From a virus: a stretch of 63,293 bases of DNA. The translations under genes were made by a program, and so were the position numbers. The stretch is from the IMG/VR virus record IMGVR_UViG_3300042887_000199, positions 1 to 63,293 of that record. One strand, given 5' to 3'. The notes under the pieces are model-generated. The model was not told the DNA's origin, made no database searches, and worked only from the letters and a program-made list of their open reading frames with translations. Shown piece after piece: positions 1 to 63,293 of this stretch. The stretch's first letter is position 1, and every line of letters begins with the position of its first letter.

Positions 1-47
1 CTTGAGGTTGTATTCTTTGCATATTCTTCTCCATGCTTCGTCAGCGG
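1..47. repeat. Terminal direct repeat (circular closure), left copy
   Basis: Bases 1-47 are identical to 63247-63293. An exact terminal overlap of this size is what an assembler leaves on a circular or circularly permuted molecule, giving a unique length of 63,246 bp. Two genes read smoothly across the joint once it is closed, which supports closure rather than a true short terminal repeat. Confidence 0.9.
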
Positions 48-276
48 TTTTAGATGACTGCATAATCTTTAGCATCAGTTCGACACGTTCTTGGTAGCCG
101 ACAAACACTTCGGTCTTACCCATCATCCAGTTATAAACAGTCTGTCGTGTCACACCAAGCACGTATGCAATCTTGGTTACAGGAAATTCCAAATAGATAG
201 CCCAGCGCCCAAGCTGGTTGCCCGGACTTTTAGGCGCTGCTGCAACGGCATCTATAATTTTTTGAGAGTAGGCCAT
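1..276 (-). CDS. Small helix-turn-helix DNA-binding protein (runs across the circle junction)
   Basis: The reading frame starts at ATG 276-274 and stays open for 92 codons to base 1. Across the circular joint it adds one Pro codon and a TGA at 63241-63243, giving 93 residues. The middle contains a helix-turn-helix-like stretch (VTKIAYVLGVTRQTVYNWM, about residues 34-52), followed by a helical basic C-terminus. The ATG overlaps the stop of the upstream winged-helix gene by one base (TAATG), so the two are translationally coupled. It could be a transcriptional regulator of the early arm or a small packaging/replication DNA binder; the target is unknown. It is a candidate ligand for the palindromic operators at 18047 and 2121, but that is only inference. 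Confidence 0.75.
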   Translation of the reverse strand, partial: MAYSQKIIDAVAAAPKSPGNQLGRWAIYLEFPVTKIAYVLGVTRQTVYNWMMGKTEVFVGYQERVELMLKIMQSSKTADEAWRRICKEYNLK

Positions 277-536
277 TAGTAGTCTTCGTTTACTGTGAGT
301 CGATACTTGAACAGACCGCGCTTTACGTACTCGCGCTCAACGATGTGACCACCAAACTTTCGTTTGCGAAAATCACGCAGCCTTGCACTGACGCTTGCTT
401 CAGGACATCCAACTCTTGCTGAAATTTGTTCTAGCGTTCTCCAGCGCCCGTCTTTCATGAGCGCCCAGACATTGAACAGTTGGGTCTTCAACCGCTCTTT
501 GTCCCGTTCGGGATCGTAGGTCTTGCCATCAAACAT
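276..536 (-). CDS. Winged-helix DNA-binding protein
   Basis: 86 residues. After a charged N-terminus, residues about 18-65 read as a winged helix: a helix, then WRTLEQISARVGCPEASVSA as the helix-turn-helix, then RLRDFRKRKFGGHIVERE and a short beta wing ending in FKYRL. Small winged-helix proteins of this type are common in phage early regions. The start is fixed by an AGGAGAAG Shine-Dalgarno sequence a few bases upstream of ATG 536. It is coupled by one base to the helix-turn-helix gene downstream. The DNA target is not visible from sequence. Confidence 0.8.
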   Translation of the reverse strand: MFDGKTYDPERDKERLKTQLFNVWALMKDGRWRTLEQISARVGCPEASVSARLRDFRKRKFGGHIVEREYVKRGLFKYRLTVNEDY

Positions 537-566
537 AGCTTGCTTCTCCTTATAAAAAGTGCGGGG

Positions 567-734
567 TCACTGAGCCTGTGAAACTTTCCGAAAGGATGCC
601 CAGCCCCCGCTGCCGGTGTTATTAGCGCCACCTCCGGCTGGGCTATTGGGTGGGGTACTCGCTGCGTCCTTAGCCCCGAACGGTTGCCCTTCGGTCATTA
701 CCCGCAAGCGCATTCGGCATCCGCTTTCCCCCAT
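567..734 (-). CDS. Small hypothetical protein, Gly/Ser/Asn-rich
   Basis: A 55-residue frame begins five bases after the stop of the SSB-like gene and fills the 200-bp gap before the next gene. The N-terminus is basic (MRLRV) and the rest is low-complexity Gly/Asn/Ser ending in GGWASF. No domain is recognised. The ribosome site is weak (GACGAG). A second Met at residue 8 is an alternative start. The same frame stays open into the neighbouring gene (to 914), but that extension is an antisense-style overlap and was not used. Moderately likely to be real because of its tight packing. Confidence 0.5.
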   Translation of the reverse strand: MGESGCRMRLRVMTEGQPFGAKDAASTPPNSPAGGGANNTGSGGWASFRKVSQAQ

Positions 735-738
735 GAAC

Positions 739-1692
739 TTACTCGTCGTCCCAGTCAGCCACGATGTCGGCCAGCTTACCCTTCTTCTCAGGCACAGCGG
801 ATGGCTTCGCAGCATCCTTGCGAACTTCTGGCTCGGACTCGTCTTCTTCAACGACTTCGGCTTTCTTCTTGGTGGTCTTGGCCTTGGGTGCTGGTGCTTC
901 CTCTTCGGCTTCAACGACAGGTGCTTTACCCGGCAGAGCAGGGGCGGCGTTTGATTTCACGCCATCTGTCTGCGCCACAGTCATCACGACTGCACGTTGT
1001 GCGTCTGTGCTGTCAGCTTGCGTCTTGACCACGGCGTACTCGTCATTGGTCAACCAACGGATCGGAGCAAAGAACAGCTTGGGTGACTCCGCTTTGGTAT
1101 CGAACTTCATGCGGGTAACGATCTGCTCTGGGTTGATCGGCGGGTTGGACAAGGCCAGATGACGCGCAAATGCCTGAAGCGGGCGCTTGTCGCCGTCTTC
1201 CTTACCGAACACCGATGTCGCTGGCAACGTCAACTGCATGACATCACCGCCGGGGTTGTTCTCCAACACCACAGCCAGACGCTGCTGATAACGGCAAGCG
1301 CGGCTATTACCCTGACCCGAACCGGCTTGGTTCTGTGGGCACGACAGGCAGGTCTGCGCTTGTTTGTTTCTCGCACCGGCATCAGGCTTCTCACCATCGT
1401 TAGACCAGCAGTCAGGCGCAGCAGCGGCAGCATCCTTATCGTATGCACCAGCGTAAAAAATACGGCTGACCTTGGGTGCGGCCTTGACGATAATCACATC
1501 GAGGTGACGGTCTTCGATGGCAGCAATCTCTTTACCACCCGACACCAGACGGAACACGCCGCCCTTGATCGAGATGCGCTTGACGCTACCACCAGTGCCA
1601 CCACCGGTTAAAGCCAGTGCGGTTTCAGACAGTTCGTTGTTACGTGCGAAGTCGGGTACTTGTGCGGGATTGAATACAGTTAGATCGGACAT
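739..1692 (-). CDS. Probable single-stranded DNA-binding protein (zinc-containing, acidic tail)
   Basis: 317 residues from ATG 1692; a GTG at 1704 that overlaps the upstream stop (GTGA) would add four residues. A beta-rich N-terminal half contains a Cys cluster of zinc-ribbon type (C..., then CLSCPQN and a later C). This is followed by a long Ala/Pro/Glu/Lys-rich linker and a very acidic end (VADWDDE). A folded DNA-binding core plus disordered linker plus acidic tip is the architecture of phage SSBs such as T7 gp2.5 and T4 gp32, where the tip recruits polymerase and helicase. The assignment rests on architecture and on its place beside the SNF2 helicase and polymerase, not on a sequence match that I can verify. 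Confidence 0.6.
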   Translation of the reverse strand: MSDLTVFNPAQVPDFARNNELSETALALTGGGTGGSVKRISIKGGVFRLVSGGKEIAAIEDRHLDVIIVKAAPKVSRIFYAGAYDKDAAAAAPDCWSNDGEKPDAGARNKQAQTCLSCPQNQAGSGQGNSRACRYQQRLAVVLENNPGGDVMQLTLPATSVFGKEDGDKRPLQAFARHLALSNPPINPEQIVTRMKFDTKAESPKLFFAPIRWLTNDEYAVVKTQADSTDAQRAVVMTVAQTDGVKSNAAPALPGKAPVVEAEEEAPAPKAKTTKKKAEVVEEDESEPEVRKDAAKPSAVPEKKGKLADIVADWDDE

Positions 1693-1700
1693 ATAGATTC

Positions 1701-2105
1701 TCACTTAGTAGGTTTAGTCACACGAACTTCGAAGTCCGTGTATGCGTTTAATCCGGGTGGTACAAGCGCCGGATTTTCTTCAAGGAACCGCGCCATGTTG
1801 GCTTGCGCAATCCGTTTCTCCAACAGGTCTACGACATCGTGCTCGATGATGAACTTCTTGAACGAGTCCCAGTCCTGTGTGTTGTAACGGGTTTTGTTTA
1901 CCAATGACACGGTACCAAAGGTGGTGTTGACCGACTTGACGCCAAGCGCCTTCATCTGGTCTTTCATTGCGAAACGAAGTTCGTCTTGCTGTGCTTTGAG
2001 TTGTTCCAACTTGGTGTCGTACTCTTGCGTCAGCGTGTCGATCTCCGTCTTTATCTTGCGATAAATTTTTGCGAGTTTATCCAGCGGAATGATCTCGTCA
2101 CTCAT
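1701..2105 (-). CDS. Conserved phage hypothetical, coiled-coil N-terminus
   Basis: 134 residues. Residues 8-50 form a charged coiled coil (KIKTEIDTLTQEYDTKLEQL), followed by a compact alpha/beta C-terminal half with an aromatic motif near YNTQDWDSFKKFI. The stop overlaps the possible GTG start of the SSB-like gene, so they are co-expressed. The start has a perfect AGGAGAAGCAAATG leader. The arrangement resembles small phage proteins expressed with recombination/SSB genes, but no function is recognised. Confidence 0.8.
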   Translation of the reverse strand: MSDEIIPLDKLAKIYRKIKTEIDTLTQEYDTKLEQLKAQQDELRFAMKDQMKALGVKSVNTTFGTVSLVNKTRYNTQDWDSFKKFIIEHDVVDLLEKRIAQANMARFLEENPALVPPGLNAYTDFEVRVTKPTK

Positions 2106-2120
2106 TTGCTTCTCCTATTG

Positions 2121-2144
2121 TTTTTGTCTAGCGTTTGACAGATT
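2121..2144 (-). promoter_or_regulatory. Second copy of the palindromic operator
   Basis: Read on the minus strand, this element matches 19 of 24 positions of the palindrome at 18047-18070, including TGTCAAACG and GACAAA with the same 8-base spacing between TGTC and GACA arms. It lies in the 70-bp gap before the 2105 gene, a normal place for an operator. Upstream on the minus strand there is only a weak promoter match (TTGCAA, 17 bp, TAATCT). Confidence 0.5.
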
Positions 2145-2175
2145 ACTGCGGTTTGGTTTTGATTGCAACCCCCTT

Positions 2176-3738
2176 TCACGTTTTTATTTCAGCGTTGAAC
2201 ATCTCCGTTAACAGAGTGTTATCTGTGACCTTGCCCTCCAGCGCCTTAAACATACGCTTCTCAATCGGACTGCCTTGAATGTGAATGACAGTGACTTTGT
2301 CTGAGTTCTGCCCCTTGCGGTCAGCCCGTGCGATGCACTGGATATATTGTTCAACAGACATCAACGGACCGAAGAACACCACCGTATCAGCCGCAGTCAG
2401 AGTGATACCGTGTGCAGTTGCTTGGGGCTGCATGACAAGCACTCGTGGGTCTTTCTCTGTCTGGAAACGTCGAATAATGTCTGCGCGTTTGGGCGGTGTG
2501 ATGTCCCCGTGGATGACCTCAGCAGTGATGTTTCTTTTGAGCAAGTGCGTGTGTATGGTGCTGATGGTGCTGCGGAACAAAGCGAAGATGATGACCTTGC
2601 GCGAGGTCTCTTCCAGTATTTCCTCCAGCACTGAGAGGCGTGGGGCAGCATCGAACTCAATGACTTCCTTGTCGTCCGTGTATGCTGCACCGCATGATAT
2701 TTGCAAGAGTTTAGATACCCCGGCAGCGGCATTCACAGCAGTGATGGTCTCCCCTGCTGCTTGCACCATCATGCGTTCTTTCAACAGGTTGTAGTACTTG
2801 GCTTGCTGTGGAGTAAGCGCCACTTCTCGTGTTGTTGTGAGCACAGGAGGCAAGTCAAGGCACTGCTCTTTGGTAAAGCGTATGGCGGGCTGCAAGGCTT
2901 CATGAACATCCTGCGCTGCGCTGGCCTTGGGCACCCACTTAAACTGCGTGACTTTGTTCATGACCTTGTCGCGCCAGCCTGTAAAGAACTTAGGCACACC
3001 ATCAGGGTTGACCAGACGCGCCAAGCCGTACGCATCCGCAGGGGACTGCGATGCAGGAGTGCCCGTCATCATCCACAGGTGGGTGTTGGGTCCGACAATA
3101 GACTTCAACGCCTTCCAACGCTTGGTGGTCATGGTCTTGTATGCGTTGGCTTCATCGACAATGATTAGATCAAAGCGACCATCGTTGATGATCTCATCCG
3201 CAATAAGATTCAAGCCATCGTAGTTAGCGATCACGAACTCGTAGTCTTGCTGAACCATCTCGATACGGCGACTAGCTTGCGCGTGGTGCGCGATAACGGC
3301 AGAGCGATGGATGATGCTGTTGTTCAAGTCACCTAGCCATGCTGACTGCATGATGGAGAGCGGGCACAGAATGAGACAGCGCCGCACATCCCCACGTTGC
3401 ATTAGGTAATCCGCAGCCCATAGTGCGGATAGCGTCTTCCCAGTGCCCGGTTCTGAAAAAACAAACGCTTTCTTATGCATAGTAAGAAACGCTGCCGTTT
3501 CAATCTGATGCGCCATCGGTGTGTATTTACCCGGCCAGTTGTAGCGTCGGGTAATAGGCGAAGGAACATCTTTGACCCCAAGGTTTTTGAGGACACGCGC
3601 CTCGTCAAGCCCCCAATAAACTGCGATCTCCGTTGTACCATCTGCGCTCCTATTGAGAACTTTGTGTTTAGGAATTACCCGATACTTATCGGGGTTGCGA
3701 GTGCGAAAGAGCAACGCTTTGTTATCGACAATCTGCAT
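2176..3738 (-). CDS. SNF2/DEAD-like superfamily 2 helicase
   Basis: 520 residues with both RecA lobes. Lobe 1 has a Q-like MAHQ (about 76), Walker A EPGTGKT (96-102), motif Ia LILCPLSIMQSAW, motif II IIVDEAN (DEAN instead of DEAH, about 195) and motif III TGTP (225). Lobe 2 has VIIFALFRSTI, VIHGDI, a motif V region around HGITLTAADTVVF and a motif VI-like QCIARADRKGQ. The order and spacing are those of SNF2-type translocases found in phage replication modules. It probably remodels or unwinds DNA during replication or recombination. It sits between an HNH protein and the SSB-like gene, and its start has a GGGGAAG ribosome site. Confidence 0.92.
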   Translation of the reverse strand: MQIVDNKALLFRTRNPDKYRVIPKHKVLNRSADGTTEIAVYWGLDEARVLKNLGVKDVPSPITRRYNWPGKYTPMAHQIETAAFLTMHKKAFVFSEPGTGKTLSALWAADYLMQRGDVRRCLILCPLSIMQSAWLGDLNNSIIHRSAVIAHHAQASRRIEMVQQDYEFVIANYDGLNLIADEIINDGRFDLIIVDEANAYKTMTTKRWKALKSIVGPNTHLWMMTGTPASQSPADAYGLARLVNPDGVPKFFTGWRDKVMNKVTQFKWVPKASAAQDVHEALQPAIRFTKEQCLDLPPVLTTTREVALTPQQAKYYNLLKERMMVQAAGETITAVNAAAGVSKLLQISCGAAYTDDKEVIEFDAAPRLSVLEEILEETSRKVIIFALFRSTISTIHTHLLKRNITAEVIHGDITPPKRADIIRRFQTEKDPRVLVMQPQATAHGITLTAADTVVFFGPLMSVEQYIQCIARADRKGQNSDKVTVIHIQGSPIEKRMFKALEGKVTDNTLLTEMFNAEIKT

Positions 3739-3747
3739 TTACTTCCC

Positions 3748-3978
3748 CTATTTATTATCACTTCTATTTGCTGACTTGCTGCGAACTCTGAGGTTGCTCT
3801 TTGTGGTTGTGCCGCCTGAACGCAGTGGCTTCTTGTGGTCTACATCTTTGCCGTCACCTTTAGTAACAGCGCCTGTCTTCTCCATCATGCGCCTAGCTTT
3901 GACTCGCTCGGCACGGTTTTTAATTTGCTCGGGCTTGCCGTGGTAGTTGTCGTACTCGGATTTGTAGTTGCGTGTCAT
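3748..3978 (-). CDS. Small HNH-fold protein
   Basis: 76 residues, strongly basic. The C-terminal half has VDHKKPLRSGGTTTKSNLRV followed by SANR, the beta-beta-alpha signature of small phage HNH proteins (Asp-His, a Gly-Gly turn, Asn-Leu). The last metal-binding His of a full HNH nuclease is not seen, so catalytic activity is uncertain. Such genes typically sit next to SNF2 helicases in phages. The start overlaps the upstream stop by four bases (ATGA). Confidence 0.75.
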   Translation of the reverse strand: MTRNYKSEYDNYHGKPEQIKNRAERVKARRMMEKTGAVTKGDGKDVDHKKPLRSGGTTTKSNLRVRSKSANRSDNK

Positions 3979-4229
3979 TTGATTTCTCCAAAGAAAGCTT
4001 CTGTTGGGGGAAAGGCGTTCCAGTTTTGAACCGCCGGTACATAGGCATACACCGTGTCTGGCACCCCATCAACGTACGTTTCAATCCTACGTACGTCAGG
4101 GTTTATGTCAGCAAAAGACGCTATGCAACGAAGCATGTCTGGGTAATGCCCATTCGATGTGTGTAAATATCCGGTGTTGGTGTTGAAGTCCATACCGATG
4201 TGGTCTACTTCGCAAAGACAATCAAACAT
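3975..4229 (-). CDS. Hypothetical protein
   Basis: 84 residues. The start is placed at ATG 4229, which has AAGGAG seven bases upstream and follows the stop of the nuclease gene. The longer open frame (to 4361) would lie inside the nuclease gene and is rejected. The protein has a CLCEVDHIGMDF opening, a mixed alpha/beta pattern and no recognised motif. It is coupled downstream to the HNH gene. Confidence 0.7.
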   Translation of the reverse strand: MFDCLCEVDHIGMDFNTNTGYLHTSNGHYPDMLRCIASFADINPDVRRIETYVDGVPDTVYAYVPAVQNWNAFPPTEAFFGEIK

Positions 4230-4231
4230 AA

Positions 4232-4900
4232 TTAACTCCTTGGATGGTTGGCACAGGTGGTTACAGGACACCACGGGCATAGTGGAGAAGGTCTTGGGTT
4301 CCATACGCCTGTTGCATACGCCTGCTCGATACGAGCGATGCGCTCTCTGTAATCCCACCACGCTGGTGGTGCTTCGTCCACGGTCATACTCAGCTTGACC
4401 ATGTCATTCTTTACTACGAACAACAGCGCAGCATTCACTTTGCGAATGTGCGGGAAGTGCGCAAACACCATCATGGCCATGAGCTTTAACTGTTCTCGGT
4501 CTGGGTATTTGTTGTTGCCTGTCTTGTAGTCCACAATCCAAGCTGTTAGGTTGTCGTCATCAATAATCAGTAAGTCTGCGATACCCCTGACCCACACAGC
4601 CTCATCCTTCCAGCCGCATGGGTTTAGGTCAATGGTCAGCGCCATCTGGTATTCGCATAGCTTCCTACCCGGCTTGGCCACCAATGCATCGAGCGTGTCT
4701 TTGACGAAGGCGAACTGCTCTGGGATGGGGGTACCATCCCGCACGTAGTCCTCTGCTGCCTTGTGAAGTTCGGTGCCGTACTTGGTGGCCTCGGTCTCTT
4801 TGAACTGGTAGTTCTTCAAGACACGAACTTCTTGGTAACGCTTGGCACAGCCCTCGTAATCCTTCAAGGCACTGTGCGACCAGACGACTTTATTTTTCAT
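4232..4900 (-). CDS. Cas4/RecB-like PD-(D/E)XK exonuclease with probable Fe-S cluster
   Basis: 222 residues. The core residues of the RecB nuclease family are present: GTELHKAAE (His46), GIADLLIID (Asp109), IVDYKTG (Asp124, Lys126) and QLKLMA (Gln137). One Cys near the N-terminus (Cys18) and three at the C-terminus (CPWCPVTTC: 208, 211, 216) have the spacing of the 4Fe-4S clasp of Cas4/AddB nucleases. There is no CRISPR array nearby, so the likely role is end-processing in phage replication or recombination together with the helicase and SSB-like protein. Its start lies inside the end of the preceding frame (11-base overlap). Confidence 0.9.
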   Translation of the reverse strand: MKNKVVWSHSALKDYEGCAKRYQEVRVLKNYQFKETEATKYGTELHKAAEDYVRDGTPIPEQFAFVKDTLDALVAKPGRKLCEYQMALTIDLNPCGWKDEAVWVRGIADLLIIDDDNLTAWIVDYKTGNNKYPDREQLKLMAMMVFAHFPHIRKVNAALLFVVKNDMVKLSMTVDEAPPAWWDYRERIARIEQAYATGVWNPRPSPLCPWCPVTTCANHPRS

Positions 4901-5141
4901 CGGTATCTCTCAAGGGTTCTTGGCAACGAATAACCGCGAGTCCTGCATGACCCATGTACCCACCGCAGACGGATGACCAGCTTTGTGTAAAGCAGGAAAC
5001 TTCACCCTTGTGTGGGCAGTCTTTAGCGTGTAATGGGAAAGCACCCTCGGTGCTGTTGGGATACGGCTTAATTGCAACCGCCCTGTACGTTTCCATTCTT
5101 ATTTTTTTATTTTCTTCATCGTAGTAAATTTCGGTAATCAT
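4890..5141 (-). CDS. Hypothetical Cys-rich small protein
   Basis: 83 residues with four Cys in the second half (CPHKGEVSC, CGG, C) that could bind zinc. Otherwise unrecognised. It overlaps the SprT-like gene upstream by four bases and the Cas4-like gene downstream by eleven, so it belongs to the same transcription unit. Confidence 0.7.
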   Translation of the reverse strand: MITEIYYDEENKKIRMETYRAVAIKPYPNSTEGAFPLHAKDCPHKGEVSCFTQSWSSVCGGYMGHAGLAVIRCQEPLRDTDEK

Positions 5142-5467
5142 TCAAACCTCGCAGAGTCAATGGCTTCTGACAGCCGGTGGGCAAACTCGGTAACAAACTT
5201 CTCGTTGCGGTTAAGTCGGTGCTCATCCATGTCGTACAGGATGGCATGTACCAACTCATGCCAGAACGAATCGTTCATTTCTTTTCTTGAGTACCGCCTA
5301 CCAGTGACGCTGCTCTTCTTGCCAAGCTCAATACGGTTGCGGTCGTAATGCACTCGCGCCATGTCACCGTCTTTCAGCATCGTCTCCAGTATGTCAACGG
5401 TATACAGCTTCTTACCTACTCTGATCTTGCGTGGTAACTCTAACTTCTGTTTTCTGGTTTTATCCAA
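5138..5467 (-). CDS. SprT/WLM-like zinc metalloprotein
   Basis: 109 residues with a zincin helix HELVHAILYDM (His70, Glu71, His74), preceded by a beta-rich segment (KKLYTVDI, NRIELGKK). Small phage proteins of this layout resemble SprT-type or gp-type metallopeptidases; a role in removing DNA-protein crosslinks or in proteolysis is possible but unproven. The start codon is TTG at 5467, preceded by AAGGAGAAGCAA, the leader used by neighbouring genes with ATG, so the TTG start is well supported. Confidence 0.8.
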   Translation of the reverse strand: MDKTRKQKLELPRKIRVGKKLYTVDILETMLKDGDMARVHYDRNRIELGKKSSVTGRRYSRKEMNDSFWHELVHAILYDMDEHRLNRNEKFVTEFAHRLSEAIDSARFE

Positions 5468-5478
5468 TTGCTTCTCCT

Positions 5479-7452
5479 TTAGTTCTTAGCCATGCCATAC
5501 CGCTTGTGTGTACCACCATCTGCTGATAACGGAATCCCCCGCATGTATGAAGGCTCCATAGTCATCTGCGCCAAAACCCAATCTAAGGCTTCAGCGGCTT
5601 CTCCTTCCGGCACCATGGCGATCTGTTCATCATGAACGGTGCCAACCACAGGGTATCTTTTAGATACCCGCAGCATCCCATCAGTCATCACAATACGTGC
5701 CAATGCCTGAGTAACATTGTTTGTTACTTTACCTGCGTACAACTTGGTAGCGTCTGGCCCGTATACCCACTGGCTCCTACCTTTATCGTCTGGTTCGATG
5801 CGTAAGTTTGGATAAAGCAGTTTCATCCCGTTGGGCAATTCGATCTCGCCCTTGCGGAAGATTAGACATTTATACACGAACTCCTCGCCACCGTAAAGAC
5901 TGCGCTCGATCAAGCCTGTACACATTTCCCAAAAGGAAACAACCGGGTAGGCGGTCTTGCGGTAGATGTCGATGATGCGCTTGGCTGCGATGGCATGGAA
6001 CACCAACTCCTTTAAGCTACAGGTGTGGGGTATGTCCCGCAGCTTCGCCTCGGTATCCCGCCAACTCAAAAACTCCTCCGCAAGTTTCTGGTTAGCTCCC
6101 AACTGTCTGGCAAATGTCGCCTCGTACCGCACAGGAGGAGCGCCCAGAAAGCCGGTCAGCAACTGGCTGGCAAAGCTTGCCCAGCCCAACCCATACCCGC
6201 AACCAAGCAACGCTGACTTGGCGCTCTGCCGTAGCTCTGGATGGCTTTCTTTGGTCATGTCAGGGATACGAAACATCTGCGCCCCGAAGGCAGCGTAGGG
6301 GTCTACCCCTGCGCGGAAGATACCCAGCATCTCGTCGTAGTCCGACAGCCATGCCAACACCCTCGGCTCGATCTGAGACAAGTCACCCACGACCAGTGCG
6401 TACCCATCAGGAGCCATGATCGCCTTGCGCAAGAAGCTGCCACGCTTTAGGTTCTGCATGTTGATTGCGCTCCCCTTGGCTGCCGTCCACCGCCCAGTAG
6501 TCGCACCGTAGTAGGCAAGCGGTACGGGCAGTGGACCACGGCTTGAGATGTCTAAGAATCTTTGCGCTCGTGTGCGCTCAGTCGTAGATTTAACTCGCAG
6601 TCGTGCTTCACATACGAGTCGGACATCTTCTTTGTCGCTATGCAATAGTGCTTGGAACATAGCGTCATTCTTAGCAAGTGCAAGCGTCTGCTTACCTGTC
6701 GTCTTACTCTTCTTGTATGGAACTGCACATCCCAGCGAAGCCAAAATATCCGCGAACTTAGGGTTACTCGCCAGCGTTGCATCGTCCACGTTAAGTCGCG
6801 CCAAAAGTTCTTCACGTGTTGTCCTTTCTTCTTCAATAGCTTGGAACAGCATCTGCTCATCGAGCACCAAGCGTGGTTGGGTGTACATCTTTAGCGTCAT
6901 GTCGATTAACCGTAACTCAGATGCAGGGTAGCCATCGACTAAACGCTTAAAGATTTCTTCGCACAGGTACACATCATGGCGGCAGTAGTCCGCCAACTCC
7001 TGCTCAACGTGGAACGGTAACTCGTCAAGGTAGTTCTCTGACGAAGCCAGCCCCTGCCCCTTGGCCTCAAGACCGAAGTCTTCTGCCATCTTCTTCAAGC
7101 TGTTGCCAGCCTCGACACCGCGCACAGCACGACCCATGGACAGCGTGTCAAAGATAAACGCAGGATGACAGCCGTACACCCACGCCAGTATGGACACATC
7201 GAACAGCGCGTTCTGAGCGATGACTGCGGTCTTGCTCCAGTCAAAATCTTTCGCCCACTTCTCGATGTCACGGCCTCTTATCCATGTGGCAGGTAGCGGA
7301 TCACCGTAGTCCTTCCAACACAAGCCCCATGCTTTGAAGCGTGGGTCACGCAAGTACTCTTCGTTCGTCTGGCAAGAGAAGCCCAGCTTCACAGCCCGCC
7401 CCCACGCAGTCTCGAAGTCAAGTACGATGATTCGTTCGTATGGTTTACTCAA
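5479..7452 (-). CDS. polA: Family A DNA polymerase with 3'-5' exonuclease
   Basis: 657 residues. The proofreading domain has ExoI LDFETA (Asp12, Glu14), ExoII IAQNALFDVSI (Asn/Asp near 81-85) and ExoIII YCRHD (157-161). The polymerase domain has motif A VGDLSQIEPR (Asp358), motif B RQSAKSALLGCGYG (Arg409, Lys413, Tyr near 422) and motif C TVHDEQ (His607, Asp608). There is no 5'-nuclease domain, as in T7-like replicases. The start is TTG at 7452, overlapping the upstream stop (TTGA); no later start would preserve ExoI. Motif A reads Glu-Pro-Arg where most relatives have Glu-Leu-Arg. This is the replicative polymerase, working with the PrimPol-helicase and SSB-like protein. Confidence 0.97.
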   Translation of the reverse strand: MSKPYERIIVLDFETAWGRAVKLGFSCQTNEEYLRDPRFKAWGLCWKDYGDPLPATWIRGRDIEKWAKDFDWSKTAVIAQNALFDVSILAWVYGCHPAFIFDTLSMGRAVRGVEAGNSLKKMAEDFGLEAKGQGLASSENYLDELPFHVEQELADYCRHDVYLCEEIFKRLVDGYPASELRLIDMTLKMYTQPRLVLDEQMLFQAIEEERTTREELLARLNVDDATLASNPKFADILASLGCAVPYKKSKTTGKQTLALAKNDAMFQALLHSDKEDVRLVCEARLRVKSTTERTRAQRFLDISSRGPLPVPLAYYGATTGRWTAAKGSAINMQNLKRGSFLRKAIMAPDGYALVVGDLSQIEPRVLAWLSDYDEMLGIFRAGVDPYAAFGAQMFRIPDMTKESHPELRQSAKSALLGCGYGLGWASFASQLLTGFLGAPPVRYEATFARQLGANQKLAEEFLSWRDTEAKLRDIPHTCSLKELVFHAIAAKRIIDIYRKTAYPVVSFWEMCTGLIERSLYGGEEFVYKCLIFRKGEIELPNGMKLLYPNLRIEPDDKGRSQWVYGPDATKLYAGKVTNNVTQALARIVMTDGMLRVSKRYPVVGTVHDEQIAMVPEGEAAEALDWVLAQMTMEPSYMRGIPLSADGGTHKRYGMAKN

Positions 7453-7691
7453 GTGTTCTTCTCCTTCAGCTTGGCTTCGATGGCGCGGTAAAAAGCTCGC
7501 TCTACGTCAGTGAATAGCACATCATCTTCTGTGTAAATCTTCCAGAACTCCTTCAGCACTTCCTCATCCGTCAGCCCTACCCACGTATCGCCACGATCCC
7601 ACGGCAATGGATGACCGGATAACTCATAAGCTTTGTGCCGCCAATTCTTGGCGCTCTCTTTGTATCGTTCGCAGTTCGGACATTCGCTCAT
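7449..7691 (-). CDS. Small hypothetical phage protein
   Basis: 80 residues, opening with a possible metal-binding MSECPNC and containing WVGLTDEEVLKEFW, a motif frequent in accessory proteins of proteobacterial phages. Its last residues (AIEAKLKEKNT) are encoded by the bases that supply the ribosome site for the polymerase gene. The same ending occurs in the gene at 7843. Function unknown. Confidence 0.8.
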   Translation of the reverse strand: MSECPNCERYKESAKNWRHKAYELSGHPLPWDRGDTWVGLTDEEVLKEFWKIYTEDDVLFTDVERAFYRAIEAKLKEKNT

Positions 7692-7846
7692 GTGTTCTTC
7701 TCCTTCATAGTGCGGCGCTCGGCCTCCATCTCGCGCAAGTCCATAGCTACATCAGCTACCCCATGCCAATCGCATCGAGCAATCATTACTTGCATGTACT
7801 CAAGCAAAATGTCGCGCTGTGTTTCGTAATCTGAATAGTCTTTCAT
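7688..7846 (-). CDS. Small hypothetical protein, 52 residues
   Basis: The frame from ATG 7846 encodes MKDYSDYETQRDILLEYM, then a helical stretch with CDWHGVADVAMDLREME, ending in KEKNT. Both ends overlap neighbours by four bases (ATGA), and its leader is GGAGAAGAACAC as for the adjacent genes. The tight coupling makes it very likely to be translated. Mostly helical, with no known function. Confidence 0.75.
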   Translation of the reverse strand: MKDYSDYETQRDILLEYMQVMIARCDWHGVADVAMDLREMEAERRTMKEKNT

Positions 7847-8169
7847 GTGTTCTTCTCCTTTAGTTTGGCTTCTATGGCTTGAGTAAGAGCAAAATGTTCG
7901 GTGCTTTGCGTAGTTAATTCTGCATCAAGGATGTCCATCCTTTCCGCTTCCGTCAGCCCCTGCCATTCGCGCTGTGGTGGGGCGGTGTAAAGCGGTACGT
8001 TGAACCCAACCTTTTGGTCATGCATCCACGCCACCGGCTCCGGTTCAGGCTGCGCGAGTCGGGCTGCTTCCCATCCTTCCCATGCCCAGAACGCAGGCGT
8101 ATCTCGTTCGTATGGATTGTCCTCAATTAGCCCGTCAGAGTTCCACCACTTGTTAAATTCTTCTGTCAT
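7843..8169 (-). CDS. Eaa/DUF-like accessory phage protein
   Basis: 108 residues. It has an N-terminal helix rich in Trp (FNKWWNSDG, FWAWEGWEAARLA), a PVAWMHDQ...LYTAPP linker and WQGLTEAERMDIL. This arrangement is characteristic of small accessory proteins in many proteobacterial phages and prophages, whose function is unknown. The C-terminus AIEAKLKEKNT matches that of the gene at 7449, indicating local duplication of gene ends. Confidence 0.75.
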   Translation of the reverse strand: MTEEFNKWWNSDGLIEDNPYERDTPAFWAWEGWEAARLAQPEPEPVAWMHDQKVGFNVPLYTAPPQREWQGLTEAERMDILDAELTTQSTEHFALTQAIEAKLKEKNT

Positions 8170-8955
8170 TTACTTCTCCTTGTATTCTTTTAGATTACTT
8201 TGTTTAGGCCATGGCAGAGAGCCTTGCCTTCTTCTTGAAAACTCACTCATTGACTCACACAAGAATAAGTTTGAAGGTCTGTTGTCCAAACCATCATTGT
8301 TTATATGTATTACAACCTCCCCTCTCTTTAACATTCTTCCAATCTGCTGGGCGCAAACCAGTCGGTGTTGAGCCGTGTACTTACTCACGTACCCCTCTCT
8401 CTTTCCAATCAAGACAAAATTATGGTTGGTTGCCTGTTGCAAATGTACGCCGCCTTTGAAGCCGTGAGAATTTGCCCCAGAGAAAAACTCTGAAGCGCAT
8501 TTCATGGAGCACGTTTTCTGTGAAGCATCGTGCTTTGTGCTGCGAGGGTAAAACATGGTACCGCAAAGAGCACAGGGCTTTTCTTCAAATTTGCGTGAGC
8601 CTTCTACGTAACATTTCTTAGAGCAATACAGCCTCCATCCATCGCCACGCGTAGCGGTTGTTGATCGCGTTGCAGTAAACATACTGCCGCAGTTCTCGCA
8701 CTCTTTGTCAATAGGTTGAACGCAGCTTTCTAAAAAGCATTTTCTACTGCAAAACTTGCGGGCAGCGCCGTGGTCAGGTCGTGCCATAAACTTGTCATTG
8801 CAGTTGACACATTTGTACTCAATCCTATCAAGCAACCCACTCTTGTTACGGCAGGTGATTGTGCAAAAACGAGATTTGTTTGCCCTGCTGTTCGGGCATT
8901 TGTATTCTTTTTTGCAGTGCTCACACTGTTTAATGACAGGTGGCCCATAAACCAT
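8170..8955 (-). CDS. HNH homing-type endonuclease with four N-terminal zinc fingers
   Basis: 261 residues. Residues 8-160 hold four repeats of the form C-x2-C ... C-x3-C (CEHCKKEYKCPN, CVNCNDKF, CENCGSMF, CALCGTMF, each closed by a second Cys pair such as CSRKC), probably treble-clef or zinc-ribbon fingers for DNA contact. The C-terminal domain has HRLVCAQQIGRMLKRGEVV, IHINNDGLDNRPSNLFL, the HNH signature; the first of the usual His-His pair is Ile. This is the form of free-standing homing endonucleases. Its insertion between small accessory genes fits a selfish element. Start supported by AAGGAGAAGCAAATG. Confidence 0.88.
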   Translation of the reverse strand: MVYGPPVIKQCEHCKKEYKCPNSRANKSRFCTITCRNKSGLLDRIEYKCVNCNDKFMARPDHGAARKFCSRKCFLESCVQPIDKECENCGSMFTATRSTTATRGDGWRLYCSKKCYVEGSRKFEEKPCALCGTMFYPRSTKHDASQKTCSMKCASEFFSGANSHGFKGGVHLQQATNHNFVLIGKREGYVSKYTAQHRLVCAQQIGRMLKRGEVVIHINNDGLDNRPSNLFLCESMSEFSRRRQGSLPWPKQSNLKEYKEK

Positions 8956-8970
8956 TTGCTTCTCCTTGTT

Positions 8971-9243
8971 TTAGTTGAACTGCTCTTTTGGTGGTGCATC
9001 CATTGTGTTTACAAACACAAAGTAATCTTCGACTGACTTGATTAGATTGTGCGTCTCCATGTCGGTTGCGTTGAGTGATATGACTTCGTGTATCGGGCTG
9101 TCTGGCAGCGAGATAATGACAACCCCCTGTGCTGCATCTTTGCCGTAACACTTTGCCAGTGCTTCAATCAGATTACGAAAGTGTTCTCTCTCGTCCTCAT
9201 TCATCTCCTCTAATCGCTTGGCAAAAGCTCTTGGATCAGACAT
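8971..9243 (-). CDS. Hypothetical protein
   Basis: 90 residues, helical and acidic N-terminus (RLEEMNEDEREHFRN), then an alternating beta pattern (GVVIISLPDSPIHEVISL). Not recognised. The ATG at 9243 has a strong AAGGAGG site even though it starts 34 bases inside the VRR-NUC gene. Confidence 0.75.
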   Translation of the reverse strand: MSDPRAFAKRLEEMNEDEREHFRNLIEALAKCYGKDAAQGVVIISLPDSPIHEVISLNATDMETHNLIKSVEDYFVFVNTMDAPPKEQFN

Positions 9244-9518
9244 GTTAATAACCTCCTTAGCTCATCTGTGTTGTCTTCACGGGCAACGAAAACGAAGCCC
9301 CCTGCTTTTTTAATACTTTCAATCTCCCGCTCTTGCAAAACCGTAAGCTTCCCCTTCCCTGCCTTGCACTCGATGGCCACGAACAAACCCATGAAGCACC
9401 CAATGATGTCAGGTACTCCAGAGCGCCCATATCCATGCGTAGCAGGGAAGAAGTAGTAGATACGCAACTCATCAAGTAGTTTGCGTACCTTCGCTTTCAC
9501 TTTCGCTTCGGGGGTCAT
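9210..9518 (-). CDS. VRR-NUC family nuclease
   Basis: 102 residues, close to the minimal size of stand-alone VRR-NUC proteins. The PD-(D/E)XK core is GVPDIIGCFMGLFVAIECKA: Asp near residue 36, Glu-x-Lys near 50-52, followed by QEREIESIKKAGGFVFVAR. Family members cut branched or structured DNA, so it may act as a junction resolvase or recombination nuclease here. It overlaps both neighbours. Confidence 0.9.
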   Translation of the reverse strand: MTPEAKVKAKVRKLLDELRIYYFFPATHGYGRSGVPDIIGCFMGLFVAIECKAGKGKLTVLQEREIESIKKAGGFVFVAREDNTDELRRLLTCLIQELLPSD

Positions 9519-9696
9519 GTAGTTGCTTTCTCCTCATCTCTTGTACTTCTTCAAGTTCTTCTTCCGACATGTACTGCTCAAGTGTGTAGAACCGTTCATC
9601 ACAAGCCAAACACCTGCGCTTGCGCACTACCATGTCCTCAATACGCCGCGTGTCGTAGGTAACGATCTTACTGTTGGCACAGCTTGGGCATTTCAT
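9472..9696 (-). CDS. NrdR-like zinc-ribbon protein
   Basis: 74 residues. The first 42 match the zinc-ribbon half of NrdR: MKCPSCANSKIVTYDTR, then RKRRCLACDERFYTLEQ, with four Cys in two CxxC pairs. The ATP-cone that follows in true NrdR is missing and is replaced by a short acidic/polar tail. It may bind DNA and regulate host or phage transcription. No ribonucleotide reductase gene lies in the window. Confidence 0.8.
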   Translation of the reverse strand: MKCPSCANSKIVTYDTRRIEDMVVRKRRCLACDERFYTLEQYMSEEELEEVQEMRRKQLHDPRSESESEGTQTT

Positions 9697-9812
9697 TTTT
9701 TACCCCGCCATTCTTTAAGTGCTCTCCACCCTTCAAGCAAAAGCACACCATTAAATATCCACAACAGTAAAACTCCCGGAATAATTACCAACCAAAACAA
9801 AATGTCACTCAT
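9693..9812 (-). CDS. Single-pass membrane mini-protein, 39 residues
   Basis: The frame from ATG 9812 encodes MSDILFWLVIIPGVLLLWIF followed by a short basic tail (WRALKEWRGKK). It is one transmembrane helix with a cytoplasmic positive end. It overlaps the previous stop and the NrdR-like start by four bases each (ATGA), so it is part of the coupled series. Function unknown. Confidence 0.7.
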   Translation of the reverse strand: MSDILFWLVIIPGVLLLWIFNGVLLLEGWRALKEWRGKK

Positions 9813-9991
9813 AACTTATGACCTCTCATCTGTCTGCACAACTCACGCTGTGCGTTATCAAAGTCCGGGCTGATCTCCGATACACCGCAAGGTAGCTTCG
9901 GGGGCTGTGTCAGCGCACGATGTCCCCAGTACACAGAGAACAACGCAACGCTGACATAGAACGCCACGGCTATTGCCGTTGCCCACTTCAT
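9809..9991 (-). CDS. Small membrane-anchored or exported protein
   Basis: 60 residues. Residues 3-23 are a hydrophobic helix (ATAIAVAFYVSVALFSVYWG), followed by a polar tail with two Cys that could form a disulphide outside the membrane. It could be an Rz1-like or superinfection-exclusion factor, but nothing in the sequence decides this. Confidence 0.65.
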   Translation of the reverse strand: MKWATAIAVAFYVSVALFSVYWGHRALTQPPKLPCGVSEISPDFDNAQRELCRQMRGHKL

Positions 9992-10191
9992 TTAATTAAC
10001 GCACCGAAGCGCGTAGGGCTACCCACCGTCATGAACATCTCAGCCGCTTCTTTGGCTTCTTCATCGGTCATGTTGTTCAGGTCTATGGTTCTCCCGTCCA
10101 ACGTCTGCACCGCTTCAATACCGCCCATGAGTTCTTTGTTCTTCTCAAGGAAGTCCACGATGAACTGTCGTGATGTACGTATTTCACTCAT
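9988..10191 (-). CDS. Hypothetical protein
   Basis: 67 residues starting at ATG 10191, which overlaps the upstream TAA by one base. The upstream extension to 10230 lies within the neighbour and is rejected. It contains EIRTSRQFIVDFLEKNKELM and NNMTDEEAKEAAEMFMTVG; it is helical with no known domain. Confidence 0.7.
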   Translation of the reverse strand: MSEIRTSRQFIVDFLEKNKELMGGIEAVQTLDGRTIDLNNMTDEEAKEAAEMFMTVGSPTRFGALIK

Positions 10192-10403
10192 TATTCTGCC
10201 CTCGCTTTCATCATTGCATCCGCAAAGCAATACGCTACGTCTGCTATGTTTTCACAATCGTCTTCGTAATCCCACTCGTACTCCTTATGGTAGATAGCGT
10301 GTACTTCTTTGACCATATTAAACGCCACAGGCAACGCTGCTGTCGCAAAGTAATCGCGTAAGTCCATGCCCTGCTGGCCCGTCATGTTTGGAAATGCTTT
10401 CAT
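10191..10403 (-). CDS. Conserved small phage protein
   Basis: 70 residues. The core MTGQQGMDLRDYFATAAL followed by a helical, acidic tail (ADVAYCFADAMMKARAE) is a pattern seen repeatedly in accessory regions of proteobacterial phages and prophages. Function unknown. The internal Met7 is an alternative start. Confidence 0.75.
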   Translation of the reverse strand: MKAFPNMTGQQGMDLRDYFATAALPVAFNMVKEVHAIYHKEYEWDYEDDCENIADVAYCFADAMMKARAE

Positions 10404-10612
10404 TCTGTCTTCCCCTTTATCAAGTCGATCATCTCGCAGTAAGCCGCTTTGCTGGCCTCATGCGTCTTGGCTGTTATCATCTCGTGCGCTACCTTGAACA
10501 GATCAGAGAGTTTGCGCAGTGCTTGGGCTGCTTCGTTGTCCATCTCACCACGCGCATTGTCGTCAAGGTAGTCTGCGAGTTCTCGCAGTGTTGGTTTGGT
10601 TCGTATGTTCAC
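10400..10612 (-). CDS. Hypothetical helical protein (GTG start)
   Basis: 70 residues: TLRELADYLDDNARGEMDNE, then a second helix, ending in DLIKGKTE. The start is GTG at 10612, overlapping the upstream stop by four bases (GTGA). Four bases also overlap the next gene. Confidence 0.7.
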   Translation of the reverse strand: MNIRTKPTLRELADYLDDNARGEMDNEAAQALRKLSDLFKVAHEMITAKTHEASKAAYCEMIDLIKGKTE

Positions 10613-10773
10613 CAGAGTGCCCTCCCATGTGTGGCTTCGGTTGGTTTAACTTCTTTCTCCTTGGCCTTGGTCACAAGCTTCCAGCCCGGCTGGACAAATT
10701 TCTCTGCCTCATGCCGGTCATGGAACTTGCGAAACAAAACCCCCTCGTCATCATAGACCCAGAAGCGCATCAT
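10609..10773 (-). CDS. Small hypothetical protein, 54 residues
   Basis: The frame runs from ATG 10773 (ATGATG; the second Met is equally likely) to TGA 10609. It encodes MMRFWVYDDEGVLFRKFHDR and WKLVTKAKEKEVKP. The N-terminal half is beta-like with an aromatic cluster. It sits exactly between two real genes with a four-base overlap on each side. Confidence 0.7.
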   Translation of the reverse strand: MMRFWVYDDEGVLFRKFHDRHEAEKFVQPGWKLVTKAKEKEVKPTEATHGRALW

Positions 10774-11378
10774 GCCTCTCCCACCATGGCCTTGATGCGT
10801 TTGTACAGCGCCATGACCTGCGAGAAAGAAAGTGTTGATAGTAGTTGGTCTGGGTCAAAGGCAGGGGCTGGCTCTGTGCGTCTGGTTATGGTCACCAGCT
10901 TCTTCTCTACGCCATCCTGCGTGTTGAGCGCGGCAATGCCTGCCTTCGTTTGTTTCTTCTTGATTGCGGGCACAGCTACTTTCTTTTTCTTACTCGCCTT
11001 GATCGGTGTGTACTCAGGTTGTAGTGCGGTGTAGCGCCCGTTGTCATCCCTTGTGACCATACCGCAGTGGTACATCTGCGTAAGCAGTGAACCTATAGAA
11101 GCCGCATTGAACCCACGGTTGGCCAGCATACGGGCGATGTCTTTGTGTTGCAGTCGTGGGTTGTCTCGCACCGCATTGAACGTCTCACGGCTGACGTTGT
11201 TGGTGGGCTTGAACGCATGGGGCAGCGCAGGTCTTGCGTCATCCCGTGGGTCTTCCTTCGCCCAAGCGTTGACGATGGTCTTGATGTCTTCTGGTGTAGT
11301 TGTACGTGTTTGCATTTGCTTCTCCTGTTCAGTTTTTTTGGCTAGTGCGATTTGTAATGCAGTGGCTAGGTCAGACAT
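10770..11378 (-). CDS. Winged-helix-like DNA-binding protein
   Basis: 202 residues. A central region (about 60-118) reads as a winged helix: SRETFNAVRDNPRLQHKDIA, RMLANRGFNAASIGSLLTQM, CGMVTRDDNGRYTAL. It is followed by a Lys-rich linker (KASKKKKVAVPAIKKKQ) and a helical C-terminus. Two starts are plausible: ATG 11378 after GAGG, and Met22 at 11315, which has the exact AGGAGAAGCAAATG leader of this arm. Probably binds DNA nonspecifically or as a regulator. Confidence 0.75.
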   Translation of the reverse strand: MSDLATALQIALAKKTEQEKQMQTRTTTPEDIKTIVNAWAKEDPRDDARPALPHAFKPTNNVSRETFNAVRDNPRLQHKDIARMLANRGFNAASIGSLLTQMYHCGMVTRDDNGRYTALQPEYTPIKASKKKKVAVPAIKKKQTKAGIAALNTQDGVEKKLVTITRRTEPAPAFDPDQLLSTLSFSQVMALYKRIKAMVGEA

Positions 11379-11380
11379 GA

Positions 11381-11638
11381 TTACCTCAACATAAGTGACA
11401 TACCAAGTACGTAAATGATGATGCCCCCTGCAACAAAGGCCACCATCTGCCAGTTTGTTTTAGCTGCCGCAGTGGGTCTCCACTCCCCGCCTAGTAATGC
11501 ATCTTGCAGTGCAAGCTCATCTTCGTCCTGCGTTGGGCGTGGCGGTTCGTAGTACACGCCGATCTTTATCTTGCCTGTGTCGTACGGCGTGACACGTGGC
11601 TTGTCGGTGAACGGCTTGTCTAATGTGTTGTCGTGCAT
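11381..11638 (-). CDS. Tail-anchored small membrane protein
   Basis: 85 residues. A polar N-terminal region is followed by one C-terminal transmembrane helix (WQMVAFVAGGIIIYVLGMSL) ending in the basic LR. The start has GGAGG upstream. The topology suggests a cytoplasmic domain anchored in the inner membrane; role unknown. Confidence 0.75.
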   Translation of the reverse strand: MHDNTLDKPFTDKPRVTPYDTGKIKIGVYYEPPRPTQDEDELALQDALLGGEWRPTAAAKTNWQMVAFVAGGIIIYVLGMSLMLR

Positions 11639-11669
11639 AGTCCCTCCGAGTTGGGGTTAAGGAAATTAG

Positions 11670-11698
11670 AACTTAAATTACTACGGGTAGTGTGTCAA
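11670..11698 (-). promoter_or_regulatory. Possible leftward promoter with small dyad
   Basis: On the minus strand TTGACA (11698-11693) is followed 17 bases later by TAAGTT. A 12-base dyad, ACTAC-GG-GTAGT on the plus strand (11680-11691), lies between them, where a repressor would act. The -10 match is poor, so this is tentative. Confidence 0.3.
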
Positions 11699-11718
11699 TA
11701 GGTAAGTGCCTACTTCGC

Positions 11719-11817
11719 CTACAAGATACCTAAGAACACAAAGAACAGTAGCCCTATGAGGCATACCACACAGAAGATCGTCAACAGTGCATCCTCATCC
11801 CAATCATTGTCATCCAT
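11719..11817 (-). CDS. Micro-protein, one transmembrane helix, 32 residues
   Basis: The frame from ATG 11817 gives MDDNDWDEDALLTIFCVVCL and then IGLLFFVFLGIL. A strongly acidic head is followed by one transmembrane helix that reaches the C-terminus. It starts two bases downstream of the preceding micro-gene's stop. Function unknown. Confidence 0.55.
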   Translation of the reverse strand: MDDNDWDEDALLTIFCVVCLIGLLFFVFLGIL

Positions 11818-11818
11818 C

Positions 11819-11923
11819 TCACACCCCCACAAAAAGAAAGAACAACACGGCCACCACTGTACCAATGACCGCACCCCCTACTGCTGCAAGCAGCATCGTT
11901 ATCTCGCTGTCTTCTAAATACAT
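11819..11923 (-). CDS. Micro-protein, one transmembrane helix, 34 residues
   Basis: The frame from ATG 11923 gives MYLEDSEITMLLAAVGGAVI followed by GTVVAVLFFLFVGV, a single Gly-rich transmembrane helix. The AAAGGAGAAGCAAATG leader is the strongest type in this arm, which argues that the gene is translated despite its size. Confidence 0.65.
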   Translation of the reverse strand: MYLEDSEITMLLAAVGGAVIGTVVAVLFFLFVGV

Positions 11924-11935
11924 TTGCTTCTCCTT

Positions 11936-12172
11936 TCAGGTCAGTAGGCTGTGCGCTTGTTCGCGGGTCAGCGGGATTGTCGGTGTGTCCATATCAAACC
12001 GTTCTTCAATGTTGCCCAGTATCAGGCGCAGGTACGGCTGCTCGTCGGTATCAAACGGTACGGTCAGTACCAACTCTAAGATCAGATCAGGCGTATTGAT
12101 CAGCGTGGCTTCATAGTCGCTGTACCCATAGCCGTTCTCTGCCGTTGCTATTTGCGTGGCTTCTAGTTTCAT
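11936..12172 (-). CDS. Hypothetical protein
   Basis: 78 residues, mostly beta (YEATLINTPDLILELVLTVP), ending in a short helix (LTREQAHSLLT). It has the standard AAGGAGAAGTAAATG leader and a terminator hairpin immediately upstream, so it is the first gene of a unit. No domain recognised. Confidence 0.75.
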   Translation of the reverse strand: MKLEATQIATAENGYGYSDYEATLINTPDLILELVLTVPFDTDEQPYLRLILGNIEERFDMDTPTIPLTREQAHSLLT

Positions 12173-12185
12173 TTACTTCTCCTTT

Positions 12186-12208
12186 AAAAAAGGGGTCAAC
12201 GTGACCCC
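12186..12208 (-). terminator. GGGTCA-family terminator hairpin 1
   Basis: GGGGTCA-CGT-TGACCCC forms a 7-bp stem followed on the minus strand by TTTTTT. It lies directly after the peptidase gene (stop at 12218) and before the 12172 gene, so it probably ends the leftward transcript. One of six related hairpins. Confidence 0.8.
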
Positions 12209-12217
12209 ATTACACAC

Positions 12218-13321
12218 TCATGCAAAGTGCAACTCATTAAACAGCGAGTCGAGTATCAAGTCCACATCCTCGCCATGCTCCAGACACTCAAGCGCCCAGT
12301 CAAGTGACGAAGGCTTGAGACCCTTGAAGTTCATATGCCGTAGCGCCAGCCCTGTATCGTCAGGCCAGATAGACTCGGCAACCATATTGGCCAGCGCATC
12401 GTAGTACCCATACTGCGCATCGAGCACGGCATCGATAGCATCCTCGCGTCTGAAGTCTGGCTCGGCATCAGTGGAGTCGTATGCGTACTGGCTCGTGGTC
12501 TTGTAGCTCTGCCACCAGTTGCCTGTGCCATAAGACATAGGCTCCACCACCGATGGGTCACGCTCAACAGGCAGCGCATCCCAGTCAACAGTCAAGACCG
12601 CAGCAGCAAGGTTGTTGTAGTACACAAGGTCAAGAGACTCCTCTTGCGTATGCTCACGGGCATAGCCCACCGATATGTTGGTGCACTCTGGGATGATGTC
12701 GGTAAACTCTGCGGTATCTGTGTACACGCCAGTGTCATCGTTCAACATCATCAGTGCGTCATGCCCATCCATCAGTGCGTCAGCCAAGGCAGAGCCGAAC
12801 GTATCAGAGCAGCACCTACCCCAACCCTGATGCGTGATGACGCTGTCAATACCACGCCTGTCGAACGCTATCGCACGATCAAACTCACGCAACAAGTCAG
12901 GCATCTTGTCTGCCAGATACCTTGCACCTACACCACCGCGCTCTTCACCTTGCGTGAAGACATAGTAGCCACGCACATTAGCGTGTATCAGATGCATCAA
13001 CAGCGCGACACCTGCACCGTCATCCGCACCCAGTACGTCACCCTTAGCCCGCCAGTGTGTCTTGGTCTTGGCGATCTTGTTCTTGCCCTCGTTACGATGC
13101 ACCGTGTCCACGTGTGCTACGAATAAGGTGCGGTGTGATGCCTTGACTCGGTTGTCCACGTGTAGGTTACCTGCACCGTCATAGAACGCTGCTTTGTTAA
13201 GCTCAAGTGGTAGCTGTTCGCGTAGCCACTGTGTGAATCTGACGTTGGTTGCTGACCCATGTGGGCGCTTGATGGATAGGGCGGTGTTCAGTACCTTGCC
13301 CAGTACGTTAGTTGCTTTCAT
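12218..13321 (-). CDS. M20/M28-family zinc aminopeptidase-like protein
   Basis: 367 residues. The start is ATG 13321, with GAGGAGAAC upstream, right after the previous stop. The open frame continues upstream to 13474 but only as an overlap with the neighbour. Co-catalytic zinc ligands are in the expected order: FVAHVDTVH (His70, Asp72), LGADDG (Asp100), QGEERGG (Glu126, Glu127), AFDRRG (Asp154) and a late His (REHTQEE, His224). The catalytic domain spans about 1-240; the C-terminal 125 residues are acidic, without a recognised fold. A peptidase of this class in a phage early region is unusual. Its substrate is unknown; partners may include host peptides or the adjacent Cys/His-rich protein. 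Confidence 0.85.
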   Translation of the reverse strand: MKATNVLGKVLNTALSIKRPHGSATNVRFTQWLREQLPLELNKAAFYDGAGNLHVDNRVKASHRTLFVAHVDTVHRNEGKNKIAKTKTHWRAKGDVLGADDGAGVALLMHLIHANVRGYYVFTQGEERGGVGARYLADKMPDLLREFDRAIAFDRRGIDSVITHQGWGRCCSDTFGSALADALMDGHDALMMLNDDTGVYTDTAEFTDIIPECTNISVGYAREHTQEESLDLVYYNNLAAAVLTVDWDALPVERDPSVVEPMSYGTGNWWQSYKTTSQYAYDSTDAEPDFRREDAIDAVLDAQYGYYDALANMVAESIWPDDTGLALRHMNFKGLKPSSLDWALECLEHGEDVDLILDSLFNELHFA

Positions 13322-13322
13322 A

Positions 13323-14780
13323 TTAGTTCTCCTCGTTGATTGTGATGTACTCGTGCGCATGGTCAGGGTGTACAGCCAAGCCACACTCGGTCTCGAATGG
13401 CGATACCTCATCGCACAGATACCACTTCTCGTCATGCTCACACTGCCATGCGTCTTGCTCAAGCGCCATGTCACCGTTCTCTAACTCAACGCAGTCATCA
13501 CGATGCTCGGTTGTACATGAGTGGTTGCAATGCACCCAGCAGTCATCATCGCTGTGCACCCAGATGTCACGGTAGTCAAGATGCACCGCATCGTCCTGAT
13601 GCACATAGTCACCGCAGTCAAGCTCAACGATGTCATAGCGGCTCAAGTACTCAGGGTCATAGTACTCACCGTTAACCTCAATCGCGTCACCGAGGTAGAT
13701 GTAGTACTCGTCACCACCACGGCCATGCACTAGTATGTAGTCACCGATGCAGCACTCACCGACTGATCTGTCACCGTAATACCCGATGCTGTATGTCTCA
13801 TCCTCATGCACACGATTACCGCAGTCACCGCAAGAACAACTTGATGAATTACTGGCATGGCCGTCAGTGCGATCACACTCGTACTCACCATTGCGGGTAA
13901 TCAACAGATACTCGCCCTCATCAGACACGTACTTGACATCACCATCGATGTACGGCGCCCAGAAGTCATCGTGATACCTGCCCTCGGTTATCTTGGCAAG
14001 CTTGAGACCTACCCAGTCGTGTGTCTTGGTATAGCCTTGGTCACGCAGCCACACCTCGATAGCCTCATCGCTGTGTGAGTACTGGTTGCTGTTGTCTCTG
14101 CGTGTGTAGGAACGCACAAAGGTCTTGCTCTCGATGTTGACTAAGCACCGCGCAGTGATGAGTTCACTTGCACCCAGACGCACAGCAATACGCCAGCCAT
14201 ACTTGGGGTCATACACCTCATACGGATGCGTCTCACCATCGTGAAGACCTTCCCACCGCATACATGAGTGCGGCCCATCCTGCACCGCTTGCACGATCTT
14301 GGGAACCGTATCCCACAGCACAAACTTATACGGCACGTGGCGCATGGCAATGTCGCGCACCCAGTGGTCAGGCATGGTAGGGAAGTGTCGCGCTATGTAC
14401 TTGCCAACAGATGTAACCGTCTGTCTGTCAGCGTGGCCGTGTGCGTCTGACCTTGTGTATGCGATGCGTGATGGGTCAGAGTCAGCAGCATGGGGGTGTT
14501 CGAGTACAAGCAGATGCCAGTCTGCGGGGGGTGCTAGGGTTACGGCTTGCTGTATCGCAGGATGCACGGGCGATGAGCCATACTCACGAGAGAACCACGT
14601 GCGGTAGTTGTCAGGGTTCTTGTCGGGATACTTGGGTTTGTAGTTATCTGGCAGGTCATCCCAGCCGTAGTTCGTGATGTGACGGCCAACCAGCGCGCGT
14701 TCGTTCAGGATGTGGGCTAAGTCTGTCATCCATTCCCAACGACTAATGCCGCAGTACTCTGCGGGTGTGTACTTGCTCAT
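13323..14780 (-). CDS. Large unknown protein with Cys/His/Asp-rich C-terminal repeats
   Basis: 485 residues, unrecognised. Residues 1-300 are alpha/beta with many aromatic and His residues. From about residue 320 to the end there are repeated short units carrying CGDC, VHEDE, ECC, VHQDD, VHSDD, WVHCNHSC, QCEHDEKWYLC and ECGLAVH, consistent with several small zinc-binding folds or an acidic metal-binding beta structure. The protein is very acidic (pI low). It is the longest early gene without a clear role. The stop and the next start are spaced for coupling with the M20/M28-like peptidase, suggesting a shared function. Confidence 0.8.
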   Translation of the reverse strand: MSKYTPAEYCGISRWEWMTDLAHILNERALVGRHITNYGWDDLPDNYKPKYPDKNPDNYRTWFSREYGSSPVHPAIQQAVTLAPPADWHLLVLEHPHAADSDPSRIAYTRSDAHGHADRQTVTSVGKYIARHFPTMPDHWVRDIAMRHVPYKFVLWDTVPKIVQAVQDGPHSCMRWEGLHDGETHPYEVYDPKYGWRIAVRLGASELITARCLVNIESKTFVRSYTRRDNSNQYSHSDEAIEVWLRDQGYTKTHDWVGLKLAKITEGRYHDDFWAPYIDGDVKYVSDEGEYLLITRNGEYECDRTDGHASNSSSCSCGDCGNRVHEDETYSIGYYGDRSVGECCIGDYILVHGRGGDEYYIYLGDAIEVNGEYYDPEYLSRYDIVELDCGDYVHQDDAVHLDYRDIWVHSDDDCWVHCNHSCTTEHRDDCVELENGDMALEQDAWQCEHDEKWYLCDEVSPFETECGLAVHPDHAHEYITINEEN

Positions 14781-14826
14781 GGTGTTTCCTTTCGGGTTGT
14801 GTTGCGTTAAGTGAATGGCCTGATTA

Positions 14827-14850
14827 ACGGGTCAGGCCGACCCGTTTTTG
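14827..14850. terminator. GGGTCA-family hairpin 2
   Basis: ACGGGTC-AGGCC-GACCCGT (7-bp stem), followed on the plus strand by TTTTTG. It lies between the genes at 14852 and 13323. The T-run is on the side opposite to gene direction, so it may block antisense transcription or act as a binding site rather than end the leftward message. Confidence 0.5.
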
Positions 14851-14851
14851 T

Positions 14852-15073
14852 TTACCGTAGATCAGCGAACCAATTACCCTGTGCCATCTCTGCATCGAGC
14901 CGCTCATCGAGCGGGATAAACTTCTCAAACAAATCCATGAAGGCAGTCAGGATGCGCTCCTGATTATTCAAGTCAGCGTACATGTACGCCTCGGCCAAGC
15001 GGGAGGCAAAGCCGCCACCTGTGCGCTTCATTGCATGGGCTGCTGCGAATAGTTGTTCTGATGTGTATTTCAT
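14852..15073 (-). CDS. Hypothetical helical protein
   Basis: 73 residues, all-helical by appearance: YTSEQLFAAAHAMKRTGGGF, RLAEAYMYADLNNQERILTA, FMDLFEKF. Leader CCGAAAGGAGCAACACCATG is of the class used throughout 14.7-17.8 kb. Function unknown. Confidence 0.75.
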   Translation of the reverse strand: MKYTSEQLFAAAHAMKRTGGGFASRLAEAYMYADLNNQERILTAFMDLFEKFIPLDERLDAEMAQGNWFADLR

Positions 15074-15100
15074 GGTGTTGCTCCTTTCGGTTGGTTGTGG

Positions 15101-15358
15101 TTACAGGACGGCTATGTACTTACTCAGGACATCGAAGTCTTCTCTGGGTATCTCGCGCCAGCCATCGTTGCGGATTATTGTGTGGTCAGACCAGTAGCCT
15201 TCCTGTTCTTTGTCCCAGTCTGCGCGAGTACAACCGCGCCACTCCATTGCTACCTTCTTGACGTACTTGTCTGGGCTACCCTTCGTGTGGAACAGGAACT
15301 TGTCGGTGTACTCCATCTCACCGTTGATCTCCTCAATTCGGCCTAAGTAATACTTCAT
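15101..15358 (-). CDS. Hypothetical protein
   Basis: 85 residues: beta-rich N-terminus (YYLGRIEEINGEMEYTDKFL), then DKYVKKVAMEWRG and a C-terminal helix. The composition looks like a small phage early protein. It has the AACCGAAAGGAGTAACACCATG leader, nearly identical to that of the gene at 14852. Confidence 0.75.
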   Translation of the reverse strand: MKYYLGRIEEINGEMEYTDKFLFHTKGSPDKYVKKVAMEWRGCTRADWDKEQEGYWSDHTIIRNDGWREIPREDFDVLSKYIAVL

Positions 15359-15387
15359 GGTGTTACTCCTTTCGGTTGGTTGAATTT

Positions 15388-15408
15388 CGGGTCAGGCTGA
15401 CCCGTTTT
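15388..15408. terminator. GGGTCA-family hairpin 3
   Basis: CGGGTCAG-G-CTGACCCG is an almost perfect 17-base palindrome followed on the plus strand by TTTT. It lies in the gap between the 15101 and 15426 genes; orientation is as for hairpin 2. Confidence 0.5.
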
Positions 15409-15425
15409 GCTGCACTACATATAGA

Positions 15426-16181
15426 TTATACTACATCTAGTTCTGGCCTCTCGAATTTGTACAGGCCATGCCACGTGTGTGGTACGGCTTCGCTTGGTTT
15501 CATCTCGTGCATACGGGTCAGTGCTTGGCGCATCTGGTTGTACTTCAGTCGTATGGTTTGGTTGGTTGGGGCGATGTCTAATTCCTGTTTGACGTAGGCG
15601 ATCTCCTTTTCGGTTCGTTTGATTAAGCGTGTCAGTGCTGGGTTGTTCTTGATCGGGCGTTGTGTTCTTTGAAACGGTATCTTTCGCTTGGCCTTGGGCG
15701 TGTGCGGTATGGCATTGAACAGGTCTGTGACCTGTGCTTTTACTCTTGCAGGAACCCAGTCAGTCCAATGAATGCCGTTGTTGGGAATCTGCCGCTTGCC
15801 CTTTGCGTTATGCCATTTGCTGTAAGCACTGGGCGTTGGTTTGGGAACTTCGGGGTTGTTTTGCGCTGCCTCGATGTCTGCCCTGACCTTCTCTACTATC
15901 AACAAGTAGGCTCCGAATGCTTCGATCTTCTCGGCTTGCCCCTGCGTCTGGGCGTACTTCAGGCCTTGCCTGACGTTGTTGTATTCGTAATTTAAATCCC
16001 TAAGCAAAACCGCCCAGAGTTTTTTCCGGTGTGTTGCCGTGATCTTCTCGGCTCGGCGTTGACTCTTGACGTTGCGTATCTCGTCTCGCAGGTTGTTTCT
16101 CAGGTGGTGTTGGTCTGGGAATTTGCGTAGCAGTGCGCTGTCGATCTTGCGCTGGACTGCGGTGTACATCCATTTGTGCAT
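15426..16181 (-). CDS. Basic protein of unknown function next to the putative origin
   Basis: 251 residues, strongly basic (many Lys/Arg in RNNLRDEIRNVKSQRRAEK and TPKAKRKIPFQRTQRPIKNN), helical, with two coiled-coil-like segments near the N- and C-termini. It starts next to the inverted-repeat region at 16219. A basic protein beside a candidate origin could be an initiator or a DNA-condensing factor, but no helix-turn-helix or Rep motif is visible. Confidence 0.75.
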   Translation of the reverse strand: MHKWMYTAVQRKIDSALLRKFPDQHHLRNNLRDEIRNVKSQRRAEKITATHRKKLWAVLLRDLNYEYNNVRQGLKYAQTQGQAEKIEAFGAYLLIVEKVRADIEAAQNNPEVPKPTPSAYSKWHNAKGKRQIPNNGIHWTDWVPARVKAQVTDLFNAIPHTPKAKRKIPFQRTQRPIKNNPALTRLIKRTEKEIAYVKQELDIAPTNQTIRLKYNQMRQALTRMHEMKPSEAVPHTWHGLYKFERPELDVV

Positions 16182-16218
16182 GATTACTACCCTTTTTGAT
16201 GTTGGTATCCTTGCAAGT

Positions 16219-16244
16219 ATCCATGACTACTACAGGTGGACAAG
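16219..16244 (+). repeat. Inverted repeat, left arm
   Basis: ATCCATGACTACTACAGGTG continuing to GACAAG at 16244. Its reverse complement occurs at 16479-16504 with one mismatch. A weaker similarity extends inwards (CAAG, six variable bases, GACAG). Confidence 0.9.
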
Positions 16245-16478
16245 TTTTTGGACAGTGCTTTCGCAGTGTGGGTGCGGGTGAAACCAGAAACAGGCACGTT
16301 TATATATCTGTTTCGAGAAACAGTATAGCCCAAGCTTTTTAAAAAGAACAAAAGTTTTTCGCTGTCCGCACGTATATACAAATACTCTCCTATACATATA
16401 CATATAATTAAATAGATAGATAGATGTGCCCGTTTTTTGGATACGCCTTGATGGCGCTACGTTTTCGCTGTCTTTTTT

Positions 16479-16504
16479 CTTGTCCACTTGTAGTAGTCAT
16501 GGAT
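16479..16504 (-). repeat. Inverted repeat, right arm
   Basis: Reverse complement of the left arm at 16219-16244 with a single difference (A for G). The outer flanks show no clear target-site duplication. Confidence 0.9.
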
Positions 16505-16510
16505 AGGTGG

Positions 16511-16538
16511 AAAAAGGGGTCATTTTGACCCCTTTTTT
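16511..16538. terminator. GGGTCA-family hairpin 4, bidirectional terminator
   Basis: AAAAA-GGGGTCA-TTT-TGACCCC-TTTTTT: a 7-bp stem with A-run before and T-run after, so it can act on both strands. It separates the gene at 16549 from the origin-like region. Confidence 0.8.
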
Positions 16539-16548
16539 GTAGTAATCT

Positions 16549-16755
16549 TCATTCCACCCATTTCATGCCGTATACGGATGGGTAATACTCGCCGGTAAAG
16601 CCCCTGTCTCCCATCTCTTTCACGTATACGCGGCCAGTGCTGCCGCTGTGTCGTGGTTCTTGCCAGCCTGTGACAATGGCTGCTTCCCCTCTGAAGTCGT
16701 GCGCTACGTCACCGGTCTTGACTTCGATGCCTGTGGATTCTTTGATGAGTCGCAT
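16549..16755 (-). CDS. Small hypothetical phage protein
   Basis: 68 residues, beta-rich: MRLIKESTGIEVKTGDVAHD, then GEAAIVTGWQEPRHSGSTGR and VYVKEMG. The fold looks like a small SH3/OB-type barrel. Function unknown. The next start upstream lies 13 bases away. Confidence 0.75.
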   Translation of the reverse strand: MRLIKESTGIEVKTGDVAHDFRGEAAIVTGWQEPRHSGSTGRVYVKEMGDRGFTGEYYPSVYGMKWVE

Positions 16756-16767
16756 GATTAGTTCCCC

Positions 16768-16959
16768 TTATGCGTACAGGTTGCGGTAGGCGAGGTTGCT
16801 GTTACGCAGTTCGCCCAGTACTTTGCCCAGTTCTTTGGCTCGGCTCTTGTTGCCCGTCATCCATGCAATGGACTGAGCTTCTTGTAGTTCGCGGAACTCT
16901 CGGACTTCATCGGCTGTCAGGCGCTTGAAGGTATGGCGGGTGTATTTTTGGTATTCCAT
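16768..16959 (-). CDS. Small hypothetical helical protein
   Basis: 63 residues from ATG 16959, chosen because of the CGAAAGGAATCATC leader. The longer open frame to 16998 lacks a ribosome site and overlaps the micro-gene upstream. The protein is helical and basic: RLTADEVREFRELQEAQSIA, then RAKELGKVLGELRN. Confidence 0.75.
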   Translation of the reverse strand: MEYQKYTRHTFKRLTADEVREFRELQEAQSIAWMTGNKSRAKELGKVLGELRNSNLAYRNLYA

Positions 16960-16975
16960 GATGATTCCTTTCGGG

Positions 16976-17056
16976 TTAGTAGAACAGGGATAGAACAACG
17001 GCCATCACGGCGATGGTCAGGAAAAATGCGGTAGTGATGTGGATTTTGCGGTTCAT
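16976..17056 (-). CDS. Micro-protein, one transmembrane helix, 26 residues
   Basis: The frame from ATG 17056 encodes MNRKIHITTAFFLTIAVMAV then VLSLFY: a basic head and a single transmembrane helix. The leader (TCGAAAGGCGTTAATC) is of the same class as its neighbours, which supports translation. Confidence 0.55.
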   Translation of the reverse strand: MNRKIHITTAFFLTIAVMAVVLSLFY

Positions 17057-17078
17057 GATTAACGCCTTTCGATTGTGG

Positions 17079-17294
17079 TTAGAATCGAGCAACAGTTTGC
17101 AGCCAGTCCATTGCATCGGACTTCCGGCTGTATTCGCGGTCAAGCCGCCAGAGCGAGTCGCTTGCCTCTGGCTTTAACTTCTCACATACCTGCCAAACAA
17201 CGCGCTCAGTGGTTCCGCCGTTGTAGTTTGACTGCCGCACCAAATAGAATCGGCCTTGCTTGGCTTTGATGCTGTCTTCGCTTGGGGTTCTCAT
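17079..17294 (-). CDS. Small hypothetical protein
   Basis: 71 residues: basic N-terminus, beta segment with FYLVRQSNYNGGTTERVVWQ, then LDREYSRKSDAMDWLQTVAR. Leader CTGAAAGGAAGCACATG. No recognised domain. Confidence 0.75.
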   Translation of the reverse strand: MRTPSEDSIKAKQGRFYLVRQSNYNGGTTERVVWQVCEKLKPEASDSLWRLDREYSRKSDAMDWLQTVARF

Positions 17295-17361
17295 GTGCTT
17301 CCTTTCAGTGGGTTAGACAGATAACGGAACACCGGCCAAGCCTCTCGCCGCTGCCCCGTGG

Positions 17362-17385
17362 AAAAAAACGGGTCACGTTGACCCG
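17362..17385 (-). terminator. GGGTCA-family hairpin 5, terminator
   Basis: CGGGTCA-ACG-TGACCCG on the minus strand followed by TTTTTTT. It lies a few bases downstream of the gene at 17391 and should end the first leftward transcript, or attenuate it. Confidence 0.8.
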
Positions 17386-17390
17386 AAAAC

Positions 17391-17768
17391 TCATGCCAGC
17401 GCCTTGATGACGGCGCGCTGCTGCTTCGCATCGAGCTTGTTGAAGGCTTTGATGATCGCGTCTACTGGGTCAGTCTTGCCTGATGACGCGCTACGCGTCT
17501 CGCCCTTGAGGGCGTTCATCACATCGCGCACTCGGGTCTTCAGGAACTCGTACCGCTCGTGGCTCGTATCCAGCATGACCTTGCCCGTTGACGATTCGTT
17601 CCAGCCCTTGCCCGCCGTGAGTGCTTCGCATACCGCCTTGATGACGTACGGTCTCTGCGCCTCTGGCGTATCAAGGCCAAGCGAGTGCATGGCTATGAGC
17701 AGATCGTCTTGCTGCGTGAGGTACTTGGCGACGAGTGTGTTGACTTGCTTTTGAGTAGCGTTTGACAT
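17391..17768 (-). CDS. First gene of the leftward arm; hypothetical helical protein
   Basis: 125 residues from ATG 17768 (leader CCGAAAGGAAATACC). The frame stays open to 17945, but that part covers the regulatory region and has no ribosome site. The protein is helical: ATQKQVNTLVAKYLTQQDDL, a middle region around GWNESSTGKVMLDTSHERYE, and a C-terminal helix FNKLDAKQQRAVIKALA. As the gene nearest the strong leftward promoter it may be an immediate-early host-takeover protein; this is inference. Confidence 0.75.
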   Translation of the reverse strand: MSNATQKQVNTLVAKYLTQQDDLLIAMHSLGLDTPEAQRPYVIKAVCEALTAGKGWNESSTGKVMLDTSHERYEFLKTRVRDVMNALKGETRSASSGKTDPVDAIIKAFNKLDAKQQRAVIKALA

Positions 17769-17858
17769 GGTATTTCCTTTCGGTTGTGGTTGTCTGCCAG
17801 TGGCGAAGTGCCATTGACGAGACCCATTATCCGAAGTGCCCCGTTTGATCGACGGATA

Positions 17859-17876
17859 CGGGGTCAATTTGCCCCG
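17859..17876. other. GGGTCA-family hairpin 6 in the control region
   Basis: CGGGG-TCAATTTG-CCCCG, a 5-bp stem containing the GGGTCA core but with the matching arm altered. It has no T-run downstream on the minus strand. It lies in the leader between the promoter near 18026 and the first early gene and could be a relic or a regulatory hairpin. Confidence 0.4.
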
Positions 17877-18025
17877 AAAAAGGCCATATCTCGACCCCAC
17901 CGTACCCCCACCACCCCCTTTTGGCAGCTTGGGGGCGCTCCGCATATAACACTATTCCGTAACCATCCTCACCATTCCCGTTTTCACCTTGATAACGCCA
18001 CAATCACTACTACAAAACCCCCACT

Positions 18026-18056
18026 ATTATTAAAAAATTCACAACATATTTGTCAA
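18026..18056 (-). promoter_or_regulatory. Leftward early promoter
   Basis: On the minus strand a perfect -35 TTGACA (18056-18051) is followed by a 19-bp AT-rich spacer and AATAAT (18031-18026). Transcription would start near 18019 and run into the early arm. The -35 box is embedded in the right half of the operator at 18047-18070. The spacer is slightly long for a sigma-70 promoter. Confidence 0.65.
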
Positions 18057-18070
18057 ACGTTGGACAAATA
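18047..18070. promoter_or_regulatory. 24-bp palindromic operator
   Basis: TATTTGTC-AAACGTTG-GACAAATA: 11 of 12 base pairs are symmetric around AACGTT. It overlaps the -35 of the leftward promoter, so binding should block RNA polymerase. A related copy is at 2121-2144. The arm spacing (TGTC-N8-GACA) resembles, but does not match, a LexA box. The binding protein is unknown; candidates are the small helix-turn-helix and winged-helix proteins at 1-536 or a host factor. Confidence 0.7.
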
Positions 18071-18077
18071 CAGGCGT

Positions 18078-18099
18078 AAAAAACCCGCCGAAGCGGGTT
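18078..18099 (-). terminator. Leftward intrinsic terminator
   Basis: On the minus strand AACCCGC-TTCG-GCGGGTT is followed by TTTT. A 7-bp stem with a UUCG tetraloop and U-run is a textbook intrinsic terminator. No minus-strand gene lies upstream of it, so it ends either an antisense transcript or a small RNA. Confidence 0.85.
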
Positions 18100-18222
18100 G
18101 TGAATAAGTTGCGGTTGCGATCCGCGCAGAGCACCGGGATTAAGGCCAGATAACGTGTTGTGCGCACAAGGGACGTTAGAGCTTTCCACTGACCGGCTTC
18201 ATCCTGCCTTAGTTCACACTTG
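18080..18222 (-). ncRNA. Possible leftward small RNA
   Basis: Between two minus-strand terminators is a gene-free segment of about 140 bases preceded by a perfect TATAAT (18229-18224). It ends in the terminator at 18078. No -35 match is seen, since the preceding hairpin occupies that place. The segment can form several short stems but does not fold as a tRNA. Confidence 0.3.
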
Positions 18223-18231
18223 TATTATACG

Positions 18232-18260
18232 AAAAAAAGCCCCCGGTGACCGCCGGGGGC
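18232..18260 (-). terminator. Second leftward intrinsic terminator
   Basis: GCCCCCGG-(6 bases)-CCGGGGGC, followed on the minus strand by TTTTTTT. It is an 8-bp GC-rich stem. It insulates the early arm from leftward read-through out of the structural arm. Confidence 0.85.
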
Positions 18261-18369
18261 AAATATGCCCGTATAGAGCAAAGGAGAAGCAAACGCCAAG
18301 AGTTGCCACTTGCGCACTTGCTTTACACACTATACACTCCGCGCAACGAGGTACGCAAGGGACCTGCGC

Positions 18370-18975
18370 ATGTTGGATCACCTAATAGAATTCACCCCCG
18401 ATGTGGACGACGACTCCGCTGGCTTCGTCACGCTTGAAAAAACACCCCCGTCCAACATCGTGGACGCTCAGGTAGATACGGCGGACTGGTTAAAGAGTTT
18501 GGGCGCAGCCAGCGACGAGGTCGCCAATGAGTTGGAGTCCCAAGCAGCCAGAACAGCCTTCACCAATATCGTCACCGCCCAGCCCGACGAGCACTCCCGT
18601 GCTGCCTTGGCTGAAATCAAAACCCCCGCTGCGGTACAACACCTTGTTGGAATGTTAACGGCATACGATTGGGAGTTCATCAATCAGGCCAAAGAACTTC
18701 GCGGGTACACGGTGGCCAAAATATTGGAAGAAACCAACCACCCAACAGCCAGCGTACGGCTTAAAGCATTGGCGCTTCTAGGCAAGGTCACGGAAGTAGG
18801 GCTGTTCACCGAGAAGATCGAGATTAAGAAGACAGAGTTGTCCGACGCTGAACTGGAAGCGCGGATCAAGGAAAAGCTGGGCAAGTTCGCCAAGATCGTG
18901 GACATCACGGATGTCAGAGAAGTCGAAGAAATAGAATGTCAAAGTGTAGACAATGAACCCAGTACTGAGTCCTGA
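18370..18975 (+). CDS. terS: Terminase small subunit
   Basis: 201 residues from ATG 18370; the open frame reaches back to a TTG at 18310 without a ribosome site. The N-terminal part is acidic; the middle (about 90-160) is helical with NQAKELRGYTVAKILEETNH, PTASVRLKALALLGKVTEVG and LFTEKIE, followed by a coiled coil (DAELEARIKEKLGKF). This helix-turn-helix plus oligomerising core arrangement and its location directly before TerL identify it. It binds the packaging site and regulates TerL. The two genes overlap by 23 bases. Confidence 0.85.
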   Translation: MLDHLIEFTPDVDDDSAGFVTLEKTPPSNIVDAQVDTADWLKSLGAASDEVANELESQAARTAFTNIVTAQPDEHSRAALAEIKTPAAVQHLVGMLTAYDWEFINQAKELRGYTVAKILEETNHPTASVRLKALALLGKVTEVGLFTEKIEIKKTELSDAELEARIKEKLGKFAKIVDITDVREVEEIECQSVDNEPSTES

Positions 18976-20482
18976 AGAGATAGCGGCGCTCCAACGCGCC
19001 CTCCCAACGCTGACTCCACGGGAGAAAGCAGAACTACTTGCCGACTTGGAAGAACGCGCTGCCCGCGCCAGTAAAGTAATCGGTAGGGACTCCATGCTTG
19101 GGTTTGCCACCCACGTGTATCCGGGATTTAAGATCGGCCCCCACCACCGGAAGCTCTCAAAGATCTTTGAGGATGTAATTAACGGCAAGAAAAAGCGGGT
19201 GATTATTAATATTGCACCGCGCCATGGTAAATCCGAATTCTCCAGCTACCTGTTCCCTGCGTACTTCCTCGGCAAGTATCCCGACAAGAAGATCATCATG
19301 GGCACCCACACGGCGGGCTTGTCGGAAGACTTTGGACGGCGGGTGCGAAACCTGATTGAGTCGGAGGAGTACCAAGAACTTTACCCAGATACGCGGATTG
19401 CAGATGACCAGAAAGCAGCAGGAAAGTGGAGTACCGGAGCCGGAGGTCAGTATTATGCAGCGGGTGTCGGTGGTGCTTTGGCTGGTCGCGGTGCTGACTT
19501 ATTTGTTATTGATGACCCTCACTCTGAACAGGATGTAAAGTCCAATAGCCGTCTGGCGTTCGATACGGCGTGGAGTTGGTTCCAGACAGGCCCTCTGCAA
19601 CGTCTGATGCCCGGTGGGGCAATCATTGTGATTATGACCCGATGGTCATTGCTTGATCTAACCGGTCGGCTTATAGACTACCAAACTAGAAACCCAGACG
19701 CGGAGCCGTGGGAAATCGTGGAACTCCCCGCCATCCTGCATGAGAACGACGAGAACGAGAAAAGCCTGTGGCCAGAGCAGTGGCCGCTGGAGCAGCTAAA
19801 GAAAGTCAAAGCATCGCTCGACCCCCGGTACTGGAACGCCCAGTACATGCAGAACCCCACCTCAGAAAACTCGGCCATCATCTCGCGCAAGCACTGGCGC
19901 ATCTGGGAAAGCGAGAACCCTCCGCAGTGCGAGTACATCATCCAGTCATGGGATACGGCGTTTGAGACCAAGAACAACTCCGACTATTCAGCCTGTACGA
20001 CATGGGGTATTTTCTATAATGAGGAAGAGAACGACACGCCACAGCTAATCCTGCTGGACGCGTTCAAAGAGCGGATGGCGTTTCCAGATTTAAAACAAGC
20101 GGCGTTAAAGCACTACAAGGAGTGGGAGCCGGATGCATTCATTGTGGAGAAAAAGGCAGCAGGTGCCCCGCTTATTCAAGAACTTCGGGCAATGGGTATT
20201 CCAGTTCAGGAGTTCTCCCCCAGCCGGGGTAACGACAAACATGTCCGACTCAACGCAGTCGCGGATCTGTTCACCAGCGGAAAAGTCTGGGCACCTGATA
20301 CCAGATGGGCAAGAGAAGTTATTGAAGAAGTAGCGGCCTTCCCGGTTGGCGAACACGACGATTACGTGGATACTACGTCGCAAGCACTGCTACGCTTTAG
20401 GCAAGGGGGGTTCATTACCCTTGATACCGACGAAAAAGACGAACCCATATACCACCGCGCCAGAAAAGCGGCGTACTACTAA
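18953..20482 (+). CDS. terL: Terminase large subunit (packaging ATPase/nuclease)
   Basis: 509 residues. The ATPase domain has Walker A PRHGKSEF (90-95), Walker B LFVIDDP (183-189) and motif III MTRW (228-231). The RNase H-like nuclease domain has SWDTAF (Asp334), VEKKAAG (Glu399) and a final HDDYVD (Asp470 region). Length and order are those of the T4 gp17-like/XtmB group. It drives DNA into the prohead through the portal encoded next and cuts the concatemer. The classical Walker A lysine is preceded by His-Gly, as in many relatives. Confidence 0.97.
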   Translation: MNPVLSPEEIAALQRALPTLTPREKAELLADLEERAARASKVIGRDSMLGFATHVYPGFKIGPHHRKLSKIFEDVINGKKKRVIINIAPRHGKSEFSSYLFPAYFLGKYPDKKIIMGTHTAGLSEDFGRRVRNLIESEEYQELYPDTRIADDQKAAGKWSTGAGGQYYAAGVGGALAGRGADLFVIDDPHSEQDVKSNSRLAFDTAWSWFQTGPLQRLMPGGAIIVIMTRWSLLDLTGRLIDYQTRNPDAEPWEIVELPAILHENDENEKSLWPEQWPLEQLKKVKASLDPRYWNAQYMQNPTSENSAIISRKHWRIWESENPPQCEYIIQSWDTAFETKNNSDYSACTTWGIFYNEEENDTPQLILLDAFKERMAFPDLKQAALKHYKEWEPDAFIVEKKAAGAPLIQELRAMGIPVQEFSPSRGNDKHVRLNAVADLFTSGKVWAPDTRWAREVIEEVAAFPVGEHDDYVDTTSQALLRFRQGGFITLDTDEKDEPIYHRARKAAYY

Positions 20483-20491
20483 GGACAAATC

Positions 20492-22942
20492 ATGCCAATT
20501 GATAAAGCAATAAACCAAGCCCCTGCCGGGTTGGATGCGCTGGACGCGGAGAGCGATGAGCCAGCATTGGAGATCGAGATCGTTGACCCAGAAGCGGTCA
20601 GCATCAAGGGTCCGGGCTTTGAGTTGGACGTTCTAAAAGCTGAGGTTGAGGACGATTTTGATGCCAATCTGGCAGAAGATTTGGATGAACGGGCGATTGA
20701 GTCGCTGGCATCTGACCTGCTTGACGACATTGAGAACGACAAAAACTCCCGCAAGGAGTGGGAGAAGATGTACGTCGAGGGCATTAAGTTGCTTGGTCTT
20801 CAGATAGAAGAGCGTACAGAGCCGTGGTCAGGCGCGTGTGGCGTGTTCCACCCCATGCTCTCAGAAGCAGTGGTGCGCTTTCAGTCTGAAACCATTTCAG
20901 AAACATTCCCAGCACAAGGTCCTGTGCGTACCAAGATCATTGGTAAAGAAACGCCGGAAGTAAAAGAAGCCGCAGCGCGTGTGGAAGAAGATATGAACTT
21001 CGAGTTGACCGAAGTGATGTCGGAGTACCGCCCAGAGCACGAGCGCATGTTGTGGAGCCTGCCAGCTACCGGCTCGGCGTTTAAGAAGGTCTACTACGAT
21101 CCCAGTTTGGGACGCCAAGTGTCGATGTTCGTGCCAGCAGAAGACGGCATCCTGCCGTACGGCGCAACAGATATGGACACCTGCCACCGCTTCACGCACG
21201 TGATGCGCAAGACCAAGAATGAGATCATCAAGTTGCAGCAGGCGGGGTTCTACCGTGACGTTGAGTTGGGCGATCCTGATCGCAAGGTAGAGGACATTCA
21301 GAAAGCCAAAGATAAAGAGACAGGCTTCTCTGATCTGAACGACGACCGTTACACACTGTATGAGTGCCACGCTGACTTATATATTGAGGACGACAAACAC
21401 GCAGATGTGGACGAGGACAAAGAACACACAGAAGTTGCGCTGCCATACGTCGTCACATTAATTAAAGGCACCAACGAGGTGCTGGCCATTCGCAGAAATT
21501 GGAAGTATGACGACCCCCTGCGTTTGAAGCGTCAGCACTTTGTGCACTACCAGTACATCCCCGGCTTTGGTGCGTATGGCTTTGGTCTGTTCCATTTGAT
21601 CGGCGGCTTTGCAAAGAACGCGACTTCGTTGATGAGACAACTCGTTGATGCAGGTACGCTTTCAAACTTGCCGGGCGGATTAAAATCCAGAGGCTTGAGA
21701 ATCAAGGGCGACGACACACCTATTGCTCCGGGTGAGTGGCGTGATGTGGACGTAGCATCAGGTAACATCCGCGACAGTATTCTACCTCTGCCATACAAAG
21801 AACCGTCTACAGTTCTCTACAACCTGCTGGGCACAATCGTTGACGAAGGCCGTCGCTTTGCAGCGACTGCGGATATGAAAGTCTCCGACATGTCTGCGCA
21901 GGCTCCAGTGGGCACAACACTGGCGTTGTTGGAAAGACAGTTGAAGGTTATGACGGCAGTACAAGCGCGTGTGCACTACACACTAAAGCGCGAGTTTAAG
22001 CTGATTAAAGAAATCATTCGTGACTACACTGACCCCAACTACGAGTACACACCTGAGTACGGCAATAAGAAAGCCAAGCGTGAAGACTACGACAAGGTAG
22101 ACCTGATCCCGGTCAGCGATCCGAATGCAGCGACGATGTCGCAGCGTGTGGTGCAGTACCAAGCCGTCATTCAGATGGCACAGATGGCTCCGGATATTTA
22201 CGACCTGCCGTTCTTGCACCGTCAGATGTTGGAAGTGCTGGGTATTAAGAACGCAGAAAAACTCGTGCCGTTGGAAGACGATCAAAAACCACGCGATCCT
22301 GTGGCTGAAAACATGGCTGTGCTTAAGGGTAGACCAGTCAAAGCGTTCTTCTACCAAGACCATCAGGCGCATATTCAAGTGCACATGGCTGCGGTGCAAG
22401 ACCCTGTTATTCAGCAGATTGTCGGCCAAAACCCAAGAGCACCGCAGATTCAAGCAGCAATGATGGCGCACATTGCAGAGCACGTGGCTTACGCATATCG
22501 TCAGAAGATCGAGCAGCAGATGGGTGTGGCTCTCCCACCAGAAGACGAGAAGTTGCCCCCGCAGATTGAAGTTGCGCTGTCTTCGATGATGGCACAAGCC
22601 GCGCAGCAAGTACTGCAAGAGAACCAAGCGCAAGCCGCACAAGCGCAGGCGCAAGCACAGGCACAAGACCCTGTCATTCAGATGCAGATGGCAGAGCTTG
22701 AGATCAAGAAGCAAGAAGTCGCGCTGAAAGAGAAGAAGATGGCTACAGACGCGGCAGCTAAAGCCGATGAGCTTGAGCTTAGGAAACAAGAAGTTGAAGC
22801 ACGTATGGAGCTTGAAGGCTTTAAAGCAGCTACCACCATGCAGCAGCAGAAAGAAAACATCGCTGCACAACAAGAACGCGAAGGTGTTCGCATGGGTATT
22901 GACATCGCCAAAACAAAATCACAGGAGAATAAAACTAAATGA
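20492..22942 (+). CDS. Portal protein
   Basis: 816 residues, directly after TerL. The portal core (about 60-640) contains EPWSGACGVFHPMLSEAVVR, LPATGSAFKKVYYDPSLG and a long wing/stem region (TVLYNLLGTIVDEGRRFA). The C-terminal 150 residues are Gln/Ala/Glu-rich coiled coil (QAAQAQAQAQAQ, then KEKKMATDAAAK), a likely barrel or crown like that of P22 gp1. It forms the dodecameric DNA channel and nucleates the head. The large size fits podoviruses with long portal barrels. Confidence 0.9.
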   Translation: MPIDKAINQAPAGLDALDAESDEPALEIEIVDPEAVSIKGPGFELDVLKAEVEDDFDANLAEDLDERAIESLASDLLDDIENDKNSRKEWEKMYVEGIKLLGLQIEERTEPWSGACGVFHPMLSEAVVRFQSETISETFPAQGPVRTKIIGKETPEVKEAAARVEEDMNFELTEVMSEYRPEHERMLWSLPATGSAFKKVYYDPSLGRQVSMFVPAEDGILPYGATDMDTCHRFTHVMRKTKNEIIKLQQAGFYRDVELGDPDRKVEDIQKAKDKETGFSDLNDDRYTLYECHADLYIEDDKHADVDEDKEHTEVALPYVVTLIKGTNEVLAIRRNWKYDDPLRLKRQHFVHYQYIPGFGAYGFGLFHLIGGFAKNATSLMRQLVDAGTLSNLPGGLKSRGLRIKGDDTPIAPGEWRDVDVASGNIRDSILPLPYKEPSTVLYNLLGTIVDEGRRFAATADMKVSDMSAQAPVGTTLALLERQLKVMTAVQARVHYTLKREFKLIKEIIRDYTDPNYEYTPEYGNKKAKREDYDKVDLIPVSDPNAATMSQRVVQYQAVIQMAQMAPDIYDLPFLHRQMLEVLGIKNAEKLVPLEDDQKPRDPVAENMAVLKGRPVKAFFYQDHQAHIQVHMAAVQDPVIQQIVGQNPRAPQIQAAMMAHIAEHVAYAYRQKIEQQMGVALPPEDEKLPPQIEVALSSMMAQAAQQVLQENQAQAAQAQAQAQAQDPVIQMQMAELEIKKQEVALKEKKMATDAAAKADELELRKQEVEARMELEGFKAATTMQQQKENIAAQQEREGVRMGIDIAKTKSQENKTK

Positions 22943-23220
22943 TGGACAACTTCGCAAGCGTACTGCGCGACAAGATACGCAAAGACATGAACGACTACAC
23001 GGACGACATGGCTAATGGCGTCTGCACAGATTTCGCCTCTTATCAAAAACTCTGCGGGGTAATTCAGGGTCTTGCCCTCGCAGAGCGACACTTACTTGAC
23101 CTTGTAGAAGCAGCAAACAAAGAGGACGAAGACGATGAGCGATCTATTACTACCTCCGGGAATTCAAATGCCGGAGCCAATTCAACAAGTCGAAGAGCCA
23201 ACAGAGGAAATCCCTATTGA
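22939..23220 (+). CDS. Small hypothetical virion-region protein
   Basis: 93 residues. The N-terminal 65 residues are helical (DNFASVLRDKIRKDMNDYTD, YQKLCGVIQGLALAERHLLD), and the end is disordered. It overlaps the portal stop (ATGA) and then runs 86 bases into the GroES-like gene in another frame. Likely a head assembly accessory protein. Confidence 0.65.
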   Translation: MMDNFASVLRDKIRKDMNDYTDDMANGVCTDFASYQKLCGVIQGLALAERHLLDLVEAANKEDEDDERSITTSGNSNAGANSTSRRANRGNPY

Positions 23221-23563
23221 AGAGCGCGGGCGGATGTTACCCAAGCCAACAGGATGGAAGATTCTTTGTGGCGTTCCTGATGTGTCAGATAAGTTTGAGA
23301 ACTCCAGCATAGTTAAAGCAGAGTCGGTTATGCGTCAGGAAGAGCACTCGACAACGATTCTGTTTGTGCTGGATGTTGGTCCTGATGCGTATAAAGACAC
23401 GGCTAAGTTTCCAAATGGACCTTGGTGCAAACCGGGCGACTTTGTGTTGGTACGTACTTACTCCGGTACTCGGTTCAAGATTTATGGAAAAGAGTTCCGT
23501 CTGTTGAACGACGACCAGATTGATGCGGTCGTGGATGATCCACGCGGTATTACCCGCGCTTAA
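23135..23563 (+). CDS. GroES/Cpn10-like co-chaperonin
   Basis: 142 residues. After a 30-residue acidic leader, the Cpn10 beta-barrel begins at LPKPTGWKILCGVPD, with a flexible mobile loop-like segment (KFENSSIVKAESVMRQEEHS), then ILFVLDVGPDAYKD and CKPGDFVLVRTYSG and a terminal strand. T4 gp31 is the precedent: a phage co-chaperonin that replaces GroES to fold the capsid protein. The position just before scaffold and capsid genes supports the same task. Confidence 0.85.
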   Translation: MSDLLLPPGIQMPEPIQQVEEPTEEIPIEERGRMLPKPTGWKILCGVPDVSDKFENSSIVKAESVMRQEEHSTTILFVLDVGPDAYKDTAKFPNGPWCKPGDFVLVRTYSGTRFKIYGKEFRLLNDDQIDAVVDDPRGITRA

Positions 23564-23575
23564 CAGGAGCAACCT

Positions 23576-24559
23576 ATGTTAGATAAGTTTAAGTTTCCGG
23601 ACGAGGAGGACGACAAAAAAGTCGTCGTATCTCAAGAAGACGATTCCGTAGTCATTCAGGCAGATGCCGAAGATGATGTCGAAATTGAAATATTTGATGA
23701 CACCCCTGAAAAAGACCGTGGCCGCAAGCCATTGGACAAAGAGGTGGCAGACCCGACTGACGACGAAATCGAAAACTATTCGGAAAAAGTGCAGACTCGT
23801 ATTAAAGAGTTAACACACGCCCGTCATGACGAGCGCCGGATGAAAGAAGCCCTTCTGCGAGAAAAGCAGGAGATGGATAAGCTCATGGCGTACCTGTCTG
23901 AAGAGAATAAAAAACTCAAGCAGACGGTCAATCACGGGCAGGAAGTTTATATTTCCACGGCAACGGATGCAGCCGAAGCACAACTGCAAGCTGCCCGCCG
24001 TCAGCTTAAAGATGCCCAAGAGTCATACGACACCGACGCCATTATTGAAGCCCAAGAAGCTTTGATGGAAGCAAAGGTTAGACTGTCTCAGGTAAAAAAC
24101 TTTAGGCCAGCCCCTTTACAAGAAGACGAACCTGCGGTACAACGTGAGCTATCTCAACCCCAGCAGGTTGCACCGGACGAGAAGACACTGCGCTGGCAGG
24201 CAAAAAACCAGTGGTACGGTCAACCGGGGTTCGAAGAATACACCAGCTACGCACTAGGGCTGCATCACAAGCTAGTCAACTCGGGGGTAGACCCTCGCAC
24301 CGATGAATACTTCGCCCAAATCGATGGGCGTATGCAGAAGACGTTCCCCGAACTATTTGGCGGGAATGCTGAGAAAACGCCAGAACCTATACAGGTTCAA
24401 TCTGAGGCTCCAAAGAAACCTGCGTCCGTGGTTGCTCCAGCGTCTCGCTCGTCTGGAACAAAGAAAATCCAACTGTCCCAACGGCAACTTGCCTTGGCTA
24501 AAAAGTATGGACTAACCCCGCAGCAGTACGCTGCTGAAGTAGCTAAATTGGAGATTTAA
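23576..24559 (+). CDS. Scaffolding protein
   Basis: 327 residues, highly charged. The acidic N-terminus is followed by a long coiled coil (about 60-165: KVQTRIKELTHARHDERRMK, EALLREKQEMDKLMAYLSEE) and a Pro/Gln-rich middle. The C-terminus is basic and helical (LALAKKYGLTPQQYAAEVAK), typical of the capsid-binding end of scaffolds. Location between portal and capsid genes matches. Confidence 0.85.
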   Translation: MLDKFKFPDEEDDKKVVVSQEDDSVVIQADAEDDVEIEIFDDTPEKDRGRKPLDKEVADPTDDEIENYSEKVQTRIKELTHARHDERRMKEALLREKQEMDKLMAYLSEENKKLKQTVNHGQEVYISTATDAAEAQLQAARRQLKDAQESYDTDAIIEAQEALMEAKVRLSQVKNFRPAPLQEDEPAVQRELSQPQQVAPDEKTLRWQAKNQWYGQPGFEEYTSYALGLHHKLVNSGVDPRTDEYFAQIDGRMQKTFPELFGGNAEKTPEPIQVQSEAPKKPASVVAPASRSSGTKKIQLSQRQLALAKKYGLTPQQYAAEVAKLEI

Positions 24560-24560
24560 G

Positions 24561-24995
24561 ATGGCTGATACTCGCACTCCTCGTGATCTCGTTTCACGCG
24601 ATAAAACCGCACGTGCTGTTTATGTACCACCTTCAGCACTGCCTGATCCAACCCCAGAACCGGGCTGGTCTTACCGGTGGGTAGCAACCCACGTTAACGG
24701 TCAAGCCTCCCCGAATTTCTCCATGCGTATGCGTGAAGGCTGGGTGCCGGTCAAAGCGGAAGATCATCCGGAGCTTATGCTTCCGGCAAATGAAAAAGGT
24801 GAAGTCGCCCACGGTGGGCTGCTGTTGTGCAAGATGCCAACTGAGATGGTGCAGGCCAGAAACCAGCATTACCAGAAGCAATCTGAGAACAATATCGAAG
24901 CCGTGGACAATTCGTTTATGCGCCAGAGTGATGCGCGGATGCCTTTGTTCAATGAACGTAAGTCAACGACATCTTTTGGTAAAGGTAACAAGTAG
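24561..24995 (+). CDS. Conserved head-region protein
   Basis: 144 residues: a polar N-terminus with PTPEPGWSYRWVATHVNG, a compact middle (MRMREGWVPVKAEDHPEL, GGLLLCKMP) and a disordered tail. This type of gene recurs between scaffold and capsid genes of freshwater and marine podoviruses. Its role is unknown, probably head assembly. Confidence 0.75.
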   Translation: MADTRTPRDLVSRDKTARAVYVPPSALPDPTPEPGWSYRWVATHVNGQASPNFSMRMREGWVPVKAEDHPELMLPANEKGEVAHGGLLLCKMPTEMVQARNQHYQKQSENNIEAVDNSFMRQSDARMPLFNERKSTTSFGKGNK

Positions 24996-25021
24996 TCCTT
25001 TTATTAACTAGGAGTTAAATC

Positions 25022-25687
25022 ATGGCACAAACTGCGCCTTATCCAACAATCGCTGCCCCTTACGGGCTACAGCCGATCAATTTGATCGGTGGTCAGGTGT
25101 TTGCTGGTGCGACTCGTCAGTTGCCAATCACCGCTACCCCCGGTAATGGTGTTGGGTACATCAGCTACAACACCCCGATTTATAACGGTGATGTAGTTCA
25201 ACTGAGTTCCGCTAACAGCACAATTATCATCTCGACTCTGGACACTGATACTTCGCCAGTTGCTGGCGTCGTTGGCGTGTTCCTTGGCTGCACATACACA
25301 AACCCTGTGACCAAGCAGAAGACCTTCAGCCAGTACTGGCCCGGTTTTGCGTCTGGTGTAACAGATGCGTATGCGTACGTTGCGGATGATCCCGACCAGC
25401 TTTACAAAGTCGCTTCGGTTGGCAACACCATCAATACCACCGGTCTGGTTATCAGCGCCGTTCAGCAACTTGTTGTGGGCAATAACGCCACACTGATTCT
25501 GAATTCGCCTAATACCACTGCTGGTAATTCAAAAACTGGTGTGTTTGCTAATGCTGTAAGCACTTCTCTGCCAATGCGTGTAGTTGATGGTGTCCTTGAT
25601 ACTGCAACCGCAAACGGGTACACCGAACTGATCGTCAAGTTTAACTTTGGCTATCATTCATACAACAACGCCACTGGCGTAGCATAA
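25022..25687 (+). CDS. Capsid decoration/structural protein
   Basis: 221 residues, beta-rich with few charges: APYGLQPINLIGGQVFAGAT, GYISYNTPIYNGDVVQLSSA, FLGCTYTNPVTKQKTFSQYW. Such proteins immediately upstream of the major capsid gene are usually head-decoration or minor capsid proteins. It has an AGGAG site and stands in the same cistron series. Confidence 0.7.
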   Translation: MAQTAPYPTIAAPYGLQPINLIGGQVFAGATRQLPITATPGNGVGYISYNTPIYNGDVVQLSSANSTIIISTLDTDTSPVAGVVGVFLGCTYTNPVTKQKTFSQYWPGFASGVTDAYAYVADDPDQLYKVASVGNTINTTGLVISAVQQLVVGNNATLILNSPNTTAGNSKTGVFANAVSTSLPMRVVDGVLDTATANGYTELIVKFNFGYHSYNNATGVA

Positions 25688-25699
25688 GGAGCTTAAATC

Positions 25700-26614
25700 A
25701 TGGCTATTTCACGCGCACAACTACTGAAAGAGCTGCTCCCCGGCCTGAACGCCTTGTTCGGTCTGGAGTATGCCCGCTACGGCGAAGAGAGCAAGGAAAT
25801 CTACGAAACTGAGACTTCCGAGCGTTCGTTCGAAGAAGAAACCAAGCTGTCTGGCTTTACTGCCGCACCGGTTAAGAACGAAGGTTCTGCGATTGCGTAC
25901 GACAATGCTCAGGAAGCTTGGACTGCTCGATACAACCACGAGACCATCGCCCAAGGCTTTTCGATCACTGAAGAAGCGATTGAAGATAACCTGTACGACA
26001 GCTTGTCTGCTCGTTACACCAAGGCTCTGGCTCGTTCAATGGCCTACACCAAGCAGGTCAAAGCGGCTGCAATCCTGAACAACGGCTTCACCAACTCGCA
26101 GGCATACTACGGCGGCGATGGCGTACCTCTGTTCTCGGCTTCGCACCCACTGGTAAACGGCGGCTTCAACAGCAACATTCCTTCGACTGCTGCTGACTTG
26201 AACGAAACTTCGCTGGAAAACGCTGTGATTCAAATCGCTGCGTGGACTGACGAACGTGGTCTGCTGATCGCTGCCCGCCCACGTAAACTGGTCGTTCCGC
26301 CGAGCCTGCAATTCGTTGCAACTCGTCTGCTCGAAACCAGCCTGCGTGTCGGTACCAACGACAACGATATCAACGCAATCAAGAACAACGGTTCGATCCC
26401 AGAGGGTTATACAATTAACCACTTCCTGACCGACACCAATGCTTGGTTCCTGACCACTGATGTTCCAAACGGCATGAAGCACTTCATTCGTGCTCCGCTG
26501 GATACAAAAATGGATGGTGATTTTGATACCGGCAACGTCCGTTACAAGGCTCGTGAGCGTTATTCCTTCGGCTGGTCAGACCCATTGGGTATGTTCGGTT
26601 CCGCAGGCGCGTAA
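25700..26614 (+). CDS. Major capsid protein (Mu gpT-like, HK97-type fold)
   Basis: 304 residues. It has a short N-arm, an E-loop-like segment (EETKLSGFTAAPVKNEGSAI), a spine helix region around YTKALARSMAYTKQVKAAAI, the GVPLFSASHPL motif typical of Mu gpT-type major head subunits, and a P-domain ending in FGWSDPLGMFG. It is followed by a strong terminator, as expected for a very abundant protein. Codon choice is uniform and rich in preferred codons, consistent with high expression. Confidence 0.9.
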   Translation: MAISRAQLLKELLPGLNALFGLEYARYGEESKEIYETETSERSFEEETKLSGFTAAPVKNEGSAIAYDNAQEAWTARYNHETIAQGFSITEEAIEDNLYDSLSARYTKALARSMAYTKQVKAAAILNNGFTNSQAYYGGDGVPLFSASHPLVNGGFNSNIPSTAADLNETSLENAVIQIAAWTDERGLLIAARPRKLVVPPSLQFVATRLLETSLRVGTNDNDINAIKNNGSIPEGYTINHFLTDTNAWFLTTDVPNGMKHFIRAPLDTKMDGDFDTGNVRYKARERYSFGWSDPLGMFGSAGA

Positions 26615-26616
26615 GA

Positions 26617-26647
26617 CAAAAGGGGAGCTTTACGGCTCCCCTTTTTT
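26617..26647 (+). terminator. Intrinsic terminator after the capsid gene
   Basis: AAAGGGGAGC-TTTACG-GCTCCCCTTT followed by T-residues: a 10-bp stem with a U-run, on the plus strand immediately after the capsid stop. It should let capsid mRNA levels exceed those of downstream genes. Confidence 0.93.
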
Positions 26648-26752
26648 AGTATATAAAGTACAGAATTCCGGGGGATACCCGGTGCGATCGAACAGGCCCC
26701 CCGCCTGACTTCATGCAGATCGTCGCACCTAACCGCATGAGGGAAAATTCAA

Positions 26753-27208
26753 ATGGCACTTTCTACTACCCAAAGCATCTGGCGTTCGGGCGGCGGCGAT
26801 CAAACTCGCACCGCATATTGTGGCTCTGGCCTGATGGCTGCACAGTTTTACATCGCTGATGCTTCTACGGCTTCTTCAGCTAACGTCAAGGTTTCTTCGA
26901 CCGCTGGCGCTCCTAATCTTATTTTGCCCGCTGGCGCAGTTGTTCTGTCCGTCGTAATTAACGACGCTGGCTCTGGCTCTATCGACATTGGCACAACTGG
27001 CTACACCTCTGGCACGGCTTCTGCCGCAGCTATCGCTAACAATCTGTCTGTGGCTTCGGCTGGTGTGGTTACTTCTGGTCTGACCCTGACCGCTTCGACC
27101 GAAATGGCATATGTGACTTCGCGTATCGATACCTCGGGTAGCGGCACTGTTGGTGGCTACATCACTTACTTCGTCGTCGATCCGCTGGTTGGTCAGCAGA
27201 ACGTCTAA
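26753..27208 (+). CDS. Structural protein, beta-rich
   Basis: 151 residues rich in Ser/Thr/Ala/Gly with alternating hydrophobics (NLILPAGAVVLSVVINDAGS, GSGTVGGYITYFVVDPLVG). Such compact proteins just after the capsid gene are usually head-completion, decoration or neck proteins. About 100 bp upstream is non-coding and holds only the ribosome site GAGGGAAAATTCAA. Confidence 0.7.
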   Translation: MALSTTQSIWRSGGGDQTRTAYCGSGLMAAQFYIADASTASSANVKVSSTAGAPNLILPAGAVVLSVVINDAGSGSIDIGTTGYTSGTASAAAIANNLSVASAGVVTSGLTLTASTEMAYVTSRIDTSGSGTVGGYITYFVVDPLVGQQNV

Positions 27209-27220
27209 TAAGGGGGCATC

Positions 27221-27514
27221 ATGGCGATGCAATATGACGTTAAGTCAGCACATGTAGACGCAACGGGCACTGCGGTGTCCGAGCGTACTCGCTTAAAAGC
27301 CTATCAGTGTATTTCTGGCGGAACAGCCGGGGAGATTATTTTTCGGGACGGAGGTGCTTCGGGCACTGTTCGGCTACGTTTTAATATTGGAACCGGTACG
27401 CAACCTATCGCTTTGCCAATTCCCGGCGAGGGTATTTTGTTTACGACGGATATACACGTAACTGTGCCCGGAACGGCACCCAACGCAGCTAAAGTAACGG
27501 TGTTCTATGGCTAA
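27221..27514 (+). CDS. Small beta-rich structural protein
   Basis: 97 residues: YDVKSAHVDATGTAVSERTR, LKAYQCISGGTAGEIIFRDG, then a repeated strand pattern ending in TVFYG. Probably a head/neck decoration protein. It overlaps the next gene by eight bases. Confidence 0.65.
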   Translation: MAMQYDVKSAHVDATGTAVSERTRLKAYQCISGGTAGEIIFRDGGASGTVRLRFNIGTGTQPIALPIPGEGILFTTDIHVTVPGTAPNAAKVTVFYG

Positions 27515-27761
27515 GTCCCCGGCGTGGACGAGGAAAGAGGGCAAGAATCCCAAGGGTGGTCTAAACGCCAAAGGGCGAGCCTCCTACAACGCAGCGAATC
27601 CGGGGAAGCCGGGCTTGAAAGCCCCCCAGCCGGAAGGCGGCGCAAGGAAAAAGTCGTTTTGCGCCCGGATGTCTGGAATGAAAAAGAAACTCACCTCGTC
27701 AAAAACCGCGAACGACCCGAATAGCCGTATTAACAAATCGCTAAGAGCGTGGAAGTGCTAA
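27507..27761 (+). CDS. Conserved basic phage protein (DUF6321-like)
   Basis: 84 residues, strongly basic: NPKGGLNAKGRASYNAANPG, KPGLKAPQPEGGARKKSFCA, RMSGMKKKLTSSKTANDPNS, RINKSLRAWKC. This sequence pattern is widely conserved in podoviruses and T4-like marine phages, and I place it in the DUF6321-type group from memory. Function unknown; probably packaged with or bound to DNA. Confidence 0.8.
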   Translation: MAKSPAWTRKEGKNPKGGLNAKGRASYNAANPGKPGLKAPQPEGGARKKSFCARMSGMKKKLTSSKTANDPNSRINKSLRAWKC

Positions 27762-27766
27762 CCGAA

Positions 27767-28006
27767 ATGGAAATTAACTACGTTTGGACTGGGGCTTTAA
27801 CGTTATTTACCGGTCTTTTTGCTTATATAGCGCATGAGAAGTTCTCTGAACTTGCGCGCATTACGATCTTGTTGAACAAGACTCGTGAGGAGATAGCTCG
27901 TGATAATGTCACTAAAGCTGAAGTTGAGCGCATTACTGACCACATTGATCAACGCTTTAACCGACTTGAGGCAAAGATTGATCAACTCATTGGGCAAAAA
28001 GGATAA
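27767..28006 (+). CDS. Membrane-anchored coiled-coil protein
   Basis: 79 residues from ATG 27767 (a GTG at 27749 overlapping the previous gene would add six). One transmembrane helix (NYVWTGALTLFTGLFAYIAH) is followed by a coiled coil (VERITDHIDQRFNRLEAKID). The architecture is like small spanin- or injection-related virion proteins. Role unknown. Confidence 0.7.
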   Translation: MEINYVWTGALTLFTGLFAYIAHEKFSELARITILLNKTREEIARDNVTKAEVERITDHIDQRFNRLEAKIDQLIGQKG

Positions 28007-28009
28007 GTA

Positions 28010-28348
28010 ATGCCTACCGTGTCCAAGAAGCAGGAAAAGTTCATGCAAGCTGTGGCGCACAACCCCAAGTTTGCTAAGGCAGCAGGAGTTCCACAATCCG
28101 TGGGTAAAGAGTTCACTAAATCAGGAGGCGGTATGGCGTCGAAAATGAATGCAGGTTTCATGGCAATGATGAAGAAAAAATCAACCGACAAACCAGCTAA
28201 GAAAATGGCTGCTGGCGGCATGACCAAGATGGGCGCTGTTAAAACTGCGGCCCCTAGCCGTGATGGTGTTGCCATCAAAGGCAAAACCAAAGGCAAGCAA
28301 ATCGTCATGGCCGGTAACAAGGGCATGAAAAAAGGCGGTTACTGCTAA
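28010..28348 (+). CDS. Lys/Gly/Met-rich small structural protein with C-terminal tag
   Basis: 112 residues: KKQEKFMQAVAHNPKFAKAA and GVPQSVGKEFTKSGGG form a conserved helical part, followed by a basic Met/Lys/Gly region. Near the C-terminus APSRDGVAIKGKTKGK is a version of the motif found in the genes at 28361 and 28950. Such proteins occur in rows after the capsid genes of podoviruses. Probably a virion DNA-binding or injected protein. Confidence 0.75.
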   Translation: MPTVSKKQEKFMQAVAHNPKFAKAAGVPQSVGKEFTKSGGGMASKMNAGFMAMMKKKSTDKPAKKMAAGGMTKMGAVKTAAPSRDGVAIKGKTKGKQIVMAGNKGMKKGGYC

Positions 28349-28360
28349 TAGGAGGCCGTC

Positions 28361-28669
28361 ATGGCGGGCAAAGATAAAGGAATCCTTCAGGGGATGAAAG
28401 ACACTTACATGGAAGGCGCTCGAAAAATGGGCGACGACATCCATCGTGTGGTGGGCACTGAAAAAGGTAAGGCGTTAGACAAAGCGGCCAAGGAAAAAGA
28501 AAATCGCGGCATTGACATTGTAAAACTTATGGACGCGATGGACAGGAGAGACGCAGGAAAAAGTGCAGCCGAGAACACACAGTATTACGGCATGAAGTCA
28601 GGCGGCAAAGTTAAGTCTGCATCTGCTCGTGCCGATGGCTGCGCTATTCGCGGTAAAACAAGAGCATGA
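28361..28669 (+). CDS. Small basic structural-region protein with C-terminal tag
   Basis: 102 residues. The helical N-terminal part (ILQGMKDTYMEGARKMGDDI) resembles an amphipathic membrane helix; the C-terminus is GGKVKSASARADGCAIRGKT followed by RA, the shared tag. The stop overlaps the next gene by four bases. Confidence 0.75.
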   Translation: MAGKDKGILQGMKDTYMEGARKMGDDIHRVVGTEKGKALDKAAKEKENRGIDIVKLMDAMDRRDAGKSAAENTQYYGMKSGGKVKSASARADGCAIRGKTRA

Positions 28670-28941
28670 TGGCCTCACGCGGTATGGGTGCAATTAGCCC
28701 TTCCAAGATGCCCGGCGGGAAGAAGAAAGCCCGTCGGGATGACACCGACTTCACGCAGTACAAAGAAGGTGGGAAGGTTAATGCTGCTGGTAACTACACC
28801 AAGCCTGAATTACGAAAACGCATCGTATCGCAGGTAAAGTCCGCAGCAACTCATGGCACGGGTGCAGGTCAGTGGTCAGCCCGTAAAGCGCAGTTGGTGG
28901 CTAAGAAGTACAAAGCCGCTGGCGGTGGGTATAGAGATTAA
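28666..28941 (+). CDS. Conserved basic phage protein
   Basis: 91 residues: ASRGMGAISPSKMPGGKKKA, an NYTKPELRKRIVSQVKSAAT helix, then GTGAGQWSARKAQLVAKKYK. The pattern recurs in many marine/freshwater phages after the head genes. It starts with ATGATG; the second Met is an equal candidate. Function unknown. Confidence 0.75.
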   Translation: MMASRGMGAISPSKMPGGKKKARRDDTDFTQYKEGGKVNAAGNYTKPELRKRIVSQVKSAATHGTGAGQWSARKAQLVAKKYKAAGGGYRD

Positions 28942-28949
28942 GCGAGGAA

Positions 28950-29393
28950 ATGATGGGGAAAGCACTTGCCGATAACGAAACCCGCTTGAAAAAGTATGAT
29001 GATCTTTCTGAAAAAGAAAGACGGGCGGTAGACGAAAAAATTAACGCTAGAGTAAAGAGTGCAAAGGACGCTGCTGAGTCTGGCGATACTTTTGGGCAAC
29101 GGGCAAGTGATGTAATTTCTGGCGGGTTATATGGCACAGCCGCCGCAATGGGCAGTTCTACCGCAGCGCGTAGTAAAGCGCGTATGGAAGCCGAAGCCGC
29201 AGAACGCGAAGCCCAGCGCAGGACTAATCTTAAAAAAGCGGAAGATGCGGCAAGTGATACGGGTAAGCGCAGCGGTTTGTACAGCAGCGAAACCCCTCAG
29301 AAACTGTACAAAAAAGGCGGTGCTGTGAAGTCAGCATCAGCCCGTGCAGACGGCTGTGCACAGCGTGGTAAAACGCGAGGTATGATGAAGTGA
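28950..29393 (+). CDS. Small structural-region protein with C-terminal tag
   Basis: 147 residues (ATGATG start after GAGG). A highly charged helical N-terminus (DNETRLKKYDDLSEKERRAV) leads to a Gly/Ala segment (SDVISGGLYGTAAAMGSSTA) that may insert into membranes, a second coiled coil, and the C-terminal tag GAVKSASARADGCAQRGKTR. The next gene starts within its last codons. Confidence 0.7.
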   Translation: MMGKALADNETRLKKYDDLSEKERRAVDEKINARVKSAKDAAESGDTFGQRASDVISGGLYGTAAAMGSSTAARSKARMEAEAAEREAQRRTNLKKAEDAASDTGKRSGLYSSETPQKLYKKGGAVKSASARADGCAQRGKTRGMMK

Positions 29394-29623
29394 AAGCCCC
29401 GCAAAAGTCGCTGAAAGACTGGGGAGACCAGAAATGGCGAACCAAAAGCGGAAAGCCATCGTCAAAGACCGGGGAGCGTTATCTCCCGGAAAAGGCAATC
29501 AAGGCACTAAGCCCAGCCGAGTACGCCGCCACGACGAAGGCAAAGCGGGCAGGGAAGAAAGCAGGAAAGCAGTTCGTAGCGCAGCCCAAGGGTATTGCAA
29601 AGAAAACAGCAGGGTTTAGATAA
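29390..29623 (+). CDS. Conserved basic phage protein (DUF5872-like)
   Basis: 77 residues: KSLKDWGDQKWRTKSGKPSS, GERYLPEKAIKALSPAEYAA, TTKAKRAGKKAGKQF. The KSGKPS and GERYLP motifs are conserved across many phage and virus proteins. The start is GTG at 29390 overlapping the previous stop (GTGA). It may be a small basic virion protein. Confidence 0.75.
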   Translation: MKAPQKSLKDWGDQKWRTKSGKPSSKTGERYLPEKAIKALSPAEYAATTKAKRAGKKAGKQFVAQPKGIAKKTAGFR

Positions 29624-30570
29624 TGACCACATCCGGTACAGCCAGCTTTAACCTTGACCTCAACGAAATGGTTGAGGAGGCGTTCGAACGCGCCGGGAGT
29701 CAGTTGCGTACTGGTTATGATCTGCGCACAGCCCGGAGGTCTTTGAACCTCCTTTTTGCCGATTGGGCAAACCGTGGCGTGAACATGTGGACGTTCGAGC
29801 AAAACACGATTACTTTGACACAGGGGCAACCAACGTATGCACTTCCTGACGATACTGTTGATCTACTGGACCATGTTATTCGGACTAACGCCAACCAGAC
29901 AAACAACCAAGCGGACTTGACGATCACCCGCATCTCAGTTTCAACTTACGCCACCATCCCTAACAAGCTAATTCAAGGCCGTCCAATTCAGGTTTGGGTG
30001 CAGCGTCTGTCGGGTAGTGAGTCCTTACTTGTTGGTACGTTACAAGCGGGCATTTCAGCGGCAGCAACCACTATTCCTGTAACTTCGCTGGCGGGCATCC
30101 CCACCGCCGGGTTTATTCGTATCGGCACAGAACTGATCGGGTTTAACCAGACCCAACCTGCGGAAAACGGCAACCCAGCGTACTTGCTTAATTGCACACG
30201 CGGGCAGGACAACACAACGGCAACAGCGCACTTGGTAAGCGCGGCCATATACGCCGTACAAAAGCAGAGCATTACCGTCTGGCCAACCCCAGACAGCGCC
30301 TATACCTACCAGTTCGTTTACTGGCGTATGCGCCGTATTCAGGATGCAGGTAATGGCGGCACCAAGACCATGGATGTGCCGTTTCGTTTTGTCCCTTGCT
30401 TGGCCGCAGGGCTGGCGTACTACATTGCGTTGAAAGTACCGGAAGGACTGTCGCGGTTAGACATCCTTAAAGCTCAGTATGACGAGGCGTGGAATAACGC
30501 GGCAAATGAAGATCAGGATCGGGCGGCGGTACGGTTTGTCCCAAGACAGTACTTTATTGGTGGTGGCTAA
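29623..30570 (+). CDS. Head-tail connector/adaptor with an inserted beta domain
   Basis: 315 residues. The outer parts match the adaptor fold: MVEEAFERAGSQLRTGYDLR, RSLNLLFADWANRGVNMW near the start, and RFVPCLAAGLAYYIALKVPE with DILKAQYDEAWNNAANEDQD near the end. Residues about 130-200 (LVGTLQAGISAAATTIPVTS to LLNCTRGQDNTTATAH) form a separate small beta domain often seen grafted on phage tail proteins. It probably sits below the portal, as P22 gp4 or T7 gp11 does. Confidence 0.75.
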   Translation: MTTSGTASFNLDLNEMVEEAFERAGSQLRTGYDLRTARRSLNLLFADWANRGVNMWTFEQNTITLTQGQPTYALPDDTVDLLDHVIRTNANQTNNQADLTITRISVSTYATIPNKLIQGRPIQVWVQRLSGSESLLVGTLQAGISAAATTIPVTSLAGIPTAGFIRIGTELIGFNQTQPAENGNPAYLLNCTRGQDNTTATAHLVSAAIYAVQKQSITVWPTPDSAYTYQFVYWRMRRIQDAGNGGTKTMDVPFRFVPCLAAGLAYYIALKVPEGLSRLDILKAQYDEAWNNAANEDQDRAAVRFVPRQYFIGGG

Positions 30571-30572
30571 CC

Positions 30573-30995
30573 ATGGGCAACAGGTTTGCGTCGGGCAAAC
30601 ATGCCATTGCAGAGTGCGACCGGTGTGGCCAGCGGTATAAGCTCAAGGAATTAAAGAAGCAAGTTTTAAAGACCAAGACGTATAATTTGCTGGTCTGCCC
30701 AACTTGCTGGGACCCGGATCAACCGCAGTTGCAGTTGGGTATGTACCCAGTGGATGACCCGCAGGGGCTGCGCGATCCGCGTCCTGACTTGAGCTATTAT
30801 CAATCAGGCTACACTGGGTTACAGATAACTAACGTACCAAGTTCGTCAGAAGAATCAGATGGCGACCCGTCAGGCGGTAGCCGGGTGTTTCAGTGGGGAT
30901 GGCGTCCCGTTGGTGGGGCGAGTGCTAATGATGCGGGGCTGACACCAAACTACTTGGTATCTGCCGGAGTTGTGGGTACAGTAACGATTACTTAG
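30573..30995 (+). CDS. Zinc-ribbon structural-region protein
   Basis: 140 residues. The first 50 contain two Cys pairs (AECDRCGQRYKLKELKKQ, then LLVCPTCWDPDQP) that should bind one zinc; the rest is polar and loop-rich. It follows the connector gene directly and is likely a minor virion or neck-assembly protein. Confidence 0.75.
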   Translation: MGNRFASGKHAIAECDRCGQRYKLKELKKQVLKTKTYNLLVCPTCWDPDQPQLQLGMYPVDDPQGLRDPRPDLSYYQSGYTGLQITNVPSSSEESDGDPSGGSRVFQWGWRPVGGASANDAGLTPNYLVSAGVVGTVTIT

Positions 30996-31004
30996 GAGCA
31001 AGAC

Positions 31005-31178
31005 ATGAAACACTCAGACATTAAGAAAGACAAGCCAATCATGGAGAAGATTGCCAAAAAGGCAGTCAAAGGCCACGAGAAGCGTATGCACAAAATGGCT
31101 AAGGGCGGTGTGACTTCAGAACAGATGAAGTCCATGGGCCGTAATCTGGCACGTGTTGCCAACCAAAAGTCGGGCTGA
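31005..31178 (+). CDS. Small basic hypothetical protein, 57 residues
   Basis: The frame from ATG 31005 has TTAGGAGCAAGAC upstream. It encodes KHSDIKKDKPIMEKIAKKAV and ends in MGRNLARVANQKSG. It is helical and strongly basic, in keeping with the row of Lys-rich proteins in this region. Function unknown. Confidence 0.75.
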   Translation: MKHSDIKKDKPIMEKIAKKAVKGHEKRMHKMAKGGVTSEQMKSMGRNLARVANQKSG

Positions 31179-31180
31179 TC

Positions 31181-31441
31181 ATGCCTAAATATTCACAAAA
31201 GCAGGGTGGCAAAGAAGTAGGCCAAGCTGCTGTTTACGCGGAGCCACATACTATGGACGGTAAAGCAATTAAGGCAATGCCATCAAAAGGCGCATCTGGT
31301 GCCAAGTGCATGGACGACATGAACATCTCGGTGGCGGGTCTTTCCAAAGGCAACTACAAAGAACCCAAGACTTCGGGCATTAAAATCCGTGGCACTGGCG
31401 CTGCAACTAAAGGCACGATGGCTCGTGGTCCGATGGGTTAA
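31181..31441 (+). CDS. Small Gly/Lys/Met-rich structural-region protein
   Basis: 86 residues: VGQAAVYAEPHTMDGKAIKA, GAKCMDDMNISVAGLSKGNY, ending in GIKIRGTGAATKGTMARGPM. The C-terminal stretch is a short, conserved tail differing from the KSASARADG tag but of the same basic type. Function unknown. Confidence 0.7.
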   Translation: MPKYSQKQGGKEVGQAAVYAEPHTMDGKAIKAMPSKGASGAKCMDDMNISVAGLSKGNYKEPKTSGIKIRGTGAATKGTMARGPMG

Positions 31442-31443
31442 TT

Positions 31444-32166
31444 ATGACGTACAACGAACTGTTCATTGCTGTTAAGAACTACCTGCAAAACGACTTCCCG
31501 TCGAATACGTGGACGAACGTAGCAGGTACAGGCACGACTACGTCTGACGGCACTGAACAGATCAACTTGTTTATCTCGCAAGCGGAAGAGCGCATCTATA
31601 ACACGGTGCAGATTCCTGCCCTGCGCAAGAACGTCACAGGCTTGACCACATCAGGCAACAAGTACTTGTCTTGCCCCGGCGACTTCCTGTCAGTCTTCTC
31701 GATGGCGGTGATTGATGCTACAGGTAATTACGAGTATTTGCTGAATAAGGATGTGAACTTCATCCGCGCAGCGTACCCCAACCCCACCGAGTCAGGCATT
31801 CCCCGGTATTACGCCTTGTTTGGTCCGACTGTTGTGACCAGTGTTATTACGGACGAGTTGAGCTTTATCCTTGGCCCCACGCCCGACGCTGCGTATACGA
31901 TAGAGTTGCACTACAACTACTACCCTGAGTCGATCACAGTGGCGGCTGACGGACGTACATGGCTTGGCGACAACTACTCGCCGGTTCTGCTGTATGGCGC
32001 AATGCTGGAAGCCTATATCTTCTTGAAGGGCGAAGTTGATGTGATGGCGACTTACAAAGGTAAGTACGACGAAGCCATGGCACAACTCAACCGTCTGGGC
32101 AGTGGTCTGGAGCGTGGTGATGCGTACAGAGATGGCCAGTACAGAATTGCTAAGGTCGGACCATGA
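31444..32166 (+). CDS. Tail/neck adaptor protein
   Basis: 240 residues. Helical N-terminus (NELFIAVKNYLQNDFPSNTW; FISQAEERIYNTVQIPALRK), central beta sheet with SCPGDFLSVFSMAVIDATG, and a C-terminal helix pair (ATYKGKYDEAMAQLNRLGSG). This helix-sheet-helix pattern is typical of phage adaptor proteins joining portal and tail (P22 gp4/T7 gp11-like). A second such protein is encoded at 29623. Confidence 0.7.
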   Translation: MTYNELFIAVKNYLQNDFPSNTWTNVAGTGTTTSDGTEQINLFISQAEERIYNTVQIPALRKNVTGLTTSGNKYLSCPGDFLSVFSMAVIDATGNYEYLLNKDVNFIRAAYPNPTESGIPRYYALFGPTVVTSVITDELSFILGPTPDAAYTIELHYNYYPESITVAADGRTWLGDNYSPVLLYGAMLEAYIFLKGEVDVMATYKGKYDEAMAQLNRLGSGLERGDAYRDGQYRIAKVGP

Positions 32167-32597
32167 GTATTCAGCAAGGACTGACAAACAGCTTCAAACA
32201 AGAGATGCTCCAAGCAGGGCAGAACTTGGCAACCGACACATTAAAGATGGCGTTGTATACGGCGTTTTCTGACATCGGCCCCCTGACCACGGTGTACACC
32301 ACGACGAACGAAGTTACCGGTACAGGCTATACGGCAGGCGGCGTTGTGATGACGGGCGTGACAATCAGCACACAAACATCGGGGCCAAATGAGGGCACGG
32401 TGTTTGTAGATTTTGCAAATGTGTCATGGCCCGGTGCCAACTTTACCGCCCGTGGCGCGTTGATCTACAACGTAACCCGCAGTAATAAATCAGTAGCAGT
32501 GCTGGACTTTGGGTCAGATAAGACGTTTAGCAGTGTAAGCAACACCGTTGTGATGCCAGAGAATACGGCAACGACGGCACTAATTCGCTTTCCTTGA
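32163..32597 (+). CDS. Tail structural protein
   Basis: 144 residues: QGLTNSFKQEMLQAGQNLAT, DTLKMALYTAFSDIG, then strands with SNKSVAVLDFGSDKTFSSVS. Proteins opening with this helix and MALYT/AL motif are common in tail/fibre regions of tailed phages. Probably part of the tail tip or fibre base. Confidence 0.7.
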   Translation: MSIQQGLTNSFKQEMLQAGQNLATDTLKMALYTAFSDIGPLTTVYTTTNEVTGTGYTAGGVVMTGVTISTQTSGPNEGTVFVDFANVSWPGANFTARGALIYNVTRSNKSVAVLDFGSDKTFSSVSNTVVMPENTATTALIRFP

Positions 32598-32606
32598 GAG
32601 GTAGTC

Positions 32607-33185
32607 ATGAGCACAAAAGAGAAATCCAACGTAGCTGATACCGTCGATGCTACGGTTATTGCTGGCAAGGGTTTGAGAGAAGGCGCTGGCGCATCCGGTG
32701 TATATACCGTGGTATGTATCGGTGCTGATGGCGTTGAGAAGTGGCGCGATACGTTCCCCAATCTGGTGGTCAACTCTGGCTTGCAGTTGATGAACAACAC
32801 CTTCTTCGCTGGCACTAGCTACACCGCCGTTTGGTATCTGGGCTTAATTACCGGTCCCGGATCGGGCACATCGTTTAGCGCAACAGACACCATGTCCTCG
32901 CACCTTGGCTGGACGGAAGATACGACCTACTCCAACGCCAACCGCCCAACAGTGACGTTTGGTACCGCTACGCTGGCTGATCCTTCGGTGATTGCAACGA
33001 CTGCAACTTCGTTCTCGATCAACGGTGCGACTACTGTGGCGGGTGCGTTTCTGACCACGAACAACACCAAGGGCGGTACAACCGGTACGCTGTTCTCAGC
33101 GAGTGACTTTACTGGCGGCGACCGTATCTTGGCCTCTGGCGATACACTGAATGTAACGTACACCTTCACTCTGGAAGCACCGTAA
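32607..33185 (+). CDS. Tail structural protein
   Basis: 192 residues. The core FPNLVVNSGLQLMNNTFFAG and WYLGLITGPGSGTSFSATDT is a repeated motif in phage tail proteins; the rest is Ser/Thr-rich beta structure (TTATSFSINGATTVAGAFLT). Likely tail fibre or baseplate component. Confidence 0.7.
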   Translation: MSTKEKSNVADTVDATVIAGKGLREGAGASGVYTVVCIGADGVEKWRDTFPNLVVNSGLQLMNNTFFAGTSYTAVWYLGLITGPGSGTSFSATDTMSSHLGWTEDTTYSNANRPTVTFGTATLADPSVIATTATSFSINGATTVAGAFLTTNNTKGGTTGTLFSASDFTGGDRILASGDTLNVTYTFTLEAP

Positions 33186-33197
33186 TGGGGGTAGGGC

Positions 33198-33581
33198 ATG
33201 GCGCTTGTTCTTGAAGACCGCGTTAGAGAGACCACGACCACAACCGGTAACGGCACAATCACGCTTGCTGGGGCTGTCGTTGGCTTTCAGTCTTTTGCCA
33301 TTATTGGCAACGGCAACAACACCTATTACACCATCGCAGGTCAGGGCACTTCCGAATGGGAAGTGGGTATCGGCACATACACATCAAGCGGCACGACACT
33401 AAGCCGGGATACGGTTCTCTCCTCCAGTGCGGGGGGTACGACCAAGGTGACTTTCTCTGCGGGAACCAAGGATGTGTTTGTGGTGTATCCGTCCGAACGT
33501 GCTGTGTATTACAACGCCGCAAACGAGCCGCCCTTTGATCCGGCGGGTACAGCCGTGGCCTTATCAATTGCGCTTGGATAA
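33198..33581 (+). CDS. Tail structural protein
   Basis: 127 residues: LEDRVRETTTTTGNGTITLA, GQGTSEWEVGIGTYTSSGTT, LSRDTVLSSSAGGTTKVTF. This beta-barrel-like pattern recurs as a domain in phage tail fibres. Probably a fibre-attachment protein. Confidence 0.75.
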   Translation: MALVLEDRVRETTTTTGNGTITLAGAVVGFQSFAIIGNGNNTYYTIAGQGTSEWEVGIGTYTSSGTTLSRDTVLSSSAGGTTKVTFSAGTKDVFVVYPSERAVYYNAANEPPFDPAGTAVALSIALG

Positions 33582-33584
33582 ATC

Positions 33585-33911
33585 ATGGCAAATACTTTTA
33601 AATCAAACCTAATCAAGAACGTCGGTGCATCACCGGCGACTGTTTACACCTGCCCTGCTTTAACGCAGACCACGCTGATCGGCTTGTCAGTTGCGAATAC
33701 AACGACCTCACCTATTACCACGGATGTGTACATCACCAGATCGGCAGTTAATTACTATCTGATCGAGACGGCTGTAGTTCCAGTGGGGGGTTCGTTGGTG
33801 GTTGTGGGTGGTGAGCAGAAGGTGGTGTTAGAGCCGTCTGACGTATTAGTTGCGGTTACTAGCGCTGCATCGTCAGCGGATGTCGTGGCTTCCTATCTGG
33901 AAATAACGTAA
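33585..33911 (+). CDS. Small tail structural protein
   Basis: 108 residues of beta structure: NLIKNVGASPATVYTCPALT, TTLIGLSVANTTTSPITTDV, GGEQKVVLEPSDVLVAVTS. Compact, without a recognised catalytic feature. Overlaps the next gene by one base. Confidence 0.7.
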   Translation: MANTFKSNLIKNVGASPATVYTCPALTQTTLIGLSVANTTTSPITTDVYITRSAVNYYLIETAVVPVGGSLVVVGGEQKVVLEPSDVLVAVTSAASSADVVASYLEIT

Positions 33912-34426
33912 TGTCATACATCGGCTCCACCCCAACGACACAGAGCTTTATCGCCGGAACGGATTCGTTTAATGGCACGGGTTCGGCTACCAACTTTACT
34001 CTCTCGCGCTTGGTCAACTCGGTCAACGACATTCAAGTCGTGGTCAACAACGTGGTGCAATATCCACCGAATTACTCGGTGTCTGGGAATACGCTGACCA
34101 TCTCTCCGGCTCCGTCTGCTGGTACGAACAACGTCTACGTCAGATACTTAAGCACCACGCTGCAAACCTTTGCGCCTTCGCAGGGTACGGTTGGGTTAAC
34201 TCAATTAAGCGCAACGGGCACACCAAGCACTTCGACGTTTTTGCGGGGGGATAATTCGTGGGCTGCTGCTGGTGCGCAGGATAATATCTTTTACGAGAAC
34301 GGTCAGACGGTGACAGCAGACCGCACGATTGGCAGTACAACTAACGCTATGAGTTCAGGCCCGATTACGATTAATACAGGCGTAACGGTGACTATCTCTA
34401 CTGGCGGTAACTGGGCGATTGTATGA
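33911..34426 (+). CDS. Tail fibre protein (short), YIG-type N-terminus
   Basis: 171 residues. It begins MSYIGSTPTTQSF and FNGTGSATNFTLSRLVNSVN, the virion-attachment motif also used by the gene at 36454. After strands with VNNVVQYPPNYSVSGNTLTI there is a STFLRGDNSW motif and a short C-terminal part. It overlaps the next gene (ATGA). Likely the anchor for exchangeable fibre parts. Confidence 0.75.
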   Translation: MSYIGSTPTTQSFIAGTDSFNGTGSATNFTLSRLVNSVNDIQVVVNNVVQYPPNYSVSGNTLTISPAPSAGTNNVYVRYLSTTLQTFAPSQGTVGLTQLSATGTPSTSTFLRGDNSWAAAGAQDNIFYENGQTVTADRTIGSTTNAMSSGPITINTGVTVTISTGGNWAIV

Positions 34427-34770
34427 GCACCATACGAGTCACGACTATTGCAACTCAGGCTGGTGTAGAGGTCTACACGGCGAAGGCTTGGGTCAACTTT
34501 AACGGGTCCGGTACGGTAGCAATACGTGGTAGCGGGAATGTGAGTTCAATTACAGATAATGGGGTTGGTAACTATACGGTTAATTTTACCAATGCGCTGG
34601 CTGATGTAAATTACGCAGTTGGTGGATCAGCAAACTCATTAGCTAATTACGGGGATAGACAGTTATCTGCTACCCCAACATCTAGTTCCGCTTGCCGTTT
34701 ATATTCTGGGCGAACTGCTACCACCGATTTGTATGATGCCGAATATGTTTTAGCCGCTTTCTTCCGTTAA
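34423..34770 (+). CDS. Tail fibre module paralogue 1
   Basis: 115 residues: MSTIRVTTI, then the shared core KAWVNFNGSGTVAIRGSGNV, SSITDNGVGNYTVNF and a variable C-terminus. The core is the first of four in this locus. Known in many phage fibres, it probably forms a beta domain involved in host binding. Confidence 0.75.
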   Translation: MSTIRVTTIATQAGVEVYTAKAWVNFNGSGTVAIRGSGNVSSITDNGVGNYTVNFTNALADVNYAVGGSANSLANYGDRQLSATPTSSSACRLYSGRTATTDLYDAEYVLAAFFR

Positions 34771-34773
34771 ACC

Positions 34774-35166
34774 ATGAGCACACTAAGACTAACCACCATA
34801 TCCAACCAGACAGGTTCCTCATCGGTTCCGTCTGAGACCGTGATTAACGGTAGTGCCAAGGCATGGGTGAACTTTAACGGTACAGGCACAGTAGCTATCC
34901 GGGCGAGTTTTAATGTGACTTCGATTACGGATTATGGCACTGGTGGGTACGGTGTCAATTTTACTAATGCTTTTGCTGACACGAATTACGCGAAAAACGT
35001 GTCTTGTTCGTTTATTTATACATCAGCGCATTCAATAGTGAATACGGATGTTGATCTTGCGGGGGCGGAGTCTGCGCCGACAACAAGCTCCTTTAGATTC
35101 GTTTGCAGCACAAACATAAGTGGCACTGGTGACCCAAAATATTGCAGTGTTTCTGTTTTCCGCTAA
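34774..35166 (+). CDS. Tail fibre module paralogue 2
   Basis: 130 residues. STLRLTTISNQTGSSSVPSE precedes the core KAWVNFNGTGTVAIRASFNV, TSITDYGTGGYGVNF; the rest differs from the other copies (FIYTSAHSIVNTDVDLAGAE). The same ending CSVSVFR-type motif is retained. Confidence 0.75.
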   Translation: MSTLRLTTISNQTGSSSVPSETVINGSAKAWVNFNGTGTVAIRASFNVTSITDYGTGGYGVNFTNAFADTNYAKNVSCSFIYTSAHSIVNTDVDLAGAESAPTTSSFRFVCSTNISGTGDPKYCSVSVFR

Positions 35167-35172
35167 AAGACC

Positions 35173-35553
35173 ATGAGCACACTACGAGTCACTACAGTAA
35201 CGAATCCATCAGGCGGGCAACCGACGATTGCTGGCTTGGCAAAAGCTTGGGTCAACTTTAACGGAACCGGAACGCCAGCTATTCGCGCATCATTGAATGT
35301 GTCGAGCATTACGGATAACGGGGTGGGTGACTATACGGTGAACTTTACTACGGCTATGCCGGATGGAAATTATGTTTGGGCTGCTACTGGTGGTGACGGC
35401 GCTGGAGTTGGTCAAACAAATTGGTTCTCAACCCCCGGCGGAACCGACCCAACTTCAATGATGCTTGCAGGGTCTTTACGAATCAAAAATAGTTATGCAA
35501 ATAATACAACGAACATTGATTTGCAATATAACGGAATTTCAGTCTTCCGCTAA
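35173..35553 (+). CDS. Tail fibre module paralogue 3
   Basis: 126 residues. STLRVTTVTNPSGGQPTIAG, then KAWVNFNGTGTPAIRASLNV, SSITDNGVGDYTVNF, then a divergent C-terminal segment ending in GISVFR. Third of four paralogues, separated only by a few bases from paralogue 2. Confidence 0.75.
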   Translation: MSTLRVTTVTNPSGGQPTIAGLAKAWVNFNGTGTPAIRASLNVSSITDNGVGDYTVNFTTAMPDGNYVWAATGGDGAGVGQTNWFSTPGGTDPTSMMLAGSLRIKNSYANNTTNIDLQYNGISVFR

Positions 35554-35565
35554 CAAGGAGCTTTT

Positions 35566-35757
35566 ATGAACCAACGAATTATTTACCCAACAGATGACGG
35601 CGGTGTTGCTGTCATTATTCCCACGGCTGAGTGTGGCCTGACGATTCAACAGATCGCAGCCAAGGATGTCCCGATGGGCAAGCCGTATAAGATTGTGGAT
35701 GTCTCTGAGATTCCCTCAGAGCGACTTTTCAGAAATGCTTGGACATATCAGGAGTAA
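35566..35757 (+). CDS. Small conserved fibre-region protein
   Basis: 63 residues: NQRIIYPTDDGGVAVIIPTA, ECGLTIQQIAAKDVP, then RLFRNAWTYQE. Genes of this pattern accompany tail fibre modules in phages and prophages. Possibly a fibre-assembly chaperone. Confidence 0.65.
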   Translation: MNQRIIYPTDDGGVAVIIPTAECGLTIQQIAAKDVPMGKPYKIVDVSEIPSERLFRNAWTYQE

Positions 35758-35760
35758 CCC

Positions 35761-35994
35761 ATGAGTATTGTAATCGACTTAACAAAAGCCAAAACCATTG
35801 GTCACGATATGCGCCGTGCTGCTCGTGCTGAGGAATTCAAGCCTTACGACGACGCTATAGCCAAGCAGATACCGGGTCAGATGGAAGGCGCAGAAGCCGC
35901 CCGTCAAGCTATCCGTGAGAAGTACGCAGCTATCCAGACCAGTATTGACGCAGCAGCAACACCTGACGAGATTAAAGCAGCACTGGGGATTTAA
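35761..35994 (+). CDS. Small fibre-assembly-like protein
   Basis: 77 residues, helical: SIVIDLTKAKTIGHDMRRAA, RAEEFKPYDDAIAKQIPGQM, ending in AAATPDEIKAALGI. Similar helices occur at the C-terminus of phage fibre-assembly proteins (DUF4376-like). Its placement among the fibre genes fits an assembly chaperone. Confidence 0.65.
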   Translation: MSIVIDLTKAKTIGHDMRRAARAEEFKPYDDAIAKQIPGQMEGAEAARQAIREKYAAIQTSIDAAATPDEIKAALGI

Positions 35995-36441
35995 ATGGCA
36001 ATCGACAAGATACCAAGTGCGGGGATTGATGCAGGCGGGGTAGCTCCGAGCAACCTGTCTACGGGTGCGCCTTCGTGGGACTCGTCTGGTAACTTGTCGT
36101 TTAATTCCGGCTATGGGTCTACTGTTGTTGCGTATGGTTGTCGTGCTTGGGTGAACTTTAATGGTACGAGTACGGTTGCTATCAGAGCGTCTGGTAATGT
36201 AAGTTCTATTACGGATAACGGAACTGGGGATTACACTGTGAACTATACGGCGGCTATGCCGGATGTTAATTACTGTTCGCTTGCAACAGGAACAGGACAA
36301 GTTACTGTAAGTATTGATGGATATGCAAATCTTCGTGATCCTCAAACAGAAAAGAAGGTGGGGAGCGTTCGTGTTCAGCAGGTTACAAGTACTGGCTCTC
36401 CCTACGACACAAATAATATGAATGTTGCCATATTCCGCTAA
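35995..36441 (+). CDS. Tail fibre module paralogue 4
   Basis: 148 residues. A different N-terminus (AIDKIPSAGIDAGGVAPSNL, then WDSSGNLSFNS) carries the same core RAWVNFNGTSTVAIRASGNV, SSITDNGTGDYTVNY. The module has been joined to another anchor, showing mosaic exchange. Confidence 0.75.
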   Translation: MAIDKIPSAGIDAGGVAPSNLSTGAPSWDSSGNLSFNSGYGSTVVAYGCRAWVNFNGTSTVAIRASGNVSSITDNGTGDYTVNYTAAMPDVNYCSLATGTGQVTVSIDGYANLRDPQTEKKVGSVRVQQVTSTGSPYDTNNMNVAIFR

Positions 36442-36453
36442 CAAGGACTAATC

Positions 36454-37515
36454 GTGTCATACATCGGCGCACAACCAACAACAGCCTCATTCCCGTTCGA
36501 TCAGTTCAGCGGTAACGGATCAACTACGGCTTTCACGCTGACGTATGCGCCAGCCAGCACAAGTTCGATTATTGTTGCGGTATCAGGTGTAGTTCAGAAC
36601 CCAAACACATATAGCTGCATTGGCACGACCCTGACATTCTCAGGCGCACCGCCATCGGGTACAAACAACATCTCGGTGCTGTATCTTGGCTTACCTGTGA
36701 TTGGCGTATCGTCACCGGGCAACACGGCGTACTTCTCTTCAACTTCGTTTACAGCAACTGCAAGTCAGACCACGTTCACCCCAAGCGGCAGCTATCAGGT
36801 TGGCTTCATCAACGTCATCCGTAACGGCTCCCAGCTTGCCCCTGCTGACTACACAGCAACGAACGGAACAACAGTCGTACTGAACAACGCTTGCACGGCT
36901 GGCGACATCGTAGTCATCGAGGTCTACACCCTAACGTCTATCGCTAACGCAATCCCACAAGGCGGCGGCACATTCACAGGCGGGGTTGCTGGCACGACGT
37001 TTACGGGCACAAGTTTTTCTGTTGCGGCAGGGACGCTGTATCCGCTGGTGTCTGGTACGGCTGTTGCATCTACATCAGGCACTTCGATTGATTTCACAGG
37101 TATCCCAAGCACGGCAAAACGGATTACGGTGATGTTTAGTGGGGTGAGTGTAAGTGGGACATCAAGTTGGTTAGTTCAAATAGGTGATTCGGGTGGTATC
37201 GAAAATACTGGTTATACGTCTTCTGCTTTTATTATAGCCACAGTAGGAAGCAACGGTATTAACTCAACCGCAGGATATATAATTTTAAGTGATACAGCAG
37301 CGTATGCGTTTTCAGGAAAAATGATGATTGATAACATAACTTCAAACACATGGGTTTCTTCGCATACTTTAGGAAGTGGCACTTCGTTAACCGGGTTGAC
37401 TGGATTTGGTGGTGGTTCTAAATCACTATCCGCAACACTAGACCGAGTCCGCATCACCACAGTCAACGGCACCGACACCTTCGACGCTGGCACTATTAAC
37501 ATTATGTGGGAGTAA
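36454..37515 (+). CDS. Long tail fibre protein
   Basis: 353 residues, GTG start at 36454 after AAGGACTAATC. It begins SYIGAQPTTASFPFDQFSGN like the gene at 33911, followed by two repeated beta modules (VVQNPNTYSCIGTTLTFSG; FTPSGSYQVGFINVIRNGSQ). The C-terminal half (SGTSIDFTGIPSTAKRITVM to TFDAGTINIMWE) is a receptor-binding tip-like domain. It is paralogous at its C-terminus to the next gene. Confidence 0.8.
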   Translation: MSYIGAQPTTASFPFDQFSGNGSTTAFTLTYAPASTSSIIVAVSGVVQNPNTYSCIGTTLTFSGAPPSGTNNISVLYLGLPVIGVSSPGNTAYFSSTSFTATASQTTFTPSGSYQVGFINVIRNGSQLAPADYTATNGTTVVLNNACTAGDIVVIEVYTLTSIANAIPQGGGTFTGGVAGTTFTGTSFSVAAGTLYPLVSGTAVASTSGTSIDFTGIPSTAKRITVMFSGVSVSGTSSWLVQIGDSGGIENTGYTSSAFIIATVGSNGINSTAGYIILSDTAAYAFSGKMMIDNITSNTWVSSHTLGSGTSLTGLTGFGGGSKSLSATLDRVRITTVNGTDTFDAGTINIMWE

Positions 37516-37518
37516 CGA

Positions 37519-38049
37519 ATGACGAAGGCAGTTGATCTTGCTGCGGTGGGGAGTAATGCCAACTCCAGCGGCACGTTGTTGATTTCTGGTACTGCGGTAA
37601 GCGCATCAGGCACATCGTTTGACTTAACTGGTATCCCCTCGTGGGCAAAACGAGTGACGGTACTGTACGCAGGACTAAGTTTAAATACTGGCGGGGTTAA
37701 CCCTATAACGTTTCGTCTTGGAACGTCTGGCGGCATAGTGGCTACTGGCTATCTTGGCTCACAAGGTTATGTTGGTGGGCCACCGGCATCTACTCTTATG
37801 TCTACTGGGTTTGAGTTATATCAAGATACCGCAGCGGATACTCTTTCCGGTGCTCTTACGCTACAACTACTAAACCCAGCAACTAATCATTGGGTTGCTA
37901 CAGGAATAGCGGGCGCTACGAATGCGGCTTATTTGCGGTACATAGGCGGCCACGTAACCTTAAGTGGCGCGCTAACTCAAATTCGAGTAACAACAGGAAA
38001 CGGAACAGCAACGTTTGATGCTGGCACTGTAAACATTATGTGGGAGTAA
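37519..38049 (+). CDS. Tail fibre tip paralogue
   Basis: 176 residues with only the C-terminal type of domain: ISGTAVSASGTSFDLTGIPS, WAKRVTVLYAGLSLNTGGVN, and the ending TFDAGTVNIMWE shared with the gene at 36454. It looks like a duplicated tip domain without the virion anchor, so it may assemble onto another fibre. Confidence 0.75.
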   Translation: MTKAVDLAAVGSNANSSGTLLISGTAVSASGTSFDLTGIPSWAKRVTVLYAGLSLNTGGVNPITFRLGTSGGIVATGYLGSQGYVGGPPASTLMSTGFELYQDTAADTLSGALTLQLLNPATNHWVATGIAGATNAAYLRYIGGHVTLSGALTQIRVTTGNGTATFDAGTVNIMWE

Positions 38050-38052
38050 AAC

Positions 38053-39141
38053 ATGGCATTAACAACCGTCTCCCCCGGACTGCTCGACTCCACCGCGCAG
38101 TACTATAGCTTCAAGAACCGGATTATTAACGGTGCGATGGTGATCGACCAGCGCAATGCTGGGGCGAGTGGTACGACTAATGGGTATATGGTGGATAGGT
38201 GGGCTTACTACGGCTCTCAAGCGTCAAAAGGAACGTGGCAGCAAAACGCAGGGTCAGTTACGCCTCCGGCAGGATTTACAAACTATCTTGGATTTACTTC
38301 ATCGTCAGCATATTCTGTTTTAGCCGCAGATGATTTTGTTTTTTACCAGCACATTGAGGGATTCAATTTTGCTGACATGGCTTTTGGCACTGCAAACGCT
38401 GCCACTATCACGCTATCTTTTTGGGTTAGATCAAGTTTGACAGGGCTTTTTGGCGGTGGCGTATCTAACAGCGCGTACAACAGGTCGTATCCATTTAGCT
38501 TCACTATTTCAGCGGCGAATACTTGGGAACAAAAAACAGTAACTATCCCCGGCGATACTTCTGGAACATGGGTTGGTGCAACAAATGGCGTTGGGCTTAC
38601 ACTTCGTATTAGTCTTGGAACCGGAAGCAATCTAAAAGGAACGGCTGGAGCTTGGTCTGCAAGTGGACTATCTAGCGCAACAGGCGCAACCTCAGTCGTA
38701 GGAACCAACGGAGCCACCTTCTACATCACCGGCGTACAACTCGAAAAAGGCAGCACAGCCACCAGCTTTGACTACAGGCCGTATGGTACGGAGTTAACGC
38801 TGTGTCAGCGGTATTTTGAGAAAAGCCAACCACAAGGTTCAGCCGTTGCTGGCGGTACAGCAGAATACTTTTTCATTGGCTCCAACTTTAGAGGCTCATC
38901 TCTTTTGATGAGATACCCGCTTAAATGGGCTGTAACAAAACGAGCGCAACCTACTGTTACCTTCTATAACCCAAGGTCTGGTGGTACGGCGTCCCAAATA
39001 ACTACAGCATCAGCAGATTATTCTGGGACAACTGCGGCAAACACATTGGATAGTGGAATGGAAGTGCAGGGTACAACAAATAGCGGTGGGGCTAGTGGTG
39101 ATCCTGCTTATGTAAATTGGACTGCTTCTATTGAGTTATGA
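38053..39141 (+). CDS. Tail fibre/receptor-binding protein
   Basis: 362 residues. [20 protein letters not shown] and [15 protein letters not shown] are hallmark motifs of phage fibre receptor-binding proteins; the middle is a jelly-roll-like beta sandwich ([38 protein letters not shown]) resembling a carbohydrate-binding module and ending with [20 protein letters not shown]. It probably recognises a surface glycan. Confidence 0.8.
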
Positions 39142-39284
39142 CTATGTACAAACTTACAAATTACGATTCTGTGCAGCGTCTAGCCGACAACGCATTCATC
39201 CCCTTTGATCCAGCCAACACGGATTACCAGCAGTATTTAAAGTGGCTTGAAGAAGGCGGCGTACCGGAGCCAGCGGAGGAATAA
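39138..39284 (+). CDS. Small fibre-associated protein, 48 residues
   Basis: The frame begins at ATG 39138 (ATGA overlap with the fibre stop) and encodes [40 protein letters not shown]. This motif, with [11 protein letters not shown], follows tail fibre genes in many phages. Probably an assembly factor. It is coupled to the next gene by TAATG. Confidence 0.75.
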
Positions 39285-40069
39285 TGCTATTCGCTGACAG
39301 CGCGTTTTGTACTACCCCATTTGCTACGGCGGCTGCACGTACGTGGAATCTTGATATCTCCGAAACGGCACAAGGTGCAGATACCGTCACAGCAGTAGCC
39401 ACCATCCCGGTCAGTATCGCTGAAATAGCACAGGCACAAGATACGGTCGCAAACATCGCAACCCTGTTGGCCGACATCGCAGAGACCGCCGAAGGCACAG
39501 ACACTGTTACCAACGTAGCTACAATCCCGGTCAATATCGCCGAAACAGCCGAAGGCACAGATACGGTTACAAACACACTGGATGCCGCCGCAGCCATTGC
39601 CGAGATACTAGAAGGTGTGGATGCCGTTACCAATACGCTTATCGCGGTGGCAAACATTGACCCATACGCGCAGGTGTCCGATACCATTACGTCCGCCGGG
39701 TCGGTACAAAGCGTTGTCTGTGCTGAAGTAGCGGATTTGACTGACACACCCACGAACACCGCAGTCCTTCTTGCTAACATAGCCGAAACCGATCAAATCC
39801 AAGACTCGGTTGCCAACACCCTGACTGCTGTAGCTTTCGTATCGGAAACTGGATCAGCCGTTGCTTCTGTGGTAAATAATATTATTGCCGTAGCCGTTGT
39901 GGCAGAGACTGCCCAAGCGTTTGACTCCATCGTCCAGCGCCTATTGTGGGAGTTGATCGACGACAACCAGACGGTGAACTGGCAAGTAATTAACTCGAAC
40001 ACGAACTCTGGCTGGGTGCTAATTGATACAGACGTACCACCGGGCTGGACCAAGATAGATACGATATAG
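39284..40069 (+). CDS. Protein of ten 20-residue repeats, virion surface candidate
   Basis: 261 residues. From about residue 25 to 225 there are ten units of 20 residues (one of 21) with the pattern (I/V)xETAxxxDTVxN followed by seven hydrophobic/polar residues, e.g. IAETAEGTDTVTNVATIPVN. Units 3 and 4 are nearly identical over their first 13 residues, so recent duplication is likely. Regular 20-residue spacing with buried Val/Ile positions suggests a beta-solenoid or stacked-sheet fibre. The C-terminus (WELIDDNQTVNWQVINSN, WTKIDTI) is a cap. It lies between fibres and lysis genes. Confidence 0.75.
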   Translation: MLFADSAFCTTPFATAAARTWNLDISETAQGADTVTAVATIPVSIAEIAQAQDTVANIATLLADIAETAEGTDTVTNVATIPVNIAETAEGTDTVTNTLDAAAAIAEILEGVDAVTNTLIAVANIDPYAQVSDTITSAGSVQSVVCAEVADLTDTPTNTAVLLANIAETDQIQDSVANTLTAVAFVSETGSAVASVVNNIIAVAVVAETAQAFDSIVQRLLWELIDDNQTVNWQVINSNTNSGWVLIDTDVPPGWTKIDTI

Positions 40070-40071
40070 AA

Positions 40072-40689
40072 ATGATTGATCCGGTAACAATTGGCTTGGC
40101 TGTTGCAGGGGTTAAGGCGGTTGTCACCGGAGTAAAGGAAGCCGCCGCTCTTGCCAAGGAAGCGTTCGATGAGATCAACGGCGCGGTAGAGTCAGGTAAA
40201 ACGCTGGCTGATTCGATGTCGGGGGTCACCAAGTTCTTCTCGGCGGCGGGCAAGTACGAGACTAAGCGCAGCCAGCTTGAAGAAGCCAAGGTAGCGCAAG
40301 AAGCAGCGGTCGCTAAAGGTGAGCCTGTACCGGATTATGTGTCTGATGCCGAGTACGTCATGGAGCTAATGATTATTGATCGTCAGATCAAGCAGTACTA
40401 CGACAATATCAAGCATATTTTTACCTACCACTTCCAAGAAGCCGGGATGTGGGATGAGTTCTGGCAGCGCATGAATAAACTGCGCTCTGAGCGAGAAGCA
40501 AAAGCTGAAGCCGCCAGACAGGCTGAAACAGAAAAAAGGCTTGAGGCAAAACGTATTGAAATGAAAAAGCGCCGTGAACGGCAGCGCCTGATAGACGGTA
40601 TTGAAACAATAGGCGCGGGTATTGTTATTGTCATTATTATTTTGATGTTCTGCTGGGCTATATGGTGGATGTTCCAACAAGGAGGTTGA
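40072..40689 (+). CDS. C-terminally membrane-anchored protein of the lysis cassette
   Basis: 205 residues. N-terminal amphipathic helices (VTIGLAVAGVKAVVTGVKEA) are followed by a long charged coiled coil (AEAARQAETEKRLEAKRIEM) and a single C-terminal transmembrane helix (IVIVIIILMFCWAIWWMF). It directly precedes holin and endolysin. It could be a spanin-like or holin-regulating protein, but the topology (anchor at the C-terminus) is not that of a classical i-spanin. Confidence 0.65.
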   Translation: MIDPVTIGLAVAGVKAVVTGVKEAAALAKEAFDEINGAVESGKTLADSMSGVTKFFSAAGKYETKRSQLEEAKVAQEAAVAKGEPVPDYVSDAEYVMELMIIDRQIKQYYDNIKHIFTYHFQEAGMWDEFWQRMNKLRSEREAKAEAARQAETEKRLEAKRIEMKKRRERQRLIDGIETIGAGIVIVIIILMFCWAIWWMFQQGG

Positions 40690-40690
40690 C

Positions 40691-41101
40691 ATGCTAGGAC
40701 TAGACGCGCTGCTGGGTATCGGCGGCAAACTGATCGACAAACTGATTCCTGACCCTGAACAGAAGGCCAAGGCGCAGTTAGAGCTTGCCAAAATGGCGCA
40801 GGATGGTGAACTTGCCAAGATGGCAAATGAGACAGACTTGTACAAGACGGAGCAGAATAACCTAACCGACCGGCTAAAAGCCGATATGGGTAGCGACAGT
40901 TGGCTGTCGAAAAACATCCGCCCTCTGACACTGGTATACATCTTGGTAGCCTACATGGCGCTGGCTATCCTTGACGCGGCTGCGCTGGATATTGCCGACT
41001 CGTTCGTGGAGTTGCTGGGTCAGTGGGGGATGCTTGTGATGTCGTTTTACTTTGGCGGCAGAACGCTTGAGAAGATCATTGATATGCGGGCAAAGAAATG
41101 A
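40691..41101 (+). CDS. Holin, 3TM type of gene-transfer-agent family
   Basis: 136 residues. GLDALLGIGGKLIDKLIPDP and a charged helix (KAQLELAKMAQDGELAKMAN) precede DSWLSKNIRPLTLVYILVAY, a helix pair and a third hydrophobic helix ending in MSFYFGGRTLEKII. This matches the GTA-type 3TM holin family. It times lysis by permeabilising the inner membrane for the endolysin that follows (four-base overlap). Confidence 0.85.
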   Translation: MLGLDALLGIGGKLIDKLIPDPEQKAKAQLELAKMAQDGELAKMANETDLYKTEQNNLTDRLKADMGSDSWLSKNIRPLTLVYILVAYMALAILDAAALDIADSFVELLGQWGMLVMSFYFGGRTLEKIIDMRAKK

Positions 41102-41610
41102 AAGAGAACTTTGATGAGGCGCTGAAAGCCATCCTGAAGCACGAGGGTGGTTTTGTAAACCACCCGAAAGACCCCGGTGGCATGACCAATCTGGGCGTGA
41201 CCAAGAAAGTCTGGGAAGAATGGGTGGGGCACCCTGTTGACGAAAAGGCAATGCGCGCTCTGACACCTGAGACGGTGGGCCCTATGTACAAGAAGAAGTA
41301 CTGGGATGCAGTCAAGGCTGACGATCTGCCGGATGGTCTGGACTACCTGATGTTTGACTTCGCTATTAACGCAGGTCCCGGTCGTGCAATCAAGACCATG
41401 CAGAAAGCTATCGGGACTACCCCAGATGGCGCTATTGGCCCCAAGACCATGCAAGCATTAAAAGATGCCAATCAGAGCGAATTAGTGGCAAAATTCAGTG
41501 CAGAAAAGGAAGCGTTTTACCGCAGTCTGCCTACGTTTGCAACATTTGGTAAAGGCTGGCTGCGCCGTGTCGCCGAGGCTAAGACTCACGCTGAAACGAT
41601 GATTGCCTAA
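41098..41610 (+). CDS. Endolysin, glycoside hydrolase 108 family
   Basis: 170 residues. The catalytic LKHEGGFVNHPKDPGGMTN (Glu16) and a second conserved TMGVT-like turn (NLGVTKKVWEE) are typical of the GH108 muramidase family. The C-terminal part (TPDGAIGPKTMQALKD) resembles the peptidoglycan-binding domain 3 of this family. No signal peptide, so release depends on the holin. Confidence 0.92.
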   Translation: MKENFDEALKAILKHEGGFVNHPKDPGGMTNLGVTKKVWEEWVGHPVDEKAMRALTPETVGPMYKKKYWDAVKADDLPDGLDYLMFDFAINAGPGRAIKTMQKAIGTTPDGAIGPKTMQALKDANQSELVAKFSAEKEAFYRSLPTFATFGKGWLRRVAEAKTHAETMIA

Positions 41611-41621
41611 AAGGAAATACG

Positions 41622-42356
41622 ATGCCAAGTACATACTCCCCCGATCTGCGGATCGAACTCATAGCGAACGGTGAAAAGTCCGGTACGTGGGGCACGATCA
41701 CCAACGACAACCTCGGGGTCATTATCGAGGACGCTATTTCTGGCTTGGCATCGGTCTCTGTAACAAGCGCAAACCAAGCGTTAACTGCTCAGAACGGCGC
41801 GGCTGACCAAGCGCGGTGTGCGGCTCTTAGCCTGACTACAACCACAGCAGCTAACTTTGCCATTTACGTCCCGCCGGTTACCAAGCTCTATGTGGTCACA
41901 AACCCATCAGGCTATACGGCAACCGTGTATTGCTCGACCGTTATTGGTAATACCACAGCAGCAGGTACAGGCGTAGCTATCCCTACAGGTAAGTCAGTCC
42001 TGCTTCGTGCTGATGGCACCAATGTGGTGGAGCAGCTAAACCACATCACAGGCAACCTGTCGATTGGCGGCGCGGCTTCTGTGGGCGGCGCTCTTGGCGT
42101 TACAGGCGCTGTGACTGGTGGTAGCTTTGCGGGTCCTCTGACGGGTAATGTCACGGGTAATGTGGCAGGTAACGTCACAGGCAATCTGACAGGCAATGTG
42201 GCCGCTGGCGCTGGGACTATTGCAACAACCAACTTCACCTTTACTGAGGTGGGCGGAGTGCTGTATTTGAAGAATGGCGCAACCAACATCCTGAAGATTG
42301 ACTCGCTGGGCAATGTGACTGCTCTGGCTAACCTGACCGCCTACGGCACGGTGTAA
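41622..42356 (+). CDS. Tail fibre/spike protein
   Basis: 244 residues. PSTYSPDLRIELIANGEKSG, TWGTITNDNLGVIIEDAISG is a recurrent virion-attachment motif. A Gly/Asn/Val repeat (TGNVTGNVAGNVTGNLTGNV, about 177-197) looks like a triple beta-helix shaft. The C-terminus (GVLYLKNGATNILKIDSLGN) is a compact tip. Confidence 0.8.
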   Translation: MPSTYSPDLRIELIANGEKSGTWGTITNDNLGVIIEDAISGLASVSVTSANQALTAQNGAADQARCAALSLTTTTAANFAIYVPPVTKLYVVTNPSGYTATVYCSTVIGNTTAAGTGVAIPTGKSVLLRADGTNVVEQLNHITGNLSIGGAASVGGALGVTGAVTGGSFAGPLTGNVTGNVAGNVTGNLTGNVAAGAGTIATTNFTFTEVGGVLYLKNGATNILKIDSLGNVTALANLTAYGTV

Positions 42357-42358
42357 AT

Positions 42359-43240
42359 ATGGCGCTGCCCTCGTCTGGACCGCTGGCGTTTACCAACATC
42401 CAAACTGAGTTTGGTGGCACGAACCCTATTGGTCTGAACGAATACTACCGGGGTGGCCCTTTTGTGCCAGTCAGTACAAGCACGACTACGATCCCGTCAT
42501 CAGGAACGATTGCAGCAAACAACTTCTATGGCACGGCCAAGCGTATTAACGTGCCTCTGACTATTGGGTCGCCTACATACAACTATGATGTGTACACACA
42601 GGCATCTTCAGCGCCGGGCTATGTGGCGGGTATTTCCGATGTGGCGTTGACAGTCTCCCCCGGCGTATTGGTAGGTAGCACCTCAACCGGTGCGTATGCC
42701 ATGCTGGTGCCAAGCTCATTTAGCCCCGGCGACACTGTCGCTATTACCAACAACGGCGTAATCCAAGGTCGCGGTGGAGATGGTGGTCCGGGGCAGTTTG
42801 GCGCAAGTAACGGCAATCCCGGTGGCGGCGGAGGTAACGCGCTGTACGTCAACCGGCCTGTGACTATTACCAATAACAGTGTCATTGCTGGTGGTGGGGG
42901 CGGTGGCGGAGCAGGGGCAGGTTTTACGCCAAATAAAGGTGGCTCTGATTGGGGTGGTGGCGGTGGTGGCGGTGCGGGCTTTGACGGTGGTGGCGGTGGT
43001 GGCGGCGGTCGTCCGGGTAGTCCGGGATCAAGTTCATCTGGCGGCGCAGGAGGCCCCGGCGGTCAAGGCAATTCAGGCGGTCCGGGCGGTGGACGCGGTG
43101 CGTCAGGTAGTGCTGGGAATCCTATTGGTGGCGCAAACCCGCGCTCTGGTGGTCCCGGTGGCGGTGCGGGCTATTACATCATTGGCAATCCGTTTGTAAC
43201 ATGGGCAGTAAATGGCACACGAGAAGGACCAGCGGGGTAA
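42359..43240 (+). CDS. Glycine-rich adhesin (polyglycine/collagen-like tail protein)
   Basis: 293 residues. The N-terminus LPSSGPLAFTNIQTEFGG and NNFYG is a frequent tail-adhesin opening. From about 140 to 270 the chain is mostly glycine: runs of seven or eight Gly in a row, and GxP patterns such as GGPGGQGNSGGPGGGRGASG. This is similar to the polyglycine type II helix bundles of phage adhesins (S16 gp38-like) or collagen-like fibres. The exposed Pro residues make it a possible substrate for the prolyl-hydroxylase-like enzymes encoded just downstream. Confidence 0.8.
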   Translation: MALPSSGPLAFTNIQTEFGGTNPIGLNEYYRGGPFVPVSTSTTTIPSSGTIAANNFYGTAKRINVPLTIGSPTYNYDVYTQASSAPGYVAGISDVALTVSPGVLVGSTSTGAYAMLVPSSFSPGDTVAITNNGVIQGRGGDGGPGQFGASNGNPGGGGGNALYVNRPVTITNNSVIAGGGGGGGAGAGFTPNKGGSDWGGGGGGGAGFDGGGGGGGGRPGSPGSSSSGGAGGPGGQGNSGGPGGGRGASGSAGNPIGGANPRSGGPGGGAGYYIIGNPFVTWAVNGTREGPAG

Positions 43241-43242
43241 CT

Positions 43243-43584
43243 ATGGACAAAGTAAAGATGAAAATTACTGGGTACGATGAGGCCAGCCACTCGCTGATGG
43301 TTTCGTTTGCCTCAGATACAACCCAAAGCCAAGACCCAGCAAGCTACCCATCCTATGCTTTCCAGCCGCTAACTATGTGGCCTGATGTGACAGATGCGGA
43401 TGAGATCAAGCGACGCGTTGCTATGGCGGGTATACACCACGCACAGATGCAGGAAGCCAAGGAAAAGTTTGTGGCCGATGCGCAGCGCGTTACAGCATTA
43501 AAGTCCATGGTAGGGCAGACACACGAGTTCACAGTAAATGAGTTGACCATTGTGGCGCACGATACGCCATTTCAGGTGGTGTGA
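43243..43584 (+). CDS. Small protein in the adhesin-oxygenase cassette
   Basis: 113 residues from ATG 43243; the longer frame to 43201 lies inside the adhesin gene. The sequence is alpha/beta: KMKITGYDEASHSLMVSFAS, PDVTDADEIKRRVAMAGIHH, then VGQTHEFTVNELTIV. The pattern is of a small fibre-assembly type (tail chaperone-like), but no match is known. Coupled to the next gene by TGATG. Confidence 0.7.
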   Translation: MDKVKMKITGYDEASHSLMVSFASDTTQSQDPASYPSYAFQPLTMWPDVTDADEIKRRVAMAGIHHAQMQEAKEKFVADAQRVTALKSMVGQTHEFTVNELTIVAHDTPFQVV

Positions 43585-44057
43585 TGAGGCGCAAACCCTT
43601 CGCTGCATTTGGCCGCGTCCTGTACGCAAACTACTACGATAAGGGCGATGTGGTTGAGGTGCAGACCAACGCCTCCAGTAGAATTGTTTTGTACTTCAGT
43701 GAAGGCAACTTTACGGCGCGGGATAAGCATACTGGCGAGACGGTGTTGCAATGCGATGCTGGTTGGTTCTCTTATGGCGACCATCAGGATAAGCTGTTGG
43801 TGTGTACGGCCAATGAGCCGACCGTGTGCTGGTGCTATGACCCGGAGATCAACCAAGGGTATGTGCCGCCGATCAATGTGTTTGAGATGAAGCAAGGTCA
43901 GTCCATCACCATGGACGCCAACACCACCCTATTCCTGTGCGGTGGGACATTGCTGGTTAACGAGCGACAGTATATGGGTCCGTATCAGTTGGCAGTGCGC
44001 ACAAACGGCAATACGGCTAGGGCAGTTACAGATGTCTACGGGCTGATGTTTAGATGA
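43584..44057 (+). CDS. Cupin-like beta-barrel protein
   Basis: 157 residues (ATG 43584, a GTG precedes it). Two similar beta-rich halves: IVLYFSEGNFTARDKHTGET, LVCTANEPTVCWCYDPEI and INVFEMKQGQSITMDANTTL, FLCGGTLLVNERQYMGPYQL. The order resembles a double-stranded beta-helix (cupin), the fold of the neighbouring oxygenases, but HxD metal ligands are not visible. It may be an accessory or substrate-binding partner. Confidence 0.6.
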   Translation: MRRKPFAAFGRVLYANYYDKGDVVEVQTNASSRIVLYFSEGNFTARDKHTGETVLQCDAGWFSYGDHQDKLLVCTANEPTVCWCYDPEINQGYVPPINVFEMKQGQSITMDANTTLFLCGGTLLVNERQYMGPYQLAVRTNGNTARAVTDVYGLMFR

Positions 44058-44584
44058 GACACGCAACAAAGTTGCCGATCAGTATCGATCTGTCCCCATT
44101 TAGGGAAGAGCTTCTTGCGCCCCATCAAAAGTACTACCGTGTGCAGAAGTACGCCCGCAATCTGGATGGCACTTCCATCCCCTATACCGAGACACTGAGG
44201 GTTTTGAATGAAGCAGAATTTGTGGCGCAGCTACCAGAAGCGTTGGTTGCCATCGAGTGGCCTAGCTTGTTCATGCTTGAACTCCCTGCCTTGGATGCGC
44301 AAGACCCAGTGCTACCTGCACACGTAGACATCAACAAGACCTGCGGCATCAACGTCTATCTAGATACGCATGGCGAGGTGACTAAGTTCTACCAGTGGAG
44401 CCGGGGTAGCCGTCAGTCTGAGTATGTTGAAGAGTTTTGCGCAAACGCTGGGGATGTGTGGTTGATGGATACGTCGGTGCCGCATTCGGTGGACATGGTG
44501 CCTAATAAGACGCGCAGGATGTTGACGTTTTCGTTTACCAAGACCAAGTATGCGGAGGTGTTGTCGTGCTTCGCAACCAATTGA
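44054..44584 (+). CDS. Fe(II)/2-oxoglutarate oxygenase 1
   Basis: 176 residues. The double-stranded beta-helix has LPAHVDINKTCGINVYLD (His90, Asp92), a sheet with TKFYQW, AGDVWLMDTSVPHSV (His144) and RRMLTFSF (Arg154/155, for 2-oxoglutarate). The His-x-Asp...His triad and a downstream Arg are the full set of catalytic residues. Its overlap with neighbours by four and 19 bases shows co-translation. Substrate unknown; hydroxylation of protein side chains is plausible. Confidence 0.82.
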   Translation: MRHATKLPISIDLSPFREELLAPHQKYYRVQKYARNLDGTSIPYTETLRVLNEAEFVAQLPEALVAIEWPSLFMLELPALDAQDPVLPAHVDINKTCGINVYLDTHGEVTKFYQWSRGSRQSEYVEEFCANAGDVWLMDTSVPHSVDMVPNKTRRMLTFSFTKTKYAEVLSCFATN

Positions 44585-45126
44585 TTCAGGATGTACAGGT
44601 AGATAACGGCAGGAGTTTGCGGGTCTACGACAATGTGCTGGACTTTGAGTACAGGAATCAGATTTACAAGTTTGCGCAAAACTCACTGTTTCAAATTGGC
44701 TGGGCAGATGGGTGTATCGTAGAGAACATGAAGCATCAGTTCCTGCATTCCGTGTATTCGGATGAGGACTTAAATAAGCTTGGGTTGGTTAGTAAGCTGG
44801 AGCAAACGCCCGTTGGTCAGGAGTTTGTGGGGTATAAGCGAGATAAGTGCATCTTAAATTTATCCACGCCAGCAGACGCCAACTTTGTGCATTCGCACCC
44901 AGAAGACAAGGTAATACTGTACTACGTGAACTTGGAGTGGAGAGACGGCTGGCACGGTGAGACGCTATTCTTTGATGAGGCGTGTAAAGACATTGTGTAT
45001 GCAAGTCCGTACACGCCGGGGCGGATCATAGCTTTTGATGGGCGGATTCCACACACCATCAGACCGCAGTCACACTTAGCAGCGTTTTTCAGATTCACCT
45101 TGGCGCTTGTGTACACAAAATGCTGA
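44566..45126 (+). CDS. Fe(II)/2-oxoglutarate oxygenase 2 (prolyl hydroxylase-like)
   Basis: 186 residues, GTG start with GGAGG seven bases upstream. FVHSHPEDKVILYYVNLEW (His109/His111), DGWHGETLFFDEA, then GRIIAFDGRIPHTIRPQS (His163) and FFRFTLALVY (Arg176). The first ligand pair reads His-Ser-His-Pro-Glu-Asp instead of His-x-Asp, a variant also seen in other phage oxygenases of the GGETLFFD type. It may still bind iron through His111 or the following acid. Confidence 0.85.
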   Translation: MLRNQLIQDVQVDNGRSLRVYDNVLDFEYRNQIYKFAQNSLFQIGWADGCIVENMKHQFLHSVYSDEDLNKLGLVSKLEQTPVGQEFVGYKRDKCILNLSTPADANFVHSHPEDKVILYYVNLEWRDGWHGETLFFDEACKDIVYASPYTPGRIIAFDGRIPHTIRPQSHLAAFFRFTLALVYTKC

Positions 45127-45605
45127 TCGTTCTGGATGATGTTTTGGACGAGGAGCACCGGCTGGCGGTGGTGGGTTTTTTCTCCCAGAGCGACGAAGCG
45201 CGGAAGATGAAGTGGGAGCCGGGTGGGGTGGATAAGCTGAACGGCAACAACTCGCCGATGGCGCTGTTGCTAAAGCGGGCAGCGGACTACTTTGATTTGT
45301 CCTTGATGGCAGGTAGCGAATACTGGGCGCACTACGGCACACGGCCTGACTGGCATATCGACAAGGACGAGAAGTTGTACCAGATGTCAGGCAACACCGA
45401 GTGCCCGATTTGCAGCATTGTGTATTACGCCGACATCGATGTGGTGGGCGGCAACTTTGTGACGGAGACGGTATCTGTGAAGCCAGTAACGAACCGCATG
45501 ATTGTGTTCTCCCCCGGTTTGCTGCATGGGGTTGAGAAATACACCGGGACGCGCCTGTCTGTTGCAGTGAATCCGTGGACACACAAACCTTTGGGGTACG
45601 TATGA
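45120..45605 (+). CDS. Fe(II)/2-oxoglutarate oxygenase 3
   Basis: 161 residues. PDWHIDKDEKLYQMSG (His79, Asp81), CSIVYYADIDVVGGNF, MIVFSPGLLHGVEKYTGTR (His136, Arg145). All catalytic residues are present. The protein overlaps oxygenase 2 by seven bases and oxygenase 4 by four. Compared with oxygenases 1, 2 and 4 the sequence is quite different, so this is not simply recent tandem duplication. Confidence 0.83.
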   Translation: MLIVLDDVLDEEHRLAVVGFFSQSDEARKMKWEPGGVDKLNGNNSPMALLLKRAADYFDLSLMAGSEYWAHYGTRPDWHIDKDEKLYQMSGNTECPICSIVYYADIDVVGGNFVTETVSVKPVTNRMIVFSPGLLHGVEKYTGTRLSVAVNPWTHKPLGYV

Positions 45606-46201
45606 TTTTTGCAATACCACCACGCATGAACCACGGGCAGGATGAGATTGCTTTCTGGGACGGCTTTTTAACTGAGGAGGAGATCAACTTCCTTCTAGCC
45701 CAGCCTGAGTGGGTGCAACGAGAGGCGGGATGCATTGGCGGGGATAATGGTGCGGTGGTTGACCCGAGTATCCGGGAGACAAGTGTTAGCTGGATAGGGG
45801 CGAAGCCTGAGATGGAAGCCTTGTGGGGTAAGCTTTCCCGAGTAGTAGCAGAGGTTAACCGGCGTTACTTTCATTTTGATCTGACCGGGTTCTATGAGCC
45901 TATGCAGCTAGGGGTTTACACCGGGGATACAGGTGGGCATTATGGCTGGCATACGGACGCGTCTTCGCGTGATTCTGGAGTGCCGCGCAAGCTGTCAATG
46001 GTGCTGCTTCTGTCTGACCCATCTGAGTTTGAGGGTGGGGAGTTTCAGGTAAAAACAACGAGTGACGAGGCCAAGACTCTGGAGTTAAAGCGTGGCAGGG
46101 CGTGGTTCTTTCCGTCTTACATGCTGCATCGGGTGACCCCTGTGACCAAGGGCGTTCGTCGTTCATTAGTGCTATGGGTCGGTGGCCCACCGTTCAGGTA
46201 G
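45602..46201 (+). CDS. Fe(II)/2-oxoglutarate oxygenase 4 (PKHD-type prolyl hydroxylase)
   Basis: 199 residues from ATG 45602 (ATGA overlap). FAIPPRMNHGQDEIAFWDGF is followed by the PKHD-type signature HYGWHTDASSRDSGVPRKLS (His117, Asp119), LLLSDPSEFEGGEFQ, WFFPSYMLHRVTPVTKGVR (His176, Arg187). This is the clearest prolyl-hydroxylase-type member, similar in layout to bacterial YbiX/PiuC. It completes a four-gene oxygenase run. Confidence 0.9.
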   Translation: MIFAIPPRMNHGQDEIAFWDGFLTEEEINFLLAQPEWVQREAGCIGGDNGAVVDPSIRETSVSWIGAKPEMEALWGKLSRVVAEVNRRYFHFDLTGFYEPMQLGVYTGDTGGHYGWHTDASSRDSGVPRKLSMVLLLSDPSEFEGGEFQVKTTSDEAKTLELKRGRAWFFPSYMLHRVTPVTKGVRRSLVLWVGGPPFR

Positions 46202-46207
46202 ATTGAT

Positions 46208-48115
46208 ATGCCATTACAGAAACTACAATTTCGCCCCGGCGTAAACCGCGAAGGCACCACACTTGCCAATGAGGGGGGCTGGTTTGACTGCGACAAGATT
46301 CGCTTTCGCTCGGGCTATCCTGAGAAGATCGGCGGCTGGGCTGCGCTGTCGTACAACACCTTCCTTGGTGTGTGCCGCTCGTTGTGGAACTGGGTGACAC
46401 TTAGAAGCTACAACTTAATGGGCGTTGGCACGAACTTGAAGTTTTACGTTGAGGACGGTGGCGAGTACTACGACATCACCCCATTACGTGAGATTAACGG
46501 CAACACTCCTTCTGCTGGCCCACCCGTAGTTAATGCTTCTACGATCACGCTTACCGCCAGCGGCACAGTATTGACTATATCCGACAGCGCCGCAGACAGC
46601 TTGCAGGTAGACGACTTTGTAACCATAGCGGGTGCGGGTACGATTGGTGGTGTGAATGTTAACGGTGAGTATCAAATTGCAACTGTTACGTCAGGCACTA
46701 CTTACACGGTTACGCTAACCACGCCAGCAACAGGAAGCAACTCCGCCGCAACAATAACACTCGCCTACCAGATCAATACAGGCTTTCCTATCTACACCAT
46801 CGGCACTGGCTGGGGTACTGGCTCTTGGTCACGTGGTTCATGGGGTTCAGGTTTTACGACAGGCTTTGGTTTGCAGTTGCGCTTGTGGAGTCAGGCTAAC
46901 TTTGGTGAGGATTTGTTGTTTTCGCCACGCGGCGGCGCGTTTTACATTTGGCAACCCGGCTCGGGCGCTACTCCTGCTTATGGTACTCGCGGGGCGTTAA
47001 TTTCTGGCACGGATGTTCCGTCTCTGGTCAACCAGATTATGGTGTCTGATACCTCACGGATTGTTATCTGTTTTGGGTGTAACGATTACGGCGCGTACAA
47101 CACGACCCCTCAAGACCCGTTGCTTATTCGTTGGTCTGAACAAGAAAGTTACACCGGATGGACTCCAGCGGCGACAAACCAAGCAGGAAGCTACCGACTT
47201 TCTCGTGGCTCCGAAATTATTGGTGCAATACAGACTCGTCAAGAAATCGTGGTGTGGACTGACGCGGCTATTTACTCGATGCAGTATCTTGGACCACCGT
47301 TTGTGTACGGCTTCACCCTTCTTGCAGACAACATCTCCATCGTATCCCCCAATGCTATGGCAACAGCCAACGGTGTTGTGTACTGGATGGGTGTGGATAA
47401 GTTCTATGTTTACTCTGGCCGGGTAGAGACACTGCCTTGCTCGGTACGTCAATTCATCTTTAATGACATTAATCGTGACCAAGAGGCGCAGTTCAACGCT
47501 GGCACCAACGAAGGCTACTCTGAAGTCTGGTGGAACTACTGCTCCAAGAACTCGACCGTCATCGACCGCTACGTCATCTTTAACTACCTTGACCGGGTTT
47601 GGTACTACGGTACGTTAGATCGTACGGCTTGGTTGGATTCTCCACTGCGTCAGTTTCCAATGGCGGCAACGGAAGGGAATATTGTTGTGTACCACGAAGC
47701 GGCGGTGGATGACGGCAGCACTAACCCACCCAGCGCTATTAACGCGTACATACAGTCGTCAGACTTTGATATTGGCGACGGGCACAACTATGGGTTTGTT
47801 TGGCGGATTGTGCCGGATATTACGTTCGATGGGTCAGACACCACGGGCGCTACAAACGATAAGCCGTTTGTCACCTTTACAGTAAGGCCGAAACAAAACC
47901 CCGGCGCTGCATATGGTACGGCGGCAACCCCAGATGTGACTTCAGCGCAGAGCTACGCCGGGCAGACCGCCTACAACGTGCAGCAGTTTACAGAGATTGT
48001 GTACAGCCGGGTGCGTGGCAGACAGATGGCGTTTAAGGTGGAGTCGAATTCAATTGGTACACAGTGGCAGTTGGGTGTTCCTCGTGTTGATGTTCGTCCT
48101 GATGGGAGAAACTAA
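46208..48115 (+). CDS. Tail nozzle/hub protein (T7 gp12/P22 gp10-like)
   Basis: 635 residues. LQKLQFRPGVNREGTTLANE and WFDCDKIRFRSGYPEKIGGW are hallmarks of podovirus tail nozzle proteins; beta-propeller-like repeats continue to PRVDVRPDGRN. Residues about 105-190 (VVNASTITLTASGTVLTISD to NSAATITLAYQ) are an inserted Ig-like domain. It builds the tube below the connectors. Confidence 0.85.
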   Translation: MPLQKLQFRPGVNREGTTLANEGGWFDCDKIRFRSGYPEKIGGWAALSYNTFLGVCRSLWNWVTLRSYNLMGVGTNLKFYVEDGGEYYDITPLREINGNTPSAGPPVVNASTITLTASGTVLTISDSAADSLQVDDFVTIAGAGTIGGVNVNGEYQIATVTSGTTYTVTLTTPATGSNSAATITLAYQINTGFPIYTIGTGWGTGSWSRGSWGSGFTTGFGLQLRLWSQANFGEDLLFSPRGGAFYIWQPGSGATPAYGTRGALISGTDVPSLVNQIMVSDTSRIVICFGCNDYGAYNTTPQDPLLIRWSEQESYTGWTPAATNQAGSYRLSRGSEIIGAIQTRQEIVVWTDAAIYSMQYLGPPFVYGFTLLADNISIVSPNAMATANGVVYWMGVDKFYVYSGRVETLPCSVRQFIFNDINRDQEAQFNAGTNEGYSEVWWNYCSKNSTVIDRYVIFNYLDRVWYYGTLDRTAWLDSPLRQFPMAATEGNIVVYHEAAVDDGSTNPPSAINAYIQSSDFDIGDGHNYGFVWRIVPDITFDGSDTTGATNDKPFVTFTVRPKQNPGAAYGTAATPDVTSAQSYAGQTAYNVQQFTEIVYSRVRGRQMAFKVESNSIGTQWQLGVPRVDVRPDGRN

Positions 48116-48414
48116 TGTCTATAAGAGCACCGTCACTCCCACTTGCCCCCGTGCAATACGACCGGGCGTACCAAGATACGCTCAACAACATCCTGCGGCA
48201 GTACTTTAACCAGCTAAATAACCCCGGCGCTATTGCTGGATCAGCGGAAGGGGTGGGTACTCCTAACGTAGTCGCGGCGTTGAACTTTAGCCGCCCAGAT
48301 GGTTCAGGCGGCACTGTCTACAGCTTCCCGACACAGGCCGACTTGGCTAATTTACGGGCGGGTGATGTGTACGTGGACACTTCGGCCAGTAATGTTCTAA
48401 AGATGAAAATATAA
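48115..48414 (+). CDS. Small conserved tail protein
   Basis: 99 residues: SLPLAPVQYDRAYQDTLNNI, LRQYFNQLNNPG, then YSFPTQADLANLRAGDVYVD. The pattern is frequent next to tail nozzle genes in podoviruses. Probably a tail tip or needle assembly component. About 60 bp of non-coding DNA follow. Confidence 0.75.
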   Translation: MSIRAPSLPLAPVQYDRAYQDTLNNILRQYFNQLNNPGAIAGSAEGVGTPNVVAALNFSRPDGSGGTVYSFPTQADLANLRAGDVYVDTSASNVLKMKI

Positions 48415-48476
48415 AATGTGGCCCGAATAAAGCCATAAATGATAAACTTTGACAAATTTTTTAGGATGAGGTAGCG

Positions 48477-50393
48477 ATGAGCCTCCACGATTCAGCCAGC
48501 CAAGTACAATCCGCCGGACGCGGTGAAGACAAAGTCCTCGTCCACATGACCCCCGGCGAGGTCAGCGGACTTCAATCCCTTGCGATGGCGCATGGCGGCT
48601 CCCTCACGATCAACCCAACAACGGGTCTGCCTGAAGCAGGCATTCTGTCTTCGTTGCTCCCCACACTGATTGGTTTTGGTCTGGCCCCACTTACCGGCGG
48701 TTTGTCTGCTGCGCTCATTACTGGTGCTGGATACACTGCGGCTACTGGCAGCTTAAAGAAAGGCATCATGGCGGGTCTTGGTGCTTATGGTGGCGCTGGC
48801 TTGGCAGGCGGGTTAAATGCTATGGGAGCGCAGAGTGCGGCGGCGGGGACAGTTGATGATATTGCTTTAGCTAGTAAAAACGCTGCGGCTAATTCGCAGA
48901 TTGGTGCCGGGTATAACACTATCGCACCTCAAACACAAGTTTTTGGTCAACCCGCTGTGAGCGCTACTAGCGCAGCAACCACAACAGCACCTAATATGGG
49001 GTTTTCAGCGTACACCTCACCAAAACCGCTTTACCCAGATGTAAATTTTGCGAGTGGAATGCAAACGCCTACAGCTGTAACATCATCAGTTCCAACAGGA
49101 ACCGATAGGTTTGTGCGTCTTGGCGACCCCATGAACTATCCCGCTCCCAACCAGACTGTTTCGCAAAGAATAGCGGCGGGTAAAACAAACGCTTTTAGTT
49201 CCCCAATCGACCAAGGTTCGCAATACTATAAAGACATTAGCGGTAAGATTAAAACGCTAGAACCTAGATCGGAGCTTGCACAAAAATTAACATACGACGG
49301 AGCAAAAACTTATCCTGATCTTTCAACTTTAGAATATGGTGGCGGGTACGGAACGGCTCCGGGCGGGCGGTATTTTATTGAGAACCCATTAAAGGGATCG
49401 GCGGCTTCTTCAACAGGGGCACCGATAGTAAACCGAAGCGGGATGCAAACAGTATTGGAAAAACCGGTTGTCAGGTCTGAGATACTCCCCGGCGATCCCG
49501 CATTAGCGCAACCCCAATCAATTACTGGGCCATACCGGGGGTACATGTCACAGGTAGGCCAAGGCGCTAAAAATGTATACGCTGGGGGTATGCAAGGACT
49601 GAAGGATCTGTACGCAGCATCGGAAGCTGCCGCGCCATATTCAGGTTTAGCTGGGTTGGGTAGTACGGCGTATAGTTATTACGATGAAAAGCGTGAAGAA
49701 GCGGAAGAAGAAATGCGCCGTCAAGCCGACAAATCTCCCGGCATGATCCGCCCTTATGAGTTTAGCTATAGCCCCACCAGCACAGCTTTTGAACCGTACT
49801 CTGGCAGCGCAGAGCGCACATATTTTCAGCCGTCATATACCGCGCTTACTCCTTACGAAGCGCCGGGGCCTGAGTATGCCGCCAAGGGTGGTTTGATGGG
49901 GTTGGCTGTGGGCGGTCCTATTGAGCAGATGGCGGCAATGAACGCTGTAGGGGCTAATACGGGATACCCGATGGCAAGTATTAACACGCCTGTTTACAGT
50001 AACCCCATGATGCAGCGTCCTGAAGCTACGAATGTAGTCGCCCCCTCGGCAGACGCAGGGGTTGGTGCGTATTCTGGCGAAATGCGGTTTGCTGTTGGTG
50101 GCGTATCGACACTCGGCGACTACTCTGATGGTGGGCGACTCTTGAAAGGACCCGGCGATGGTGTTTCTGACTCTATTCCTGCTTCTATTGGTAATCGCCA
50201 GCCTGCCCGTCTTGCTGATGGAGAATTTGTCGTGCCTGCCCGAATTGTTTCGGAGATCGGTAACGGCAGTACTGAAGCGGGGGCGAGAAAGCTTTACGCG
50301 ATGATGGACCGTGTTCAGAAAGCTCGTCGTAAGACTGTTGGTAAAAATCAAGTGGCACGTAACACCAAAGCAGAAAAACTTCTGCCCGCATGA
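48477..50393 (+). CDS. Internal virion/ejection protein
   Basis: 638 residues. VLVHMTPGEVSGLQSLAMAH and GGSLTINPTTGLPEAGILSS open the chain, followed by a hydrophobic segment (SAALITGAGYTAATGSLKKG; MAGLGAYGGAGLAGGLNAMG) that may insert in the host membrane. The C-terminal PARLADGEFVVPARIVSEIG, NGSTEAGARKLYAMMDRVQK is widely conserved in such proteins. It is the first of three consecutive long virion genes resembling the T7 gp14-gp16 set. Confidence 0.75.
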   Translation: MSLHDSASQVQSAGRGEDKVLVHMTPGEVSGLQSLAMAHGGSLTINPTTGLPEAGILSSLLPTLIGFGLAPLTGGLSAALITGAGYTAATGSLKKGIMAGLGAYGGAGLAGGLNAMGAQSAAAGTVDDIALASKNAAANSQIGAGYNTIAPQTQVFGQPAVSATSAATTTAPNMGFSAYTSPKPLYPDVNFASGMQTPTAVTSSVPTGTDRFVRLGDPMNYPAPNQTVSQRIAAGKTNAFSSPIDQGSQYYKDISGKIKTLEPRSELAQKLTYDGAKTYPDLSTLEYGGGYGTAPGGRYFIENPLKGSAASSTGAPIVNRSGMQTVLEKPVVRSEILPGDPALAQPQSITGPYRGYMSQVGQGAKNVYAGGMQGLKDLYAASEAAAPYSGLAGLGSTAYSYYDEKREEAEEEMRRQADKSPGMIRPYEFSYSPTSTAFEPYSGSAERTYFQPSYTALTPYEAPGPEYAAKGGLMGLAVGGPIEQMAAMNAVGANTGYPMASINTPVYSNPMMQRPEATNVVAPSADAGVGAYSGEMRFAVGGVSTLGDYSDGGRLLKGPGDGVSDSIPASIGNRQPARLADGEFVVPARIVSEIGNGSTEAGARKLYAMMDRVQKARRKTVGKNQVARNTKAEKLLPA

Positions 50394-50851
50394 GTTATAC
50401 GTTTCATCTTGGTGGGTTCAAAGAAACCTACGCTGAACTTGAGCCGCTGTATCGCCAGCACTACGCGGAGATGACGGAGCGTTTGGAAGCAGAGGGCATA
50501 CCGTGTTCTCCGTACAACCCGCGACTGGATGAATATATAAAAGCGGGTGATGGTGGTTGGTTGTTGACGTTCATTCTGCGGTTGGATGAAAAGGCGGTGG
50601 GGTACAGCAACGTATATCTTACCAACGACATGCACAACGGCGATTTAATTGCGCAAGAAGATACAATTTTTGTACTAAAGGAACACCGAAATGGTGTTGG
50701 TAAGAAGCTGGTAAAAGTTATTCTGGAAGAGTTAAAAGAGCGCGGGGTTAAACGGGTATCGGTTTCCGCGCTTACTGATTTGAGGGTCGCCAAACTTTGG
50801 AAGCGAATGGGTTTTAAAGAAGCGGCAGTTCAAATGTTATATACATTCTGA
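50390..50851 (+). CDS. GNAT-family N-acetyltransferase
   Basis: 153 residues. The acetyl-CoA site is EHRNGVGKKLVKVILEEL (Arg100 to Lys105), preceded by a beta sheet with DTIFVLK and followed by VSVSALTDLRVAKLWKRMGF. All four conserved GNAT motifs can be placed. Its location between two internal virion genes suggests modification of a virion or host protein. It overlaps the previous gene by four bases. Confidence 0.9.
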   Translation: MSYTFHLGGFKETYAELEPLYRQHYAEMTERLEAEGIPCSPYNPRLDEYIKAGDGGWLLTFILRLDEKAVGYSNVYLTNDMHNGDLIAQEDTIFVLKEHRNGVGKKLVKVILEELKERGVKRVSVSALTDLRVAKLWKRMGFKEAAVQMLYTF

Positions 50852-50858
50852 GGTCATT

Positions 50859-51860
50859 ATGTGCGCACCATCACAACCTTCACAACCAACTAATACAACT
50901 CAGACGACCACGTCGATTCCAGAATACGCCAAGCCGTATGTGGAGAAGATGCTGGGTAAAACCGAGGCGCTGAGTAATGCGCCGTATCAGGCTTATGGCG
51001 GAGAAAGAATCGCTGGGTTTACCCCGATGCAACAGCAAGCGCAGCAATCAGCGGCTAACTTAGGGCCAGCGCAGCAGTTGGGTGTTGGTACGCAGATGGC
51101 AGGACTTGCCGGGCTGGGTGCGATGGGAGCAGGTCAGCAGTATCAACAGATGGCTACCAACCCCTATGCTATGCAAGCGTACATGTCGCCGTACGTAGAA
51201 AATGCACTGCAACCGCAGATGCGAGAAGCGGCAAGACAGTCCGCTATGGTAGGGCAGCAGAATCAGGCGCAGGCTGTACAGCAAGGTGCCTTTGGTGGTT
51301 CGCGTTCTGCTATCGTAGAAGCCGAGCGCCAGCGCAATTTAGGCCAACAGCAAGCAGATATTTATGGCAGGGGTATGCAGTCTGCCTTTGAACAGGCACG
51401 TCAGGCGCAGCAGTTTGGTTCTACACTTGGGTTGCAAGGTATGCAAACCGCAGGGCAGATGGCGGGTACTTTAGGCCAGTTGGGGCAAACGCAATTCGGT
51501 CAACAGCAACAAGCTCTGCAAACCCAAGCACAGATGGGTGGACAGCAACAAGCGTTGGAGCAACAGCGTTTGGCGCAGCAGTATCAGGACTTTGCAAATC
51601 AGCGTCAGCATCCGTATCAGCAGTTGGCGTTTATGTCCGACATGCTGCGTGGCTTGCCATTGTCCCAAACAGCACAGACAATGTACCAAGCACCCCCATC
51701 TACGCTGTCACAGCTTGGCGGTTTAGGGCTTGCAGCCTACGGTATGTTCGGTAATCCATACGGCCAGTCACAAGGCAAAAAAGAAGGCGGTGCAATTAAA
51801 GAGTCGGACTCACCCGCTGGGCTGTCTGAGTTGCTGCTCTACGACATGGAGAAGGCATAA
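50859..51860 (+). CDS. Gln-rich internal virion protein
   Basis: 333 residues with runs of Gln and Ala (QQQAQQSAANLGPAQQLGVG; LQTQAQMGGQQQALEQQRLA), low in charge. GGAIKESDSPAGLSELLLYD ends the chain. The composition is that of phage ejection proteins that coat or line the DNA channel (T7 gp14-like). Not otherwise recognised. Confidence 0.7.
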   Translation: MCAPSQPSQPTNTTQTTTSIPEYAKPYVEKMLGKTEALSNAPYQAYGGERIAGFTPMQQQAQQSAANLGPAQQLGVGTQMAGLAGLGAMGAGQQYQQMATNPYAMQAYMSPYVENALQPQMREAARQSAMVGQQNQAQAVQQGAFGGSRSAIVEAERQRNLGQQQADIYGRGMQSAFEQARQAQQFGSTLGLQGMQTAGQMAGTLGQLGQTQFGQQQQALQTQAQMGGQQQALEQQRLAQQYQDFANQRQHPYQQLAFMSDMLRGLPLSQTAQTMYQAPPSTLSQLGGLGLAAYGMFGNPYGQSQGKKEGGAIKESDSPAGLSELLLYDMEKA

Positions 51861-51862
51861 TC

Positions 51863-53737
51863 ATGCTGAACGTAATCGATATTACCTCCCGTCTGGCCAA
51901 AATGTCAGACCCTCAGTTGCGTCAGTACGCGCAGATACACAAGGACGATCCTTACACACTGGCGCTGGCTGCGGCTGAAAATAAACGTCGTGTTCAGCTA
52001 CGAGCTTCAGGGCAACAGCAAGCGCAGCAACCCACCGTTGCAGACCAAGCGATTGCACAAATGGGCGCACCAGCGCCGATGCCTCAACAGGCTATGGCTC
52101 CACAACCCCAGCCTCAACTACCAGAACAGCAAGGCATCGGCATGTTGCCTGCACAAAACGTCGCGGGCATGGCTGACGGCGGCATCGCCGGATACGGTGA
52201 TTCGTACGCAGATGAGTACGCAAATGGCGGGATTGTGGCGTTTAAAGATAAAGGGTTTGTTGACACCGCAACGGAATATCTAGCGGACAAATTTTCAAAC
52301 CTGCCCACACTTCCGGGGTGGAATATGGTGGCGCAACCGTTATTTAAGGGCGCTACGTATGGGGAAGAAGCGCGTCGTTCATTGGAATCTCCAGACACTT
52401 CTTCAGCTACTGGTCGAATTTTTGCGCCTATCAGAAAAACAGTTAGTGATTTTCTTAGCACTCCAAGCCTTGACCCCGCTACGCAACAACAGTTGGAAAA
52501 TCTGGATAAACAAGCTCGTGCTTTGTCGGCGCGGCGTAAAGCCCTGACAGGTACTTTTGGGTTTCAGCAACAAACCCCTGCGCAACAAGCAGAAGTAGCG
52601 CAAATTGATAAACAGATGAACGATTTACGGCAACAAGGCGAAGCATTAAAAAATAAAACGGAAAAAGCTACTGCATCGCCCGAACAAGGTCAACCTAAGC
52701 CAGCAACTCCGGCAGAAACGTACAGCAGCATTACTGCGCCACAACCAAAACCGGCAGCACAAACACAGACCTCAAAAGCGCAGGTCGGTACAAAAACCAC
52801 CACCGGCACAGGCACTACCAAAGACGGAAAAGCAGCCGCCGCTATTGAAAAAGCACCTGACTTTACCCCAAGCCAGCCGGGCGATTTAGACAAGGAGCTT
52901 AAGCGGCTTCAAAAAATGAGTCCGGGCACCAAGGCTTATGACGATCTGAGCGCCAAGATTAAACAAGGCTATGCTGATTTGGAAAAAGCCAGAGAAGAAG
53001 GCCGCCCCAAGGACAAAGCCTTTGCTGGGCTAGAAGCACTGCTGGGTAAGGAAGAAGAGAAAGCCAAAGGCAAGGAAGCGCGTAACTTCAACATGGCGCT
53101 GGTTGGCGCTGGTTTAGCTATTGCAGGAGGCAAGTCCCAGTATGCACTTCAGAATATTGCAGAAGGTGCGCAGGTGGGTACCAAACAGTATCAGGAAGGT
53201 TTGGAAAAACTGGAAGCGGCTGCGTTGGAACGCCGCAAACAGGCCGCTATGATTGAAGAAGCCCGCCGTGCAGAAGCTCGTGGTGATTGGAAAGAAGCCC
53301 AGCAGTTTAAGCAGAAAGCGTTTGAAGCAGACCTTGGCGTTAAGCAAGCGCAGATTGCTGCTGTGCAAGACTTGTACAAGACCGACCTTAAAACGGCTGC
53401 GGACATTGTTAACAATCAAAACACGCTGGCTTCCGCAGATCGCCGGTCTATGTTTGAACAGCAACAGCAAACTCTACGAGCGCGTGAACAAAACGTAGCG
53501 CATCTCCAAGGGCAGAGAATTATGGCTTCGGCTTATGGTGCCCGTGCAGATCAGCGCGGTCAGATTACTCCTGCACTGATGCTTAAAGAGTACAACGACT
53601 TGATTTCTGCAAACCCACTGGCTAAAAAACAATACCCAACATTTGAATCGTATATGGTTGCAATTCAGCAGGCATCACAAGGGGGTAAAGACCCGTACGC
53701 TGGTTGGGGTAATCTGCAAGTAACATCGCCTAAATAA
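51863..53737 (+). CDS. Internal virion protein with coiled coils
   Basis: 624 residues. The N-terminus binds order (SDPQLRQYAQIHKDDPYTLA), then Gln/Pro-rich linkers, a Gly-rich patch (MADGGIAGYGDSYADEYANG), and long charged coiled coils (about 200-560: LDKQARALSARRKALTGTFG; RRKQAAMIEEARRAEARGDW). It resembles the large helical ejection proteins of podoviruses (T7 gp15-like). Confidence 0.7.
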   Translation: MLNVIDITSRLAKMSDPQLRQYAQIHKDDPYTLALAAAENKRRVQLRASGQQQAQQPTVADQAIAQMGAPAPMPQQAMAPQPQPQLPEQQGIGMLPAQNVAGMADGGIAGYGDSYADEYANGGIVAFKDKGFVDTATEYLADKFSNLPTLPGWNMVAQPLFKGATYGEEARRSLESPDTSSATGRIFAPIRKTVSDFLSTPSLDPATQQQLENLDKQARALSARRKALTGTFGFQQQTPAQQAEVAQIDKQMNDLRQQGEALKNKTEKATASPEQGQPKPATPAETYSSITAPQPKPAAQTQTSKAQVGTKTTTGTGTTKDGKAAAAIEKAPDFTPSQPGDLDKELKRLQKMSPGTKAYDDLSAKIKQGYADLEKAREEGRPKDKAFAGLEALLGKEEEKAKGKEARNFNMALVGAGLAIAGGKSQYALQNIAEGAQVGTKQYQEGLEKLEAAALERRKQAAMIEEARRAEARGDWKEAQQFKQKAFEADLGVKQAQIAAVQDLYKTDLKTAADIVNNQNTLASADRRSMFEQQQQTLRAREQNVAHLQGQRIMASAYGARADQRGQITPALMLKEYNDLISANPLAKKQYPTFESYMVAIQQASQGGKDPYAGWGNLQVTSPK

Positions 53738-53748
53738 CAGGAATAGCT

Positions 53749-56700
53749 ATGCCAACGTACAGCATTCAAGGGCCAGACGGTAAAACATATTCTATCGATG
53801 GCCCGCCAAATGCCACGCGAGAGCAAATTATTGGTGCTATTCAAGCGCGGATGCAACAGCAGCAAGCACAAACCGCAGCCAAACCAAGAGAGCCGGGCAT
53901 CATTGAAAGCGGTATTGGCGGAGCCAAGAAGCTGCTGTCTTCCCAACGCACGGCGTTGGAGTCCTTTGCAAGTCCGGAAGAAGCCGCGCAGGCGGGGTTG
54001 GCTCGTGCCCGTGCGCTGGAAGAAAAAACCCCGTCCCAGCTAAGTCTGGAAAAGGTCAAAGATAAGTACGCACAGGAAGGCTTTTTCCCTGCTGCTGGGG
54101 AAGTGCTGCGTCAGGCTCCGAGTTTTATTGCAGAGCAGCTTCCACAACTGGGAACTGCTTTTGCGGGTGGGCGGTTGGGGGCTATGGCTGGCGCTCCTTT
54201 AGGTCTGCCCGGTGTGATAGGTGGCGGTATTGCGGGTGCCCTTACGCCTTTGGCTTTGCAAGCCTACGGTGCGGGCGCTGAACGTCGCGCTGCTGAAGGA
54301 CTCCCACAAGACCCCGGTAAAACAGCCGTGTCAGCACTAGGGCAAGCAGGTCTGGAAACCGCCGCTATGGTGATTCCGTTTGGCGGCAAGCTGATGGGCC
54401 GTCTACTGGGCGTGGGAGAAAAGGAAGGCGCTCAGGCATTGGTGTCCCCCGCAGCCCGCAAGCTGGCTGAAGAACGTCTGGCCACATCGATCGCCAAAGG
54501 TACCGGTAAAGGTTTGTTGGCTGAAATCCCCACCGAAGTTGGGCAGCAGATGCTGGAGCGTTGGCAAGCCAACCTGCCGTTGATGGACGACAACGCTTTA
54601 AAAGAATACGCAGAAGCCGCGTATGGCGCGTCGCTATTTGGCGGTCCATTTGGTGGTGTTGGCCGCAGGGTGCAAGTTGGTCAGGCAAAAGAAGACGTTG
54701 CCCGAGGCGATGCGCTCGAAGCAATGAAGAAAGCCAAAGAACTGCGCGAAGCAGAGGCAGCAGAAAAAGCCAAGCCTGAATACATACTGGGTATTGCAGA
54801 CCGCCACGATGCGGCTAAAGCACAACTTGCAGAAACACAGCAGCGGCTTAAAGAATCTAAGCCCGGCAAAGATGCAACCGAAGGTCAGCGAGATATTTAC
54901 GCTGGGTTGCAACAGAAATACAAAGAGCAGATTGAAGAATTCAAACCGCTCAAGAAAGAGTACGACGAAGTAAAAGGCGCTGCCCGTGCTTTGCGCACAT
55001 CGCAGTTGCCTGTGCGTCCTGAAGTAACACCTGAGACAGAAGCAGCGCCGGTAGGTGTGCAGCCGAACGTCCAGCAAATGATGGACCAGTACCGAGAAGC
55101 GCAAAACGCTTTGGCTCCACTTGAGACACAAATGCAGGAAGCCGCCGCCAAGGGCGACACGGCAGCAATCAACCAGCTTGTACCTGCATACCAGCAACAA
55201 CAAGCACAACTGCAAGAGCTTGGCGCACAGATTGAACAGTTGGGGGGCACGACCAAAGCCCCGGAAGTCTTTGAGTCTGACGTAGCAAAAGCACAGAAAG
55301 CTCTTGATAAACAGATTAAGGCCGCGCAGAAGAAACTATCCGACGCTGCTGAGACTGGCGATTTTGCTGCTATGCCGAGTTTGGCCGCTAAGCTGGACGA
55401 ACTAAAAGCACAACAAGCCGAGCAGCAGGCAACCGCCGAACAGCAACGCGAAGCTCTGCGTATTAACGCCGTGCCTGTGGGCGACACCATCCCAATGTTC
55501 CGGGAAGAAGCTTTGCCTAAGCAAAGTGAAGTGGTTAAAGAAAAAGAAGCTGCCGCTGGCCCGCTGCCACAAGAGAAAGAAACACGGTCTGGCATTACAC
55601 TGGACTTGTTTAGCGACTTCAATCTACTGAACACCGCTATCCAAAACCGAGATGAGCGCACGATTGCCAATATGCAACGTGCTCGTGAAGCTGCGGATAA
55701 AAAAGCAGCGGCGGCAGCAGCATCTAAGATGTCGCCACGCGAAGAAGTTTACGAAGCCCTCAAAGACAAGATCAATAAGATTGTTCGTCGTGAACGTAAC
55801 TATGATGTCTACGAAGCGACAGTTAATGGCCAACGCCAAGAAATCTACTTGTCTGACGCGGTGGCAAAAGAAATAAGCGATTTGCGTCGTAAGGTTGAGG
55901 AGCCGATTGGTAACGCCAAGCGTTCTATGTTGCAGATAGCGCACGACAACTACGCTGTTTATGAAGCCAGATTGGCCAAGCTGGAAGAAGCGCAAGCAGC
56001 AAATGCCGCAGCAGCCAAAATAACTACGCTACAAAACCAAGTTAATACGGCCCTGAGAAAGTATGAGGGGTCTGTAAACCGTATTAAGCCTTACCGCGAT
56101 GCGCTTGATGCGGCTATGGCCAAGATGTACACCACGACTGAAGTAGCAACGCCCCGTCAAAAAGCCGCAGAAACTGCGGCACTGGGCAAGTCTGCCCGCG
56201 AAATGTCGCGTGAAGCCAAACAGGCAAAGAAAGCCGCCGAAGGAAAACTAAGCGCTTCGTCTGAGCGCGTAGCAAGAGAAATTGGCTACGAACAAAAAGA
56301 GTATCAGGATATTGCACAGAAAGCGCAGAAGCGTCTGGACGCAGTGCGCAAGAAGTATGGCGACAACTCCCCCGAACTTGTGTCGTTCATTAGGACGGTT
56401 GAGGCGGAGCTAAACAAGAAAGCTATGGAACTTGGCCGCGCTACACCAGAGTTTCGCAGTCAGTTACTGAAAGAAACAAAAGCTTTCCGCGAAGCAGCAT
56501 CTCAGAGTAAGCAAGAGATTAAGTCCAAGCGCACAACGCAGGCCACACGCAAGTTGCCTAAACTCAGCACAATGACAACGGGTTCGGCTGAAAGCCAAGC
56601 TGCGTCTGCTGCGCGGCAAGAAGGTTTCCGTCGCAAGATGACAGGCGAAGAACGGAAGAAAACTGAACAAGATTTTAGAGAAGGTGCGGATGACGCAGGG

Positions 56701-59700
56701 CTTGCGTTTCGCACAGCCAAAGCACCAGCTACGCCGGTTGACGCAGCAGAAGCAAAGAAGTTGATAGTAGAGACCCTCTCTACGCTACCCAAAGGCGTGA
56801 ATCTTGTTTACGCACCAACGTTGGCAGACATAAAGCCTGAGCTGCTGACGAAGTTGATTGCGGGTGGGTACAAAGAAGGCGAGGCGTTTAAAGGCGTGGT
56901 GCTGTCTGACGGCACCATCGTTGTGGTGGGCGACCAGCACACTAGCGTGACCGATCTGGAAGAAACGTTGTTCCATGAGATGGTTGGTCACTACGGCATC
57001 GACACCGTCATTGGCATGGACCGGTTGAAGAAGTACGCCCGTGCAACAGACCTTGAGAAACTGGCCTCGAAGTTGGGTGGTGACCAGTTGTGGACACACG
57101 CTGTTGACGCTATGCGATTTGCCAACGAGCAAAAAGGCGATACAGAACTTGCTGCACTGCGCGAGATCATTGCCTACACAGCCCAGCAACGCATCACTGA
57201 GAATTTTAAACAGAAGGCTGGACGCTGGTTGCAAGAGCTTGTGGGTATGGTGCGCTCTGCACTACGTCAGATGGGCTTTAAGAACATGGCAGAGATGTCT
57301 ACGTCTGATGTGTTCTACGCCATCAAGATGGCCAACAAGGCTTTCAACGAGCGCACTGTCGGTCCTTACCGTGCAGAAGGCGGTGTGATGGCTTTCCGTA
57401 CCAAGCGTGAGCCAAGCCGTTACGGTAGCTCTTTTGTTGGTAGCCAGAAAGGTATTGTCGATAACCTGCGCGGCAACTTCCTTGGGTTGTCTGGGCGTGT
57501 GCAGTTCGTTGACCAGTACGCGGCGCTCGATGCGGCTATTAAAAAAGGTCTGGACGCGGGCGTTATCTCTGACTTGGAAGCCGAGCAGGCAGGTTACTAC
57601 CTGCGCTTTGGTCAGCAGGCTAACGCTTTTGCTACACAGGCGCTGACTAATGGCCCACTGGCACTGGTTAAGCAGATGACTAAACGCGGCATGGAGTTCG
57701 TTTACAAGAGCGCACCCGGTGCCAACATGGTCAAGGTTGCTCAGGCGCTGGAGAAATCCGGCATCAAGAACAGCACTGAGTTGGAACATATGTTTACCAT
57801 CTACACAGCAGGTAAACGCGCCAAGCAGGTGGGCTGGAACAAACTGAACTTTGACAACCCCACCTCTGTTGAGCAGGACTACACCCGCCTGATGGATGAG
57901 TTGAAGGGCAATAATAAAGCCCGCGCTGCGTTTGAAGAAGCCGCCAAGATTTACAAAGAGTATAACAACGGGCTGGTTGATTTTGCTGCGCAGACAGGCT
58001 ACTTGTCTCAACAGAAAGCAGCAGAGTTGAAGGCAGCGGACTACGTACCGTTCTATCGTGTGCAGGGCGGCGAGTTGCAGTTGATGGTGGACAAAGAGCG
58101 TCCTATCCGTATTGCCAACATGAAAGACGAGCCGATGTTGCACGAGCTTGTTGGCGACAACACACAGATTCTCCCGATCTTTACAAGCTCGGCGCAGAAC
58201 GCGTTTGTTCTGACCCGCATGGGTCTGCGTAACCAGATGATGAAAGACAACGTGATGTTGCTTGGCCGTCTGGGCATTGCAAGCAAGTTGGGTAAAGGCG
58301 CTGGTCCACAAGGTCCGAACACGGTTCGCTACAAGGTTAAGGGCGAAGACAACTTTGCCGTCATCGACTCCGATATGTACGGCATCCCAGCAGACTTAAT
58401 CGTCAAGGGTATGGAAGGTATCAAAACCACCATCCCGATGGCCATCAAGATCATGGGTATGCCAGCCAATGTGTTGAGAAAGTTTGTCACCCGCAACCCA
58501 GCTTACGCTGTGCGTCAGGCTATTCGTGACCCGCTGACTGCTTGGTTCACTACTGGCACGGATGGTGTGCCGGTGCTTAATTCTTTTAAAGAGTTGAGCA
58601 AGATGGTGGCCGGACGCAGCAAAGAAGAGATCGAGTTGATGCAGGCAGGTGCTATCTCCAGCAACGTCATGACAGGCGACGAGCAGGATATGGCCAAAGC
58701 TTTGCGTGATATGAGTCTTGGTCGTTCGGGCTGGACTAAGCTGATGATGAAAGCTGACGCGCTGGCGATGCAGGGCGATGCTGCAACCCGTGCTGTGATC
58801 TACAAGGACTCGCTGGCCAAGGGTATGTCTGAGATGCAGGCGTACATGCGTACACTGGAGTCAATGAACTTTAGCCGTCGCGGCTTGTCGCCTTCGATGC
58901 AGATGCTCTCGACGGTCATTCCGTTCTTCAACGCACAGATTCAAGGTCTGGATGTGCTGTACCGGGCGTTTACAGGCAAGATGCCGTACAGCGAACAGTT
59001 GAAGATTCGCCAGAAGCTCTATACCCGTGGGTTGTTGTTAGCTGCGGGCACACTGGCTTACGCTGCGGCGATGGAAGATGACGAGGCGTATAAACGCGCC
59101 AAGCCTGAAGAGCGTCTGGGCAACTGGTTTGTGTACACGCCGTTCTCGGATGAGCCAATGAAAGTGCCTATCCCGTTTGAACTGGGCTACCTGTTTAAGG
59201 CGTTGCCAGAAGCGGTGTTCAATACGGCAGCAGAAGACGAACGTGCTGACGACATTACCAAGGGTATGGGCAAGCTGGTGGCGCTATCTAATCCGTTTGC
59301 TCTGCCAGCCGCGATCAAACCTGCAACTGAAGTCATCCTTGGCCGTTCGTTCTTCGGCGGGGACATCGAGTCCAAGCGTGAGTTGACCACCATGATGCCG
59401 GGTGAGCGGTATCGTGACACGACGACTGAATTTGCCAAGATGCTGGGCAGCGTCACAGGCGATGCGGGGTTGACTCCGATCAAGATAGATTACCTGATCC
59501 GTGGCTACACAGGCGCTCTGGGTGTTGCGATTGCATCACTGGCTAATCCTATCCTGAACACGGAAGCCAGCACCGTTGAGCAGCCAACCATGAAGACCAG
59601 CAAGATGCCGTTCATCGGCGGGTTGTTCCAGCCGGTTGAAGGTAGAGGAACGCTTGACGCTGCGTATGAGCGCATACTGGAGATTCAGCAGGTACAAGGT

Positions 59701-59961
59701 ACGTACAAGCGACTGCTGGAGGAAGGTAAGGATAAAGAGGCTGACGCTTTCTTAGACAAGTATGAGAACAAACTTGTTAGTGTTAACTTCTCTGGGCGGG
59801 TTCGAGAGCAGCTAGGCAAGCTGGCCACCATGCGCCGCAACGTGGTTGCAGCCGACCTTACCCGAGCAGAGAAAGACGAGATGCTCAAAGAAATTGATGA
59901 GCAGCAAGTCTTAATCGCACGGGAGTTCTTGTCTTTTACAGGTGAAACCAGACCCCGATAA
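53749..59961 (+). CDS. Giant polyvalent internal virion protein with zincin-like motif and LPD38 end
   Basis: 2070 residues, the largest gene. The N-terminus starts PTYSIQGPDGKTYSIDGPPN, followed by a membrane-like Gly/Ala-rich segment (AFAGGRLGAMAGAPLGLPGV). About 260-1000 are charged coiled coils. Near residue 1075 LEETLFHEMVGHYGIDTVI is the zincin motif of large polyvalent proteins (His-Glu-x-x-Gly-His). At about 1690-1830 MNFSRRGLSPSMQMLSTVIP, FFNAQIQGLDVLYRAF resembles the LPD38-type associated domain. It is probably ejected with the DNA into the host, like T7 gp16 but with a protease-like module in place of a lytic transglycosylase. Confidence 0.8.
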   Translation: MPTYSIQGPDGKTYSIDGPPNATREQIIGAIQARMQQQQAQTAAKPREPGIIESGIGGAKKLLSSQRTALESFASPEEAAQAGLARARALEEKTPSQLSLEKVKDKYAQEGFFPAAGEVLRQAPSFIAEQLPQLGTAFAGGRLGAMAGAPLGLPGVIGGGIAGALTPLALQAYGAGAERRAAEGLPQDPGKTAVSALGQAGLETAAMVIPFGGKLMGRLLGVGEKEGAQALVSPAARKLAEERLATSIAKGTGKGLLAEIPTEVGQQMLERWQANLPLMDDNALKEYAEAAYGASLFGGPFGGVGRRVQVGQAKEDVARGDALEAMKKAKELREAEAAEKAKPEYILGIADRHDAAKAQLAETQQRLKESKPGKDATEGQRDIYAGLQQKYKEQIEEFKPLKKEYDEVKGAARALRTSQLPVRPEVTPETEAAPVGVQPNVQQMMDQYREAQNALAPLETQMQEAAAKGDTAAINQLVPAYQQQQAQLQELGAQIEQLGGTTKAPEVFESDVAKAQKALDKQIKAAQKKLSDAAETGDFAAMPSLAAKLDELKAQQAEQQATAEQQREALRINAVPVGDTIPMFREEALPKQSEVVKEKEAAAGPLPQEKETRSGITLDLFSDFNLLNTAIQNRDERTIANMQRAREAADKKAAAAAASKMSPREEVYEALKDKINKIVRRERNYDVYEATVNGQRQEIYLSDAVAKEISDLRRKVEEPIGNAKRSMLQIAHDNYAVYEARLAKLEEAQAANAAAAKITTLQNQVNTALRKYEGSVNRIKPYRDALDAAMAKMYTTTEVATPRQKAAETAALGKSAREMSREAKQAKKAAEGKLSASSERVAREIGYEQKEYQDIAQKAQKRLDAVRKKYGDNSPELVSFIRTVEAELNKKAMELGRATPEFRSQLLKETKAFREAASQSKQEIKSKRTTQATRKLPKLSTMTTGSAESQAASAARQEGFRRKMTGEERKKTEQDFREGADDAGLAFRTAKAPATPVDAAEAKKLIVETLSTLPKGVNLVYAPTLADIKPELLTKLIAGGYKEGEAFKGVVLSDGTIVVVGDQHTSVTDLEETLFHEMVGHYGIDTVIGMDRLKKYARATDLEKLASKLGGDQLWTHAVDAMRFANEQKGDTELAALREIIAYTAQQRITENFKQKAGRWLQELVGMVRSALRQMGFKNMAEMSTSDVFYAIKMANKAFNERTVGPYRAEGGVMAFRTKREPSRYGSSFVGSQKGIVDNLRGNFLGLSGRVQFVDQYAALDAAIKKGLDAGVISDLEAEQAGYYLRFGQQANAFATQALTNGPLALVKQMTKRGMEFVYKSAPGANMVKVAQALEKSGIKNSTELEHMFTIYTAGKRAKQVGWNKLNFDNPTSVEQDYTRLMDELKGNNKARAAFEEAAKIYKEYNNGLVDFAAQTGYLSQQKAAELKAADYVPFYRVQGGELQLMVDKERPIRIANMKDEPMLHELVGDNTQILPIFTSSAQNAFVLTRMGLRNQMMKDNVMLLGRLGIASKLGKGAGPQGPNTVRYKVKGEDNFAVIDSDMYGIPADLIVKGMEGIKTTIPMAIKIMGMPANVLRKFVTRNPAYAVRQAIRDPLTAWFTTGTDGVPVLNSFKELSKMVAGRSKEEIELMQAGAISSNVMTGDEQDMAKALRDMSLGRSGWTKLMMKADALAMQGDAATRAVIYKDSLAKGMSEMQAYMRTLESMNFSRRGLSPSMQMLSTVIPFFNAQIQGLDVLYRAFTGKMPYSEQLKIRQKLYTRGLLLAAGTLAYAAAMEDDEAYKRAKPEERLGNWFVYTPFSDEPMKVPIPFELGYLFKALPEAVFNTAAEDERADDITKGMGKLVALSNPFALPAAIKPATEVILGRSFFGGDIESKRELTTMMPGERYRDTTTEFAKMLGSVTGDAGLTPIKIDYLIRGYTGALGVAIASLANPILNTEASTVEQPTMKTSKMPFIGGLFQPVEGRGTLDAAYERILEIQQVQGTYKRLLEEGKDKEADAFLDKYENKLVSVNFSGRVREQLGKLATMRRNVVAADLTRAEKDEMLKEIDEQQVLIAREFLSFTGETRPR

Positions 59962-60020
59962 GGCCGTTCTTCACCCCTACGCGGGCCTTGGCATGGAAGA
60001 TACGGTGAGCTAAAGCTTTG

Positions 60021-60048
60021 CGGAGGCCGTCTTGTATGACGGCCTCCG
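60021..60048. terminator. Perfect hairpin between the convergent arms
   Basis: CGGAGGCCGTC-TTGTAT-GACGGCCTCCG is an 11-bp perfect stem with a six-base loop between the end of the giant gene (59961) and the end of the primase-helicase gene (60084). It lacks a U-run on either side, so it may be a factor-assisted bidirectional terminator or an RNA 3' end stabiliser. Confidence 0.75.
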
Positions 60049-60083
60049 TATCCAAACAGGGGACAAAGAACCCCTGCCCACGC

Positions 60084-63050
60084 TTAAGCTGCGACCAAGG
60101 GTACGTTACCTGTAAAGTCTTCTTCATCGGAACGTCTGGTTATCTTCATGACGGACACACGCATTGGTGGCCCTTTGGTTTTGGCGGTCATGTCTTTCTT
60201 GGGCATATACGACACCATGAACTGCTCTTCCAGATACTTCTTGAAGTCGGCGTAACCGAAGCTCATGGTGGAGCAAAACGCTTTTAATAATCGCTCCTCG
60301 ATGTAGTAGTCCGTGAACCCGACAGTTGCGCCATGCTCAACCCTCCCCATAATTTTAGTTCGTGTGGTTGACGCATCAATCGCTCCGCCGTTACCCAACT
60401 CAGCCAGAACACCATCCAAGCCATTGAAGCGCACGATGATGAAGCTGCCGTAGTACTCCTGAGTAAACGAGTTCAGCACATCCTCAGCAGAGCGTGTGCC
60501 GGTGTTGATGGCATTACGCATGTACCGCACGGCATTGCCGAACGTATCCAACACAGGCTGCATCGGGATGTTGATTGCACCGCAGTGCTCATCAGAAAAC
60601 AAAATGCCTGAAGCAACCGCAGCGCCAATAGCAGCCATCCAGAAACGCTCATCATTGGTAGCGTGATACTCACTATACATACGGCGCACTACTTGCGGAA
60701 CCAACTCTTTAAGCTTGTCCAGATTCTGGACCATGTACTCAACGAGCATGTGCCCTGCGACCGCGTAGTTGTCCGCCAACGACTTAATGATCTCAATCTC
60801 ATGTGGTTCCCATGTAAGTACATCGTTCATTGCAAACTCAAGCACACGCCGCAGTTCGCCTTCCGCAGAATGGGATTGAGCGCCTGTGAAGTAGTCCACC
60901 ACGTACGTGTTGGAAGACATGATGGCCGTGTCCATCCACGTGGACAAGTTCATACGCTCCTTGTTGGAGCCAGACTCCATACGCTCCTTACCCCGCCCGT
61001 TGGTCATGTCCAGTACGAACTCGGAGAACCACCCAAAGTCTTTCCGGTTCTTCGCCGTAATCTCATCCGTTATCAGGGGGATGCTGTGCAAGAGACCAAG
61101 GCGTTGCTGCATGGCCACAGGAGACGTACCTTTACTGGTACGGTAGTGCACCGGGTGCCCCCAGACAGAAGCCGCAGCCTCCAGCGCCAATGATTTACCT
61201 GTACCGGAGTTGGTTGAGCCGCAGTGGAACGTCATACCGTAAATGCCTGTGAAGCGCATAAGCGGCCCCCCTGCCCCGGCCAGCATGATGCACACGTGCT
61301 GCCACATCTTCTTCTGGATGAACAGGTTGATGACCGCCCGCCACTGCTCGATTGAGCCGGTGGGTTTGGTGTTGGCAACGATGTTCTCCAGCCCCTCCAT
61401 AGGCACTTCGATCTGACCAGTGGGCGTGTATATCTTCCCAGCGAAGACGAACGTATCGTCCTCCTGCCAGCCGTAGCTGGTGGGCACACTGACTGTGCGC
61501 TTCTCAACGCTTACCTTCTCCACACAGGCGCGGACGTAGTCGTACAGGTTCTTGTCGTTACCTGATCCGAAGGACGCCAGAATGTTCTGGTTGGCAAGGT
61601 GCTTCATGGTCTCATCCTTACTGACGATACTCTTCTGGGGAATGGTGATGGTGTTGGGGTTGCCGTTCCTGATCGCCATCATGTGTACCGTGTGTTCGCC
61701 CCCGGAGTTCAGGATGTCCACAGGGAACAAGTCGTAGGGGATCAGCATGATCTGGCGCTTGATCTTGTTGCCGTTAGCGTCCTCGTCGTCCTTCTCGATG
61801 AATACCCCGCCCTGCTTGCCGTAGGCGTAGCCCTTGGGTGGTTCAGGACGCAGCACCTTGCGGGCATACTGCTCGTTCTCCACCTGCACATCGATCTCTT
61901 TTGGTGCTACCTCAACGGCATACTCGCGCCCCAATGCCAGCGGGTTGGTGATCTTGCCCCAGTGTGTACAGGATGTACAAATGCCGGGGTTCTCGGAGTC
62001 GAACTTAGTGCAGGGGTACGGACCCTTGATCTCCCGCAGCTTGGTGTTCATCCGGTCTTCGTCATACGGGTGAAGCTGAGACAGCCAGATGACCGCCTTG
62101 GGTGCTTCCTCGCACTTCTGCGCTATCGACAGCAGCCCACGCCACAGCGGCTCCATGCCATCCTGCTCGGCGTTCTCCATGTAGTATGCAAGCTGACCGC
62201 AGCCCGTGCCCTGCTTGGTGCGATCAAATATCTTGCGAAACTTAGTCACTGAGTTCTCGAACAGCTTGACGCTGGTGCCTGTGGTTTCCGTATTGGCGGG
62301 CAGCGTTGGGCGTTGACCGGGAAGCTCGACCACGTTGGCCGGGGGTGTGGGCTTGGACTCGTAGGGGGTACCGGCCAGATGCTTGGTGACCAGCGCCTTG
62401 ATGTCCTCGATGTCGAACAAGTCGCCCTCGTTCATGAAGCGCACGTTGGTGACGCCTCTGACCTTCTTGCCACTCTTGACCCCGTTATTGATCGTGCCCG
62501 GCACCCGCAGAATACGTGATGCATCGCCCGTCACAGTCGCGTCAATAGCCAGCTTCTTGGAGAAGCACAGGCGCTTGAACTGCTCGGCCACCGGCTTCCA
62601 CACCGACTTCGGGATAGCTTCTTTCAACGGCCAGTATGCGTGTACACCGCCGCCCGAATGGACGAACCAAGGCTGGCCAAGACCTGACAGCCCGACCTCA
62701 TCGATGAACGCCATGATGGCTTCGAACCCAGCCTTGGGGGACGGGTAGCCCTTCTGTTTGATTACGCCACTTGCATCAGGCAAGTCCAGCGGGTGGTTAC
62801 AGTCCACATCAATAGCGATGCACTTGACCATCTCCACATTGGGTGCGGTACGGTCATCAGGGTTTTTAAATGTTCCCAGTGCGAAGTACGTGTCGTAACC
62901 ATTTAGCTTATAGCTTTCAAGCGTCTGCTCAAGTTCCCCCAGTGTCTCTTTGTATACATGCTCTTTGTACTTCGATGTCAGTTCCGCCACGCAGTAATAC
63001 CCGTTACCCGGTGGTGGGAGAACCGCCGCCATGAAATCAAGCGGGTTCAT
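60084..63050 (-). CDS. PrimPol (AEP)-type primase fused to DUF927-type helicase
   Basis: 988 residues. The N-terminal archaeo-eukaryotic-type primase domain has CIAIDVDC (Asp81, Asp83), VHSGGGVHAYW (His137) and AIDATVTGDASRILRVP (Asp170, Arg179/182). A Cys cluster (CTKFDSENPGICTSC, about 347-361) follows. The helicase domain has a Walker A GSTNSGTGKS (611-620) and Walker B LITDE (659-663) with downstream motifs of the DUF927 superfamily. Both primer synthesis and unwinding are thus in one polypeptide, replacing separate primase and helicase genes. The start has AAAGGATACCT upstream. Confidence 0.9.
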   Translation of the reverse strand: MNPLDFMAAVLPPPGNGYYCVAELTSKYKEHVYKETLGELEQTLESYKLNGYDTYFALGTFKNPDDRTAPNVEMVKCIAIDVDCNHPLDLPDASGVIKQKGYPSPKAGFEAIMAFIDEVGLSGLGQPWFVHSGGGVHAYWPLKEAIPKSVWKPVAEQFKRLCFSKKLAIDATVTGDASRILRVPGTINNGVKSGKKVRGVTNVRFMNEGDLFDIEDIKALVTKHLAGTPYESKPTPPANVVELPGQRPTLPANTETTGTSVKLFENSVTKFRKIFDRTKQGTGCGQLAYYMENAEQDGMEPLWRGLLSIAQKCEEAPKAVIWLSQLHPYDEDRMNTKLREIKGPYPCTKFDSENPGICTSCTHWGKITNPLALGREYAVEVAPKEIDVQVENEQYARKVLRPEPPKGYAYGKQGGVFIEKDDEDANGNKIKRQIMLIPYDLFPVDILNSGGEHTVHMMAIRNGNPNTITIPQKSIVSKDETMKHLANQNILASFGSGNDKNLYDYVRACVEKVSVEKRTVSVPTSYGWQEDDTFVFAGKIYTPTGQIEVPMEGLENIVANTKPTGSIEQWRAVINLFIQKKMWQHVCIMLAGAGGPLMRFTGIYGMTFHCGSTNSGTGKSLALEAAASVWGHPVHYRTSKGTSPVAMQQRLGLLHSIPLITDEITAKNRKDFGWFSEFVLDMTNGRGKERMESGSNKERMNLSTWMDTAIMSSNTYVVDYFTGAQSHSAEGELRRVLEFAMNDVLTWEPHEIEIIKSLADNYAVAGHMLVEYMVQNLDKLKELVPQVVRRMYSEYHATNDERFWMAAIGAAVASGILFSDEHCGAINIPMQPVLDTFGNAVRYMRNAINTGTRSAEDVLNSFTQEYYGSFIIVRFNGLDGVLAELGNGGAIDASTTRTKIMGRVEHGATVGFTDYYIEERLLKAFCSTMSFGYADFKKYLEEQFMVSYMPKKDMTAKTKGPPMRVSVMKITRRSDEEDFTGNVPLVAA

Positions 63051-63067
63051 AGGTATCCTTTATTGTT

Positions 63068-63268
63068 TTAGTCGAACAGCGGAAGCTGGTTGGGGTCTGA
63101 CGTTTTGTAGTCTGTTGCGCGTATCTGTGCCGCTTCAACAAACGTAGCCAAGCGGCGGATAAGTTCTTTCTGAAAATCGACAGGCATACCCGTGTCTGGT
63201 TCAAACATCAAGAGCGATGCGGTCAGGAGTTCTTTATCGGTCAAGGCTTGAGGTTGTATTCTTTGCAT
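63068..63268 (-). CDS. Hypothetical protein beside the primase
   Basis: 66 residues from ATG 63268, with GGAG six bases upstream; an earlier ATG at 63280 is itself part of that ribosome site. RIQPQALTDKELLTASLLMF, MPVDFQKELIRRLATFVEAA, ending in DPNQLPLFD. The ending resembles the PIP/clamp-binding-like tail QLPLF of beta-sliding clamp partners, which could tether it to the host clamp. The start lies inside the right terminal repeat; the gene is complete. Confidence 0.65.
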   Translation of the reverse strand: MQRIQPQALTDKELLTASLLMFEPDTGMPVDFQKELIRRLATFVEAAQIRATDYKTSDPNQLPLFD

Positions 63269-63293
63269 ATTCTTCTCCATGCTTCGTCAGCGG
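63241..63293 (-). CDS. C-terminal end of the helix-turn-helix gene (circular copy)
   Basis: Continuation of the gene annotated at 1-276. The duplicated terminal 47 bases encode its last residues (ADEAWRRICKEYNLK), then a Pro codon and TGA at 63241-63243. Counts as one gene with the left entry. Confidence 0.7.
   Translation of the reverse strand, partial: ADEAWRRICKEYNLKP
63247..63293. repeat. Terminal direct repeat (circular closure), right copy
   Basis: Exact copy of bases 1-47, see left copy. Confidence 0.9.

Follow-up and report, generated by a model that had tools for sequence, protein, structure and literature searches.

Adhesins of the Gp38 type in T-even phages are polyglycine, Gly-rich receptor-binding tips for which, to our knowledge, no oxygenase partner has been described. 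In T2-type phages gp38 is located at the tip of the fibre, and gp38 of PP01 binds OmpC (PMC12892980). Clusters of oxygenase and tail genes are already known in cultured marine phages: S-CAM8, P-SSM7, HTVC023P and HTVC027P all have runs of oxygenase genes beside tail genes. The cyanomyovirus S-CAM8 (NC_021530, SXCG_00049 to SXCG_00039) codes a Gly-rich tail protein (PF21722, Gly_rich_2), six oxygenases and then a tail fibre. The segment gp61-gp72 of Pelagibacter phage HTVC023P has the Gly-rich gp61, gp62 and gp70 beside oxygenases gp65, gp66, gp67 and gp71; the oxygenase genes of phages of this type were described only as auxiliary metabolic genes (PMC9599517). In phage DSL-LC04 a Gly-rich protein is followed by one ORF and an oxygenase. 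The Gly-rich/oxygenase pairing recurs in these unrelated layouts.

The locus studied here is found in the genome of an aquatic, HTVC023P-like podovirus (IMGVR_UViG_3300042887_000199; the window, 63,293 nucleotides). All genes named in the original prediction were recovered at their coordinates on the + strand. A Gly-rich Gp38-type tail adhesin (42359..43240) precedes a bicupin-like beta-barrel protein (43584..44057) and four consecutive overlapping genes with oxygenase motifs, OX1 (44054..44584), OX2 (44566..45126), OX3 (45120..45605) and OX4 (45602..46201), which bear the motifs originally proposed, including a His-x-His variant in OX2. A small tail-module gene (43243..43584, + strand), absent from that prediction, lies between the adhesin and the bicupin-like (beta-helix) gene. 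Junctions of the type ATGA/TGATG are found at 43584, 44054 and 45602, while the overlaps at 44566 and 45120 span 19 and 7 bases, respectively. The upstream neighbour is a tail-fibre-like structural protein (41622..42356, + strand; phrog_31104, 2.7e-13; weak match to phrog_30742 tail fibre, 0.003), which recombination evidence places outside the cassette. The downstream boundary is a podovirus virion structural protein of the stabilisation type (46208..48115, + strand; phrog_3287, 4e-63) whose homologue in DSL-LC04 carries the annotation stabilization protein.

The adhesin matches the GP38 family over cut-off (PF05268; 3.6e-8, 34 bits against 25) and phrog_2056 (tail fibre host specificity; 3e-14), and aligns weakly to the solved gp38 structures (PDB access codes 6f45 and 9v85). 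It belongs to the same family of Gly-rich receptor-binding tips as Gp38 of T2/S16-type phages but has another N-terminal domain and is accompanied by an oxygenase cassette. A collagen-like nature was rejected: the Gly runs are irregularly spaced, there is no Gly-X-Y triplet array and GP38 is the sole Pfam match. The product of 43243..43584 gave no Pfam match over cut-off; almost all related loci have its gene at this same place, after the adhesin and before the bicupin-like gene, and the protein is possibly a fibre-assembly chaperone. The bicupin-like protein, which gave no Pfam or NCBIfam match, is assigned from its sequence pattern and appears to lack metal ligands. Other loci code a different bicupin-like protein at the same place, with a weak match to Cupin_2 (0.096).

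OX3 and OX4 are members of the 2OG-Fe(II) oxygenase family PF13640 (2OG-FeII_Oxy_3), with 6.1e-6 (27.5 bits) and 7.5e-17 (62.5 bits), respectively, for a cut-off of 27. The HxD...H triad and the 2OG-binding Arg are invariant in both, namely His79-x-Asp81...His136...Arg145 in 45 homologues of OX3 and His117-x-Asp119...His176...Arg186 in 62 homologues of OX4. OX4 also matches phrog_61 (2.8e-33). Its catalytic core resembles the PKHD/P4H-type hydroxylases YbiX and PiuC (PDB matches, including 3dkq and PiuC, 1e-10 to 1e-8; NCBIfam 3e-19), but the NCBIfam score is below the cut-offs (69 against 143 bits), the N-terminal half is unmatched and the gene has a phage tail context. Many bacterial relatives of OX4 are found in Rhodobacteraceae and Flavobacteriia; one with 67% identity comes from a contig that was assigned to a Bacteroidetes bin but may be phage sequence binned in error. 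A Gly-rich ORF is close to only 3 of 79 bacterial OX4 relatives, which therefore provide no hint on the substrate.

OX2 has the motif His109-x-His111...His163...Arg176 and lacks the 2-His-1-carboxylate triad (HxD/E). His109 and His163 never vary among the homologues, and His111 is present in 45 of 47, HxD being found only in the two most divergent. A sequencing error was rejected on this basis and because the cultured phage S-SCSM2R also has HxH. The AlphaFold2 model (pLDDT 89) has a DSBH fold of the PHD/P4H type, with PolD as the best structural neighbour in Foldseek (1e-8), followed by PHD2 (about 1e-7), at TM 0.6-0.7. PolD is an amino-acid hydroxylase. The fold is shared with PHD2/EGLN prolyl hydroxylases and bacterial P4H, but OX2 has His-x-His in place of His-x-Asp, about 17% identity and only a putative protein substrate. 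EGLN3-like oxygenases of marine phages were noted earlier (PMC12774648). No bacterial relative of OX2 was found among GTDB genomes. Membership of the FlmC family was rejected (NCBIfam, 52.8 bits for a cut-off of 240); Caulobacter FlmC is a cytidylyltransferase-like protein and its name thus gives no lead for OX2. Judging from its sequence, OX2 may have an unusual three-histidine iron site.

OX2 also matches phrog_274 (8e-14), a family labelled DNA endonuclease V. This label, the presence of AlkB among the fold matches of OX1 and the position of OX2 and OX4 relatives among replication genes in some cyanophages and in CRP-810 are what a role in DNA modification or repair, of the AlkB, TET or J-base hydroxylase type, has in its favour. 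Such a role is highly improbable, as the genes lie in a tail operon with no adjoining DNA-modification genes in the window, and the P-SSM7 'denV' and S-CAM8 'DNA endonuclease' proteins are PF13640 oxygenases, so that the endonuclease name seems to stem from misannotation.

OX1 carries His90-x-Asp92...His144...Arg154. His90 and His144 are invariant among 50 homologues, while Asp occupies position 92 in 76% and is replaced by His in 24%. Its AlphaFold2 model (pLDDT 96.2) has a DSBH fold with the HxD...H site, matched in Foldseek by phage homologues and mostly by 2OG oxygenases (AlkB, YcfD, AspH; ~1e-4), but also by cupins, at TM about 0.4-0.5. The predicted fold supports assignment as 2OG-oxygenase-type. 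The best Pfam hit, PF05118 (Asp_Arg_Hydrox), stayed below cut-off (12.7 bits, 0.12, against 22.6), and sequence searches yielded no match in the PDB nor, by tblastn, in INPHARED phages.

A minor coat protein family, phrog_1644, is also matched weakly by OX1 (0.11). This would fit DSBH barrels that serve as structural or binding modules of the virion or of a chaperone, with little or no catalysis, as would the neighbouring bicupin-like protein, apparently of similar overall fold and devoid of metal ligands, and the absence of the usual Asp from OX2 and OX1b. The invariance of the iron- and 2OG-binding residues in OX3 and OX4, and of the two outer His of OX1 and of OX2, makes this quite improbable, and the non-structural virion proteins of S-SCSM1 in the part of its description consulted include no named oxygenase (PMC9602691).

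Structure prediction, carried out for OX1 and OX2, thus agrees with the original assignment in yielding DSBH 2OG-oxygenase-type and PHD2-like folds, and the occurrence of the motif in all four genes is far beyond chance. The four are putative catalysts. They are divergent, as proposed, and not products of a recent duplication: profile-profile comparison links only OX3 and OX4 (87%), the other pairs being under 22%. All four are under purifying selection (dN/dS 0.06-0.10; OX1 0.10, OX2 0.09). The run of four is indeed unusual but not unprecedented, since S-CAM8 has six oxygenases, four of them in tandem, and HTVC023P has four. In S-CAM8 an OX4 homologue (8.7e-42) and an OX5 homologue (4.8e-43) precede four tandem overlapping genes, but the latter are of other oxygenase families, the Gly-rich protein is also of another family and no bicupin-like gene was seen in the cluster. 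HTVC023P is of the same lineage as the window phage by TerL (51%), codes OX4-like gp65 and OX5-like gp67, and has a stabilisation-type gene after its oxygenases as in the window; it differs by having no homologue of OX1, OX2 or OX3 and by oxygenases interleaved with tail proteins.

The linkage between the Gly-rich tail gene and the oxygenases is real and conserved. The order adhesin, small tail gene, bicupin-like gene and one to six oxygenases is maintained across 72 distinct related viral loci. In 36 of the 40 loci with enough upstream sequence, the first oxygenase has the adhesin or the small gene within the 5 kb before it, and three of the remaining four hold another Gly-rich ORF, compared with the 3 of 79 bacterial OX4 relatives mentioned above. 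Variation in the oxygenase set follows that of the adhesin sequence (partial Mantel r=0.59, p=0.0005), whereas 41622..42356 and 46208..48115, the tail genes on either side, show no such relation to it (r=0.04 and -0.01). Part of this correlation could come from physical linkage within one cassette. Since many related phages keep the block and inherit it as a whole, the enzymes probably serve host recognition, and the data support such a functional link between adhesin and oxygenases. Agreement with the oxygenase set is equally good for the small protein and the bicupin-like protein, and the adhesin therefore does not stand out as the target.

Published accounts of cyanophages (2OG/NtcA; PMC3037559), of S-SCSM1 with its 24 oxygenase copies (PMC9602691) and of pelagiphages (PMC9599517) regard the oxygenases as ordinary auxiliary metabolic enzymes that act on small molecules or cellular 2OG; their place in the tail module would then be due to chance. 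PolD as best structural neighbour of OX2 is in line with this reading. The fixed order and co-inheritance with the adhesin, the recruitment of several non-homologous oxygenase families to the same place and a window cassette devoid of other metabolic genes render it improbable.

Hydroxylation of the adhesin complex by the oxygenases is the best explanation, held tentatively from sequence comparison and given slightly less than an even chance. The resemblance of OX2 and OX4 to protein or amino-acid hydroxylases (PHD2, P4H, PolD) is in its favour; T-even Gp38 adhesins that function without described oxygenase partners count against it, as do cyanophage relatives of OX2 and OX3 that adjoin replication or sugar-epimerase/glycosyltransferase genes and not only tail genes. 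The specific proposal of prolyl hydroxylation at Gly-Pro-Gly sites of a collagen-like adhesin found no support. GPG-type sites vary from 0 to 9 at similar oxygenase sets, and the adhesins have a single conserved proline, P118; the mechanism is unsupported because the sites vary while the oxygenases persist. As substrate motifs, GPG, GGP and PGG were rejected, their counts per adhesin being unrelated to oxygenase content and zero in adhesins accompanied by four or five oxygenases. A screen of adhesin residues against the presence of each oxygenase ranked P at 283 (with OX5, phi 0.84) and K193 (with OX1, phi 0.75) highest; both associations seem to mirror the division into clades and are no evidence for a modified site.

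The main rival, although unlikely, is that the enzymes modify the receptor or cell surface of the host during infection (an outer-membrane protein, or LPS lipid or sugar), for instance to prevent superinfection or the sticking of progeny to debris. The need for adhesin and oxygenases to suit one and the same receptor would then account for their linkage, which is equally expected on this view. OX3 relatives in S-SCSM2R and Sf-FS3 adjoin epimerase, glycosyltransferase and fucosyltransferase genes, several related cassettes include a membrane fatty-acid-desaturase-like gene, and Asp_Arg_Hydrox, the only Pfam lead for OX1, also includes the lipid A hydroxylase LpxO. In pelagimyophages, glycosyltransferases encoded in host-recognition islands are believed to change the surface of the host (PMC7029224). 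Modification of the surface is less readily reconciled with the position of the genes within a late virion operon, with a window cassette that has no glycan or lipid gene, with four proteins showing no signal peptide or membrane segment by inspection, or with the hydroxylases that OX2 and OX4 resemble.

If the adhesin complex is the target, the region would be a mobile host-recognition cassette made of a Gp38-type adhesin, two accessory proteins and a set of 2OG-Fe(II) oxygenases, its genes forming one translationally coupled late run. Before assembly, and still in the cytoplasm of the host, freshly made adhesin and/or accessory proteins would undergo side-chain hydroxylation, each oxygenase acting on a different site and OX2 possibly through a three-histidine iron site. 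The modification would tune folding, stability or receptor binding of the adhesin complex. Protein substrates, modified residues and a modified virion are putative components of this scheme. Its broadest form, in which a combinatorial oxygenase set, some members with three histidines, hydroxylates polyglycine adhesins or their partners to set host recognition, is widespread in aquatic phages and is exchanged with the adhesin as a unit, is doubtful.

The conserved His-x-His in two families would be an unusual variant of the iron site, if active. If phage genes labelled 'ferrochelatase' and 'DNA endonuclease V' are read instead as oxygenase-type families, published statements on iron and heme genes of phages would change. 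Among accessory genes of marine phages, those for 2OG-Fe(II) oxygenases are very common, none of them having a tested role in the literature considered. Their presence in ordered cassettes co-inherited with a receptor-binding adhesin redirects attention from the metabolism of the host to its recognition.

The window, a single IMG/VR virus record whose nearest large terminase relatives belong to the Pelagibacter phages HTVC027P and HTVC023P (51-54%), carries seven closely packed genes on the + strand at 42359-46201. The first (42359..43240) codes a Gly-rich protein that matches the Gp38 adhesin family above cut-off in a Pfam profile search and also the PHROG for host-specificity tail fibre. It is followed by a small gene (43243..43584), a bicupin-like gene (43584..44057) and four oxygenase-type genes, OX1 to OX4, starting at 44054, 44566, 45120 and 45602; the adhesin/oxygenase grouping of the original prediction is confirmed. 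A tail-fibre-like gene flanks the run on one side and a podovirus stabilisation-type structural gene on the other. The early region features a Peptidase M28-like gene (12218-13474, - strand; PF04389 barely above cut-off) that seemed unusual for a phage. The sole host hint seen is a contig binned as a Bacteroidetes MAG (L135), probably phage DNA, which codes an OX4 relative of 67% identity and also has a Gly-rich ORF.

Judged by their sequences, OX3 and OX4 are true members of the 2OG oxygenase family because they combine profile matches with an invariant HxD...H...R. The predicted fold of OX2 is PHD2/EGLN-like (pLDDT 89; Foldseek 1e-8 to 1e-7, TM 0.6-0.7) and its 2OG-type Arg is conserved. His takes the place of the iron-site Asp in 45 of 47 OX2 homologues, HxD being present in the two most divergent ones and in OX2 relatives of other phages. 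OX1 is modelled as a confident double-stranded beta-helix (pLDDT 96) whose best PDB matches in a structure search, of modest TM (0.4-0.5), are mostly 2OG oxygenases with some cupins, and its viral matches take in annotated phage oxygenases. Both outer His of OX1 are invariant, and His replaces Asp in one quarter of members. In OX1b, a related family of 12 members, 11 carry HxH; in the remaining one the motif was not read. This conserved His-x-His site, kept in two separate phage oxygenase-type families and found also in cultured S-SCSM2R, is unusual; examples are OX2 (window 44566-45126), OX1b members such as L078:5803-6405, and L129:6998-7507. Profile comparison among the four proteins joins just OX3 and OX4, bearing out the view that they are divergent and not recent duplicates. 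Purifying selection acts on all four (dN/dS 0.06-0.10).

Four IMG/VR scans yielded 72 distinct loci, and throughout them the genes follow one order: adhesin, small gene, bicupin, oxygenases. Each locus has one to six oxygenases drawn from eight families, their internal order being kept in 59 of the 67 loci with two or more. An adhesin or small gene lies at most 5 kb upstream in 36 of the 40 loci with enough sequence; of 79 loci with bacterial OX4 relatives, 3 contain a Gly-rich ORF close by. The strongest evidence for the cassette as a unit is that its set of oxygenase families tracks adhesin divergence once the effect of either flanking tail gene is taken out (Mantel partial r 0.59, p 0.0005 for either), in an analysis that assumes exchangeability, includes some truncated loci and concerns same-cassette genes, which co-travel anyway. 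The flanking tail genes do not track the oxygenase set in this analysis, while the bicupin-like and small genes track it as well as the adhesin does. The linkage of Gly-rich tail gene and oxygenases, for which the original prediction proposed a search, is conserved across these loci. One relative (L060:1-4920) has an OX1-OX4 block near-identical to that of the window but different tail genes downstream; another (L082) has a stabilisation gene 86% identical to that of the window, yet its adhesin and oxygenases differ. These patterns indicate that the cassette recombines as a unit. At L098:5882-6376 and L109:5167-5658 the bicupin-like gene is swapped in place for another bicupin-like family.

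The best-supported reading of the putative enzymes is that, expressed late, they would modify the adhesin complex. The original interpretation is partly supported: the adhesin/oxygenase linkage is conserved and co-tracking, but the GPG-hydroxylation version of the reading lacks support, as GPG-type sites range from 0 to 9 and a single adhesin proline is conserved. In the main rival reading the enzymes would act on the receptor or cell surface. It leads one to expect an identical linkage, and it draws further support from a desaturase-like gene in some cassettes and from the glycan gene neighbours of OX3 relatives. The former gene, resembling membrane fatty-acid desaturases (His-box motifs, weak DesA match), lies inside the oxygenase cassette at L091:2165-2887, L085:5589-6314, L047:7781-8512, L079:3311-4108 and L126:1096-1818.

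Tail-linked oxygenase clusters are of a kind already known in phages, of which the window's cassette is a variant. Cultured Synechococcus phage S-CAM8 has a Gly_rich_2 tail protein, homologues of OX4 and of OX5 (a further family of related loci), four tandem oxygenases and then a tail fibre gene. In P-SSM7 three tandem oxygenases precede a virion structural gene and two tail fibre genes, and in HTVC023P four oxygenases are interspersed among Gly-rich tail proteins. HTVC027P gp72-gp74 (L134:2093-3754) are coded by three tandem reverse-orientation genes adjoining tail genes; gp73 bears a 2OG oxygenase annotation, and the motifs of gp72 and gp74 suggest oxygenases too. In published work, HTVC023P-type phages are credited with eight non-orthologous 2OG oxygenases (PMC9599517) and S-SCSM1 with 24, whose functions were not the subject of specific study (PMC9602691); folds resembling EGLN3 are described from a range of marine phages (PMC12774648). 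Tail modification by phage 2OG oxygenases is not proposed in the passages on these proteins, and the papers searched gave no report of it. The link of the cassette to host recognition is real and testable.

Several phage genes that appear to be of this kind carry other names. The 'ferrochelatases' HTVC023P gp67 (L034:29302-29922; 1e-58) and S-CAM8 SXCG_00046 (L220:7519-8127; 5e-43) belong to the OX5 family, for which a profile search gave no Pfam ferrochelatase match, these two proteins included. All 37 OX5 members share the motif HxDR..CE; the same search gave no Pfam 2OG match, so that OX5 is assigned to the oxygenases from its motif pattern and its gene neighbours. 'Ferrochelatase' PSSM2_169 of P-SSM2 (L216:4391-4984) matches a 2OG oxygenase PHROG (3.7e-26). 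From their HxD...H motifs, these three ferrochelatase-labelled phage proteins (phrog_2954, phrog_3531) look like 2OG-oxygenase-type proteins. P-SSM7 'denV' (L131:6478-7056), labelled DNA endonuclease V, and the S-CAM8 'DNA endonuclease' (L220:9933-10448) both match PF13640 (2OG-FeII_Oxy_3) above cut-off, and the names of PHROG 274 and 2297 appear wrong. Ferrochelatases are paired with 2OG oxygenases in published phage work (PMC9599517; PMC11561400); from the assignments above, that pairing may be one of oxygenase with oxygenase.
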